Below, piece by piece: positions 1-64,000 of a stretch of DNA of 64,000 bases. A model generated the notes under the pieces. The model made no database searches. It had not been told where the DNA came from and was given only the letters and a program-made list of their open reading frames with translations. The position numbers and the translations under genes are program-made. How positions within the stretch are numbered: position 1 is the stretch's first letter; each line of letters opens with the position of its first letter. Source of the stretch: Amaurobius ferox (lineage: Eukaryota > Arthropoda > Arachnida > Araneae > Amaurobiidae); contig OX578146.1 of the NCBI GenBank assembly GCA_951213105.1, positions 49,259,275 through 49,323,274 on the forward strand, given 5' to 3'.

Positions 1-420
1 CTGGACATAAAAGCACGAAAAAACCTTCTCTCTCCAACAATCTCACCTCTCAACAAGAGATGGCAGCACCACACGGAGACAGAGGCCTTACCACTCCCTT
101 CCTGGCTGACCACGACTAACGTCACGCCCGATGCAACACGCCTCCTGGCCTTCAGCCCTCAACTGAGTTCCAGATGGGGACACACGGGGGGATTTCTGTG
201 CGGCCCCCTCCTCGCCGAAATTCGACCCAGGCTTCTCATCAGGTGGGGGAGTGTGCGACAGCAGACGACTCTGCTCCTACCAAAAGACATCTGATCAAAG
301 ATGCTTGAAACCAGTACCTGAATTATGAGTTCGGAGTTGAAGCTAGCTTTTGCTCTAAGCTTATAATGTTGGTCTTGTAAGCACGAGGTCCTGAGTTCGG
401 GCCTGGCGACTCTCAATTGC
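1..420. repeat. Unclassified dispersed repeat with tRNA-Thr-like 3' end
   Basis: This GC-richer block ends in a stretch (about 330-414) resembling the 3' two thirds of a tRNA-Thr: CTTGTAAG in anticodon-loop context, AGGTCCTGAGTTCGGGCC in B-box/T-arm position, then GGCGACTC. The B box is degenerate (TTCGGGCC instead of TTCGANTCC). It could be a SINE head or a decayed tRNA pseudogene. The upstream 1-330 shows no protein domain I recognise. It continues off the left edge. Confidence 0.25.
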
Positions 421-1015
421 TACATATTCATGAATTAAAACATTTCATTCTGCAGCACAACCAAAAATATAAATATTTGAAAACTTGTAATAAGTTAATT
501 TTGCTTATCTTAATACATGCATTTCAATTTGATGTTTCAACAACCTTATTTACACCGATCACATTACATGCTAAGCATTGAAAATTAGTAAACGAACAAC
601 AAAAACTTCAGAATATTACAACTTCAAAAGAACTTTTGTGCAGGCAGTCCCTTCTACACTTCAACATCATAGCACTCTGAACAGATGGTGTAAACAGGGT
701 ATAAATTTCTTGGAAGCGAGTATTTGCATTTTCTCAATGATTCAAATGTTTTAGTTTGCAGCACCTACAATTTATCAAAAACAATGATTTCAACTGTTAA
801 TTTTATATAGTAATCTGCTCCTGTACAAAATTACATGTATCTGTCCTGTCACAAAGTGCTTCTTTTTTTTATACTCTGAAGAACTCCTTTAAATGCATAA
901 GTTTTTTAATTTCTTTAAATTAGAAATATACTAACTGTACCTGTGCAAAGCATCTGTACTTTAGGCATCCATGAAATTTTTAACAACAGGACTGTGAAAA
1001 TCTATCTATAAGTAC
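421..1015. other. AT-rich non-coding stretch
   Basis: AT-rich sequence with no open frame of note and no repeat that I recognise. If MED23 continues to the left it is intronic. Confidence 0.4.
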
Positions 1016-4000
1016 TAACTGCCAAGTGTCCTTATGTCTGTATGTCACGCTTTTTTTAGGCACTTTCTGAATAGATGGAGACTTGCAATTTTGTACACGG
1101 GTGGATCGTTTGATAAAACCTACTGGAAAAATTGAATTTTTTTAAAATGTTCTATAGAGGGGTTGCCCCATACCAAAATGTTTGAAAAGTGAAATGATAG
1201 AATAGCATGCTTTGCAATGAGATAGAAACTTTAAATTTGGTGCACTGATAAATCTTTCGAAAGGAAGAAAGTGTGCAATTTCAGATTTCCAATATACAAG
1301 GTATGCGCCGCACACCAAAATGTTCGATTTACTGAATAAATGAGTAACACCGCCTTTAAATTTTGATAGGGGCTTGAAATTTGGTACATGGCCTAATCAT
1401 TTAATGAAAACACCCAAGGCGAATAGAATTTCTCAGAAATGTTCGATTATGGGGGTGCCCCAGAGAAAAACATTCGAAATGTGAAATGATAAAAAAAAAC
1501 ATGCTTCAGTATGAGATAGAAATTTCAAATTTGGTGTACGGGTAGATAATTTGGAAGGAAAGTGCACAATTTCAATTATCCTATATATTACACTTTAGGG
1601 GTTGCTGCACACCAAAATGTTCGATTTTCAGAATAAAGGGAAAATACCTCTATCAAAGCATGATAGAGATTTGATATTTGGTATATGGGAGAATCATCTG
1701 ATAGAAAACCCGAGAAGAAAGGAGTTTTTTTTTTAAATGTTCATTTAAGGGGGTGGGTACGCCACACAAAAACATTCGAAAGATAAAATGATAAAAAAAG
1801 CATGCTTTGCGATAGATAAGATAGAGACTTCAAATTTTGTGTATCTGTAGATTGTTGTAAAGGAAGAAAGTGTGCAATTTCAGTGTTCCAGCATTTGCTA
1901 CTGTAGGGGGGTGTCGCACACTAAAATATTCGATTTGACGAACAAATGAAAAATGTCACCCTTACAATGTGATAGCGGCTTGAAATTTGGTATATGGGCT
2001 AATCATTTGATAAAGCACTCCAAGACGTATACAGATTTTCAAGAATGTTCATTTATGGGTGTGCTCCACAGGAAAACTTTCGAAAGGAGAAATGATAAAA
2101 TTGCATTCTTCGGATGAGATAGAGACTTTAAATTAGTGTATGGGTAGATAGTTCAAAAGGAAGAAATGTACAATTTAAGTTTTCCAACATTTTCTTCTTT
2201 AGGGGGTTCTGCACACCAAAATATTCGATTTGCCGAATAAATGTGAAATGCGAATTATTCAAAAATTTAGATTATTCAGCGGTGGTTTATTGCGAGACCG
2301 TTGATTTTCAAAGGGTATTCAAGAAAGTGATAGACGCTTGATATTTGGTATATGGGAGAATCATTTGATAGAAAATCCAAGAAGAATGGAGTTTTCAAAA
2401 ATGCATATTTAAGTGGGTTGGTACTCCATAGAAAAACATTCGAAAGGTGAAATGATAGAAAAAGCATGCTTCGCGATGAGTTAGAGACTTCAAATTTGGT
2501 GTACGGGTATATGGTTGGAAAGGAAGAAAGTGTGAAATTTCAGTCTTCCAATGTTTTCTACTGTAGGGGGTGCCACACACTAAAATGTTTGATTTGACGA
2601 ACAAATGAAAACGTTTCCTTTACAATGTGATAGAGACTTGAATTTAATATATGGTCTAATAACTTGATAAAAAATCCTAAGATTATTACGGTTTTTCAAA
2701 AATGATTATTTAAGGAGGTGCAACACAGAAGAACGTTCGAAAGGTGAAGTGATAGAAAAACATGCTTCATAATAAGATAGAGACATCCAAATTTTGTGTA
2801 CTGGTAGATAGTTTGAAAGGAAGAAAGTGTGCAATTCCAGATTTCCAAAATTTTCTACATAAGGGGGTGCCGCACACCAAAATGTTTGATTTACTGAATA
2901 AATGAGAAATGGCTCCTTTAATATTTGATAGAGGCTTGAAATTAGGTATATGGACTAATCATTTGATGGAAACAACCAAGACGAATATAGTTTTTCAAAC
3001 ACGTTCGTTTAAGGGGGTGCTCCAGAGAAAAACGTTTGAAAGGTGAATTGACAAGAAAACATGCTTCGGGATGAAATAGGGATTTGAAATTTGGTGTACG
3101 GGTAGATAGTTTGGAAGGAAGAAAGTGTGCAATTTCAGTTTTCCAATATTTTCTACTTTAGGGGGTGTCGCACACAAAAATGTTCGACTTTTGGAATAAA
3201 GTAGAAACACCCCTTTTAGAAAGTGATAGAGGCTTGATATTTGGTATATGGGTGAATCATTTGATAGAAAACCCAAGAAGAATGGAGTTTTAAAAAATGC
3301 ATATTTAAGTGGGTTAGTACTCCATAGAAAAACATTCGAAATGATAGAAAAAGCATGCTTCGCGATAAGTTGGAGACTTCAAATTTGGTGTAAAGGTAGA
3401 TTTTTAAAAAGGAATAAAGTGTGCAATTTCATTCTTCCAATGTTTTCAACTGTAGGGGGGGGGGGGGGGGGGGTGCCACACACTAAAATTTTCGATTTGA
3501 TGAATAAATGAAAAATACATCCTTTACAATGTGATAGAGGATTGAATTTAGTATATGGCCCAATCACTTGATAAAAAACCCTAAGATTATTATGGTTTTT
3601 CAAAAATGATTATTTAAGGGGGTGCAACACAGAAGAACAGTCGAAAGGTGAAGTGATAGAAAAACATGCTTCACGATAGGATAGACATTAAATTTGGTGT
3701 ACTGGCAGATCGTTTGAAAGGAAGAAAGTGTGCAATTTCAGATTTCCAATATACAGGGGATGCCGCACACCAAAATGTTTGATTTGCTGAATAAATGAGT
3801 AACACCGCCTTTAAATTTTGATATGGGCTTGAAATTTGGTACATGGGCTAATCATTTAATGAAAACACTCAAGGCAAAGAGAATTTCTCATACATGTTCG
3901 ATTATGGGGGTGCCCCAGAGAAAAACATTCAAAATGTGAAATGATAAATAAAAACATGCTTCCGTATAAGATAGAAATTTCAAATTTGGTGTACATGTAG

Positions 4001-7000
4001 ATAATTTGGAAGGAAGAAAGTGTACAATTTCAATTATCCTATATATTACACTTTAGGGGGTGCCGCACACTAAAATGTTCGATTTTTGGAATAAAGGAGA
4101 AATGCCTCCTATTAAAACATGATAGAGACTTGATATTTGGTATATGGGTGAATCATTTGATAGAAAACCCGAGAAGAATGGAGTTTTTTTAAAAAATGTT
4201 CATTTAAGGGGGTGGGTACTTCACACAAAAACATTCGAAAGATAAAATGATAAAAAAAAGCATGCTTTGCGGTAAGATAGAGACTTCAAATTTTGTGTAC
4301 GGGTAGCTTGTTGGAAAGGAAGAAAGTGTGAAGAAGTAGAAACACCCCTTTCAGAAAGTGATAGAGGCTTGATATTTGGTATATGAGCGAATCATTTGAT
4401 AGAAACCCCAAGAAGAATGGAGTTTTCAAAAATGCATATTTTAGTGGGTTGGTACTCCATAGAAAAACATTCGATAGGTGAAATGATAGAAAAAGCATGG
4501 TTCGCGATGAGAGGATGAAATTAGGTATATGGACTAATCATTTGATGGAAACAACCAAGACGAATATAGTTTTTCAAACTCGTTCGTTTAAGGGGGTGCT
4601 CCAGAGAAAAACGTTTGAAAGGTGAATTGATAAGACAACATGCTTCGGGATAAAATCGATTTGACAAACAAATGAAAAACGCCTCCTTTAAAATGTCATT
4701 TTTCAAAAATGTTCATTTAAGGGGGTGCAACACAGAAGAACGTTCGAAAGGTGAAGTGATAGAAACACATGTTTCACGATAGGTAAGAGACATCAAATTT
4801 GGTATACTGGTAGATCGTTGGAAAGGAAGAAAGTATGCAATTTCAGATTTCCAATATTTGCTATTTTAGGGATGCCGCACACCAATATGTAGGATTTTCA
4901 ATATGTAGGACCAATATGTAGGATGTTCATTTAAGGGGGTGCAACACAGAAGAACGTTCGAAAGGTGAAGTGATAGAAACACATGTTTCACGATAGGTAA
5001 GAGACATCAAATTTGGTATACTGGTAGATCGTTGGAAAGGAAGAAAGTATGCAATTTCAGATTTCCAATATTTGCTATTTTAGGGATGCCGCACACCAAT
5101 ATGTAGGATTTTCGGAATAAATGAGACACACTTCCTTTTAAATGTGATAGAAGCTTGATATTTGGTATATGGGCCAATCATCTAATAAAAAACCCAACAC
5201 GAACAGAGTTCTTCAAAAATATTCATTTATGGGTTTGCTCTATAGAAAAATGTTTGAAAGGTGAGATGATAAAATAGTATGCTTCGGGATGAGATAGAGA
5301 CTTTAATTTAGTGTACTTGTAGATAGTTCAAAAGGAAGAAGTGCACAATTTAAGTTTTCCAATATTTTATTCTTTAGGGGGTTCTGCACATTAAAATATT
5401 TGATTTGCCGAATAAATGTGAAATGTGAATTATTAAAAAAATTGCAATATTCAGGGGCTGCTTATTACGAGACCGTTGATTTTCATCGAGTATTTGGCTA
5501 GTATTTGCCAAGTGTCTGTCTGTCTGTCTGTCACACTTTTTTAAGACACTTCCCGAATAGATAGAGATTTGCAATTTGGTACACGGGTAGGTCGTTTGAT
5601 AAAACCCTCTGGAAAATCGAATTTTTCAAAATGTTCTATAGAGAGATTGCCCCACACCAAAACGTTCGAAGAGTGAAATGATAGAAAAGCATGCTTTGCG
5701 ATGAGATAGAGATTTCAAATTTGGTGTACGGGTAAACCATCCAAAAGGAAGAAAGTGTACAATTTCAGATTTTCTATATTTGATACTTTAGGGGGTGTCA
5801 CACACCAAAATGCTCGATTATCTTAACAAATGAGAAACACCTGCTTTAAATTTTGATAGAGGCTTGAAATTTGGTATATGGGCTAATTATTTTATGAAAA
5901 CACCCAAGACAAAATAGGTTTCAAAAACGTTCGTTTAAGAAGGTGCTCCAGAGAAAAAAGTTCGGAAAGCGAAATGACGAAAAACTAAGCTTCGGGATGG
6001 AATAGAGGCTTCAAATTTGGTGAATGGGTAGATAGTTTGAAAGGAAGAGTTTGTGCAATTTCAGTATTTTCTAATTTAGGGGGTGCCGCAAACCGAAATG
6101 TTTGAATTTCCAAATAAATGAGAAACGCATCCTTTAAATTTTGATAGAGGCTTGAAATTTGGTATACTGGCAAATCATTTAATGAAAACACCCAAAATGA
6201 ATAGAGATTCTCAGAAATGTTCAATTAAGGGGATGCTCCAGAGAAAAACTTTTGAAATGCGAAATGATAAAAAAAAAACATGCTTCGGGATGAGATAGAG
6301 ATTTCAAATTTGGTGTACTGGTAGATAATTTGGAAGGAAGAGAGTGTACAATTTCAGTTTTCCAATATTTTCTATTTTAGGGGGTGTTGCACACCAAAAT
6401 GTTCGATTTTCGGAATAAAGGAGAAACACTCCTTTTAAAACGTGATAGAGGCTTGATATTTTATATATGGCCGAATCATCTGATAGAAGATTTTCAAAAA
6501 TGCTTATTTAAGGGGGTAGGTACTCCACACAAAAACATTCTAAAGGTGAAATGATAGAAAAAGCATGCTTCGCAATGAGGTAGAGACTTCAAATTTGGTG
6601 CATGGGTAGATTGTTGGAAAGGAAGAAAGTGCGCAATTTCAGTGTTCGAACATTTGCTATTGTAGGGAGTGATGCACACTAAAATATTCGATTTCACGAA
6701 TAAATGAAAAACGCCTCCTTTACAATATGATAGCAGCTTGAAATTTGGTATATGGACTAATCATTTGATAAAAAACCCAAGATGAATACAATTTTAAAAA
6801 TGCTCATTTAAGGGCATATTACACAGAAAAGCATTCGAAAGGTGAAATGATAAATCATGCTTTGAGATAAGATAGAGACTTCAAATTTGCTGTACGGGTA
6901 GATAGTGTGAAAGAGTGCTAATTTAGATTTCCAATATTTACTTTGGGGTGCCGCACACCAAAATGTTCGATTTTTTGAATAAGTTATACACTCTTCCTTT

Positions 7001-7372
7001 TAAATGTGATAGAGGCATGATATTTGGTATATGGGCCAATAATCTGATAAAAAACCTAAGATGTATAGAGTTTTTCCTAAATGTCCATTTATTGCTGTGC
7101 TCCACAGTAAAATGTTTGAAAGGGGAAATGATAAAATAGAATGCTTCAAGATGAGATACAGACTTTAATTTTGTGTACTGGTAGATAGTTCGAAAGGGAA
7201 AAGTGCTCAATTTAAGTTTTCTAATATTTTCTTCTTTAAGGGGTTCTGCACACCAAAATATTCGATTTGCCGAAGAAATGTGAAATGAGAATTATTCAAT
7301 AATTTACATTATTCAGGGGCTTGCTTACTGCGAGACCGTTGATTTTGAAAGGGTATTCGGCTAGTAACAATT
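1016..7372. repeat. Tandem array with dimeric ~300 bp unit (satellite-like)
   Basis: About twenty diverged units repeat every ~290-315 bp; the landmark CATGCTTCG recurs near 1209, 1501, 1801, 2466, 2761, 3060, 3353, 3665, 3955, 4261, 4640 and 6565. Each unit is two alternating, distantly related halves of ~150 bp. Both halves end in GGGGTGCCGCACACCAAAAT-type sequence; one continues with GTGAAATGATAGAAAA and the other with GAATAAATGAGAAA. Longer modules are delimited by a start block with GTCTGTCTGTC (1016, 5503) and an end block with GAGACCGTTGATTTT (2294, 5470, 7337). Open frames in it are repeat artefacts. I see no protein signature. Confidence 0.85.
4889..5110. repeat. Recent internal duplication in the array
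   Basis: Sequence from about 4716 (GTTCATTTAAGGGGGTGC) to 4905 is repeated almost unchanged from about 4925 to 5109. It includes the distinctive CACCAATATGTAGGATTTTC junction and is more similar than neighbouring units are to each other, so this is a recent duplication inside an otherwise diverged array. Confidence 0.7.
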
Positions 7373-8881
7373 TAATTGGCTCTAAATTTTGCACTTCTTG
7401 ATTAACAAATTATTTTCAATATTTTCTTTGGTCCATCAAAGTCTAACAGTCTTATTTCTTAATAATTTTCTTTCAATAGCCTCATCCACAATTTCGTTGC
7501 CACTTGGTAAGTGTTTAGAAAGCTTCACATAAAACAACATATCATCATTTTCTCTCCAACCTTATGTATCAAACAATATATAATTTTATAACTCCATACC
7601 AAATAATATGATGCAACTAAATAAATAAAAAGTTTTGATAAAGTGTCTAAATAATGAAGATGGGGTTTCCCATTACCTTCATGTTTTACACAATGTAATT
7701 AATGCTAAATTCATTACTATTCGGCAAACAATAATTAGGTCCTTTTTAAGTGTAACATAACTCAGTGTAATATATATATATAGATGTTCACCCAATAATT
7801 GGAATAATACTTAATTTAGATACCCCTATAAATGTAAGCACACAGTGAAACTTTCAATAATTTAAAATTTTTAAAATAGTTAAAGTTCAGGATTTTCCCT
7901 TATATAGTTTATTATAAACATAAATAGAATTTTTGATAGAAGAAATGTTTTCCAGACGTTACTGTTCATAAAGCAATATTTTTTTAGGGGGGGGGGGGGA
8001 AGAGGGGAAGCACTGCTGCTGATAATCGATTTATCAAATTTTAACCTTATTATTGGAGTGTAGGTTCTTTATACCTGACGATATTACAAAAATGTTTGAA
8101 GTTCTTCTAAAACATGGCTCGGCAGATCTTGATTAATTTTTATAAGTAGTTAGAGGGCATTGATGAGAAGGACATAGAAAAAGAAAATCAGAGGTAGGTG
8201 ATGTTGTCGAAGAATTATAGACTGCCTAATGTCATACATTGCTTTAGGGTGGGCGGCTCAGTGTCATGAAAATTTATTCTCCCTTTCCTAGGGTAGGAAA
8301 GAGAACAAGTGACCTTGGGCTGCCGATTCTGGTGGTGGACTATAAGCCATAAACCCTATCATGTTCTCTGTGGTATCAAGCATGAAATATTTTGGTTTCA
8401 ACGTCAGCACAAATACAAAGCTATTCCTCAGACCGCTGTTTTGTTCTGAATAAAAACTTTCGCATAATTACTCATTGACTCAAGTTTTACTATTTATCGA
8501 CTGTTGAAAAACAATAAAACACTTGAGAAAAAAAATACAGCTTATAAATGGTTTTTAATGCTTGCTCATTAATGTTTACTCTATGTACGGCCATTCCACA
8601 TGTCTATAAATCAGCCATCCTCCTGCCCTAGCCTAGTTGAAATTCAGCGAGGATGGCCAGTTTTCTGTAAGGGAGTCTTCGTGGTATAGTTTTGATATAC
8701 CTGCTATAGTTTGAGTCTTTATTGAATATTTCTCATTTACAGAGAGGAGTTAACGTTAAAAAAATAAATGCTTCAGCTGTATTTTTTGTGTGAATAAAAA
8801 TGAAGAGAAGTGGTGTAACTTTGTTTATGCATTCTAATCAGAGTTAGGATCCTAAAATAACCAAAACTGACTGAAAGAATG
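7373..8881. other. Gene-free AT-rich stretch
   Basis: No coding signature or recognisable transposon ends. It holds a G homopolymer (7987-7999) and a short TA run near 7770. A minus-strand stretch at 8090-8150 reads INQDLPSHVLEELQ and then a stop, but has no matching splice acceptor, so I do not call an exon. Confidence 0.4.
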
Positions 8882-9192
8882 GAAACCTGCATTGGATACT
8901 CCTTATGCCAAGGTCATGCATCTGCAAAATACATTGAAGTTATTTCCACGGGCATCTAACGCCATCTAGTAGACAAATTAAAGCATTCCATGTAGAAAGC
9001 CCAGACCACACGACCAACCCGAAGGCTTATGGTTGCTGTTTGTGTGGCCGGAAAACGTTCCATGTGAAAAAGTGCATGCGTGCCACTCGCCGTTTATGGT
9101 AAAGTTTCCTCCGCCACGACTGAGTGCAGTTCGTCTTTGAATATAAGTTCGCAGCCGACACGCAGGCGTGCCAATCGTCGCGAAAGGGTTAA
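8882..9192 (-). mobile_element. TTAA-ended MITE (piggyBac-like end)
   Basis: On the minus strand it starts with TTAACCCTTTCGCGACGAT and matches the copy at 22194-22420 over nearly its whole length, for example ACTTCAATGTATTTTGCAGA in both. TTAA plus a CCCTTT end is typical of piggyBac-type elements. No transposase is present. A 72 bp piece (8994-9065) is a later insertion plus its duplicated target. Confidence 0.6.
8994..9052 (-). mobile_element. 59-bp retro-inserted SINE/LINE tail (copy 1)
   Basis: A 59-bp insert carrying the tail AGACCACACGACC...GTGTGGCCGG interrupts the MITE. It is flanked by AAGCATTCCATGT (8981-8993) and AAACGTTCCATGT (9053-9065), an 11/13 target-site duplication. On the minus strand it ends in GTGTGGTCTGGG, like the 3' tail of the SINEs and of the LINE at 54014. 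It is a 5'-truncated copy retaining little more than the 3' hairpin. Confidence 0.7.
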
Positions 9193-9215
9193 TTGTACCC
9201 CTAGTATTTGTAAGT

Positions 9216-9274
9216 AGAAAACCCAGACCACACGACCAATCCAAAGGCTTATGGTAGCTTACTGTGTGGCCGGA
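9216..9274 (-). mobile_element. 59-bp retro-inserted SINE/LINE tail (copy 2)
   Basis: Near-identical to the insert at 8994-9052, with a perfect 13-bp target-site duplication AGTATTTGTAAGT at 9203-9215 and 9275-9287. The arms GACCACAC (9226-9233) and GTGTGGCC (9264-9271) form the tail hairpin. Confidence 0.8.
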
Positions 9275-9287
9275 AGTATTTGTAAGT

Positions 9288-10532
9288 GTATATTTTGTGT
9301 TTTTGTGCATTCAAACATTTTGTTCAGGTGCTCATACTAAAAGCAAATATTCAAAATCTGTAATTACCCTTAGTTCTGCTGGATGGTTATATGCAAGTCC
9401 ATTCCAACTCCCTGTGTTGCTTAACAGCAGGGTTTTGCATGTGTTCGATAATTACAATGTTTTTATCTAGAGTAATCTTTAAAATATTACTAAATTCTAA
9501 ACAATGATTTTTAGTCCCACTTTAATACTTTCACGCATACATGTCATAATACTTTCATCGTACTACATATATAGAAAAGAATAGTAGAACTACACCAATC
9601 TGTCAAGGATTGGGACTGAAGGATGACAGATTAAGGAAACAAGTAGATTAGCAAACATATGGAATTTTTTTCAATTGTTTTCATATAGGGAATGTACATA
9701 AACCTACTTATCAATACATGAAAATTACATAGAATTGTTACACAAAAATTCATTATTACTACATAAACTATTACATAATTACACAAAAAGATTTCACAAA
9801 AGATGCACAAAGGATATTTTACAAAATGCATATGAAAGATATACTGACTTCGTTCCTAAACAAACCACTGAAATATCACATCGTCTACATGAATATGAGT
9901 GGAAGACAATTTGTTTTTCTTATTTTAACATTTCCCTCACATGAACCCACCCTACTAGCGTAGTTCGCAACGTGTTTGCTATTCGTTTTCATATCATTAA
10001 TTCTGCCAACATCATAAATTTTTTAAAGGCATGTTACACTTTTACAATTTCATAGATGCTTGATGATTTCTAACTTTGCTGAAAACTTCAACATAGGATA
10101 TTGCATTTTTGAGACATTTTACATAGATAAAAATTCATTATCAATTTCCAACTCTTCCACACAAATGAAAGGCACATCCCATAAGGCTGATCTGATGGAT
10201 TAGTGGGGTTCTACTGTAAGCAAAATACTTTGAAGAATCTGGGGTCTCAACAAATAATGTTGTGTTTCAGGTTTGACCTGCAGGCAGAGATGCCAACCTT
10301 GAATGAGCCTCTTCAGGCTTCATCATGGTAAAATTAAGGAGTTTTAAGAAGTATTTCAGAAACCAGCATGGGAAATTTTAAGCGAGTTTACAGGAGTATC
10401 AATTTTTGCTTTCAAGTACTAAATTTTGGTAATTAATCGAATTTATATCAAATAATGATTTGAAACTAGCACTTTTTAGCTATAAATCCATCGAAAATTT
10501 TTATTGTAGAATTTTGTAGAGTTTCTCATTTT
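9288..10532. other. Gene-free stretch
   Basis: AT-rich with no supported gene. 9700-9850 contains short iterations around TTACACAAAA. I see nothing else to annotate. Confidence 0.4.
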
Positions 10533-10990
10533 TTACACTTTACAACATAGTTGAAAAGTGTTTATGACTTTGTTCATTCTGTCTGTCTGTTTGTCCGTTA
10601 GTACGATAAGTGCTATAAAAATGACTTTATCAAAATGAAATTTTAGTATGTTGTTCAGACGGTCTGTGGAACCTATGGGAATATAAATGAATATCACCCA
10701 ATTAGTTTTGGATTGAACCCAGGTTGAAAAAATGAAATACAACCTAATTTTTCAAACATTTTTTAAGCGAATTTAAAATTCACAAATTGCTTCGAAAGTT
10801 TTAGAAAATATTCAAATTATCCCATAAAATAAATAAAAAAATTTCAGCAAAATATATAATCGTGATTTTTAAAGTTTTTTTTAATTCATATTTAGTGTTG
10901 CATCAGTCCTAAAACCGCTTTATTTTTGCTTAAATTCTGTGCATCTACATACTGAAACAATGCAATTACAATATATTTGAGTTTAAATAA
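10533..10990 (+). repeat. Dispersed GTCTGTCTGTCCGTTAG repeat, copy 1
   Basis: Begins with AGTTGAAAAGTGTTTATGAC, then a GTCTGTCTG block, then AATGACTTTATCAAAATGAA, and ends near ACAATGCAATTACAATATAT. The same sequence recurs at 53380-54005 (+) and inverted at 33385-33870. No coding capacity or TIRs are visible; it is an unclassified interspersed repeat of about 460-630 bp. Confidence 0.75.
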
Positions 10991-11035
10991 TCACCAAACT
11001 TTAATTATTTCTACAATGAAGCCTAATTTTCACTT

Positions 11036-11293
11036 ATGGAGAATGTAAACACCAAAATATGTAGAATGAGTTGTATAAGAATTGCTGCATTTCTTTTTTT
11101 AACGCAAAATTATTTAGGCCATGGAGTCTGCAATATAGCTGATATGAATGAAACATTCATGGATTTTACACAGAGAAGCATACGTTTTTTCGATGAAGTT
11201 TTAAGCATAGAGTTAAATTACTTGTACCTCCATGGATTTAAGTTTTTAAATAAAATAAATTATTATAGTATTGTGATGAATGAAAGGAATTGA
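11036..11293 (+). repeat. AT-rich repeat unit (family with 31653-31841)
   Basis: The start GAATGTAAACA... and GAGTTGTATAAGAATTGCTG match, in inverted orientation, 31790-31840 (GAATGTAAACAAATC, GAGTTGTGTAAGAATTGCTG). The end shares TTTTTCGATGAAG and AAATTATTATAGTATTGTGA with the units at 11331 and 12304. The open frame over it (85 codons) resembles no protein family and is probably fortuitous. Confidence 0.45.
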
Positions 11294-11330
11294 AAAAAGG
11301 TTATGAATGAAATGCTGCTTTTATATTGAG

Positions 11331-11475
11331 GGCCAGGCAATTTGTATTTCGATGACGTCATTTGAATAAAGTTCATTTGTTTTCGATGAAGTTTTCAAAT
11401 ATAATAAATTATTGTAGTATTATGATAATTTTAAAAATATTATCGAGGAATGTATCGCATTTTAGATATGTTTTC
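11331..11475 (+). repeat. ~150-bp direct repeat, left copy flanking a LINE fragment
   Basis: Runs from GGCCAGGCAATTTGTATTTC to TTTTAGATATGTTT and is about 90% identical to 12304-12455. The two copies bracket the truncated LINE at 11476-12296. A partial third copy lies at 11190-11280. Confidence 0.75.
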
Positions 11476-11496
11476 TCATCATCATTCTCTTCATGC

Positions 11497-12347
11497 CTAA
11501 GTGGCACTTAAGGCCTTCAGCTTAGATTTCCAGACACGGCGATCGAGTGCAGCAGCTCTCGCTTCAGTCCAGCTCGCCCATCCCGCCTGGTTTCTCTCAT
11601 TCTCCACCAACCGTCTCCAAGTTAACTTCGGTCTACCTCTTGTCCGCCTGCCCTCAGGTGCCCAGTCCAAGACAAAGGCGAGAATGCTGTCCAATGGCAT
11701 TCTCAAAACATGGTCTACCCATTTCCATCTTCGATATTTGATGTCATATTCAATGGGCTTTAAATTGGTCCTTTTATATAGGTTCTCATTTGATATTGTG
11801 TTAGGTCAAAAAATTCCCAGTATTCACCTAAGGCCTGCCAGGCATTAAGTTTGGCACTTTGGGATTTAGTCACTTTCCACGTTTCTGCTCCATATAACAG
11901 TACACTCTTCACCAAGGCATTAAACAAATTTAGTTTAGTCTTGAGCTTTATCTCCGAAGCTCTCCACACTTTGCTGAGCCCACGAAAACAATTTTGGGCT
12001 TTAGCAATTCTAATTATGATCTTCTCATCAGTTCCACCCGTTTTCCCCACTATGACACCAAGGTAGGTAAACGTATCCACATCTTCAATGGGGTCATTAT
12101 CCAAAACAATACTGTTTGATGATTTTTCTTTTAATCTCAATACTTTAGTTTTGTTCTTGTTGATATGAAGACCAAACTCTTTAACATGCTCAGCAAAAAC
12201 CTTGGTTTTCTGCTGTAAGTCATCTAATCTCGAGAACATCAAGACAATATCATCAGCAAAATCTAGATCTTCCAATACTGATGTAAAGTTAGAGATGTTT
12301 AAACCAGGCAATTTATATTTCAATGTCATCATTTGAATAAAGTTCAT
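11497..12347 (-). pseudogene. 5'-truncated non-LTR retrotransposon, RT C-terminal part
   Basis: Reads on the minus strand in two frames. 12347-11760 gives the end of a reverse transcriptase: DLDFADDIVLMF (palm FADD box), GLHINKNKTKVLRL, FTYLGVIV, and the thumb region ending SVLLYGAETWK. After a frameshift near 11730-11780, 11706-11497 gives the C-terminal tail with EGRRTRGRPKLTWRRL. The endonuclease and the RT fingers are missing, so this is the usual 5' truncation. The family is RTE/CR1-like; I cannot assign the clade. The first ~15 codons of the upstream frame (NFIQMMTLKYKL) come from the flanking 150-bp repeat, not from the LINE. Confidence 0.8.
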
Positions 12348-12455
12348 TTTTTTTCGATGAAGATTTAAGTTTTCAAATATAATAAATTAATGTAGTATTG
12401 TGATAATTTTAAAAATATTACTGAGGAATATATCGCATTTTAGAGATGTTTAAAT
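12304..12455 (+). repeat. ~150-bp direct repeat, right copy flanking a LINE fragment
   Basis: Starts AACCAGGCAATTTATATTTC and ends TTTTAGAGATGTTT; partner of 11331-11475. The short box TAGAGATGTTT is also present at the LINE boundary (12293), consistent with target duplication at a repeat junction. Confidence 0.75.
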
Positions 12456-12829
12456 AAAATTGCATTGAAGTTGGAAAGCGTTTCATAATCAATGCTTTAT
12501 GCATGATTGATCTTTCTTGTTTTTTATAAAAGACTTGATAATACTCTAGTTGAAAGATTGGGGCAGAAATCGGCCAGACTTTTAGGACAAAAAAAAAATT
12601 TGGGTCCATTTTTGAAAGCGAAAAATAATAATAAAAAAAAATTGTATTTTTTATGGTTAAACCTGTTTTATTTTCTTACATTTTTATTATTGTCAGAATT
12701 CATTTAGAATAAAATTATTAAGATTACTATTTTAATTTAAATTAAAGGATGAAATAAATGGGTCCTTTCATTAAAATTCCAAAGATGTAAATTTAGTTGC
12801 AAATGCATCAAATGCTTCTGAAATGATTA

Positions 12830-13010
12830 CATAAGTACCCAAATCATTATTTAAAAAAATATTTCAGTAAATAGTCCTTCATTTCATTAATAATGTTTGA
12901 AAAAATAGTTTGTATAAAACAGACATAATTACAAAAATTTTCATTGATACAAACAGATTGCAAAAGTGGAATATATTTTCACAATTAAAGGAAACTAGCA
13001 GTATACCCAT
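12830..13010 (+). repeat. Isolated unit of the ~160-bp satellite
   Basis: Contains CATTTCATTAATAATGTTTG, AAAATAGTTT, CATTGATACAAACAGATTGC and TTTTCACAATTAAA, the same order as in the array at 14041-14930. Confidence 0.65.
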
Positions 13011-13280
13011 CTTTCGTAAGGAGTATACAATATAAAGAAACTTAATTCCTGATCATGTGCAAATTCCTATAATACACTAAATGATATTGTTAATCAAAAT
13101 ATTCCATTAAAATATTTAATTTAATGCTCCTAAAAAGAAGTTTAAGAATATCTGTTCTCACTATACAAAATTATCTTTGAGCATATCTAAAGAATAAAAC
13201 ATCCTGGTCCCGTTTGTAAATAAATATACAAAAAATATGAAATTGAACAAATATATGCAAAATAAAAACGTAAAAATTGT

Positions 13281-13690
13281 ATGGGACCTGTACTACTTAT
13301 ATTCGCGAATATTAGAAGATATACCCATGTATGAGTACTGCATCATATAAGATTACACATACTGCATCATATAAGTTTCTAAAACCTTTGCCAAAATAAA
13401 ACAGATGATGTAATAAATTGAAAATATCAATAATCCTGTAATCTTTAAACCTAAAGGCCGTAATTCATTCCCATATATGCCAATATGTGTAAAAATATAT
13501 GTCAATATACCTGTACTACTTATATTCTCATAGATTAGAAGATATACCCTTGCATTTGTAGAAGATTACCAATACTACGTACAATATATGAGTTTCAACA
13601 ATTTTTGCCGAAATAAAACAATGACGTAAAATTAAAAATATCAATAAAAATAATGTTTAAACCTAAAGACCCCAACTGATATAATCCAGT
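13281..13690 (+). repeat. Two-copy tandem repeat, ~223-bp period
   Basis: CCTGTACTACTTATATTC at 13287 and again at 13510 start two diverged copies. Both continue through AGAAGATATACCC, GCCAAAATAAAAC (GCCGAAATAAAAC) and TTTAAACCTAAAG. Confidence 0.65.
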
Positions 13691-14040
13691 CAAAAATGCA
13701 ATACCGGTGAATTTTATTTCATATACATACCTTTATTATTTAAATAGGAAAAGCTTTAATAAAAATCATCTGCTGCATAAACACATTGGATTTAAATCCA
13801 TGGCTAAGTGACATGATATAATTTTCTTCAAATAAATTGGCGCAAAAAATATCGTTTGCATAATGCTATCTGTATGGAAGCTCTAACTGTTCGTTTTTAA
13901 TTATTATTGAAACAACCCCTGGTCTTAGAGACTCGAAACATGGACTAAGTTTTAAGTGGGGCTATTTCAAGGCCATCCACAAAATTTCATTAAATTCGGT
14001 TCAGTTGTTCTACCGTGATGATAACACAGACAGAGAGACA

Positions 14041-14930
14041 GATTTTCAATTTTATTTATATAGATATACTGATGATCACATAAAAATGTAGTTTTTTGCA
14101 ATACTGCTTTCATTAATAATAAGTTTGAAAAATAGCTTTTTAATACACAACACATAATAAATACGAAAATTATAGTCGATGCACACAAATTACAAAAGTG
14201 AAAAATATTTTCACGATTCAACAAAATATACTGAGAATCGTGTAAAAATGTAGTTGTTTGCGATACTGCTGCTAAAAAACTAATCATTTCTACAACTTTT
14301 TTTTTTATACAACATGTAATAATTATGAAAATTTTAGTTGATGCAAATAGATTGCAAAAGTAGAAAATATTTTCACAATAAACGAAATATATCGACGATC
14401 ATGTACAAATTCTGTTTTCAGTGATACTGCTTCAAACTAACCCTTCATTTCATTAATATGTTTGAAAAATAGTTTTTTTATACACAACACGACATAATTA
14501 CGAAAATTATAGTCGATGCAAACAGATTGCAAAAGTGAAAAATAGTTTCACAAATGAAATATACTAGAAATTCACAGTAGTATTGCAAAAACAGTTTGTC
14601 AAGCTGCAAAAAATTCCTTCATTTCATTAATAATACGTTTGAAAAATAGCTTTTATATATACAACACAAATACAGTACAAATACATTACAGATATACAAT
14701 ATACAATACAGTTACAATATACAATACAAATTACAAATGTGGAAAATATTTTTACAATTAAAAAATATATACTGAGGGTCGCATACAAATTTCATTTTTT
14801 TGTGATACTGCTGCAAAAAAGACCGTCATTTCATTTATCATATGTTTGAAAAGTAGTTTATTTCTATAAAACACGAATAATTATAAACATTTCAGCTGAT
14901 ACAAATAGATTGCAAAAATAGGAAAAAGAT
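14041..14930 (+). repeat. Satellite-like tandem array, ~160-bp period
   Basis: About five units. The anchor ATACTGCT falls at 14101, 14263, 14424 and 14815, with a degraded unit near 14590. Each unit contains TTTCATTAATAATA, TTTGAAAAATAG, AACACATAATAA, GTCGATGCAAACAGATTGCAA and AATATTTTCAC. The inverted counterpart is at 40521-40800. No coding potential. Confidence 0.8.
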
Positions 14931-15254
14931 AATCACTGGTTATCTATTTTCTGACACAATAGGAATCGTCGCTTGTGAGTACCAATTCTGCAATTGTAGG
15001 TAAATGAATTTCCTGATGTAAGAATGGAAAAATGCTGATCTCATTGTTCAGCTACGAAGTGCAAAGAATGTGAATTAATATTTTGTTATTTCCAAAGAAT
15101 TTTTATTGCTTTCCGTACTTCCATACTGACTGCATAAATTCCGCATACACTCTGAAATTTCCGGAGTAGTTGACATCTCTGTGCAGGTCATATGAGTTAC
15201 TGAACTTAGCATTTCAAAGCAAAATAACTTCAAAATTATTTAAAAAATGCTTAC

Positions 15255-15366
15255 TTTATAATCAACACCAGATATAATTTTGTCAATTAACAGAAAGCTT
15301 TGACACCAGAAATCTTCATTGGTATATACAAGGGCTTCACATTTTAGAAGAGTTTCGCAAACTAGC
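15255..15366 (-). CDS. MED23: MED23 exon (third or fourth coding exon)
   Basis: Minus-strand exon of 112 bp. Acceptor TTATGTTTATAG precedes 15366 and donor GTAAGC follows 15255. Its first base completes a CGG codon started in the exon at 31085-31209, giving ..PQR|LVCETLL, and it ends in phase 0 after GVDYK. The reading contains RLVCETL, an FW pair, F-LI-KII and GVDYK, matching my memory of MED23 around human residues 100-145 (RLVCESL ... KIIGGVDYKGVRD). MED23 is a tail-module subunit of the nuclear Mediator complex that relays signals from transcription factors to RNA polymerase II. The next exon should begin GVRDLL; I did not find it within 1-15254. Confidence 0.82.
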
Positions 15367-16577
15367 CTATAAACATAAGTAACATCAAAATAATTAGAAT
15401 AAACAATATCATGGATATAATACAATACAAGGGTAGGTTGTGACAGTATGAGTAAAAATAACAACTAACATAAAGCAAAATCTGCTAACAAGTAAACCTA
15501 GGCAGTTGCATAAAAGTGACAAAACAAAAGAAGTATGAATTATTAATTACTTATTTTTCTTTTTATACATTATTTTATAAACAGTTGAGCTCATAAAATT
15601 CAACTGCTTTAAACTTCATAATAACTGGTCATTTAATATAAACAAGCTTGTTATCAGCTAGCTCAGACTGTATTAAGGGCAACATATATATTTGCACAAT
15701 GTTGAGGTGGGGCTCCAAAAATCATGCATATTTTTTAACTTCATGCAAATGATATTGGTGCATGAGATTTTCTCACTCTTTAGAAATTTCTGAAACTAAT
15801 TCCTTCTTTCATTGATTTGCGCCATATCTACATTTGCTAATCAGACATCAACAATATAAACAAAGGAAAGATGTAAAGACCATTGAAATAAAACCTAGTA
15901 TATTAGTATTTAAGGAAAGAGCCTACTGTTAAAAACTGACAATCAATCCTTTTTTACTCATTCAAAATTTCAAAAAATAATTTCTTCCTCTTTCTTTAAG
16001 TTGTGCCAGCTTTCTGATTACTAACAGGACATAGATGATGTAAACAAAGAAAAAATCTCAAATGGTTAATATAAAACCCATTGCTGCATTCACGGATGAG
16101 CCAACTGTAAAAAAAAACTAGTAATTATAAGGTCAAATTGTTTTATGTTTAACTGACTTGGGCTCGCAGGTAAACTACTTATTTCTGACTGGAAAATAAA
16201 AAATAGTCAGTAATTCCCGATAAACCACAAATATCTAATTTTATTGTGACTAAGATGAAAGAAAATTTTATTTTACATCATTTAAATGTAGAAAATTAAA
16301 AATAAGAGAGAAATTGCTTATAATGAAATTTCAAGACAAAAATTACTTAATAAATTAAAAATGATTATTTAGTTGGTAATGCAAAATAAAACTTTATAAA
16401 AGCTAAAGATAACAGACAAATTGTTAAGATCCCAGTTACCAAAGGATTGCGGAATAAATATCAAGAATGGAAAAAGAAAATTACTGATAAGAAAATAGCA
16501 GAAAAAAAGCAGAAAAAAACTTGCAATTAGCAAAAATATTAACAACATAACTTATCTAAGTTAACCACAAATAACAG
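15367..16577. other. Intron sequence without recognised element
   Basis: AT-rich part of the 15.7 kb intron between the exons at 31085-31209 and 15255-15366. No further exon or TE signature. Confidence 0.45.
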
Positions 16578-16765
16578 TACAGTAGAACCCCGCTTAACCG
16601 GCTTCAATTTGATCTGTAAAAGTTAAAAATTATTCTCCTTTTAAAAATAGCTCCTTCCAATAACGGGAGCTGTTTTATCACGTGATATGCAGGTGTTCAC
16701 TGTTTCTTGTGAATCTATTTTTAGAAAGTTTTTTGAGGTAGGAAACTTCACCCTTTTAGGGGACG

Positions 16766-16788
16766 GGGGGGGGGGGGGGGGGGGGGGG
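16766..16788 (+). repeat. Poly-G tract (24 nt including 16765)
   Basis: Uninterrupted G homopolymer inside the 5' non-coding part of the Tigger element, the longest of seven such tracts in the window. Confidence 0.9.
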
Positions 16789-17420
16789 CCTTCGCTTGTG
16801 TGATTGGATATTTTAAAAGGGGAACAAATTCCATAGTGTAGGTGGTTTAAGAGTGATATTTTTCCTGTAGTTTTTATTTTACTGAGTCACTTAAGGCACG
16901 AAAAAATATGCATGTGTTGTTTTAGTTACATTAGTTGTAGAGGTAACATTGTTGAAGAGGGAAAATATCTAGTGAAGCAAGTAAGAGAAAGCGTGTTGTG
17001 GTATCGATGGAAAAAATAATCAATGCTATAAAAAGAATAGACAGAGGTGAAAATTTAAAGACAATTATTAAAGATTTTGGTGTCGGAGAAAGTAGTGTCA
17101 GCGATTGGAAGAGGAAATGGAATGAGAGAGGCATTTTGTAGCCGATTAACGTCAAAGAATGGACTGGAGTCACGTTTAATATTGAAGAAGCCTAATTTAG
17201 AAAATTTGGACGAGGCATTACTGTTTTGGTTTAACCAAGAAAGAGAGAAAGGAACACCCATCAGCAATCCATTTTAAAAGAAAAGACATTAATTCGACAT
17301 AAAAAAATTGGAGGAGATCAAGAATTTGTCACTAGTGAAGTTGGCTAAGCAGATGGAAAAGGGGCATTGTATCCATCAGCTCACCATTTCTGGTGAAAAA
17401 TTGTCTGCTGACCCAAAGGG

Positions 17421-17695
17421 TTGCTGTTGTTGAGATCCAGATCGTCCGACCTACCAGAAAGGTGTAAGGTAACTGTTTGGACGGCTGGGAAGTGCCACGC
17501 AATTTAGATCGGAACCCAGTGGGGGAGGCATCCACAGGGACCGTACCCTTCTTTCCCTACCACCAACCTCTCGGAGGGACTTACGGACCCACATGTTTAA
17601 CATGATCGTACTCCGTGTGAACACGGCGGCAGTTTTGGCAGTGACAAGAATCGAGTGCAATACTGGAGAGCTAACCACTGGGTTACCGCGCCCAT
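17421..17695 (-). mobile_element. tRNA-derived SINE with AAC tail (copy A, internal deletion)
   Basis: Minus-strand copy of the SINE seen complete at 63448-63740. It has the (GTT)n tail complement at its left, CGTCCGACCTACCAGAAAGG, and head GGGCGCGGTAACCCAGTGG at its right. The B box is deleted. Flanked by TGACCCAAAGGG (17409-17420) and TGACCCAGAGGG (17696-17707), an 11/12 target duplication. It interrupts the Tigger transposase after GEKLSADP. Confidence 0.8.
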
Positions 17696-17707
17696 TGACC
17701 CAGAGGG

Positions 17708-17840
17708 TTGTTGTTGTTGAAACTCAGACCGTCCGATCTACCAGAAAGGTGTAAGGTAACTGTTTGGATGGTCGGGAAGTGCCACCCAATTTAGACCGTA
17801 ACCCAGTGGGGGAGGCATCCACAGGGACCATACCCTCCTT
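17708..17840 (-). mobile_element. SINE (copy B, 5'-truncated)
   Basis: Begins TTGTTGTTGTTGAAACTCAG directly after the target duplication of copy A and carries the 3' half of the SINE to CACAGGGACCATACCCTCC. The Tigger DDE domain resumes immediately after it. Confidence 0.8.
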
Positions 17841-18727
17841 GTAAATTGTTTTCAAACGAAACTAAAAGAAATTATCGCTGAAGAAAGCTTAACAGCAGAA
17901 AAGTTATACAACATTGATGAAACTGGTCTGTACTATAGAATGCTTCTTTCCAAAACTTTAGTATCTAAAACAAAAGCAGCTGCCCCCCGGATATAAAAAA
18001 AATAAAGATAGGGTAACTTTATCTTTGTGTAACAATTCTACTGGCACACATAAGTTACCAATTATGCTTATAGGAAAGTTAAGGCTGTCAAGGGCATTTA
18101 AAAACGATAATATGGCTTCTCTTCGAGTTTATTATCAAACTCAAAAATCCACTTAGATGAACTTTTTCCTCTTTACAGAATGGTTCAAATCACAGTTTGT
18201 TCTTGCAGTTGAAAACATTTGGAATAAAAATGGTTGTCCTTAAAGGCAATCTTGCTTCTAGATAATGCTCCGTCACATCTAAATAAAGAAGAACTTAAGG
18301 TGGGAAATATAAAAGCAGTTTTTTTCCCACCTAACATTACGTCACTTGTTCAATCGATGGATCAAGGTGTAATTGAATCTCTTAAATGAAGATACCGTCG
18401 TAAGCTACTGGTAGCATTATAAAATGAAGATATTAATGTCAACCTTATTGACTCAATAAAGGCTATCAATATTAAAGTTGTGGCGTACTTGGTTGCCTCA
18501 GCATGGTCAGAAATGCCCGCTTCAACTTAGAGAAAGTGTGGTGGAAGCTAATGGCTCTTATATAACAAGAAACAAAAGAAAAGGAATTATCTGAAGTGAT
18601 TGACGAAATGTCATCAACAGAATTCTCCGCATTAAACTTCGCCAATTCTTTTGAAGCTGTTCAAGGCTGTAGTGATATTATAGAAGTAGATGTCATCGAA
18701 GAGTGGTTTAAAATTGATAAGTTTTGG

Positions 18728-19718
18728 AAACTTGGTTTTGTTTACGTCGCGATTCTCGTTTCGCGAGAGCGTGACGTCATTATCCTGAATGATTTTTCTG
18801 TTCTCGTGAACGAATCGCGATGTAAACAAACTGGGCTTATCATGTAAATCACCTTCTCGCCGCTCACGCATCCTGCTTTGCATATCCAGAGGGCGTTGCC
18901 GGCAACGATTGTGTTCCAGAACACACCCATCGTCGGATATAAATGCTGGACACATTTTTGGTTTAAGCAGATCGCAGATCGATCAACTTTCAGACAGATT
19001 GTTGGTTGGATCGATGTACGGATCGGTGTATTGATCGTATGGATCGTTAGATCGATGTTAAGACGGATCGACATAGAGTCTTGTTCGAAGTTGTCGTATG
19101 TATTGATAATGTTTATCGTTGACACGGATGTTTGATCCAAGTAATGGTGGATCTTAAGTTTTTATGGTTCTCAGTCAAGGAGACCATGTTGTTCCATGTT
19201 GCGGACTTTATGCAATGTTAATCCGTGAAGTTTAAAGTTTTAGCCGTAGCGTGTGACCAGCTATTGGTGGCATCGGGAAATGCACGAAGTTATGTAAGTC
19301 TAAAAAGTTTTTTGTTCTACTTACCCGTGTATTTCAAGGATTGCTTAAACCTAGGATGTGTCTGAGCGTGGAACTATAACTGAAATCTTACGATTGAGCT
19401 TGAGAGCTCAAATATTTGTACATAGTATGCTTGCTTTGTGTTACAATGCCAGAAATATCTTGTAAGCAAACGCAATGGATTCGCTTCTTAATAAAAAGTG
19501 ATTTGAATTAAATTGGAACTGCTTTTTTCAACACCTCTGCAATTAGTTTGTATTTGTTTACAACTGCCATTGACGTTGTTACTACTGCAACTCTGCTTAA
19601 ATACCAGCGAAGTTGTTCAACTGAAATTTTTAATTTGCTCTTGCAGCTTATTAACTTCAACATTCTAATTTGTTTATATTAGAACATTATGTACCTAGTA
19701 TTATTATTTATCACCAGC
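18728..19718. mobile_element. LTR-like insertion in the Tigger transposase (possible solo LTR)
   Basis: About 990 bp separate EEWFKIDK from NDLGVEMLSDE of the same transposase, so this is inserted DNA. It has GC-rich CTCG/GATCGAT blocks, a TATA-like GGATATAAATGC (18937) and AATAAAAAG (19490), the layout of an LTR promoter and poly(A) signal, and no gag/pol frame. I could not fix clean TG...CA ends or a target duplication, so it may be a solo LTR plus a second fragment (19530-19718). Confidence 0.4.
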
Positions 19719-20300
19719 AATAATGACTTGGGCGTCGAAATGTTATCTGACGAAGGACATCATTGAGACTATCATTGATGCGCCTCAAGATGTCGCAGAA
19801 GATTCGGATGATACAGATTCACCAACAGACTCACGAGTTTCCCATACCGATGGAATTAATGCTTTAGTAGTGGCTCTTCGTTATGTTGAACAACAATCAA
19901 CCTCCACATCAATTAATGTAAAGTTGATAACGAAATGAAGGGACTTCACAGCCAAAAATCAGCATTCAAGTTTTAAAAAAAAAAAAGTAACCGATTTCTT
20001 TAAAGAATAGTAACACAATTGTATGTACACTAGTACAGTACTTATGTTTAATTTTCTTGATGTAGTCTGTTAAATATAATTTTTAATAGTAGAACAGTAC
20101 ATACAATAATTATTTTTGCCTTAATTTGTTTAAATACATTTATAATGCACAATTTTCCTTATAACATAGGGTATCTAACATAGCTATAAGAGGAATGCTA
20201 TGGATTTAACATTTTTTAAATCACTACCATTTAACCGGATTTTCTCTTAACCGGCTTATTCTTGGTCCCAATTAAGCCTGTTAAGCGTGATATTACTGTA

Positions 20301-20790
20301 TTTATAAAATGAATAAAGGTTCTTTAAAAATGAGTGACAGTAATGTTAAAAAATAAGAAAATACATAAATTCAAAACTAATCTGTAATTCAAGATTTAAA
20401 AAAAAAAAAAACTTGAAAAATGACTAAATTTTTCATGTTCATTGCAAAACAATTACCAAAGATTTTTTTTAATTAATATGAACTGATAATTGCTTAAAGA
20501 ACCTGAAAATTTTAAAAATTCTGAAAACGTATAGAAATAATATGGAACAAATTCAGAAAATGTTAAAAATTACCAAAATCTAAAAGTTAACTAAAAACTA
20601 AACTAGAATTAAAATAGTAGCAAAATTTCAAAAATTTTAAAGTAAAGAAAAAATAGAAAATATCCAAAATAAGAAAGTGAAAAATGAAATAAACGAAAGC
20701 ATTTTTAATAGTAAGGATTGCAACAAAAAATAAATTTTGGTCATAAATTTATCCTAAAATAAAAGTGACTATCCTATATGTTTGACAAAA
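20301..20790. other. A-rich intron sequence
   Basis: A- and T-runs only; no exon or element recognised. Confidence 0.4.
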
Positions 20791-21013
20791 GCTTACATAC
20801 CTTCCTTAAAGAAGGCATATAGTTAGATGAAAATAGTTGTTTTGAGGGTATTATATGCGACGATGTTAAAACAAACTGCTGTTTTGGCAGTTCATTCTTA
20901 GCAGTTGTTAAATGTGTAATTGTTTTACCTGTTCTTTTGGTCTAAAGAAGTGGGCTTATAAAGCTCTCAAAACAACTGACATATGCTTGCTTTCTTCAAG
21001 GAAGTCATATAAG
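20791..21013. mobile_element. MITE-like inverted repeat (~220 bp)
   Basis: Arms of about 60 bp, CATACCTTCCTTAAAGAAGG...GTTGTTTTGAGGG (20797-20862) and, inverted, CTCAAAACAAC...CTTTCTTCAAGGAAG (20964-21005), surround ~100 bp. No coding capacity. The arms are diverged; terminal bases and target duplication are not clear. Confidence 0.55.
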
Positions 21014-22193
21014 TTGCCGTCTTACAAGCAGTTCAATTTATTGTAATCCTGTATGTTTATTTACATATAAGCCTATTTTGTCTTATTATCTACAACTAAT
21101 ACTTTTCACTTTTAAGATGGATTTTCACATACGATGGACAGTCTGTGATTTAGAGTTTTAGCAACTGAGAAAGAGAACAAGTTAAACATTCCTTAAGGAA
21201 TAACTGAAACTCAATTGTAGCTTCAATGAATTCTACAGTTGAATGTTCTTTTAATGTTGATAATCATAATGTAAATAAACGAGACCACCTTATTGTTTTT
21301 TATAACAGATTAGTAATAACATAAATTAGTATTTCCCAGTTCAAAGAGAATTAGTCACAAATTGCAAAATGTAAAAATAATTTTATACAATTAGAAGTTA
21401 TTTTAAATCTTTGTAATCTTTAATATAGTGCAACCTCAAAAATATGGACGTTTTTCTATTTTTCCAATATTTTTTCTTCTTTTTCATGTTTTCAATAGAA
21501 GTCATAAATTCCCAAACTTAAATTAAAATTAAAATAATTTAAGTTTATGTATTTAAACAAGGAAACAAAGATAAAATTTTGGTAATATCGTCCAGCTTTA
21601 GAAAACTCAATCTAAACATAAACATTCATCAAACACATAAAATGAATAAGTAAAGTTAACAACATAAAAAAAAAAAATCTACCTCAGACTAAATAAATAT
21701 TGCCTATTTCAACTTGTGTATTTAAACAAAGAATAAAAAGCAAAATTTTGGTTTACATTATAAACATTGTCATACTGTAGAAAATACACTGCTATCATAA
21801 ACATTTGTCCCACAGGTAGTAAGAAGTAATCCAGTAGGTATAGAATCCCAAAACTAGTAACATAAACAATCTACTAAACAAAATAATTATTGCCCATTTT
21901 GAGAATAGGTACTTAAAATAATTACTGGTTGCTGTAAAACATTGATAAGAAATCAGTGCTAAATCAGCATAATTTACCATTTGGTGGCCATTATGGCTAT
22001 GGATCGGAAATCTGTAAAAACATCAGTCTGGAGGATTCCGGATAATCCGTCTGCATTAAATAATGTATTTTAATTAGCTAACTTAACCATTTGTAAATAT
22101 TTTTACCAAAAATAGTGTATTTAGTTAATACTAAGTTTGATTTTTATTGAACTCATCACTATTAACATAAAAAAGGAACAAATACATTAGTGT
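21014..22193. other. Intron sequence without recognised element
   Basis: AT-rich. A short piece with AAAGCAAAATTTTGGT recurs loosely (21560, 21735). Nothing else supported. Confidence 0.4.
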
Positions 22194-22420
22194 TTAACCC
22201 TTTCGCGACGATCGGCACGCCCACGTGCCAGATGCGAACTTGCATTCAAGGACGAACGGCACTCACTCGGGCCAGAGGAAATTTTACCACAAGCGGATAG
22301 TGGCACCTATAAGTGCCACCACGCGGAACGTTTTAATTTGTGTACTAAATGGCGTTACTTGTCCATGGAACTAACTTCAATGTATTTTGCAGAGGCATGA
22401 CCTTGGCAGAAGAGGATCGA
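22194..22420 (+). mobile_element. TTAA-ended MITE, second copy
   Basis: Starts TTAACCCTTTCGCGACGATC and matches 8882-9192 in inverted orientation without the 59-bp insert, so it shows the empty site of that insertion (ACGCGGAACGTTTTAATTTG). Confidence 0.6.
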
Positions 22421-25400
22421 ATGAATTATTTCTCCATTTGGAGCGGTGAAAATCATTTTGTAACATAAACAAACAGAGCAATTCTCCTAGCATCAACAAT
22501 TTTATAATTGAGTTTCGGTTTTTACTTTTATTTCAGCGTTATGATTTCGTTGGTGAATCATAGGAATATAAGAGGGGTGTTTTTTTTTGGGGGGGGGGGG
22601 GGTAGAGTAAAGGTCGAGATTAGCGGTCGCCACATCGCCAGTGGCGACTAAGGAATTACTCTTGGCGACCGTAAAATGTAATGTCTATCGCCAAAAATGG
22701 CGACCTGCAAAATTTACATGTTTCTATATCAGAACGTCAAAAGTCTAATCTTTGTGGAGTTTCAGGAACACCCGCACGGATGAGCCTAATTCCTCTGAAC
22801 CAAACCCAAATTAGACAGTCGGTAAACAAGACTGGTATCATAGAGGGTTTTTCATTGTCGTCCCCCCCCCCTCGGGAGAATATTCCGTAGGTATCCTATT
22901 TATTTCTCCCCAACCCAGCCGTTAAAAGTCTTACTTGCCCATGGCGATTCAACTTAAACGATCTATTAACGAAATCGTGATTGGCCTAACTGCGATAGTC
23001 TAAAATGACTCTTTTCCTAAACAATCCCTCTGGGGAGTGAGAAAAATCTGTCAAAAATCACCACAATACTGCTACGGCTGTTAATTTATTGCACCTGCAG
23101 CCGAGAATGAGTGCTACTGCTTTTATACCACATTCCTATTTCCTTCCTCCCCGTGATCTCCGATATGTTTACTTTTGAGGCATGCCCGGACGCAGTGCAT
23201 TCTATCAATTGACCCCAACAGCACCTTACCGACATTCGGAGTGGCCCCACTTTTACATACTGTACTAATAGAGCTTTCATCATTTTTACATTTGCCTTAA
23301 ATTTTTAAACTGTTTCCGAAAGCGGATGCGGAATTAAAGTCGCGCATTAAAATAAAAATGCCCCCGCTATTTTCAGCTTGTAAATTTATTTATTGGTTAA
23401 ATATTCATAACGTATTTTGCATCATGATAAATTAAAAAAAATAATCCATGTACAATAGTTTTGGGTATACGCTGTAGCTGGGAATGCCAGGCGCTAATAA
23501 AAGGCGTCAACCTTCGGGATGCTTTTCGGAGCTAAATTGCCGATATTGCGACGTTATGAATTGTTCTATTTCAACTTACATATATATGTACTGTTCATTA
23601 ACGATCATATAGTAAATATGAACAACGATGGCAAAAATTGTGCGTAGTTGCTTCTATGCTGCCTAGATATAATCGCAAAAAATTCGCAATTGTTAAAGTT
23701 TCGGCACGCAATAGTTTCTCCATCCGAGAAATTTCAGATTTCCTGTTATAGATGATACCTTGTTTTATGTTATTAATCTGTCATCGATGATGTAAAAAAC
23801 TAAAAATGTTTGTATTCTTAAACTGTTTACCGCTTAGTTGTGTTTTTATTAGTGCCAACGGTAAACAATTATCAATTCAAAGTTAAATCGGCTCGATTTT
23901 CAACTTATCCGCGGCCAAAGTTGGTTCATGATTGGCCCCGTTGGTTGGCCCCGTTGATTAGAAAATTCGAGTAAAGCAATAAAACGGCCTATGTTTTTAG
24001 CGATACAAACAGATACTTTTTAAATTCAAAAACGTCAAAATATTAAATAAAATCCAATTTCTTCAAAAGGATAAAGAATTTAGTTGTTATAAAATAAACA
24101 TATTAGAGAAATTTTACAATAAAAATGGTTGCTAAGTTTATAATGTCCGATAATATAACGGGAAAAATGACCGAAATATCGGGATCGCGATAATTTTAAA
24201 GTTACAGACTAAGTGATCAAAAGGTAGAAACAAGAATATAGATTATTTAAAAATCGCAGAAACTCATTGGTAAAATCCCATAAATTAAAAAAAAAATGAG
24301 TGGCCGGATTTCTTAATAAAAAAGGTATAAATATTAATAGTAAATGCTTCATCAGCTGTGAAAAAAAAAAGATCAAAATAAGAGAATTTAAAAACTTAAG
24401 AAACAGGCATATTCAGAAATAATCTGTAATTTTGGCAAAAAATTAAAGCTGACAAAATGTTGAATAAGTAAAGTGTTATGGGAAAAAAGGAATTTAACAT
24501 TGACCCCAAAAGTATTTGAATCAGCTTCATGGTAAATGGATTTTTTTAGATGACTTGGTAAACAATTATAAAACACTGAAAAATTCCTATAATAAGAAAA
24601 ACTTCGGTAAGATTTAAAACAGGGTTAAAAAATTAGTGACAATAAATGTTTAAAATATTCAGAAAATGATAAATGAAAGATCAAAATTTTGAAAACTTTT
24701 AGGAAATGGAAAAGATGGGGATACTGACAGCGACTTGCAGAAAACTTAGATTTAGAAAAAACACCTGAAATAAAGTTTTGAAAATGTATTCAATATCCAA
24801 AATGAGAAGTTAGCAATAAATGCATGTTAACAATATTACTCATTAAAAATAAATATATATTTATAAATTTGTGTTATCAGAAAAATTAAGTTTTGTATTT
24901 TGCCAATCTCTTAAATTTCCCCTAATTTTTACCCCACCTCCTCATCAAATAATAGATCTTAATAATAGAAAAGTAGATCTATTATTTAGTTTTCCTTGTT
25001 AACATAGTAGTGTCTTTCACCTAACTGAAGTACTCGCCATCTTAAGGTATGGAGAGAAGGATCTGTTATTTTACTTATGTCTACCATATAATAAACCTGT
25101 AAATAAGTATGGGTAATATATCTGTAAATTTTTTAATTATAAAATATTTAAACACAATTTTGCATAACATCAAACAAGTTGAAAAAAAAAAATCGCACAT
25201 TTTTCAGTTGTCAACAATTGGCCTCATCATGAACCTACCAGCCAGTGACTGACTGCTTTGAACCCAGGCATTGTTTACAATGGGTTTTATTCCTTCCCTT
25301 TAATTAATGTTCCTTATTATTTCCTATCAATAAGAAATGTATTAGCACTTGCATTACACATGAATATTTATAACCATCATTGTTCTTTTATGAACCCCTT

Positions 25401-26959
25401 ATAAATATCCTCCGCCCCCACCCCCCCTTATATTATAAAAATTTATGTTTGTGTATATAAAATGATGCATAAGTAATTAAGTATTTCTATCTACTTTTCT
25501 TATCTTAAGTAAGCAGCCTAAATTATGAGGATTCTAACTATTATCTTCAATTTGTGCAGTTAAAAAAATTAATTTATCAAGAATATGTTTTAAAGTAAGA
25601 GATATGTAATTATAAAATTTTCTGTATATTTGCAATTTTGTTTTGTTAATTTTTTTTTTTATGCTTTGAATTTAAGTTTTGAAATAGATAAATTATCTGT
25701 ATCTTTTTTACTACATGTGGGCCACATTATGCAATGCATTCTTTAGCTAAAATTTATAATTGTGCCCTTTCGTATGCAATGTGCTCCTTTTTTAAAGTCA
25801 GCAACCTGCCCTTTTGAAATACTAGAATGGACCCTGTAAATATATATATATATATATATTAGAAAGAAGTAATAATAAAAATAATTAATTCAAGTAATCT
25901 TGAAATATTAACATCACCATAGAAGCAAAACCACTACCATAATGCCAATAATAGAAAAGATCAGCACCGGCTCAAATTCGGAGATTAAAAAGAATTAAAT
26001 TCATCTTCAGGTCTGAGTATTTAATTCTATTTAACCCAAACAAATGCCTGTTTCAGATTGGAAAATAGTACATTACTATAAATATCCAAACTCGGACTAG
26101 AGGCACCATAAGATAAAAAAATGAAGATAAGAAGCATTAGGAAAATTTGTATTAACATGTGGCAGGAATCCTTCTTCTTTCACCACATGTATATGTGACC
26201 AACCTCAACAGTATAATAAATATCTAGAAGTACCGGAATGAACATGACGAAATACAACCTAGGAGGCAGTACGAACGTTCACAGCGACACTCCCAGACCC
26301 ATCCAGTGAGTCAGAACAGGAGACAGGACTATTACCCGTATAAGCAAAATAGAATATGTACATGCAGCAAAGATGAAAATTCTTACTAAACAAGAGATTC
26401 ATAGAAGAAATGGATAAACGAAAATGCCACTATACACCATTATAAGGGCCCTCGAATCGTAGTTTCAAACTGGTTAAAGTTACAAAATTTTAGCAAAAAT
26501 ATAATTGAAAACATAATATTAATATATCTTATTTTCAGATGTTTTTGATTTTTCTAATTTTTTTAGCTTATTTTATTACTTTTCATTTTTATTTATTTAT
26601 ATAATTAATAAATAATTATTATATATATATATATATATATATATGCTTAGAGCAAATTGAATGTGTTCGTGGAAAAAAAAATTGTTAGAAAATTGGGGGG
26701 GGGGGGGGGGGAGATCAAAATCGAGTACAAATGGCCACTAACATCATCAAAGTGGCCACTGAGCTTTATGAGGTCACTGGCCACTGGCTACTGTTGATTT
26801 TTTTTAATCTAAAGCCTTAGGTTAGAGGCAGTGAAATTATTCGTTTATTTCGGATAAAAGAATGGGAGCAACTGAGTATTTTGTATTCAGATTTGTATGA
26901 AAATTATACATCAAATAGAACATAAATATTTCTTTTATTCCTGAAAAAAGTAGATTTCT
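22421..26959. other. Long intron stretch without recognised gene
   Basis: No exon or transposase found in 4.5 kb. Notable simple features: poly-G 22589-22602; a palindrome-rich GGCGACC/GGTCGCC block at 22620-22705; (TA)n at 25838-25859 and 26617-26644; poly-G 26695-26711. The block after the second poly-G (TGGCCACT repeats, 26730-26790) is laid out like the one after the first. Confidence 0.4.
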
Positions 26960-27107
26960 GTGTTGAATAGGTGATTTTTTGTGAATTTTTTTCGAGAGTT
27001 AGGCTTAGCGCAAAAAATGCGCCGTCCTTTTCGACCAGTTCGGAAGCGAAGCGCTTCGTCTTTTGGACCGCGACAGCTCCGGAATGCCGCCGTCCCGAAA
27101 GGGTTAA
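26960..27107 (-). mobile_element. Third TTAACCCTTTCG end (piggyBac-like MITE fragment)
   Basis: On the minus strand starts TTAACCCTTTCGGGACGGCG. The terminal 12 bases match the two MITEs above but the interior differs (CGGAGCTGTCGCGG, AAGCGCTTCG). I infer a related family sharing only its end. Confidence 0.4.
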
Positions 27108-27569
27108 GAGACAAATATATTGTATATAAAAATTGATTAAACAGAAAATATATGAAATTAAAATTAGTGACTGATAAAATTTGACAAATATTGCATTCAG
27201 CAAAAATCAAAATTCTGGAATGTAAAGTTTAAATAAAATGAGATTACCATATATACTCATATATAAGTTGAAATATTTCGGACAAAACAAGAGCTATAAA
27301 TTGGAGGGGAGTCAACTTATGCCAACACAGATAAGTCTAAGCTCTTGCAACTGTTATACCCTGCTGATTTTTTATCGTATGTGCTTTTCTCTCGCTTCTC
27401 CGATTATATCTGATCGTCTTCAACAAAAAGTAGCTCAAAAGAGCCATACAATCCTTAACACAGATTGTGTAAAACTATAATGCAGGATTTTAAGTTAAAA
27501 ATGGTTTCTTTTGTTGAGAATACAAACAACTGTGCTGCGTCATGTCAATTCGGGGTCAACAAAAAGTTT

Positions 27570-27805
27570 GATGGAAATAACTGGTGAAAACCTTAATAAA
27601 CCAAATATTGTTTTGATTGTGCAGTGGGTCAAGGACACATGGAACAGGGATGGCATACCTGTACGAAATGGTAGCAAAATCAGTCAAGAAATGTTGCATT
27701 AGTAATGAACTTGATGATACAAATGATGATGGGTTTTTATAAGTGACAACTATAGTGATTCTTATGACATGGGTATAGATGAGATTGCTGATATCTACAT
27801 GGCGT
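27570..27805 (+). pseudogene. Pogo-like transposase C-terminal remnant
   Basis: Two frames together read GENLNKPN...QWVKDTWNRDGIPV, then, after a frameshift near 27660, MVAKSVKKCCISNELDDTND. This is the C-terminal WVxxAW ... SFKKCGISNALDGxEDD pattern of pogo-family transposases. The catalytic domain is not preserved here. Confidence 0.6.
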
Positions 27806-28121
27806 GACAAAGATGGAGAAAGACTTTTTTTAATGGTTTAGCGAGTTTGACTCGGAATATTTTTATTAACCTTGCTCAGAATAGGATTTTAAAGGGTTCA
27901 AATGAAGTTTTTGTTATGCAAATAAATTTATATATATATATATAATTTTTTCATTTTCAGGTATTTTGAATAATTAATAAGTATGGTAAACATGTCTAAA
28001 ATATATCAAATATTTTTAATTAGAAACTACAAAATCTGTAAACTGTATTTAAAAACACCATCTTGACATACAAGAAATTTTTACATTTTAAAGTGCCATA
28101 GCACTTTCAGATATCATAATG

Positions 28122-28290
28122 CACAGTGGTTTGGAAAAACTACTTTATTTTTGTAGTGAACTACAACTACTTTATGACAAATGTAGTTAACTACAATTAC
28201 TTTATGGCAAATGTAGTTAACTACAACTACTTTTTTTAAAAAGCAGTAACTACAAACTACTTTTAAAATGTAGTCACTACATAACTACTT
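28122..28290 (+). mobile_element. hAT-type terminus with GTAGTTAACTACAA repeats
   Basis: Starts CAGTGGTTTGGAAAAACTAC, then three to four near-repeats of TGTAGTTAACTACAACTACT. CAGTG starts and subterminal TAGT/ACTA iterations are typical of hAT ends. No matching second end was found. Confidence 0.45.
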
Positions 28291-28418
28291 TTATAAGACG
28301 AATTTTGCCACAGCTTCAATTTACACAGAAAGTTGAAGATATGGGTATACTTTAGTAATTTAATATACTTATTCTGAATGAGTAAAATTTACTGATTCCC
28401 AAATTTATTGATCCACAT

Positions 28419-28895
28419 ATGTTAACAATCTTTACGCTTTTACCCACTTCTGAAAACAATAAAATAAAACAAAAATATAAAATAAAAGTAAAAACTATTT
28501 ATTTAAAAACATGTTTGTTCATTTTTAGTAGAATTTGTATCTCAAAATTGCAATCAGATAAGCAGGATCTTTTGGGATGTAACATATCTGAATATATCCA
28601 TATAAAGTATCAACTTCATGAGGCAATGGCCATGCTAACTCTGCAGCATCAAAAATCTTGTATAGTTTATCCTTGGTCTCTTTTAGGAACCATATATGCA
28701 TTCGATGTTCGACGGCAAAATACATTTGAGTTCTATCTCGTCTTATTTGGTATTATGAGATGGGTACTTAGTTCTGAAGATATCTTGTCAGCTAAAACAA
28801 CCGACATTTTGGATTTATTCCAAAGTGCTTGGCACTTTTCAAATCGTACATCGTTGCGGATAACATCAAATTTCGTACAATGGAAGAAAGGGTGA
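28419..28895 (+). other. 158-codon open frame, function unknown
   Basis: Longest open frame in this intron. No domain, signal peptide or catalytic motif recognised; the composition is ordinary for AT-rich DNA and the sequence contains no codon-level sign of selection that I can judge. It may be part of a decayed transposon, as TE fragments lie on both sides. Not asserted as a gene. Confidence 0.15.
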
Positions 28896-29560
28896 TCACG
28901 TGATGTGTGGAATGGAACCTTGTTTGTTTACTAAAGTAACGTTAAAAGTAGAGTCAAAACTCGATACAAAATACTGATTTATTGCTTTCTTCCATTTTGA
29001 GACATATCGGGTTTGCCCGTAATAGGCTCTCTATATGAATGTACTCCTTTATGGGGAATAACTCGAGATCTGGAGCAGCTATAACATTCAAATTTAGTAT
29101 GTCGTTGCCTTTTGCAGTGTATTTTCATTTTAAATCTTATCGGACTAGTCCATTCAGAGTCAGCCATAAGATATGCTTGGTTTTTTTTTAAGTATAACTC
29201 GAGAACCAGAGTAGATAAAAAATCTGAATATGGTATACGATTGTCTTTCATCCATTTAAGTTACATACAAATAATAAGAGCTGGTATTTTAAAAACTACA
29301 TTATTACTTTTTACTTGTTAATTATTTCAATCAAAATGAGAAATCATCTTAAAATGAAAATTAAAGTGAAAATTAAAAATATGAAAATTAAAGTGAAAAT
29401 TAAAAATATGAAAATTAAAGTTATGAAAACATTACAAATTTCTTACGTAACTTATGTGGAAATGTAGCCAAATTCTAAATCAATTGAATCACTCAGCTCG
29501 CTGTTGATTTCAAAACACTACCTTTCTACAATATTATCAGTAAGATTGTCAAGTGTCAAC

Positions 29561-29760
29561 ATGTTTTCTTCTTTTAATACATGATTGATGTAGTTTTGCC
29601 AGTTCTGCAGCATAACATGTCCTATAGCATCTCTCCTCAGATATCACACTTTATCAGCTTTAAAAGTATGATTTTCTGATGCTACAAACTCCATGATCAA
29701 TGGGATTTAATTCGCAGAGGTATGGTGGTAAGTGGATAATCTTATGCCCACGTTGCTCAG
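29561..29760 (-). pseudogene. DDE (Tc1/IS630-type) transposase C-terminal fragment
   Basis: Minus-strand reading GHKIIHLPPYLCELNPID at the 29700-29756 end matches the LPPYxxELNPIE signature around the third catalytic acid of DDE_3 transposases; here the acid is D in place of E. Downstream, after frameshifts, come AAELAKLHQSCI-like remnants of the C-terminal helix. Short and decayed. Confidence 0.5.
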
Positions 29761-31084
29761 TAATTTAGTTAATTCAATAGTAATTTAGTTAATTCCCACT
29801 GTAGCCTAACATTAGATACGATCAACAACAATTCTGTTTTCAGAATGTCTGTATCCCATGTGATGTGTTTGCTTAATAAACTTATCAAAAATAATACAAC
29901 TTATCTAAATCTACCAATAAAAATAAAGCGAAAATAATTTTTTATTATTTATTTATTTTTATTCCAAACATTTTTTTATCATGTCGGGTATGTATTTCAG
30001 GTGAAATTTTCTAAAAATTTCAAATCCGTTTAATCTTTGATAATTTTAAAAATAGAAAATTGATTGGAAATAAAAAAAATTATTTTTAACTTTTTCCAAA
30101 ACAATTTTAATCTCCTCCAAGTTTGCCATACTACGATATTTTTTGCCAATACCAAGCCAACTAATTCTACCATTGAAACGAACGAATACCAATATTTCAC
30201 TTCCCATTACATGTAAAAAATATTTAAATTTTACATTAAATATATTTTATTTATTCTTTCAATTCTTTCTGCAGTTGAAATATTAAAAAAATTCTGGTTT
30301 AGAAAAGATTTTTATCAACTTTTATGACACATTATTTCTTTCAGTGGAAGATTACATCTCGTACCTTCTACTCCACTATAGGTTAAGTGTTCGTCAAATA
30401 TAGATTTCCAGGAAATTACACAAGGATTTAACACACATAGAAACAAGAGACAACAGGTGAATCTAAGGGTTTGAACAAGATTGAAGTTACAAATAGATTC
30501 TCAAATACAGATAAAAAGGAATTTAAAAAGTAAAATATTATGAGGGTTATTGCAATTAATTAAAAGAAAAGTTTTATCAAATTTAGAGGTAAATTTATCA
30601 TTAATTACTAATCGTGAAAGAGTAGTGAACAGTTTAATATTTTTAATACACAGTATTCATTTATTTAAACATGCTCGTGATATTACGAGCCGTTTACAGA
30701 TCTTGTAGTTTTGACTGAAAATATTATTTTGAATAAATTTATTGAAAACATTTTTTTTTTGCTTTTTGGGTTCGAATGAATTATATATGATCTTTTTATT
30801 TATTTTCTATTAAAATAGGGGGTTGACTTATACACAAAAAGAGAATTATACGCAAGTACCTATATGCTGCAATTTAATTAAGATTTTTTTTATAATAAAA
30901 AAATAAAGGTGCTGAATTTTTATATCTATAACTGTGCATTACTTTCTGTCAAAATCACACAAAAAAACAAGAACTAATGACTCTTTATGAGATTTACTCA
31001 TAGATTTATCAATTTATGAGTAAGTCAAATATTAACCTCTTATTATATATATTTTAAACATGCAAAAGAATAAGAAAAGCTTAC

Positions 31085-31209
31085 CGCTGAGGAACAAAAT
31101 TATTTGTGACACCAAATTCCAGCAGAGAAAACAACTGCCTCGCCTTCTGTTGATTGCTGGTGGAACTTATGAGTTTAACATAGTGGCTTAAGGCTGAAGG
31201 AAGCTCCTT
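31085..31209 (-). CDS. MED23: MED23 exon (second or third coding exon)
   Basis: Minus-strand exon of 125 bp. Acceptor AAATGTTCTAG precedes 31209 and donor GTAAGC follows 31085. It begins in phase 0 after the exon at 43438-43557 and ends two bases into an Arg codon completed by the exon at 15255-15366. It reads KELPSALSHYVKLI ... LFSLLEFGVTNNFVPQR. This aligns in position and length with MED23 residues just before RLVCESL (human ...QWIVKFI ... FLYDCLAMAVETGLLPPR, from memory). The phase-perfect joins on both sides are the strongest evidence that it is real. Confidence 0.82.
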
Positions 31210-31974
31210 CTAGAACATTTAATGAGCACATCTTGTATGAATAAAAACACTTTTTATATTTTAAAAAATACAAAGTTTACTAAGATGTCACTTAAATAAA
31301 ATGAAATTGGGCAGATTTTTATAACTATAAAAGAACTGATGGGGATTTTAAGAAATTTTTTTTCTAAATTACGCTCATTACATAAATTTTTCGAACTCAG
31401 AAATATTTTTGGTCTCTATTGCTCAAGTGTATTGATAAATATCACTAGCACTAATATTTTGTATTATACTCTGCACATTTTTTTTACATATAAAATGTTT
31501 TTGTTCTAGATACAGTAACGGACTAATTATTCAGAATCCAAACAAACTTCGAATGTAAAGAATGTACATATTTTTTCTATATCCTGCTAATTTCCTTAAA
31601 ACATAAAGAGTAAATAAAAATACTCCTTTTCTTTCAAATGTGTATAGCAGATTCATGATATATAACAAATAATCGTTCTTTTTGACTGTGCATAATGAAA
31701 TGATGTATAATTTATGGGGAAAATTTGGCAACAGTTTATTGATGACTGTTTTAAAAAAGAGATAATAATTTTATGTGATAAAAATTCAGCAATTCTTACA
31801 CAACTCATCTTACAATTGCTTGATTTGTTTACATTCTGCATGCTATATTAAATCAGGCTTTGTAGTAGGAATAATCAAAGTTTAGTGATAATATAAAATA
31901 AAAAATCTGATGTGGGCAACACATGACTTTCCTTATATAACGTAATGAATTTACCACTTTTACAGTAAAATAAA
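31210..31974. other. Intron sequence; one repeat unit at 31653-31841
   Basis: AT-rich. The minus-strand stretch 31841-31780 belongs to the repeat also found at 11036 (GAGTTGTGTAAGAATTGCTG). No exon seen. Confidence 0.4.
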
Positions 31975-32423
31975 TAGGTTTTTCTTATAGTAGATACTAA
32001 TATTCTTTCCAAGATATTGAATTTTCGACAATTAGTCGTCATTTCATTGATTTAGCGTCATTTTTATCCATTTGGCGAGATTTTCGTTAATTTGTCAACA
32101 TTTCAAAAAGTCGCCAAGTTGGCGTTCCAAGTTTCCAAATTTCATTTGAAAATTTAGGGGTGTTCTTAACATTCGATTGTGTATAAAAACAATAGGCTTC
32201 CAGAGTTTACGGATTGTGATTTTTGTACCTAATTTGGATCGAATCGGTCCATTCGTTTGTCAGTTATCGTCTTCACAGACTCTCTCACACACACACACAC
32301 ACATCACTTCAAAAATGTTTGATTCGTGATCAGGGATGCTTGAAACGTGCTTGTCGAAAACTCGATTTCGAATTTTCGACCCCGTCACAATACTTTCCTT
32401 ATACATTATGTATATAAGGAAAG
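31975..32423 (+). repeat. Microsatellite-bearing repeat with palindromic end, copy 1
   Basis: Begins TTTCTTATAGTAGATACTAA, holds GCGA/TGGCG clusters, the segment TCGGTCCATTCGTTTGTCAG, a short (CA)n and ATGTTTGATTCGTGATCAGG. It ends in the palindrome TACTTTCCTTATACAT/ATGTATATAAGGAAAGTA (32390-32423). Shorter than copy 2 by an internal deletion of about 440 bp. Confidence 0.8.
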
Positions 32424-32427
32424 TAAT

Positions 32428-33139
32428 AGGATTTTCTTATAGTAGATAATAATATTCTTTCCAAGATATTGAATTTTCGACAATTAGTCATCATTTTCAT
32501 TGATTTAGCATCATTTTTATCCATTTGGCGAGATTTTCATTAATTTGGCAGCATTTCAAAAAAGTCGCCAAGTTGGCGACATTCCGCCAAATTCGTCGCC
32601 AAAATCTCGCCAAGCGTTATGCACTCAGAAAAAAGTTATTCTTACAGCAGATAAATGACTATTGGCGTTCTAATACAAAAGTATTATTCAAAGTATATTT
32701 TTTCATGAATGGAACGAGCTAGATCCACGAGAATGATGTCACTCAATTTATCGCATGGTATTACATATGAAAAGTGAACATGTTTCTCAATAGGAATTTT
32801 TTGTTTTTTAAGTGACTTTTTCATAATTTTTTTGAAAAATGTACAATATCTCGAGGACGGTTCATATTAGCGTTCTAAAATTTATGCCAATCGTTTTCTA
32901 ATGAAAAATTACATAAGAAATGTCTATTTGTGTAACTTCATTAGCGGTTTTGATTTTTTAACGATTTTTTCAAAATTTCATTCGAAAATTTAGGGGGGTT
33001 CTGAACATTCGATCACGTATAAAAACAATAGGCTTCCAGTGTTTACGCATTGTGATTTTTGTACCAAATTTGGTTTGAATCGGTCCATTCGTTCGTCAGT
33101 TATCGTCTCCACAGACTCACTGACACACACACACACATA

Positions 33140-33188
<49 letters not shown>

Positions 33189-33325
33189 ACACACAGACAT
33201 CAATTCAAAAATGTTTGATTCGTGATCAGGGATGCTTGAAACGTGCTCTCCCGTCGAAAACTCGAATTCGAATTTTCGACCCCGTCACAATACTTTCCTT
33301 ATACATTATGTATATAAGGAAAGTA
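32428..33325 (+). repeat. Microsatellite-bearing repeat with palindromic end, copy 2
   Basis: Follows copy 1 head to tail, opening with TTTTCTTATAGTAGATAATA and ending with the same palindrome (33292-33325). Contains a long (AC)n tract (33121-33196) and GCCAAGTTGGCGACATTCCG palindromic blocks at 32560-32620. The open frame across the (AC)n tract is low complexity. Confidence 0.85.
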
Positions 33326-33384
33326 AAAATATTGTTATTGAACAAAATTTAGATACACATATAATATGCAAAAATAAAGTGATT

Positions 33385-33870
33385 TTATGATGAATGCAAC
33401 ACTAAATATAAATTTAAACGGTCTTTAAACACCACAATTTTCACATAGGGGAAAAAAATGGATGCCACATTTTATTTTGAAATGAGTCACATTATCTCTT
33501 CATATATCATGAGTGTAATTATTATTTCAATTTTTATTTAAAAAACTACAAAATATATTTTCTTGAAATATATTTTACACATTTTATTTAATAATTAAAA
33601 TATTTCCTAAAATTTTTTAAGTAATTTGTGAATTTTAACTTCACTTGAAAAATGTTTGAAAAATTAAGCCCTATTGGGTTCAATGTGTTTTATTTTTTCA
33701 ACCCAGGTTAAATCAGAGACTAATTGGGTGATATTATTCATTTTTATTCCCATATGTTCCACTGACTGTCTCAACAACATACTAAAATTTCATTTTGATA
33801 AAGTCATTTTTACGGCAGTTATCGTGCGAATAGATAGAGTCATAATCACTTTTCAACTATGTTGGAAAAT
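33385..33870 (-). repeat. Dispersed GTCTGTCTG repeat, copy 2 (inverted)
   Basis: Inverted match to 10533-10990 and 53380-54005 (for example ATTTTGATAAAGTCATTTTT, AACCCAGGTTAAATCAGAG). It adjoins the left side of the hAT coding region and may have truncated that element. Confidence 0.7.
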
Positions 33871-34359
33871 GTTAAAAATAAAAGAGTTTCATGATATAAT
33901 TGCCCGAAACCAACCACATAACCTTGCTTTTGACTGTTCAGCTCATTACATGAATCTCCTTATAAAAGAAATTACTCCTGAAAATGTGAGCATATATAAT
34001 AGAAATTAAAAAAATTTTCAAATTCTACCATAGACCACTTGAATGGCTGATAAAGAAAAATGGGCGAAAGCCACAATTGCATAATGAAATCAGGTAGAAT
34101 TCTAAAGAAGCCTGTCTTTCTTCATTCATTTATAATTGTCAAAAGTCTGTAGAAATATCAATTGAACATAATAAAGAAATTGAAGAAATATTTTGATGTT
34201 TTTAGATAATAAAAGATTATATCAAGAATGTGTGAATTTGCAAGTGCAGTTATCTATTGCTGCTAAAGCCCCAGATAATTTACAAAAAAATGACTGTACT
34301 CTTACACAAACAGTAGAAATATGGCTAAATGTGTTAAAAAGTAAAGAATTATCATTGTA

Positions 34360-35610
34360 CGAGGGTCACACTGAAATTTTTGAGACAGGGGCAGACGATA
34401 TGAGCTAGAAAAAAATTATTGGTCAGATATTTAAATTTGAACTCTTTTATGTCCATAGACGATAATTTGTGGCAACAATTACAATTTAGCTATCGTAGAA
34501 TAAATTTTGAAAGAAAAGAAAATTAAGTTGATGCGAGAGCATTATCGAGTTATGATTTTAAAGTAGGGCTAAATCAAGAAGAATGTTTTCAACGTCTACA
34601 ATTAGCATATAGAAATCATGCCCCATCTTGGGCCACTATATTCAGATGGTTTACAGAGTTTAGAAGAGGTTGAAATTCTCTCATGGATGTGGAACACACA
34701 GGAAGACCTTTGTCAGCTGTAGTTCCAGAAAATGTGTCGGCCATTCAAAAAATGTTAATCGATGATAATTGTTGTACCTGCTAAATGATAAAGAAGGAAC
34801 TTAACATTGGATCCGCAGCTATACATAAAATTATTCATGAAGAACTGCATATGAAAAAATTAGTTTGTCATTGGGTCCCCCATAATTTAACAGTACACCA
34901 AAGTGTGGAGAGTGTCAGAATCAGTAAAGAAACCCTAAAATTATTTAACAATGGTGGATACCGTATAATTTCAAAAATCATAACTGGTGATGAAACGTAG
35001 ATACCGTTTTTTGATGTTCCAACAAGTCAAGAAAGTAAAGTATAGGTCTTTGCAGATGACCCCCAAACCAACAATGGTGAAAAGACAATGAGCAATGAAA
35101 AAAATAATGTATGCCATGTTTTTTAAAAGTACAGGTCTGGTCAAAGCCATAAAGCTAGAGTGACAGAAGACAGTTACAGCTAACTGGTACACAACTGTCT
35201 TCAGAAATTCTTCAGAAAGTGAATGTTAGGGGACTCATGCTTCACCATGAAAATGAGTCTTCTCATTCAACAAGAATGACAGTCGAATTTCTTGAACAAA
35301 AAAAACATGAAAGTGATAGAACATCCACCTTACTCTAATGATCTTGCTATGTGTGATGTTTGGATATTTTTTAATCTAAAAAAAAGTTTACATGGGCATC
35401 ATTTTCACTCCGAAAATGAGATTGACAAGGCTATAAAAGCATATTTTTTATGGATTCCAAGAAATAGATGGCTCGAAGCATTTAATCTTTGGAAAATTCG
35501 CCTACAAAAGTGCATTGATGTTGGAGGGGAGTACTTTGAACACTCCTAAGAGTTGGTATGTTTAACTTGTATCACTTAGCCATATCTCAAAAATTTCAGT
35601 CTGACCCTCA
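34360..35610 (+). mobile_element. mariner element (1251 bp) inserted in the hAT
   Basis: Flanked by TA (34358-34359, 35611-35612). Inverted ends CGAGGGTCACACTGAAATTT and, from the right, TGAGGGTCAGACTGAAATTT differ at few positions over ~30 bp. Length is typical of full mariners. Confidence 0.92.
34500..35549 (+). pseudogene. mariner transposase, inactivated
   Basis: HTH part: LNQEECFQRLQLAYRNHAPS, ATIFRWFTEFRRG, HTGRPLSAV (34560-34735). Catalytic part: WVPHNLT, ISKIITGDET (first D, about 34990), LHHENESSH (second site, about 35245), PPYSNDLAMCDVWIFF (third D, about 35350), ending GGEYFEHS. The second catalytic Asp, normally HHDNA, reads Glu here. Stops occur after GDET and elsewhere, with shifts near 34672, 35190 and 35325. 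A dead copy of a DD34D-type cut-and-paste transposase. Confidence 0.9.
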
Positions 35611-36100
35611 TATAAAGATTGTATTATGCATCGCTTAGAACAGGCACTAACTCCATTTCATTTCCTTTCAAATATGACTGATCCTATTCTAAGAGGAGAA
35701 AGATTAACTAATAAACAAGAAGCTTCTACTGAACAATGGATTGGAAAACTAAATACTGATTTATATTGCATTAAAGATGTTCCAAATAAAAGACACAGAC
35801 TTCTATCCAGAATCAATGTTTTCACAAAATGTGATAGAGTCAATTTATGCAAAAAAAATGGTGGAAAATCATGCACTATAAGGCGGAGAAGAATATGGTT
35901 TTAAATGCCAACTTTTGTAAATTTATGGAAGACCTGCATTCAATTACACTCACATCAGCATCAATTGAGCATATTTTTTCAACTTTCGGACTAGTTTAGT
36001 CAAAACTAAGAAATAAACTTGGATGTGAAAAAGTAAAAAAATTAGTAAAAGTTTATAGATTACTTAAATCAAAAGGTGTTACTGAAAAGGATCGATAATT

Positions 36101-36625
36101 GCAAGTTTAAAAAAGTACAATTGTAATAATATATTAATTAATATGTGAAGGAACAAATAATTAAGGATATAGTGTTAAATTATTAATACATGCACATTAA
36201 AAGCTAGAATTTAAAGGAGTGTAGTGTTTGCTTAATAACAGTGTAATGTGTTCTTAATTTTAGATGCATCATACCTAATTTAACTTAATGTTGCAGGTAA
36301 TATTTAGAACTATAATATGGATTACGTTAAAATATTTTTATCAGGACAAAGTACATCCCTTTTAATTCAATAAATAATTCTCTGCATTTGTAAAAGAAAC
36401 TATTTAAAATATGGGGGGAGTGGGAGGGAGTAAGAACAGCTAAATAGCACTGAATATGTACATTTGCTTATCTACTTCTTTTAAGGTTATGGGCTTTAAA
36501 TATGCCAATGTATTAGCATCACTAACAAGCACATTGTTTGCATGTAAGTTAATTTTTGAATAAAGCCATTTTGAAATTTTAAAGGGGTTTTTTCACCTGG
36601 ATTTCTTTTTAAAAACCCACCTGGG
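36101..36625 (+). other. 3' non-coding part of the hAT
   Basis: No gene. Ends in AAAAACCCACCTGGG, the left target copy of the element inserted at 36626. Confidence 0.5.
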
Positions 36626-36635
36626 CTAATCCAGT

Positions 36636-37090
36636 GTGACTCACGTTACAATTGGAGAAATTTTTCAAATAAAAATGATTTGATATTTTTACATTTTTGA
36701 CAAAATAGTTTTTCTTTTTTGTTTTTCCATATTAGTTATGCATAAATATTTGAATAATGGATGGTTTAAAAAATATGTTAATGTTAAATGGGTATGGGTG
36801 TTAACGTGAGTCACACTACTATTTTTCATATAAAAATAGTAGTGTGACTCACGTTACAGTAAATATGACATGGAATTTTTGTTCATTTTTAAAATTTAAA
36901 TTTCTTCCAAACCATATGATATATGAAGTATAAATCACAATGAAAATTTTATACTTGTATTGAAAAATATATATGCCTTCTTGGAATATAAATAAATACA
37001 TCATTAGGGCTTTAATTAAAAAATATCATTGTGACTCACGTTTCATCAATTTTGTGACTCACGTTACATCAACTTTGTAACCCTCATTAC
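36636..37090. repeat. Left subterminal array of GTGACTCACGTTAC
   Basis: Exact or near-exact copies at 36636-36649, 36801-36814 (reverse), 36844-36857, 37031-37044, 37054-37067 and a degenerate one at 37077-37090. The motif contains TGACTCA, the AP-1/TRE core, and is likely a protein binding site, by analogy with subterminal transposase sites. Confidence 0.85.
36802..36856. repeat. Perfect palindrome, 25-bp arms, 5-bp loop
   Basis: Arms 36802-36826 and 36832-36856 are perfect reverse complements around loop CATAT. Each arm includes one TGACTCACGTTA motif. Confidence 0.95.
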
Positions 37091-37219
37091 ATCCTTCTGG
37101 TGCTTTCTTTCAATGTGTTTTACAGTATATGTAATTATAAATTTATAAAATAACACAACTAGAAGTATATGCAATGGTATAAAACAACTTTTATTTAAAA
37201 ATAGTGAAATTAACTTTTT

Positions 37220-39318
37220 TACCACATAACTTATTAGAATCGAAAATGTCTACGGGAATTAACAACTGGATGTCCCAACTTTTCAATAAGTTTGTCTTTA
37301 GTATAAAATATTATATCAGTTTTGTTTGGCCATTTCCAATGCTTTCCTATGGCTTACATAGTCTGAACTTTATATTCTTCAGCAATATCATCTGTTGCTT
37401 TTATTTCACCAGGGTAACATTTACCCTGATACTTGACAAAATACCAATCACCAATTTTGGGATTTTCAGTGAGTGTGCTGATATTGGAAAGCTTATTTGT
37501 GAGAAGATTACCATTAGTCACCACTAACTGGTGAACTTTGGAAATATTTGTGATAGGCTGGGCTTTTTTAAAAACTTTTTCCAACTCTTAGGATTTATTT
37601 CTCTTCTCAATTTCAGCATTTGTAACCTCCAGAACTTTAACGGTAGATGTAATGTTAGCAGCCTGAACAAAACTTGCAGCATTTACCACAATGTGTTGTC
37701 GGTTACTTACTGCTCCCCACATCTGTTTTTTTACCGAACCTCCAATTCCATCTACCTATTTATTCCTTCAATGCCATGTGAAGTGGCAAAGAAATTCCAC
37801 TTTATCACAAAATTGTATTTTGTTTGAAGGACACAAAGAGCTGCTGCTATATAACAGTTCTTAAATTGTGATGATGGTCCAACAGACCATATGTTTATTT
37901 CCAATAAGTTTTTTGGTAGATTTTCTAATATTTTATCTACGTACGCTACAATAATTTCCTTTGAATGTGTTGTATTATCGGAGGCTAATACACAAGGATA
38001 AAGTATGCCGGAATGCCAGATTGCAGCTGTAAATAAACTTACCTGACTTTGTTGCCAATGGGCACTCTGTACTTCATCTTGATACTTACAGATATAGTTT
38101 TCTGCAAAATCAACTTTAATCAGAGCTATTTTAGGATAGGTGGTTTCTATATTCTGTAAATAGTCTATATTTAGGTGTCACAACATCATGCTGTTTTTGG
38201 TACTCCTTTGCCTGATACCTTTTTACATAACAATGCTCTAAAAATGTCGGTGTGAGTTTACAGATGTGCGAGATGAGTTCTTCAAGTGTTCCTTTATGTA
38301 GTACTTTTTGGATGTGTTCTTCACCATCATTTTACCATTCATACCATTTAATATACGTTAAATTATCAATCTCTGCATTCTCAATATACTTCTTTTGAAA
38401 ACCTAACCCATCCTTGCATTCTTTACAGTGGTTGTACCAACAATCTTCCTTTGGTATTTCACAGATAATAGTTTTGGGAAATGTATTTGAATATGTAGGT
38501 AAAATATCTGGAAAAGCTTGGTGTAAGCAAAAAAGTGTACCTATACCTATAATTTTCATGGTATTTACATAAACACAGATTATGTGGCAATTTATTTCTT
38601 GTTAACACATGCTTCGGTCTTAATTCTGCAAATTTACTTCGTCCAATTTTAGCTTCAGAATGATCTTCTTGAAATAGTTTAAATGTTTCTGTAATAGAGT
38701 TCAACAAGTGTCTAACTTGAGCTTTGGATTTGAAACCATCCTGCCTCAACGTGATGGAGTTCTTTCTTTCGAGTGCTTGGCGGCTTATAGAATCTCTCTG
38801 GTAAAAAGTATTTACAAGTTCAACAGTTTCTGCTGCAATGGTTGAGGTAATAGATGGTGGTAACAGATGGTGGTGATGAAGTTTCAGGTTCTTGAGATGG
38901 AATTGTATTTTGACAACCATCTAAAAAGTATAATCTAAGAATCATTGCAGTCTTTTTTCTCGGAGAAGAAGGCAAATTATGACGGGCTCTAGCTATTGCT
39001 TTTCCAAGAGCACTTGCTGAGTAATTTACAGTTGGAGGGTTATCTTTCAATGCTACTTTATTTTTTAGGGCTTCTCTTTTCTTTGCTCTGAATGCAGCTA
39101 CTCGGTTCTTCACCGCTAACCTCTTTTCTAACTGTATTTTATTTTGTATAGAATTTGGAAGTTTCAATAGGTCTTCTTTTTATTTTTATCTACTTTTTCA
39201 CCTCTTCCAAATGTTTCTTTTTGTACTGATCATATGTGCCTTCATCCTTCATCTTCTGGCGTCTCTTTCGCTGACGTTCAGCAGCAGTCATTGGCTTATG
39301 GATGTTTTTAGAGTCCAT
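37220..39318 (-). pseudogene. Frameshifted gene of an unnamed transposon-like protein family
   Basis: Minus-strand order: ATG at 39316-39318, MTAAERQRKRRQKM and KKKHLEEVKK; basic bZIP-like NRVAAFRAKKREALK (39080-39125) and ALGKAIARARHNLPSSPRKK; ETVELVNTFYQRDSISR and IGRSKFAELRPKHV (38610-38820); cysteine group CEIPKEDCWYNHCKEC (38395-38465); VDFAENYICKYQDEVQSAHW (38060-38120); WSVGPSSQFKN (37860-37895), where relatives have SDG; WNFFATSHG (37765-37800); GDWYFVKYQGKCYPGEI (37405-37460). I know this architecture from uncharacterised predicted proteins of aphids, cnidarians and spiders; D..., SDG and H suggest an RNase H-fold nuclease, which is inference. About 700 codons, broken by several frameshifts and stops. 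Confidence 0.7.
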
Positions 39319-39438
39319 TCTCTTAAATCTGCAGGTAAAACGAAATATAAATTAACAATTTTTGAATATATGAAATAGTTTAGGTCTTTTATTAATAATA
39401 TTTTAAATAAAAGGTAATATTTGCTGCATTGTACTGGT

Positions 39439-39660
39439 GTGACTCGCATTACAGTGGCGTGATTCACGTGGCGTAACATGTGACTCATGTTACCATATAT
39501 TTTAATGTTTTTTTGTATATGTGTACAGCTTTTTGAAAATTTTTGGAGTTATATATTAATTGGGTATACATCTCAGAAGCAAGGCATGAAATTATACTTA
39601 AATTGGTTATGTTCTTCTGTAGTTATAAAGAAAAATACATGTTTTTGTGACTCACGTTAC
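39439..39660. repeat. Right subterminal array of GTGACTCACGTTAC
   Basis: Copies at 39439-39452 (GTGACTCGCATTAC), 39459-39477 (degenerate), 39480-39493 (GTGACTCATGTTAC) and 39647-39660 (exact). They lie immediately upstream of the start of the broken minus-strand gene, so they could act as promoter elements as well as end sites. Confidence 0.8.
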
Positions 39661-40060
39661 ATATGTAATTAAGACTTATAAATTTTCAATTTAAATTACA
39701 ATTAATCAATCAATTATTTTAAAAAAGCATTTATAACTTAGCTAAATGATGTGAAAAATATATAATCATAGTAAAAAATTTCAAACTTACCGGTTGCAGC
39801 AGGGAATGAAGCTCTAAAATCAGCAATGTCACAGTCTCAAAAAATCATGGAACGAAATGGTGCATAAAGGTAGCCATTTTGAAATGAAAATACTGTTGCC
39901 ACCATTAGTTTGCATGAACAAATAATATTTGGACATATTATGACTAAAAAAAAAATAATCAATGCATATAATAAATTTATATTTTTTCTACCTCTGTCCC
40001 CGATTTCATGGATTAGCCCACCTGGGTTTTTTCGGGTTGGGAAAAATTAGACCAACACTG

Positions 40061-40520
40061 CATACACTTTATTCCTAAAACATGTAGTTTTGTTGAAAGA
40101 GATGCTTAATTACTAAGTTAACTGTATTCCCATTACATCTGTGCATGTTCTAAATTATCATACACATGATTCAGTGATAATAGAAACCCTGGCTGTAGAA
40201 GTCTTGATTTACCATATTAATAAGACTACCACAATCTAGAGATGTAGATTTGCGGAGGCCAGGTCGCCATTTCTGGCAACTGAAATATCTCTGGAATCCT
40301 TTTAATCCCACGGTGCGGGTAGATCGAACCAATTGTCTAGCAAACCACAAATTGCCTCGTTGTTGCGAATCGTGGGCCGATTGCTGTGTGGTCGCGGACC
40401 ACGATTCCATAACTATGTGTAAATTGCTGTTAACCATGATTTGTTCACACTGAGGGTACAACATTTAGAGGGTACTAAGTTAAGAGAGTATGCAATTTGC
40501 TCACACTGAGGGTACTATTT
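40061..40520. other. Intron sequence without recognised element
   Basis: The minus-strand 97-codon frame at 40171-40464 shows no domain. A short direct repeat, GCTCACACTGAGGGTAC versus TTCACACTGAGGGTAC, occurs at 40442 and 40499. Confidence 0.4.
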
Positions 40521-40800
40521 TGCAGCAGCATCACGAAAATCTGAATTGTATGCGATCCTCGGCATACCTTGTTTAATTTGAAAAATATTTTCCACTTTAG
40601 TAATCTGTTTACATAAACTACAATTTTTGTAATTATTTCGTCTTTTATACAGAAAAACTATTTATAAACGTATTATTAATAAAATAAAGGATTATTTTGC
40701 AGCAGAATCGCGAAAATCGGCATTTGTATATGATCTTCTGTATATTTTGTTTTATTATGAAATTATTTTCCAGTTATGCAATTTGTTTCCATTAACTAAT
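40521..40800 (-). repeat. Two inverted units of the ~160-bp satellite
   Basis: TTTTGCAGCAG at 40519 and 40696 (period 177) starts two units. They are reverse complements of the 14041-14930 family: GAAAATATTTTCCAC, GTAATTATTTCGT, AAACTATTTATAAACG, TATTATTAATAAAAT. Confidence 0.7.
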
Positions 40801-41259
40801 ATTCACAAAAGTATTCACTCTGTAGTGGAATTCACTCTTCGATATCTGTGTATATGAGCACTTCATAAATCAACATACTTGAGGTCGCTGTCTATGATAT
40901 ATTATAGATTTTTTTTTTATGCTACTATTAATTTGTATCATGTATTACGAAATAATTTAGTTTAAAATTAAAAAATTCAACTGAAATTTAAATAAATCAG
41001 TCCGTTAACAAAACTCATTTCATTGTAAGGAAATTTGTTTCCCTTTTGGTTTCTTTTTCCGAAAAAAAAATCTCACTATTTCAAATATTCTTAAGGCTGC
41101 TTCTGTTGAGGTGCCCTTGCTAAAACAATCCTTTCCCATCCATCTTCTAATTATTCTACCTTAAAGCATCTGACTGAATTAACATATTTTTGTCTTTAAT
41201 ATTCAGGTGAAATGTTTGATTCAGAAGAGATAACATTTTTGTGCATTTCAAGCTTCATA
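40801..41259. other. Intron sequence without recognised element
   Basis: AT-rich, no exon or TE signature. Confidence 0.4.
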
Positions 41260-42619
41260 TACACTCTATAACAAAAAATTCGAAGCACAAACAAGGAGTT
41301 GTCCGATTGTAATGACATTTCATATGCAAAGACATTTTGAGTGAAATGCAAATGAATAAAATTTGGTGTCCAACGAATAAATAGTGGGAGCTCCAGCGCA
41401 TTGGAACTGAGGTGTATATAAGGAGTGATTTTGAATCTGTGATCAAAATTTCTGTTGCATTTCGACTGCGGATATCTTATGATGACTGTAACAATGCCTC
41501 GCCGAAAGATTTGTGCTCATTACGAGCATATGTCAGTGTTTGAAAGAGGTCGTGCTATCGGATTGAAGGAGGCTGGTTGGACGAATCGAAGAGTCGCTCG
41601 ACACGTGGGTCAAAGCGATGCGGCGATTAGATGATGCTGGCAAGAGTGGGTTAGAGTCAGGAGGGCAGCGGTCGACCTAGGGCCACAACAGAATGAGAAG
41701 ACAGAGCGATTGTCAGAGCAGCTGTTACAGCACCAGAATCTTCGTTATCAACTATCCAAAGTGTGACCCACAAACATGTGTCCAACATGACCCTCTGCAT
41801 ATGACTGAGAGAGTGAAATATACACTCACACCAAATTACCTCTCACGCCTGTACACCGTCAAGTCCAATTACAGTGATACCGGGTTAGATCAAATTGGAA
41901 CTGTGCTGACTGGGAACGTATTGTCTTAAGTGACGAGTCCCATTTCCAACTGTGTCCTGACGACAACCGCAGACGTATATTGCCCTTACTATTGCATGCC
42001 ACACATGCCCAGAACAAGGCGTTATGGTCTGGGGTGCCATCTCCTTTGATAGCCGGACCCCTTTGATAGTCATTTCTGGCGCACTGACAGCACAGTGGTA
42101 TGTAGACAAATTTCTACGACTAGTTGTGTTACCGTTCCTTTTGCGACACCCCGAACTTACTTTTCTACAAGATAATGCTCGGCCACACACGGCACGTGCT
42201 GCTATGAATTGTCTTCAAGCTTGCCCAACACTTCCTTGGCCAGCTAGGCCTCCTGATCTCTCTCCCATAGAGCACATTTGGGACATTATGGGAAAGCGAT
42301 TGCAACCATCCCGGAATGCTAACAATTTAGCCCAGATGGAGACGATTGCCCAGTTGAAGACAATTTAGCAAGACATTCCGCAGGACACCATCCGTGAACT
42401 TTATCAGTCTATGCCACGCCAGGTGACATCTTGCATCCAGGCCAGAGGTGAACCAACGCCTTATTGACTCCCTTCCTTTGTATACGGTCAAACTCTAAAT
42501 CATTAAATTGTTCTGAAATTTTAATCGTTTCTTTTTCTATGTATGTTCTTCACATCCACTAATTTTTATCACAATCGGACAACTCCTTCTTGGTGCGCTG
42601 ATTTTTTTGTTATAGTGTA
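41260..42619 (+). mobile_element. Tc1-like transposon, near full length
   Basis: Left end TACACTCTATAACAAAAAAT and right end, read inward on the minus strand, TACACTATAACAAAAAAATC; both continue to a shared AAGGAGTTGTCCGATTGT. TIRs of about 50 bp with TA at the edges, length 1.36 kb. Confidence 0.92.
41480..42466 (+). pseudogene. Tc1-like transposase, inactivated
   Basis: Starts MPRRKICAHYEHMSVFERGR then GLKEAGWTNRRVARHVGQSD (paired-type HTH) and a stop after DAAIR. After several frameshifts: RIVLSDESHFQLCPDD (first D, about 41940), GVMVWGAISFDSRTPL, FLQDNARPHTARAAMN (second D, about 42170), PPDLSPIEHIWDIMGKRL (E, about 42275), ending near QARGEPTPY. All three catalytic acids survive; the linker region at 41650-41900 is the most damaged. 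The family is very abundant in orb-weaver spider genomes, by memory. Confidence 0.9.
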
Positions 42620-43437
42620 TTTTAAATTTAAAGGCATTTGTATTGCAGAATCATTTTTTTTTTTTTCTAATATTTTTAGGGTTATTATGTCAAGGAAATC
42701 TTTTATATATCCTTTTTTTTTTTATCAATTCATAACTTTGGAATTTTGTTATTCATAGCAACTCTATCAAATCTTTAATTGTTAGTATTAATATTTTCAT
42801 GTTGTCTGTGACTGTTTAAGTGTTTTATTTTCCTATTTTAAAAATGGAAATAGCCGATTCCTGCCTTCTTTTTACAAATATACTAGCTTTTATAGCTGCT
42901 GTTTAATGGCTAGGGAATGAAATTAGATGAATTGAATGAATTTCAATCAAATTTTGTAATTTAAATTTATCGCTTTTGTGTTATTACCTTTTCTCTAAAT
43001 AGGATATCTCTAGCCTATTATCCGCAAAACATAATACAAAAGTATATAACTACATAATTTTAAGTATTTTCAATCCATGAATATACCTCAACAGCCAGGT
43101 ATATAACATATCAATATAAACTTAATTTTAGACACCTATCATTGTTGAAAAATTTTTGGCTACTAACTTTTTTGGGTTGGCCACAAAAATGTTATTCTTA
43201 GTGGCCAGAATTAAAGAATATAAAACCACAATCAACAACTTACCGCTAAACTTGGAGTGTACAAGAAATTCAGTGCTTTCTATTTTACTAATGAGTCTGT
43301 AAATCATCCTATACAATACTGTATATATCTGCTAGTAATTTATATTAAGTCAATAACAAAAAGTAACTACTAATTGATTTACAACATTAGAAACAATATA
43401 ATAACCTGGCTATATTATACTTGTTATAAAAACATAC
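42620..43437. other. Intron sequence without recognised element
   Basis: AT-rich, next to the MED23 exon at 43438. A TTGGCCAC/GTGGCCAG inverted pair at 43176-43206 is the only structure noted. Confidence 0.4.
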
Positions 43438-43557
43438 CTCAGATATTGAAGAAAACATATTTTTCAAACTTTCTTGATATACTTTTAAAATTTTTAATTG
43501 ATCATCAGAAGTATGAACAATAAAACCATGAAATGCAACATCCAACTCTCCTTCAAA
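43438..43557 (-). CDS. MED23: MED23 exon (first or second coding exon)
   Basis: Minus-strand exon of exactly 120 bp (40 codons). Acceptor AACATTTTTTTCAG precedes 43557 and donor GAG|GTATGT follows 43438. It reads FEGELDVAFHGFIVHTSDD ... YQESLKNMFSSISE. It corresponds to the MED23 N-terminal segment (human ...EEAFPGMFMDTPEDE ... FRQFWGGLSQ, from memory): shared AF-G, T-(D/E)D, and the same distance to the end of the block. It joins in phase 0 to KELPSALSHYV in the exon at 31085-31209 across a 12.2 kb intron. Confidence 0.8.
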
Positions 43558-44698
43558 CTGAAAAAAATGTTATTATTAAAATTTAAATTCCATAATTTAT
43601 TCATAAGTCTTGAGACATTATACATCAGAACATTTATTTCAGACTAAAATAATTAAATGTGTTTATGTATTCAATCCAAACCTTTAATTCCAATATTTTA
43701 AGGTCACCAAAAGAATGTTAAAAACATGATAACTCTTTATTTCACAGACATACTTTTAACTTGCATTTAAAACACTGATAATTGGTTTACTTCTATGAAA
43801 AAATATCTAATCATCAATTTGCCAAAATTTTCCTCCAGGAAAAATAATAGATATTGATTATTTTCTTAAACTCTGACATTCTTCTTGTATGCATCGTTTT
43901 TGATTAATTTTTAAATAAAAGCTATTGACTAAAAAATTTATAGAATAATTATTAAAAAAAAAAAATGAATAACACATTTGACTGCGATAACTTTTCACAT
44001 AATTTTTGAAATCATTATTTTTTTTAAATCTATGAGGCATATTTTCATGATTGTTTTTTAACAAAATGTTCTAATATATATAGAACTGCCAAAAAAGTAT
44101 TTAAAAAAAATCTAAAAAATTGAGAACATATTCAAATTAAAATATTCAATGTATTATTGCTGTGATAAAAGTTAAGGAACTGCCAAATAAAATTAGCACA
44201 AAAAGCTTCTGAATCATTCCATTCCAATGCCAAAGTTATTTTTAAATATCAAAATATCAATTTTTTGTAGAATTAAGATTAACCCTCTTGTTGGCTTCTT
44301 AATTTATGAGGTATAGAGATCGTTATAGCATAATGCATATATACTTAAGTAGGAGCAAAAAAAAATGTATAATTCGAAGAATAATTTTTTACTTGCACAT
44401 ATGCTTCCCAATCATAACCTGTATTATTGTAAACTCCATTTCAAATCCTTATCTTACAATAAAATAAAAAAATAATTGCCTTAAGTTACACAATGCAATG
44501 GTATTCAGTCTATACAGACAATATATTATTTTTATTTATGCTAAGGTGACATTTCTTTATACTTTCAAAAAGAAATTCTTTATATTTTCCAGGAAGAAAA
44601 CACAATAACCATCATGGCCAAAACTACCATGGAAAACCCCGCAAAGGGTAAGCAAAATTTGAAGTCCTGACACTAATAATCACCATGTTATTACAAAC
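43558..44698. other. Putative first MED23 intron
   Basis: AT-rich; no TE recognised. This is the only MED23 intron here of normal size. Confidence 0.4.
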
Positions 44699-44809
44699 CT
44701 CTAAAATTAGAATTGATGTTATTTGCTGATAGTCAAACAACCTGTTATTCAACACGAGTTCACAATACAATTCAAGACAGTTTGCTTGGTTTTCAATGAT
44801 TATTGACAT
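44699..44809 (-). CDS. MED23: Candidate first coding exon of MED23
   Basis: An ATG at 44807-44809 opens 37 codons, MSIIIENQANCLELYCELVL ... DYQQITSILILE, ending in phase 0 at a possible donor GAG|GTTTGT. Joined to the exon at 43438-43557 it gives ITSILILE|FEGELDVAF, which lines up with METQLQSIFEE-VIEEAF of human MED23 (from memory). The donor is weak (GTTTGT instead of GTRAGT) and the first ~20 residues have no counterpart I recall, so the start may be elsewhere. Confidence 0.4.
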
Positions 44810-45239
44810 GTCAGTAAACTATATCTACAATGCAAGCAGCATTTGGTTTGCTATGTCATTATAACAAAGTACTTGTGACATAGTTACGTTAATAAATATA
44901 TTCCGTATCATCACACAAATCTTGTTGATTTTATGGTTACATTAATAAATATATTCTGTATTATGACACAAATCTTGTTCATTTTATGAATTAAAAATTT
45001 AAAAATATCAAACAACTTTAAATCGGAGAAGCAAATAGCAGGTCTCCCGCTCGCCCGGGGCAACTGAAATTATTTATAATGGGCTACCTGCCTTTATTAT
45101 TATTATTTTTATTTTAAAGAAAATGCAATCGATTTAAAATAATCGTTATAGCATCACAGTTTGAGACTCAAAATTATGAAAATTGACACGAATTTGAGAT
45201 TTGTGAAACGAAAAACATTTTCAGCTAAAAACTTTTGCG
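44810..45239. other. Upstream flank of the putative MED23 start
   Basis: A near-direct repeat of about 60 bp (TTAATAAATATATTCCGTATCATCACACAAATC at 44888 and 44948, second copy diverged) is present. No TATA box is obvious at a useful distance. Confidence 0.4.
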
Positions 45240-45330
45240 ATGCTGTATATGTATAACACCGCACGGCGAAATCTGCATGCTGGGAAGCACATGGCGCCCT
45301 CGTATCTGGTTCTGTCTGGAAAGGAAACTA
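45240..45330 (-). promoter_or_regulatory. Possible TATA-less promoter region of MED23
   Basis: A locally GC/CpG-richer block in AT-rich DNA about 450-500 bp upstream of the candidate ATG. On the minus strand it reads GCTTCCCAGCATGCAG, resembling the ZNF143/Staf site TTCCCAGNATGC that marks many housekeeping promoters, and GAGGGCGCCATG. Inference from motif and position only. Confidence 0.25.
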
Positions 45331-45715
45331 ATCACTGTGCACATTGACGGATGCTCTGTTTTCCCTTTTCCTCTGATTCAAAGAGAAAGAACAGACACAC
45401 TATCCGCATTTTAACATTATACAGTACAGGATCTATTATCCGGAATGCTTGGGACTTCAGACATTCTGGATAAGGGGGTTTTCCGTAATTCGGAACACTT
45501 TTTCTAAAACTTACTGGAATGCTCTCAAATGTCGTTATAGAAAATTATAATTCATTTTAAAAACATAAATGTATTAAATAAAGCTTTTTTACAATCTATA
45601 TGAAAAATATACTTGGTTAACTAAAATGCAAACAGTTGAAGTGAGAAAAATGTAGATTTCAACACATTATTTTATAATACAGTACAACCTCGAAAATCCG
45701 GAAACCTCCAAATTC

Positions 45716-46000
45716 TTCTTCTTCTTCGACCCAGACCGTCTGACCTACCAAAAAGGTGTAAGGTATCTGTTTGGACGGCCGGGAAGTGCCACCCAATTTA
45801 GACCGGAACCCAGTAGGGGAGGCATCCACAGGGACCGCACCCTCCTTCCCCTACCACCAACCTCTCGGAAGGACTTACGGACCCACATGTTTAACGTGAT
45901 CGTACTCCGCGTGAACACGGCAGCAGTTTGGGCAGCGGCGGGAATCGAACCCGGGACTACCGAGTGCAACCTCCGCGCGCTAACCACAGGGCTACCACGC
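45716..46000 (-). mobile_element. tRNA-derived SINE (copy C, full length)
   Basis: Minus-strand copy with intact B box (complement of GGTTCGATTCC), A-box-like TAGCCCTGTGG, body, hairpin tail and a short (GAA)n-type end. Flanked by CCAAATTC at 45708-45715 and 46001-46008. The open frames over it are SINE artefacts. Confidence 0.88.
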
Positions 46001-46309
46001 CCAAATTCTGGACATTTTCCAAATTTTCAAATTTTTTTTCCCGGACTGACGAAGTCGCGGATTTAAAACAACAGGGTAAGATTATTTATATGGAATCATA
46101 TTTTATAAACAAATACCGTATTTTCAGGTCGATTTTATGAACCCCGAAATGAAACGAAAGTTTAGATGGCCGGCTGTAGATTGGCTCGTGGTTGGGGCGT
46201 GAATTACGTTGTTAGCATTAATCCCACCTCCCCCTTATTCAAGTCACAACTCCCGATGAATTATTTCGTGTAAAATATAGATCGTTATTTAAATACTGAA
46301 TTTTTATTA

Positions 46310-46537
46310 TCAAAATTTCCTTTTCTCATTATTGGAAAAGACATTTTTCTGAAACAATGTAATTTTTAATATTAAATACTTTAAAACGTTATCGTAACAT
46401 TTTATCACAGATTGTTCAATTAAATCTAAAAATCCCGAGAATTCATAGTAACACTCACGGAAATTTCCTTTGTTCACTTCGTAGTAAGAATCCCATTCTT
46501 CAATGTATTCTGTTTTATCTTCAGAATCTCCCCCCAA
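46310..46537 (-). other. 75-codon open frame of unknown nature
   Basis: Reads MGGDSEDKTEYIEEWDSYYE... on the minus strand, inside the inner pogo-like element and antisense to its transposase. Acidic start, no family recognised; probably chance. Confidence 0.12.
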
Positions 46538-47119
46538 TATCTGACAAGTTTTTCGTTCTCGTCAAACGTGTCAGCTTGAAATCGATTGAATATTTTACCT
46601 TTTTTGTTTAGAAAGCCATATTTAAATATTATAAATAGCAAATAAATAACTAAATAATATTGTATCGCACAGAACCAGCAAGAAGGTCATTAACACACAG
46701 ACTTCTCAAAGGGGTCGGCTGCATTTACAATTACAAAATAAGCAAATTCCGATTCCTTTCTTCGCTTTCCCTACCCCACCACATCCGGGTGCAGCTGCAG
46801 TCTAGTAATGACTCATCGTGATTTAGAAAAATCATTGAGTGGAGAGATATTTTTTTTTGCAAAAGATATTTATTTTATCTGCTACAATATTTTTTACATC
46901 TTTGACTATTACTAATAAAGTTTTTACTTTTTTCAGAGTCATCAGCCTTTTTAAACATAACATTATATCTAGAAAATAAATAAAACCTCAGTTCTTATTT
47001 TTTGTTCTTCGTTCGTTATTAGCGAAAATGGTTTAAACACATTTACACCTTTATATTGTCAAAAGTGCTAATCCTCGATTTTTATTAAATTTCGGCACTT
47101 CATTAAACTTCCAGCGCTA

Positions 47120-47400
47120 CATTAAATCTCAACAAAGCCGATATAACGGAAGTTCTGCACTCTGATGATGATACGCCAATAGTAAATAAACTGAGTGATG
47201 GCGAAATTTGTGATATGATATTAAATAAATAAAGATCAAAGAAGAGACGATAAATGTGGAGAAGCAAAAATACCCATTGATAATCTTATGCAAACAATCA
47301 ATCATGCAATTAAAGGCCTTGAACAAAGAAGCTTTATAACCGAGCAGAAATAATGTCCATCTACAGGATAAAGAAAGCTGCTTTCCCATAAACCAAAATT
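47120..47400 (+). pseudogene. Tigger-like transposase C-terminal remnant
   Basis: Frames combined read ADITEVLHSDDDTPIVNKLS, DGEICDMILN, then KIPIDNLMQTINHAIKGLEQ, RSFITEQK and SIYRIKKAAF. This matches the acidic linker, (L/S)DEEI box and EALxALExALxxLEQQ tail of jerky-type transposases. The catalytic domain is not preserved between 46009 and 47119. Confidence 0.65.
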
Positions 47401-47870
47401 AATGAAATAACAAATGCTAATTCAAATATTTAAACGAAATGATAAAATGTAATTTTATCATTTCGTTTCGTTCACATATTCTAAATTATTAGTGTGTATA
47501 TTTTTTCTTAGAAATTTCTTTTGCCCTATTTTTTAGATTAAATAATATGTTTTAATTGATTAACTTAACTTTTGTTATTATTTTTACTAAAAATAGTGCT
47601 TTATAGTGTTTTTAGTTAATATTAAATCTGAATTTTATTCAAATTCTATAATCCAGAAAAATTGAAAATCCGGAATCGGCAAAGTCCGGATTTTCGAGGT
47701 TGTATTATTAATATTGCTAATTAAGGCAAAAAATCAATTGGCGGGATTTTAAACAAAAAACCGCTATTTGGTGTAATTTTTGACAAATAATTGAGTGTTG
47801 GCACAGAATTTGGCATTATTTTGCCGCATTCCGGTTTTGGGAGAGTCCGGATAAGACGTCGAGTACTGTA

Positions 47871-48486
47871 TTCACGAAATTTCACCCCCGGGAATTTGGG
47901 GAGTGGGTCACTGTCTTTGGTTGGTCAGGAGCAAGGGGAGAAGCGTTCAACCTGTGGCAGTAGGGTTCGGGGGAAAAGGAGATAGACACGATGTCTTTAC
48001 TTTTGCGTTCCCCCCCCCCCAAAGGGAATCGGTGACAGTTGAGGACATTTTTAGCAGTGACTAGTGGGTGGCAAGAAAGAAGCATTGCTAATTGCTTTGG
48101 TATTATCCCTTGTGGGTCAGGTTTTTCAAATCGGGTGAATTGCGTGCTAATGCAATGACGACTCCCTATTTGCTGTTTTCAGTCACGTTTTTTTATTCTG
48201 ACTGAGACAAGGGTTGATAGGTGGGAGTCAGTACTCTTGTGAAAAGTTTGAGAAAGCTCACATATTTTTTCTTCGTTCCTATGTGTTCATGTTTTGTACG
48301 CATGTATTTTATTGTTTATTCGTTTCTTTGATGAACTCCTATGTAAAAGTTTTGATTGCAGATTTAGTATAGCATAACAAACAACGCTATTTTCATTCTT
48401 GGGCAAGTCCAATAAGAAAGCATGTGATAACCGTTTAGAGAGGCCACTAGTTACCTCAGTACATAAGACTGTAGATGAAATAGTAA
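47871..48486. other. Flank between pogo and hAT elements
   Basis: GC-richer part 47880-48080 with an 11-nt C tract (48010-48020). It may be the 5' non-coding end of the following hAT. No gene seen. Confidence 0.35.
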
Positions 48487-49949
48487 GTGATGCATGTTCC
48501 CCTCATGCAACTGCTAACAAAAGAAAAAAACCATAGACCTAGGTTGGTTCAGATCTACTGGTTAGATAAGTTTTCTTGGTTGACAAAAGACCAAGGTGTT
48601 CTCTACTGCGCAATTTGCAAAAAATTCCCAAATATTTGTGATTCCAAATCCTGCTTAATCACTGGTTTTACTCTGCTATGTAAAATTGAAACTTTGAAAA
48701 TTCATGACTCCACTAAAAGTCATAGAGTGTGCATCAGTGCAGAAGATGTAAAGAAAACCCCAGCTTCCACTCCACTGACAAAATGAATTCTGAGAACCTC
48801 ATCAGAGCAAATTAAACAAATGAGCATCTACTTCAACACAGCTTATTACATTGCATATCATTCCAAACCACGGAATTAAAATAACAGGAACCGCTCTACG
48901 GGGCAATTCCCGTATAGGAGGAGGAGGCCGGTTTTTGGCACTCTCCCACTCAAACCTCACTTCCGGTAGCCATGTCTGGTGCAGAAAAAAGGGAATTTCT
49001 TCCTTGGCCACTGAGCAAAATAGCTGTGTAGAGACTTTTATTTCATTATTTTTAATAATATTCCAATCTGTGAAATTGTATGCGTAAATTAGAAACATGT
49101 CTTTATATAACATACCATTATACAGAGTTCCCCCCAGGCACTTTTGGAAGGACGCAGCGCCCTGCCTGCCCTTTGTCGAGAAGAGCACCCTCCCTGCCCT
49201 TATGTTAGCAGATCAGATCCCCTGCTTAGCCTTTTGTTAAGAGAGCAATATCTGTCCTCAAATGAAAATCAACCAGTTCTTGTATGACCTCAGATAAGTA
49301 TCAGAGCCCTTTCTCTGAGTTCATTACTGCAAATTTTGATCCTGTCTATGATGCAGCGAATATGACTGGTGAGAAAAATGGTTTAGGTTCCAAACTTAAA
49401 GAAATTTGCCCTCAGCTCATACAGACTCATTGTGTGGCTCACCGGTTGCAGTTAGCTGTATTAAATGCCTGTTCAAAAATTGTATATATTAGGCAAATTG
49501 AAAAAAAAAAAATTAGAGCTATTTTGAAGTTTTATCATAAATCACCAAAAAGATTGTGTGAAATGAATAATATTAATCCCTTATTGGAAATCAAAGTGGG
49601 TGATTCTTAGAATAGGCCCCCACTCATTTTTCAAAGTACGAACCAGCGCCAAGTTGGTGCGATTCTGCGGGTTACAATTCTATTCCGGCTACTTCGCGAA
49701 TCTGGTAGCCTTCAAACGGACATCCAATCAGCGCTCCCCTTTTTAGGATGCTGCGCGCGCGCCTTTTTATTCTTTGGATTCTGCATTTTAATAGGCAGTA
49801 ATAGTCCTTTTTCGATCGAATTCGTTGACTCTTGCTTTTACAGATCTTTTTCGATCGATTTGCAAAGATGTAAACACGTAGAAACTTTTTGGAATAAATA
49901 TTTAAAACATTCCTCGTAATTCATGGACATTAACATTTTACGCAAATTT

Positions 49950-50090
49950 TCAAAGAAAACGTGTTGCAGTGTTGAATGTACGTGTAAGAAAACGTGTTCC
50001 GGTGTGTGTTAAATGTATGTGTATGTTCAAGAAAACGTGTTGCAGTGTTGAATGTACGTGTAAGAAAACGTGTTCCAGTGTGGATGTAAT
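49950..50090 (+). repeat. Short tandem repeat, ~76-bp period
   Basis: GAAAACGTGTTGCAGTGTTG at 49955 and 50031, each followed by GAAAACGTGTTCC (49988, 50064): two copies of a two-part unit. Lies inside the TIR element. Confidence 0.8.
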
Positions 50091-50214
50091 TAAAAATATG
50101 GATATCCGTTACATAAAGGTTAGTTTTTTCTTTGTTCATCCCGTGTTTTGAAATTGTCTTTTGTATATTTCCGTGTTTTTAAAATGGGTTTCTTAATTTT
50201 AAAGTATCATTTTT

Positions 50215-50580
50215 TTCTTGATTTTTGTTAAAGTACAAACTTTTTTCTAAGTATCGTTTTCTCTTGAATTTAGTTAAAGTACAAACTTTTTTCTAAGTTC
50301 CGTTTTTTCTTAAATTTAGTTAAAGTACAATCTTTTTTCTAAGTTCCGTTTTTTCTTAAATTTAGTTAAAGTACAAACTTTTTTCTAAGTTCTGTTTTTT
50401 CTTAAATTTAGTTAAAGTACGAACTTTTTTCTAAGTTCCGTTTTTTCTTAAATTTAGTTAAAGTACGAACTTTTTTCTAAGTTCCGTTTTTTCTTAAATT
50501 TAGTTAAAGTACGAACTTTTTTCTAAGTTCCGTTTTTTCTTAAATTTTGTTAAAGTGCAATCCGTTTACTAAGTATTGTT
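50215..50580 (+). repeat. 46-bp tandem repeat, about 8 copies
   Basis: TTAAAGTACAAACTTTTTTC followed by TAAGTTCCGTTTTTTCTTAA recurs every 46 bp (AAGTAC at 50231, 50277, 50323 and onward), with the later copies nearly identical. Lies inside the TIR element. Confidence 0.9.
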
Positions 50581-52003
50581 TTTTAATTTTCGATTTATAA
50601 GTTTTTGATATTGATTTAAATTCAAAAAATATTTTAAGTATCCAGCGTTTTTAAAATTTTATTATTCTGCCATTACGCAATATTTTTATAGTTCTGCCAT
50701 TACGCAATATTTTTTAAATGCACAAAAATAGTATTTTGTAATCTTTTTATGAGTATTATTAACTTTTATTTATATTCAATTGCAATATCATTTAACAAAA
50801 TTACAGTTCATAAAACTCTAGAATAAGACGTCACTATTGAAGGAGGAGCCTATTTTAAAACACGGGAATATACGTCACTTCAATTGGGAGGAGTCAATTT
50901 CAAAACACGGCCAACGCGCCAACTTGGCGCAATTTTGTACTTAGAAAAAAAACGAGTGGGGGCCTATTCTGAGAATTTACCATCAAAGTTGTGAAACTTG
51001 GGGATTTGAATAGTGTTCATTGGGTCGTTAGCAAAATATGAACACTGGAAGCTCTGTTACAAAGTTTGCAATCTGTTGTCACACATTTAGAGAACAGCAC
51101 AAACACACAAGATGGACCATTGGCAAAGGGAATTCTAAAATATTTGTGTCCATACAGATGTGTAAAATTTGCACACTTTTTACTGGATTCTTTTGACATT
51201 TTTACACCCATCTCATAATCCTTTCAAAAAGAAAAAAATGTTATGTCAATGAAGTCAATTGTGCTGTAGAGAGAGGTCTTCTTAAGCTTAAGTTAGAAAG
51301 TCTGTTGACTAAAAATGGGACAATGGAAGTACAGTTCCTAAGTTATTTTGATGAAGACAGAAATATTTTTCACTCCACCCAACTATCAAATGTAACAGAA
51401 GGAGAAGAATCTTTTAGGAAAGCTATTCTAGAACATGGATTGAACTTTTTGAAATCAAGATGCTGCATTGAAAATTCACCAATAGGCAATGAAAGTTTTT
51501 GACACTGCATTATGGCCAACAGGAAGAAGACTTGCACAATATGGAAATAGTGACATGATCTTATTGGCCACTCACTTCTAGTTAACACTGAAACTACACA
51601 CAATCAATGAAGACAATGTTCTTCATGAGTGGTATGACTTGAAACTACACAAGCATCCAACAACCTAGCATTTGCTGAAACGTGCAGACATGCAGCAACT
51701 CATAATAGCAGATATAAGATTTTAAGTAAATTCTTGGCCATTATTCAGTGTGTACCAGTTTCAATATCTTCTTGTGAACGGGGTTTCAGTGCCATGAATA
51801 TAAAAAACACTTACCGTTCCTCGCTGACTGTAGTAAATACGGATAATTTAATGAGTATTTGTAATAATGGAACTTCAGTTACAAATTTTGATCCAATGCC
51901 ATCCATTCAACACTGGTTCTCCACACACACAAAAAAAAAAATTACAGAAAGGAGGCCAGGAATTTGTCTACACCTATATAATGATAAGAATACTTTAGGC
52001 TAG

Positions 52004-52890
52004 TTCATTTTTTGTGGGCTACCATGGGCGTCCGCAGCATAGGGTAAGGGGGTGGCGCTTCCCCCCCCCCCCTGCAAAGAAAGTTGCGAGTGCCCATGTG
52101 GGCCACTAAGATTTATGACTCTATTTGCACCCCTGCTTTAAATTGCTCAATATCGAAACTGGACTTTCAGTTTTCGAATTGAAACAAAACACATTTCAAC
52201 TGTATTGTTTTGACAGCTGCAATTCGCGCATGGGCAATCAATCAACTGCATTGAAAGTTCAACCTCGGCCAATGCACCTAGCCTTTACAAAACGATTTAT
52301 TACACCTGGTTGGAAATTCACTGATTAAGCAACCACCACACTTTTCATAACAGAAATATTGCGAAGCTTTTATAGTGTGGTTTATAACTAGTAAAATTTC
52401 TATTTCTGCACAGTTTACAAATGAAAACTGTAATGAGAATGGTAGCATATTTACAAGAACTTCTTCCACGAAACGATCCACAGCGGACAGCACAACGATC
52501 GTCTCAGACGACAACACAGTTTCCATGTCAACTAATTTATATGATGCAGTACAACAAAATTGTTCGAACTATTTACTAGAATGAGCTTTTTCAGCCTTTA
52601 AATCTAATTTAAGTTTTAACTGTCATATTTATGTCCACCAGCCGCAAAAAACAAATGTAAACCAAAACATTTTAAACTTTAATGATGCCAGATACAAATA
52701 AGCAAATTTAGAAAACTAACAGAGAACTCATTCAACTGTAACTCGATTGCAAAATATCCAATCTAACTTGTACGTATCTCTTGGGCAACTCTACATTAGC
52801 ATCAATATTAATAGTATTCTCAATAATAAGTGACATAGTCCATATAGTGAAATATTTAAATAATTTATTCATCAATAAGGCGTTATTTTC
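52004..52890. other. Flank of the hAT; no gene supported
   Basis: Holds a 12-nt C tract (52061-52072). Open frames at 52125-52328 and 52375-52584 have no recognised domain. Confidence 0.35.
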
Positions 52891-53140
52891 AGTAACTTGG
52901 TATCACTTTTAGAATTTTGATGATAGTTTCATCAATCTGGGGCGAATTTCGTTAGATTATTCGCCAAGTGTTACAGACAGGTGAGAAGTGCATTTCTTAT
53001 ATACTAGAGGGTACACTCGTCATATGACAGAATTTAAAACATTACCTCCCATTTTGTGTCATTTTTATGAATTTGGCGACATTTTCATTTAAAAAATTTG
53101 CTAAGTTGGCGATATCTCGTCAAATGCGTCGGGCGAAGTA
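52891..53140 (+). repeat. Diverged copy of the GCCAAGTTGGCG-rich repeat
   Basis: ATTTGGCGACATTTTCATTT, TGCTAAGTTGGCGATATCTC and ATTCGCCAAGTG match the left part of the repeats at 31975 and 32428. Confidence 0.55.
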
Positions 53141-53379
53141 ATGGATTATTTTTATAGTCAATTCTGATATTATTTTCATGAAGCTAAAAGGAAGGAGAAT
53201 CATCGCCTCGCCATAGTAGAAATATTAGTCTGTTTTGGTCGCTCCAGCATATATTGAGACGGGGTGTCCAATTTAATATTTATTATGACTTCACCTCCGA
53301 TCCTGCCCTCATATATTGATAAGGGGTGTTAAAACACCGTATGGGCGGTTACGGTGATTGTGACGTCAACCCATACGTC

Positions 53380-54005
53380 ACCTCACAGTTGAAAAGTGTT
53401 TATGACTGTTCATTCTGTCTGTCTGTCCGTTAGCACGATAACTGCCGTAAAAATGACTTTATCAAAATGAAATTTTAGTATGTTTTTCAGACGGTCTGTA
53501 GAACCTATGGCAATATAAATAAATAATATCACCCAATTAGTTTTGGATTGAACCCGGGTTGAAAAAATGAAATACATTGAACCCTATGGGACCTAATTTT
53601 TCAAACATTTTTTAAGCGAATTTAAAATTCGCAAATTGCTTCGAAAGTTTTAGGAAATATTCAAATTATCCCATAAAATATATATAAAAAATTCAGCACA
53701 ATATATTCAGGAGTTTTTAAATAAAAATTAAAAAAATAATTACACCCTGTATATGAACCTTACACCTTTCTGGTAGGTCGGACGGTCTGGGTTTCAACAA
53801 CAACCCTTTATATGAAGAGATCACATGATCATTACATGAAGAGATCACGTGCCCACTTCAAAATGAAATATGGCATCCATCTTGTGTCAAAATCGCAATT
53901 TTTAAAGTTCTTTTTAATTCATACTTAATGTTGTATTCGTCCTAAAATCGCTTTATTTTTCTTAAATTCTGTGCATCTATATACTGAAACAATACAATTA
54001 CAATA
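53380..54005 (+). repeat. Dispersed GTCTGTCTGTCCGTTAG repeat, copy 3 (longest)
   Basis: Matches 10533-10990 across both halves and contains extra sequence (53807-53890, GAAGAGATCAC repeated twice) plus a 45-bp retro-insertion at 53758-53802. Confidence 0.75.
53758..53802 (+). mobile_element. 45-bp SINE 3' fragment with target duplication
   Basis: CCTTACACCTTTCTGGTAGG continuing to GGTCTGGGTTTCAACAACA equals the last part of the SINE at 63448-63740. Flanks ACCCTGTATATGAA (53744-53757) and ACCCTTTATATGAA (53803-53816) agree at 13 of 14 bases. Confidence 0.82.
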
Positions 54006-54024
54006 TATTTGGGTTGAAAACCCA

Positions 54025-54070
54025 GACCGTCCGACTCATCCAATAGACTTGACCAACTATTTGGACGGCC
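54025..54070 (-). ncRNA. LINE 3' tail hairpin
   Basis: Arms GACCGTCC (54025-54032) and GGACGGCC (54063-54070) form an 8-bp stem in the RNA, one pair being G-U, close to the 3' end. By analogy with LINEs whose RT recognises a 3' stem-loop, it is a candidate RT-binding site. Confidence 0.55.
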
Positions 54071-55020
54071 GGGAAGGAAAGTTAGCGGATGCCAACTCCC
54101 AAGGCCAACGCTTTGACGGTCCAGAGCAAATTTATTGAATTCTTAAAAATTTTTACAATTGGTTACATAGTTTTGAGATATTGATGAATACATATTATGA
54201 ATGATGAATAGTTATTATGATGAATATATATTATGATATGTTGAATACATATATTAATGAATACATATATTGATGAATACATATTATAATGAATACATAT
54301 TATTGAATATTGTTCAGTACATGGGAGTTTGATGGTGATGATATATACATAGATGGTGATGATATATACATATAGTAATGATATATACATAGGTTAAATA
54401 TAAGAAAAATAAACAATGACTTGAAAGAGTGGAGATCATAATAGATGAGGTTGATATTGTTGATATATTCAATTTTAATGAAGGGTTACAGATATATTAA
54501 AAGATTAAGTATTATAGTGATTAAGTATTATAATGACATTGAGATGATGTAGGGGACAATATAATGATAGAATGAATAGTTTGCTAAATAGGTTTATAAC
54601 GTTTTGCTGAGAGAATAATGTTGGTGCATGGTAGTTATAGGATGAGTAATTTACTGACTGGGAGAATGACGTTTTGATGATGAATATTAACTTATCAAAA
54701 TATTCATTTTTAATAATGCATATGTCATTAATGATTTTCAGCAAGCAGTGTTCGTGAATACTGATATAGAATATAATTATTGAAATTTAAGTTATATGGT
54801 GTATGGTGGTTATATAGAAACAATTAGTAGGTAAAATGACCAACACCAGACAATACCACAAACACAAGAGACAATACATCACAACACAAAAACTAAGTAG
54901 TGATACCACTATAATAGAACCACTAAAGAAAAAGGGAAGACTTTTATAACCAACGGGCAACACCCACAATGATTCACAGACCAAAGGAGAATGATTGAGA
55001 GCAGAAAGAGCACACAAACT

Positions 55021-58000
55021 GATCAGGTGACTTTGTTTGAAACGTCTCTGGCAATGAGAACACAGTTTTTAATTTTTTCGATGGAGGAAATATTCCTACA
55101 GACACTCGAGAACCAGGTCGCTAAGTTTGAAGTAGCCGGTTTTGATAGATGAAAAGGTTTGGAAAGGGGACAAGAAAAAACATAATGATCTGCGTCTGTA
55201 GGAAATATTCCTACAGACACTCGAGAACCAGGTCGCTAAATTTGAAGTAGACGGTTTTGATAGATGAAAAGGTTTGGAAAGGGGACAAGAAAAAACATAA
55301 TGATCTGCGTCTGTAGGAAATATTCCTACAGACACTCGAGAACCAGGTCGCTAAGTTTGAAGTAGCCGGTTTTGACAGATGAAAAGGTTTGGAAAGGGGA
55401 CAAAAAAAACATAATGATCTGCGTCTCCAAAGAGGCCACACGTGCAGCAAGAGGTGGATTTGAATTTGAAGAAGTATAAATAGTCTAAAAATAGGCCGTG
55501 GCCGGTAATAAAATAAATTAGATATTTGTTTTTAATTTATAGATTAGTTTTAACAGAGGGGAGAAAGTTTAAAATTCTGGCAGGATCATGTGTGCGTGGA
55601 GAAATGTAATTATTTGCGTAAATTTGCCAATTGTTTAATATATCCAAGTTATAATGTTTTTTAAGAAGGGAAAAAGGGAAAGGTATAGAAAAGGGGATGC
55701 CAGAAGTTGTAGCTAATTTGGCAGTTTGATCAGCGACCTCGTTTCCCAAGATGCCAGAATGGGCTTTTACTCAGCGAAGATTATATAGGTGTTTGTTTAC
55801 ATTTGCATTTAATTTAATTTTAGATATAAAGCTTGATTTGTTTTTGATAGATTTAAAGGCCGAAATGGGCGAAAGACTGTCTGAGAAAATATTAATTTTT
55901 AAATTGTATGAAGAGACCCAATTGATGGCAAAATCAATAGCAGCAATTTCTGCTTGGAAAACTGTGTTCCCAGAGCAGAGTTTAAAAGAAAAGGTGTCAA
56001 AAAGAGTGTCATGATTAAAAAGGCAAATGGCAAAACCTGTATGATTATCAATAGACGATCCATCTGTAAAAGCGTTAATATCTGAAAAGGAGGAAGGGTC
56101 ACAGGGGGACAAGTTCACCAGACGGAGAGAAGGGTGAAGGGAGAAAAAGGGGGAGTTAAAATCGAAGAGAGAGGGGGGAGATCAGGATTAGAGAAAAGAT
56201 TAACACGATGTTTCAAAAAAGTATATTTTTTAAATTGTGCATTTATAACAAAATGAATAGGAGGGACACCTGTAATAGAATAGAGAGAAATGTTTGAAGT
56301 AGTCCGAAAACCATTAGAAATTTTTAAAAGGAAAATCCTTTGCAAAGAGTAAAGTATTTTGCCCTGAGCCCCTGTCAAATTTTCTCCCCAAATTCCCTCC
56401 CCATAAATAATAATCTTTTCAATTACTGAGAGATACCATGTTTTTAAGAAGGATTTATCTGCACCCCAGTTACCGCCAGTCACCCGCCCAAAGGTGCTGG
56501 CAAACTTAAAGCATTTCTCTCTGAGATTAAAAATATGTGAGCTCTATTTGAGGTTATCGTCTATGGTTAGGCCAAGAAAAATGAGTTGACGAGAGGTTGG
56601 AATTTTGTAATTTTGGATTTTAAAACAAGGTCTATGTCTAATTTTTGATCTATTTTTATTAAAAATAATTGATTTGCATTTCTCTGGACAATTTTTAATT
56701 TAAGGTTAGCTAGAGCAGCAGTAATTGTTTAAGAGGTTATTTGTATTAATTCGAAGAGTTTTCAAATTTAAACCATAGGTTATCACCGCAAGATCATCCG
56801 CGAAGGCTTGAAGGTAAAACAGATCGTTATTGAGTGAAAGAATGCCATTAAAGTAAATGCTCCAGAGGGTCGGAGAAATTACCGAACCCTGTGGAGCACC
56901 CATAGAAATATGTTTATTGAATTTGTTGGAGCCACTGGAAAAGGTAATTTGTCTGTTTTTTAAATAAGAAAATATAAAGTTTTGAAAAGAAGCTGGAAGT
57001 TGAATATTATGGAAGACTTGGGGTAAGATGGTCCAGTTTAGGCTATCGAAAGCCCCGCAGATGTCCACGGTGGTAAGGGAGACAAAATGTTTTGATTTGT
57101 GTGATAAAATTTCCTTGATCAGTCTATGTGCTGCGTCTTCACAGCTAGTTAACTCTTTAAAATCGAATTGAAGGGGATGAAGAGCTCCCTCCGACAGTAA
57201 CCAGAAGTTAAGTTTATTTATAAAAAAATTTCTCGAAAATTTTCCCAAAGGTGGGAAGAAGGCAAATGGGGCGATAGGAAGAACAGAGTGAAGGGTTTTT
57301 ACCTGGCTTGTTGAAAAATAAAATATTTGCATTTTTAAGGCTAGAGGAGAAATGGCAATATTTAAAACATAAATTAATTATTTTAAAAAAGAGAGAGGGG
57401 AAAGATTTAAAAAGATGTTTCCAAAGAGTGAAATCTAGTTGATCTAATCCAGGGGCTTTACCATTTTTCAAATTGTTAAAGACAGAATGGAGCTCCTCAA
57501 TAGAAACCGGCCCCAACCCAGAAGCAGGCAAATCTAAGGATGGAAAACTGACAAAGTCCTTGTCCTCTTTAAAATGATGATCCAAAAGACGTTCAAGCTT
57601 ATCATTATACTCAAGGTGGGGGGAATCAGAAAAATGGAGATTAATATTATTAAATTTCTTAAATTTTTGAAAAGTGAAGTTAAAAAGGGAGCCAAAAGTG
57701 TTACTACAATTAGTACAATAGTCTCTCCACGAATCTCGTCCAGTTTTTTTGATTAAGAGTTTATATTTTGCTTGATTTTGTTTGTATAAATTGTTAGCGG
57801 CCAAAATTTCTTCGGGAGAGGCGGAGTTCCTCTTGAGCGATTAAGTCCTTTTATATAGTGCTGTAACAAAGTTTCTTAGTTTAGTAAGGTTGCTGTTCCA
57901 CCAGGAGAAGTTATTAATTTTTTGGATTTTTTCTTGCGAATATATTTGAATGCACAATTTTGAGTAGTTTCAATGAAATTAATAAAAAAGGAGTCTAAAG

Positions 58001-58788
58001 AACGGGTATCTGATATATTCTCTAAAAGAGAGTTAAAATAGGGTAAATGGGATTTGAAGTTTAGGATAAATTTTCCTACTCCATATCGTGTTTTTAAGAA
58101 GAAAGAGTTATTTGTTGGGGGATCAAGATTAAGTGTAATTTAGATATATTTGTGATCGCTGTAAGAGTCGCTCGAGAGGACTTCCCAATTTTGAATGAAG
58201 TCATAAAAAGCAAAATTTACAAGGGTAAGGTCGGGATAACCATTACCAGAGTGGGACACAAATGTTGGACCACATTTGGCGTTGTTAAAGACGACAAGGT
58301 TATTATCAAGACAAAAATCAATGGTGTCAAGCCCTCTTTGGTCTGTGAAACCATAGTCCCACATCCGAGCACGAGCGTTAAAATCTCCGAGTAAGAGAAT
58401 ATCAGAGTTATAAACATTTAGGGAGGAGATTTCAGCTAGCAAGGTAGGATAATCATCATGAGGAGGAAAATATATAGTAGCAAGAGTTAAGGGGGGCGAT
58501 TGGGGAGAAGGATTTCAATAAAAATAGAAGAAAAATTATATTTAATAGGGCCTTTTTAGAGATTGATTTAAATTGTTGCGTTCCAGGAGGGGGAGATAGG
58601 ATTTTATTAATGGTAACATATGGTTCCTGGAGGCATACAAAATCGATATTATTGTCAATTGCAAATTTAAAGAGGTTAGAATGTGCTATTAGGGAGTGAT
58701 TGGTGTTAATCTGAAGTTCCTTAATTGACATACTGTGTTGTGCTATTTCAACGCCAAGGCCCGGATGGGGGAGACAAAATATGTACAT
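55021..58788 (-). pseudogene. LINE ORF2: endonuclease, reverse transcriptase, RNase H
   Basis: Start near MSIKELQINTNHS (58731). APE-type endonuclease: NNIDFVCLQEPY (58630), GDFNARARMWDYG (58370), SSDSYSDHKYI (58150). RT: LKNGKAPGLDQLDF (57470), SYRPICLLPTFGKIFEKF (57250), DICGAFDSLNW (motif A, 57060), GAPQGSVISPTLW (motif B, 56900), AFADDLAVI (motif C, 56785). Connection: WYLSVIEKIIIYGEGIWG (56420). RNase H: AFTDGSSIDNHTGF (56070), FQAEIAAIDFAINW (55940), IFSDSLSP (55880), MGNEVADQTAK (55740). Catalytic acids are present, but frameshifts or stops near 58540, 58140, 57830, 57230, 56700 and 55760 and a C-terminal triplication kill it. It would nick target DNA and reverse-transcribe LINE RNA at the nick. 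Confidence 0.88.
55085..55430 (-). repeat. 115-bp exact tandem triplication in LINE ORF2
   Basis: AGGAAATATTCCTACAGACA starts at 55085, 55200 and 55315. The copies are nearly identical, so recent. 115 is not a multiple of three, so each copy shifts the frame. Confidence 0.92.
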
Positions 58789-58895
58789 TAAATTATATGC
58801 ATAAAAAATGTGTCAATCATAAACAATATCTATTTAAAATATGACTGTAAGTAAATATATATGCAAGAAAAACACATACCAAAAGCAAGGTGAGG

Positions 58896-60462
58896 CTATG
58901 CCTCACGCTGAAGTTGTTTTATCTTGGACATTTCGGCCATATAGGTTTTGCAGTTTTTTCTGTCATTAGTAGCGTGAATAGTTCGATAATTCCGATTTGG
59001 ATGGTCATCGTTTGATGTTGTACAGTTTATGCAGATAAGCGTACTAGAGTTACATTCTCTGAAAGTGTGCTGACTACTGGTACACCTTCTACAATTACCC
59101 ACTGGGTGGTGGCAAAAGTTCGCCGCATGCCCGTAGCCTTGACACTTATAGCAAGTCTTAAGAGCAATGTATTTCTTGACTGTAAAAACCTGAAATGGTG
59201 AAATAGTTTTTTGACCTCTAGGATTTGATTCGCCGGGATAAGATCCACTGTAAAGACCCAATTTATGTTTCCGGATCTATTTGGGAAATTTTTGATGATC
59301 TTAATATCCTGTGGTTTAAGTTTATTGTGATTATTGCAAATGAGAGCCTTTACATTGTCCTCAGTATAGTTTGAGGGAATATTGAAGGCAATTATAGCCC
59401 TTCTTCTGTCTTCCTGCTTTCTGATGGTGAAGTTCTTTGCAATGGAAGAATTTGTAAAAAGAGGAACAAGTTTCTCAGGGTTTCCCTCCCTGCAGGTAAT
59501 TTTAATAGTTCCATTGGGAAGGGTTGAGATATTTTTAATGTCCACTCCTTTTGAACAGGGATGCGCAAAAAAATCTTTTTTGAGCTGAGTGTTATTTTTT
59601 GTTCTGTCTTTACCTTGTAGAAGTACACTTGCGAAGGTTCTAGAAGAAGAAGAAGAGTTTAAAGTGGAAACACTTGAATCGGAAGGAATCGATGAAAAAT
59701 CACGGAAGGGAGCACTAGGTTTAAGTGCTAGCTGTACAGTGTTTTTGATCGTTGTCGGAATGTCTTTCTGGATAGAAGTGGAAAGATTTTTGAACATTGC
59801 CGGAATATCCTTCTGGATAGATGTGGAGAAATTCTTGATATCTTGATTGATCTTTGACTGAAAAGAGGACAATTCTTCTTTAATATTATCAGTGAAAGTT
59901 GAAAATGCCTTTAGATCAGGAGAGGCAGTTTTAGCATGAGGAGAAGGACAAGAGGATATGCTGCTTTCCAGAGTGTGTCCCGAAATCTCAATCGCTTTAA
60001 GTTTTGCGTCAATATAGGATTTGTTGGTTGCATTGAGTTTAATATATCTGACTAGGTATTTCTGGAATTTGTTAACATTTTGAAGAATGGAAGAGACATG
60101 TTCCATGTTAAACTCAGTGATGGAGCTGCTTTGGTCAGGCACAAAGATGGAGCTGGGGCTAGAAGCTGTAGAAGGAGCCGGAGTTGGCGAGGATTGAGAA
60201 TCTTCGGGGATAACAGGAGGAGTGGGCGTAGCAGAGTGACCAGGATCTACTGTAGAGGGAGCAATAGGAGAACGAGTCGAGGATGCTGCTGTAGAAGAAT
60301 TTGTGGTAGATGGAGATTTATCAGGGGGCGGACAGTCCGGAGGAGGAAGAACAACATTCGATGAAGGAGCAGTGGAAAGAGAAGAACAGGTTGAAGTCTT
60401 GGAAGAGGGAACAGTAGTTGCAAAGGTTGGAGATAAGGCTGGACCGGAAGGAGCAAGAGCTT
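58896..60462 (-). pseudogene. LINE ORF1 (gag-like, CCHC knuckles), one frameshift
   Basis: The open frame from 60462 starts with a Pro/Ser/Thr-rich segment without ATG (60143-60462), so the start is uncertain; the first Met is MEHVSS at about 60106. A helical middle (59780-60100) includes a small duplication, NLSTSIQKDIP repeated. An RRM-like part follows (59240-59520: NGTIKITCREGN, RRAIIAFNIPSNYTEDNVK). Then a one-base shift at a T run near 59190 changes frame to CYKCQGYGHAANFC and CRRCTSSQHTFREC (two CCHC knuckles; a third is degenerate) and the stop at 58893. Gag binds LINE RNA in cytoplasmic particles. An in-frame TAA precedes 60462. Confidence 0.82.
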
Positions 60463-60500
60463 AAGCTTGAGAAGATGAAGAAGCAGGCTGGGAAGATGGA

Positions 60501-60942
60501 AGAATCAATCCATTACATAACTGTCATGTCACAATGATCCAAAGGTAGAACTATAAAACAGAGAAAAATAACTAAATACAAAATAAGAATATTGCAAATC
60601 AAAGAAACACAAAACCCAATGAGAAGAGGTCGAAGAAAGGGTTGCAACCTCAGTAACTGTTCATATAAGTTCTAGCTTTCCAATATAGTCTGTAAACATT
60701 ACATTGCTGCTGGGGATCTTTATCTAAGCACAGGCACACTAAAAGGTAATTTGCTTTCATGACATCAGCAATACAAATGACACACATTCGTTGAAAAAAT
60801 TCCTATTTTATTTAGATGTTCGGTCAGGCAATTATGACCCGTTGAATAAAAATTTATTAAAGTGAATAAAATTTGGAACGATTATTTTAAGCAATAAACT
60901 ACAGAAGTCTTTGAATTTTTAAGGTAAATGGACTAGATTAAA
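60501..60942. other. Flank of the LINE
   Basis: No gene or repeat recognised. Confidence 0.4.
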
Positions 60943-61335
60943 GTGAAAGTATACACAGACTTCAAGCTAAATCCACTGTTCTTTGAAAATTGTAAACGTG
61001 CTATAAAGAAGAAAATTTTGTTGAAAAATGATACGGAAATAGTCATTCAAATTACATATAAATACGCAATTTGCTGTTTAATTACAAATAAAACCATTTA
61101 TAGGATGGAAACAAGAACAGTTCTCCACATATTGCACTTCTTTGATTTAAATAATAAAAATCACTCGTTATTACCAAATAATTTTAACCAAATTATTTTT
61201 TATTACAGCATTATTTTTGGAGTTATTACAATCTGTGCCCGAGTTATTAGTCATTTATTTTCACAACAGAGGGCATGTTATCGCTCGAAAGAATACAGTC
61301 TGATACGTTTAGATGAAGAACGCAGTCTGATATGA
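60943..61335 (+). other. 130-codon open frame, function unknown
   Basis: One hydrophobic stretch (IIFYYSIIFGVITICARVI, about residues 83-101) could be a membrane helix; otherwise no motif. ACACAGACTTCAAGCTAAA near its start is repeated just after its end (61349), which suggests it lies inside a decayed repeat. I do not assert a gene. Confidence 0.18.
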
Positions 61336-61336
61336 T

Positions 61337-61490
61337 AGAAATACACACACACAGACTTCAAGCTAAAAACACACTTTCAAGTTTTAGAATGTTCAAAACG
61401 TGTAACTTCTTCGAAAACTCAATTTGCGATTCTCGATACTATTCCAATACTTTCCCTATACATTACCATCTATTGTAGGGAAAGCAAATA
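61337..61490 (+). repeat. Diverged copy of the palindrome-ended repeat
   Basis: CACACACACAGACTTCAAGC, AAAACGTGTAACTTCTTCGA and a terminal pair TACTTTCCCTATACATTACC / TTGTAGGGAAAGCAA follow the order of the ends of 31975-32423 and 32428-33325. Confidence 0.6.
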
Positions 61491-62628
61491 ATGGTATAAG
61501 GATGCTTCAATTGAAATATTAAACTCTACATGTTTTGAAAGCCTTTCAGATTTTTATGTTGTTTTACTTGCTGAATATGAAACTGACCATTAAATCACCA
61601 GATTAGTTGAATTTTTAGAAATATCTATTAAACAAGTTTTATACATGTGCATATAATACATATCCTATTATAATTCAAGCTAGTTTGCTTGTCGTTTAAA
61701 GAGTTTAGTCTCTGCACCACCTCTCACAAGGGCCTGACAATAATCTACTGGAAGACAGCAGTGTGGACCCGGCCTACATCTCGATTTACGGGGTTAATTC
61801 CGAAGTCGTCCACAGACGACAAGGCTGAGGCCCAGAAGAAGGCATGATGATAATGAGCCAGTCGTAGGACCAAGAAAGGACTCAACGCTAAAAGGAATCT
61901 GTGATACTAAAAGACCTACCAACCACACACACCACTCCCCCAGGGGACAGCAAATGAAAATAGAGGACACTCAGGGAACCTCTGAGCAAAAACGCCTCAA
62001 CTCTATGGGGAATTCGGGGGTACACGAGAAGTACGGGAACGATAGATGTCGATCACAGTGACCGGCCAGAATGAGCCAAATTTTTGGCACCAACAGTAAA
62101 TTTTTGTGATTCCGATGAGGATTTCGATTTTCTACCCCTCGGTAGTTATACAGAGGTAGCATACAACTTAAAGAGGCGTTGTCGTAACCCAGGTTTAAAC
62201 CTGTGCTGCCAGGTTAACTTAACCTAAAAAAAAGGAAAGAAAGGAAAGGAAAGCTAGAGACTAAGACCAAGAAGGGCCGGGCAGGAAAAAGACGCTGATG
62301 CCCACACTGCAAAATCTGCCGTCCAAGGCAAAGAGAGCTTGCTGAAGTGCTAGGCAGCCAGAGGGCAGAAACCAGGGAAGACTAGTAGCTAATGTTGCAG
62401 CCTTAAAACACAAGGAGGGAATAATACCCTAGGACAAGGGCCCCTTCGTTGATCCGAACCACGGATGCCGACAGGCCATCCCTAAATAATTAAAACAGGA
62501 GTACATTAACTACTTATAGAATAACTAAAACTACGAACTAAGACTAAAAGAGCCCCATTTATGGGGCCAAGACGACAAAAAGAACCCAAATAAGGGTTAA
62601 TCCCAAGGAGGAAATGTGACTAATGTAA
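61491..62628. other. Unclassified GC-richer stretch
   Basis: 61700-62480 is richer in GC than its surroundings and looks like TE-derived non-coding sequence (an AGG/AAAGG-rich piece at 62226-62252). No frame or end is recognised. It may be the 3' flank of the polymerase element to its right. Confidence 0.35.
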
Positions 62629-64000
62629 CTAATGACACTCACTCCCTATACGATAATGAACGTGAATTGCAGTTTTCATCTCTTTTAGACAGCTACGGAT
62701 GACATAGTGTTTCAGTTCTTTGTTTATAACTGTCCGCAACACCCCATTAGCTGCCCTTTTTCTACTCTCTGTTGTCAATAGGGAGTATATTTTGGACCTG
62801 AGTCCCAAAAACTGAAGTCCAGACAGCGCATTTAAATTCATCTTTGAAGCTACCAATCTTCTTTTTGTTGACACCGCTGTAAACTGTATGCTCTGGTGCG
62901 AAATCAGAGGTATCAAAGAGGTGGCAACTTCACAGTATGTCTTAATAGAAATCAGGACACCCGATCTCGTACGTGAAAGAATCGGTGTCCGTGAAAAGTA
63001 GCGCAGTCTTTGCTCCGAACTGTTTTTTCATGTAGCCATAATGAAAATAGTACCTGTGGAGCTTACTCAGCTTCAGAACAGCGAAACCGACGTACATGGG
63101 TCTGATGAATAGTAATGGGTCTCATGACTCTCTCAACCCCACCAAATCTTCATTAAAAATTTTAAATGTAGGTGCCGCTACCAACTTCTCACTCAGCCGT
63201 GCATCACTGACCAGATCGACTTTGACCCTGTTGCGAAGATTTTCCATGAACTTATCATATACGTTATTATACATTAATTTGAAAAAAATCCTTCTTAAAA
63301 CGTGATTGGGCCCTCTTACGCCGTTCGGTGTTGAAGTCGATGTAGGGCTTCAACCAAGCTCGCTGTTGGAAGAGGACTCTGTGTACATGGGTCACTTTAA
63401 GTCCCAGTTCCAGGTATATCTTCAAGTTGAGATAATGCACAACATAGTTGGTCGGGCGCGGTAGCCCATTGGTTAGCGCGCTGGAGTTGCACTCGGTAGG
63501 CCCGGGTTCGATTCCAGCCACTGCCAAAACTGCCGCCGTGTTCATGCGGAGTACGATCACGTTAAACATGTGGGTCCGAAAGTCCTTCCGAGAGGTTGGT
63601 GGTAGGGGAAGGAGGGTACGGTCCCTGTGGATGCCTCCCCCACTGGGTTCCGGTCTAAATTGTGTGGCACTTCCCGACCGTCCAAACTGTTACCTTACAC
63701 CTTTCTGGTAGGTCGGACGGTCTGGGTTTCAACAACAACAACAACATAGTTGGTCTTGTCATGTAATTTTGGGCACCAGTTTTTCCTGTTCCTGGAATCT
63801 GGGAATATTGACCTCTCCCATGACACGTGCTGTGTATGGCGACAAGTCTTCCTCCTTGAGAATCATCTTCTCTGGTGCAACAGGGTACGCATTATGGAGG
63901 TCGTGGAGTTCTGACGGATGCTCTAAGTAGACCTCCAAGACATAGCCAACTGGTCCATTGTCGGGGCAAGACAAAATCCACTCTGATGCGGCAATGGCAG
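62629..64000 (-). pseudogene. Protein-primed DNA polymerase B fragment (Polinton-type)
   Basis: The minus-strand reading enters from the right edge: GPVGYVLEVYLEHPSELHDL (63900-63950), LHNAYPVAPEKM, then a SINE insertion; it continues from 63447 with YLNLKIYLELGLKVTHVHRV, QQRAWLKPYIDFNTERRK (63310-63430), NVYDKFMENLRNRV (63230-63270) and, after frameshifts, the C-terminal part FLGLRSKIYSLLTTE (62780-62830). This is the palm-to-thumb half of PolB as found in Polinton/Maverick elements and related viruses. The N-terminal exonuclease part and any companion genes would lie beyond 64000. The frame breaks at 62920-63090, so this copy is not functional. Confidence 0.78.
63448..63740 (+). mobile_element. 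tRNA-derived SINE (copy D, full length)
   Basis: Head GGGCGCGGTAGCCCATTGGT (A box TAGCCCATTGG), B box GGTTCGATTCC at 63508-63518, a ~200-bp body, hairpin arms GACCGTCC (63676-63683) and GGACGGTC (63715-63722), tail (CAA)n. Target duplication ACAACATAGTTGGTC around 63438-63452 and 63740-63755. It interrupts the polymerase frame at HYLNLKI. RNA polymerase III transcription is expected from the boxes. Confidence 0.92.

Follow-up and report, generated by a model that had tools for sequence, protein, structure and literature searches.

Subterminal repeats at conserved distances from the ends of a spider DNA transposon, probably of the Sola superfamily

Introduction

In a 64,000-nucleotide stretch of the Amaurobius ferox genome (contig OX578146.1, positions 49,259,275 to 49,323,274 of the forward strand, hereafter the window), a transposon carries a short repeat containing TGACTCA, the core of the AP-1 (bZIP) site, in both of its subterminal zones. 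A sequence-only reading of this stretch had connected the motif with a basic stretch of the encoded protein that resembles the bZIP signature N-x2-AA-x-R, proposing a transposase that contacts its own end repeats in a bZIP-like manner. The locus raises the question of whether the motif and the protein are linked in this way, and of what the repeats are for if they are not. En/Spm, Ac and other transposons are known to carry short repeats, arrayed in each subterminal zone, to which the transposase binds.

Results

Ends, target duplication and setting of the element

The element, designated family F1, was delimited to 36623–40019 (3397 bp) by its terminal inverted repeat (TIR) match and by alignment with 13 further full-length copies. 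Its gene lies on the minus strand; the end at 36623, on the 3' side of the gene, is called the A end, and that at 40019 the B end. The short inverted ends described earlier were recovered as 11-bp TIRs, GGGCTAATCCA / TGGATTAGCCC, at 36623–36633 in plus and at 40009–40019 in minus orientation. The TIR begins at GGGC in all 14 F1 copies, giving termini of GGGC..GCCC. A target duplication, as had been claimed, is present, but it comprises 4 bp, ACCT, at 36619–36622 and 40020–40023, and no more; all 14 copies, with ends set by the TIR alone, are flanked by a perfect duplication of exactly this length. Duplications of 6, 8 or 10 bp were rejected as artefacts of a palindromic target: the near-palindromic sequence of the target site itself accounts for the 10-bp direct repeat CCCACCTGGG.

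The proposal that the element had inserted into a hAT remnant is weakly supported, by a hAT dimerisation-domain match at 35838–35996 (E 0.0054; 16.9 bits versus a cut-off of 21.4) and by a hAT-like end at 40034–40060, just beyond the element. Other repetitive sequences were observed in the window. A transposase fragment at 41961–42365 matched DDE_3 (E 1.6e-7) and appeared Tc1-like by eye, and frame pieces at 34527–35550 appeared mariner-like by eye, one of them (34785–34997) having no Pfam match at E<=1. Positions 1020–7370 form a tandem or satellite-like block, with many mutual matches of 71–100% identity in a self-comparison of the window.

The repeat array is confined to one family and fixed in position

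The motif array reported for this element was confirmed, as was TGACTCA within the motif. Nine sites matched TGTGACTCACGTTACA at up to four mismatches, of which the left flank holds six and the right flank three. On the plus strand, the repeat is exact at 36635–36650, 36843–36858, 37053–37068 and 39646–39661, carries one mismatch at 37030–37045 and two at 39438–39453 and 39479–39494, and is degenerate at 37076–37091 (four mismatches) and 39459–39472 (three mismatches). An inverted copy at 36800–36815, on the minus strand, is part of a 25-nt perfect hairpin (36802–36856), and both were found in only one of the 14 copies, that of the window. A head-to-head motif pair, noted in the window and in L001, was rejected as a family trait, being absent from 13 of the 14 F1 copies. 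The 14-mer core GTGACTCACGTTAC at up to three mismatches had 12 matches inside the element, some of them overlapping palindromic matches, against a Markov expectation of 0.13 (maximum 2 among 100); elsewhere in the window it had one match. The exact TGACTCA occurred 13 times in the window, seven times inside the element and six times outside.

Across the 3.56-Gb genome, the exact 14-mer had 46 matches, compared with 12 for a control in which the pattern was read backwards. All 46 fell at 20 places, each a copy or fragment of F1, and there was no exact match outside these places, although the control implies that a few chance matches would have been unsurprising. Of the 19 places other than the window, 13 have both TIRs, which brings the full-length copies to 14 with that of the window, and L019 and L024–L028 have one recognised end or none. 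Either a correctly distanced TIR or remnants of the transposase mark every place but L027, where only the B-side trio of repeats, correctly spaced, is present. The 13 further full-length copies are 94.1–97.2% identical to the window copy, and the 14 are 93.6–99.5% identical among themselves.

All 14 copies share the same ends and carry the motif array at fixed distances from them. Counted from the A end the sites lie at 14, 193, 380 and 403 bp (in the window 36635–36650, 36843–36858, 37030–37045 and 37053–37068), and from the B end at 362, 527, about 543 and about 563 bp (39646–39661, 39479–39494, 39459–39472 and 39438–39453). In the window copy the last three A-side sites stand at 222, 409 and 432 because of the private hairpin. 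The confinement of the motif and its fixed distances support the earlier description of an unnamed transposon carrying its own end repeats.

The transposase and its relatives

The gene at 37237–39318 (minus strand; first Met at 39318, ends estimated from three frames) is broken by frameshifts and stops whichever of the three frames is read, and Val stands in place of the second conserved Asp (WSVGPSSQFKN). The window copy is dead, and none of the 14 F1 copies has a full-length frame, the longest being 371 aa. Searching with the read-through translation gave 358 relatives at E<=0.001, and 719 were retrieved with a profile at E<=1e-5. Among the 120 matches listed per search, the named organisms were all animals, and most matches were nameless; no transposase name occurred among the 120 listed of the 719. 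In an alignment of 137 proteins of 550–1100 aa, D376, D452 and D493 (P0001 numbering) are invariant in all members, as are Cys232, Cys234, Cys279 and Cys282. This pattern suggests a DD40D transposase preceded by a metal-binding part, with the Asp triad presumably catalytic within an RNase H fold.

No Pfam domain covered the transposase core in the ten relatives scanned, and DUF7869 matched 3 of 63 members with a best E of 0.0041, too weak for use. The core motif strings were not mentioned in the literature searched. A scan of genome contigs returned one locus, L001, from 106 candidate stretches, and no relatives were found on the viral contigs scanned. Variation in domain content was also observed. 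Twelve related transposases of about 900–1060 aa (P0069, P0070, P0071, P0074, P0082, P0091, P0103, P0145, P0146, P0151, P0154 and P0157) have an added Ulp1-type C48 protease domain (PF02902), and all of them fall in one clade of 13 with a support of 0.999. The gene models P0044 and P0124, which join the transposase to an integrase core (PF24764) or a dipeptidyl-peptidase annotation, are either fusions or annotation errors.

Seven families share a site map with different repeats

When P0001 was used to search the genome, 65 of 3,011 candidates were scored and yielded 74 matches; among the matches used, L029, L030, L050 and L056 have full-length, stop-free frames. Six further families were distinguished, each with its own repeat, read in every family from the A end, at which the 3' side of the gene lies: F2 (L029, L030, L031, L044 and L053) with GTGACTGATGTTAC; F3 (L055, L056, L060 and L062, and L058 without a recognised right end) with GTCACGTGTGGGAC; F4 (L050, ends set by eye) with ATCACCTGTGTGAC; F5 (L001) with GTGTTGGACGTAC; F6 (L059) with GGTAACGGACTAACA; and F7 (L061) with YGTGACTCACACT. 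The transposases of the seven families are 28–47% identical between families. An exact 4-bp duplication flanks 25 of the 27 elements that have both ends, a count for which the end search itself favoured 4 bp in part of the elements, F1 being free of this bias. The exceptions are L001, which has no target duplication (AAAT vs TTCT), and L056, which has one mismatch (ATTA vs ACTA).

L001, a contig of 4 kb assigned to a bacterial metagenome-assembled genome, encodes a full-length member of this protein family; as the named relatives are animals, it is probably host contamination of the bin. A common GTG-N4-ACGT core of the F1 and F5 repeats was rejected as strong evidence, because 284 of 20,000 shuffles aligned equally well, and it was further discounted because it is not kept in F2–F4 and F6.

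Despite their differing repeats, the seven families keep nearly equal repeat distances from the ends. With the F1 map given above, the sites of F2 lie at A 14/193/382/405 and B 365/531/548/565, those of F3 at A 14/194/392–394/426–428 and B 358–360/524–527/538–541, those of F4 at A 14/193/383/404 and B 374/531/553/575, and those of F5 at A 14/183/371/392 and B 365/520/542/556. F6 and F7, each represented by one element, have A 13/193/380/402 with B 361/515/541 and A 12/192/379/402 with B 363/530/555, respectively. Overall, the distances fall near 14 and at 183–194, 371–394 and 392–428 bp from the A end, and at 358–374, 515–531, 538–553 and 555–575 bp from the B end. At the B end, F3, F6 and F7 have one site fewer and F2 has one more, inner sites are inverted in F4 (three), F5 (one) and F6 (two), and those of F1 carry 1–3 mismatches. 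The map counts exclude palindromic matches that overlap, a ninth site in F2 (at 582) and two weak sites in F4 (one at 610, one internal). They also exclude L044, in which the inner B sites have shifted to 749 and 766.

Random placement came as close to F1 as F2, F3, F4 and F5 do in 1, 4, 1 and 0 of 100,000 draws at a tolerance of 25 bp, and in 0, 3, 16 and 2,214 draws at 6 bp; the tolerances were chosen after the maps were seen, and the draws ignore kinship, families in one genome sharing descent and so not being independent draws. The simulated F3 map combined the A sites of L056 with the B sites of L055, and the simulation covered F2–F5, F6 and F7 having been found later. Only 3 of 8 sites of F5 agree with F1 within 6 bp, and a rigid-shift control on the L001 sites gave chances of 0.0014 (11 bp) and 0.017 (8 bp). 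An earlier, weaker test with the window's own sites gave p values ranging from 0.014 (5 bp) to 0.0002 (20 bp).

Superfamily placement

Several superfamilies could be set aside by their published signatures. According to the signatures described in PMC9587614, hAT, P, MuDR, Kolobok and Dada transposases have a C/DxxH between the second and last catalytic residues, and none was seen by eye between D452 and D493 of P0001. The CMC group, as described in PMC12730594, has C(2)C and H(3-4)H motifs in this interval and mostly CA..TG termini, whereas P0001 has no Cys between D452 and D493 and F1 ends in GGGC..GCCC. The description in PMC10045372 gives IS3EU a 6-bp duplication with TA..TA termini and Zator a 3-bp duplication; the 4-bp duplication of F1 rules out both, as do its termini for IS3EU.

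The Sola superfamily, as outlined in PMC10741241, comprises DDD transposases with 4-bp target duplications, sizes of mostly 2–9 kb, TIRs of 11–1124 bp and variable termini. At the level of that description, our element agrees with Sola1–3 in its 4-bp duplications, size within 2–9 kb, 11-bp TIR and variable termini, and its three invariant Asp residues, as a putative catalytic triad, would correspond to DDD. We therefore think it likely that the element belongs to Sola, a placement made from the published description, and F1 is probably a new family of a known kind. The same element and site map might instead belong to another superfamily with 4-bp duplications, such as AcademX, Ginger or a branch of CMC, or to an unnamed one. 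The missing Pfam model over the core, the lack of a transposase name among the profile matches listed and the core motif strings found nowhere in the literature searched speak for such a placement, but the combination of DDD, a 4-bp duplication and a short, variable TIR is that of the published Sola description (PMC10741241), and we regard another superfamily as a real but unlikely possibility.

The AP-1 core and the basic stretch

The minus-strand gene does encode NRVAAFRAKKREALK, as had been noted, and the basic stretch with NRVAAFRAKK lies at approximately 39078–39131 on the minus strand. Among the five copies inspected besides the window, NRVAA recurs in L011, L012, L013 and L018, and L017 has NQVAA, making the signature a consistent feature of F1; N-x2-AA is, as far as the aligned sequences indicate, peculiar to F1. 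The likeness to bZIP factors and AP-1 sites consists of this signature and of the TGACTCA core in the F1 and F7 repeats. Were the repeats read by a bZIP-like basic helix, its Asn and Ala-Ala would touch the TGAC half-site of TGACTCA. In keeping with such contacts, the basic character of the stretch goes with a conserved position, F1 alone has N-x2-AA among the five families read for both stretch and motif, and within the F1–F2 pair F1 has NRVAA together with the AP-1 core, while F2, the nearest family, has neither. What is conserved in the stretch, however, is R-x-x-K-x-R-x-x-K: among 63 aligned relatives, R66 is kept in 56, K69 in 45, R71 in 61 and K74 in 49, and only 3 have Asn in the column where the window copy has it. 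The leucine heptad L-x6-L-x6-L was absent within 42 residues downstream of the basic stretch in all 115 of 159 proteins in which this stretch was recognised, and 68 of the 115 have a Pro within 28 residues downstream.

Against the PDB, the family profile produced a single match at E<=1 and the window fragment three at E<=10, with no bZIP chain among them; no bZIP family in Pfam matched the window fragment at E<=10, and bZIP was absent among the 25 of 71 families listed in a Pfam scan of 63 members. A PS00036-like pattern occurred in 1 of 158 proteins and was absent from the window fragment.

The related families also separate the motif from the residues. The F2 transposase, about 47% identical to that of F1, goes with TGACTGA in place of TGACTCA, keeping the TGAC half-site without Asn or Ala-Ala. 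F7 breaks the correlation between motif and residues, because TGACTCA occurs in its repeats with RREEMKKYREKK in the basic stretch, without Asn or Ala-Ala, in a transposase 28% identical to that of F1. The proposed bZIP link between motif and protein was thus not upheld, and a bZIP-like helix reading these repeats seems to us very improbable. The F7 element (L061, 956–4291, reverse orientation) has a near-palindromic repeat that contains the AP-1 core and may share its ancestry with the F1 repeat or be a recurrence.

The repeats could alternatively be bound by bZIP factors of the host (AP-1, CREB or Maf-like), which would promote expression of the transposase gene or open chromatin at the ends. 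The presence of TGACTCA in both the F1 and the F7 repeat, despite transposases of 28% identity, would fit such a role, as would the three repeat copies upstream of the gene start (39438–39661). The core is, however, absent from five of the seven families, the site map is kept without it, and the repeats lie on both sides of the gene, the outermost only 14 bp from an end; a host-factor role is accordingly quite improbable. The likeness of the repeat to an AP-1 site is probably incidental.

Discussion

What has to be explained is a spacing that held while repeat and protein diverged. We consider it likely that the element is a dead cut-and-paste DNA transposon, probably of the Sola superfamily, whose family-specific repeats are sites of its transposase and whose fixed distances serve to pair the ends. 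The transposase, through whichever of its domains reads the repeat, would recognise a family-specific word, some 14 bp long and occurring about eight times, with four sites near 14, 193, 380 and 403 bp at the A end and four near 362, 527, 543 and 563 bp at the B end. Subunits bound at these fixed distances would pair both ends before cutting, the distances setting the geometry of the paired-end complex, and TGACTCA in the F1 repeat would be one spelling among seven. Since the repeat sequence turns over while the distances hold, the geometry appears to be under selection and the repeat to co-evolve with its binder.

The short-repeat arrays in both subterminal zones are shared with En/Spm and Ac. 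The present families differ in keeping their distances from one family to the next as the repeat turns over, in their 4-bp duplications and in having no match to the En/Spm and Ac transposases. To our knowledge, no site map has been published for Sola.

The steps of the map are about 180, 190 and 22 bp at the A end and about 165, 17 and 20 bp at the B end, the latter behind a 360-bp arm. Because steps of 165–190 bp are of the size of a nucleosome repeat, the map might be a physical ruler that predates the recognition sequence, with transposase subunits pairing across a wrapped nucleosome and chromatin serving as the ruler; we offer this as a speculative and unlikely extension of synapsis by bound transposase.

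Comparisons of transposon ends are mostly made on sequence. In the present families, transposases of 28–47% identity go with preserved distances and a changing repeat. At least four families in one genome, together with several relatives that have open reading frames, would allow binder and repeat to be swapped between families in vitro. A classic transcription-factor core in a transposon repeat need not imply a borrowed DNA-binding domain, and the conserved map separates what the synaptic complex would need, a geometry, from what DNA binding would need, a matching word.
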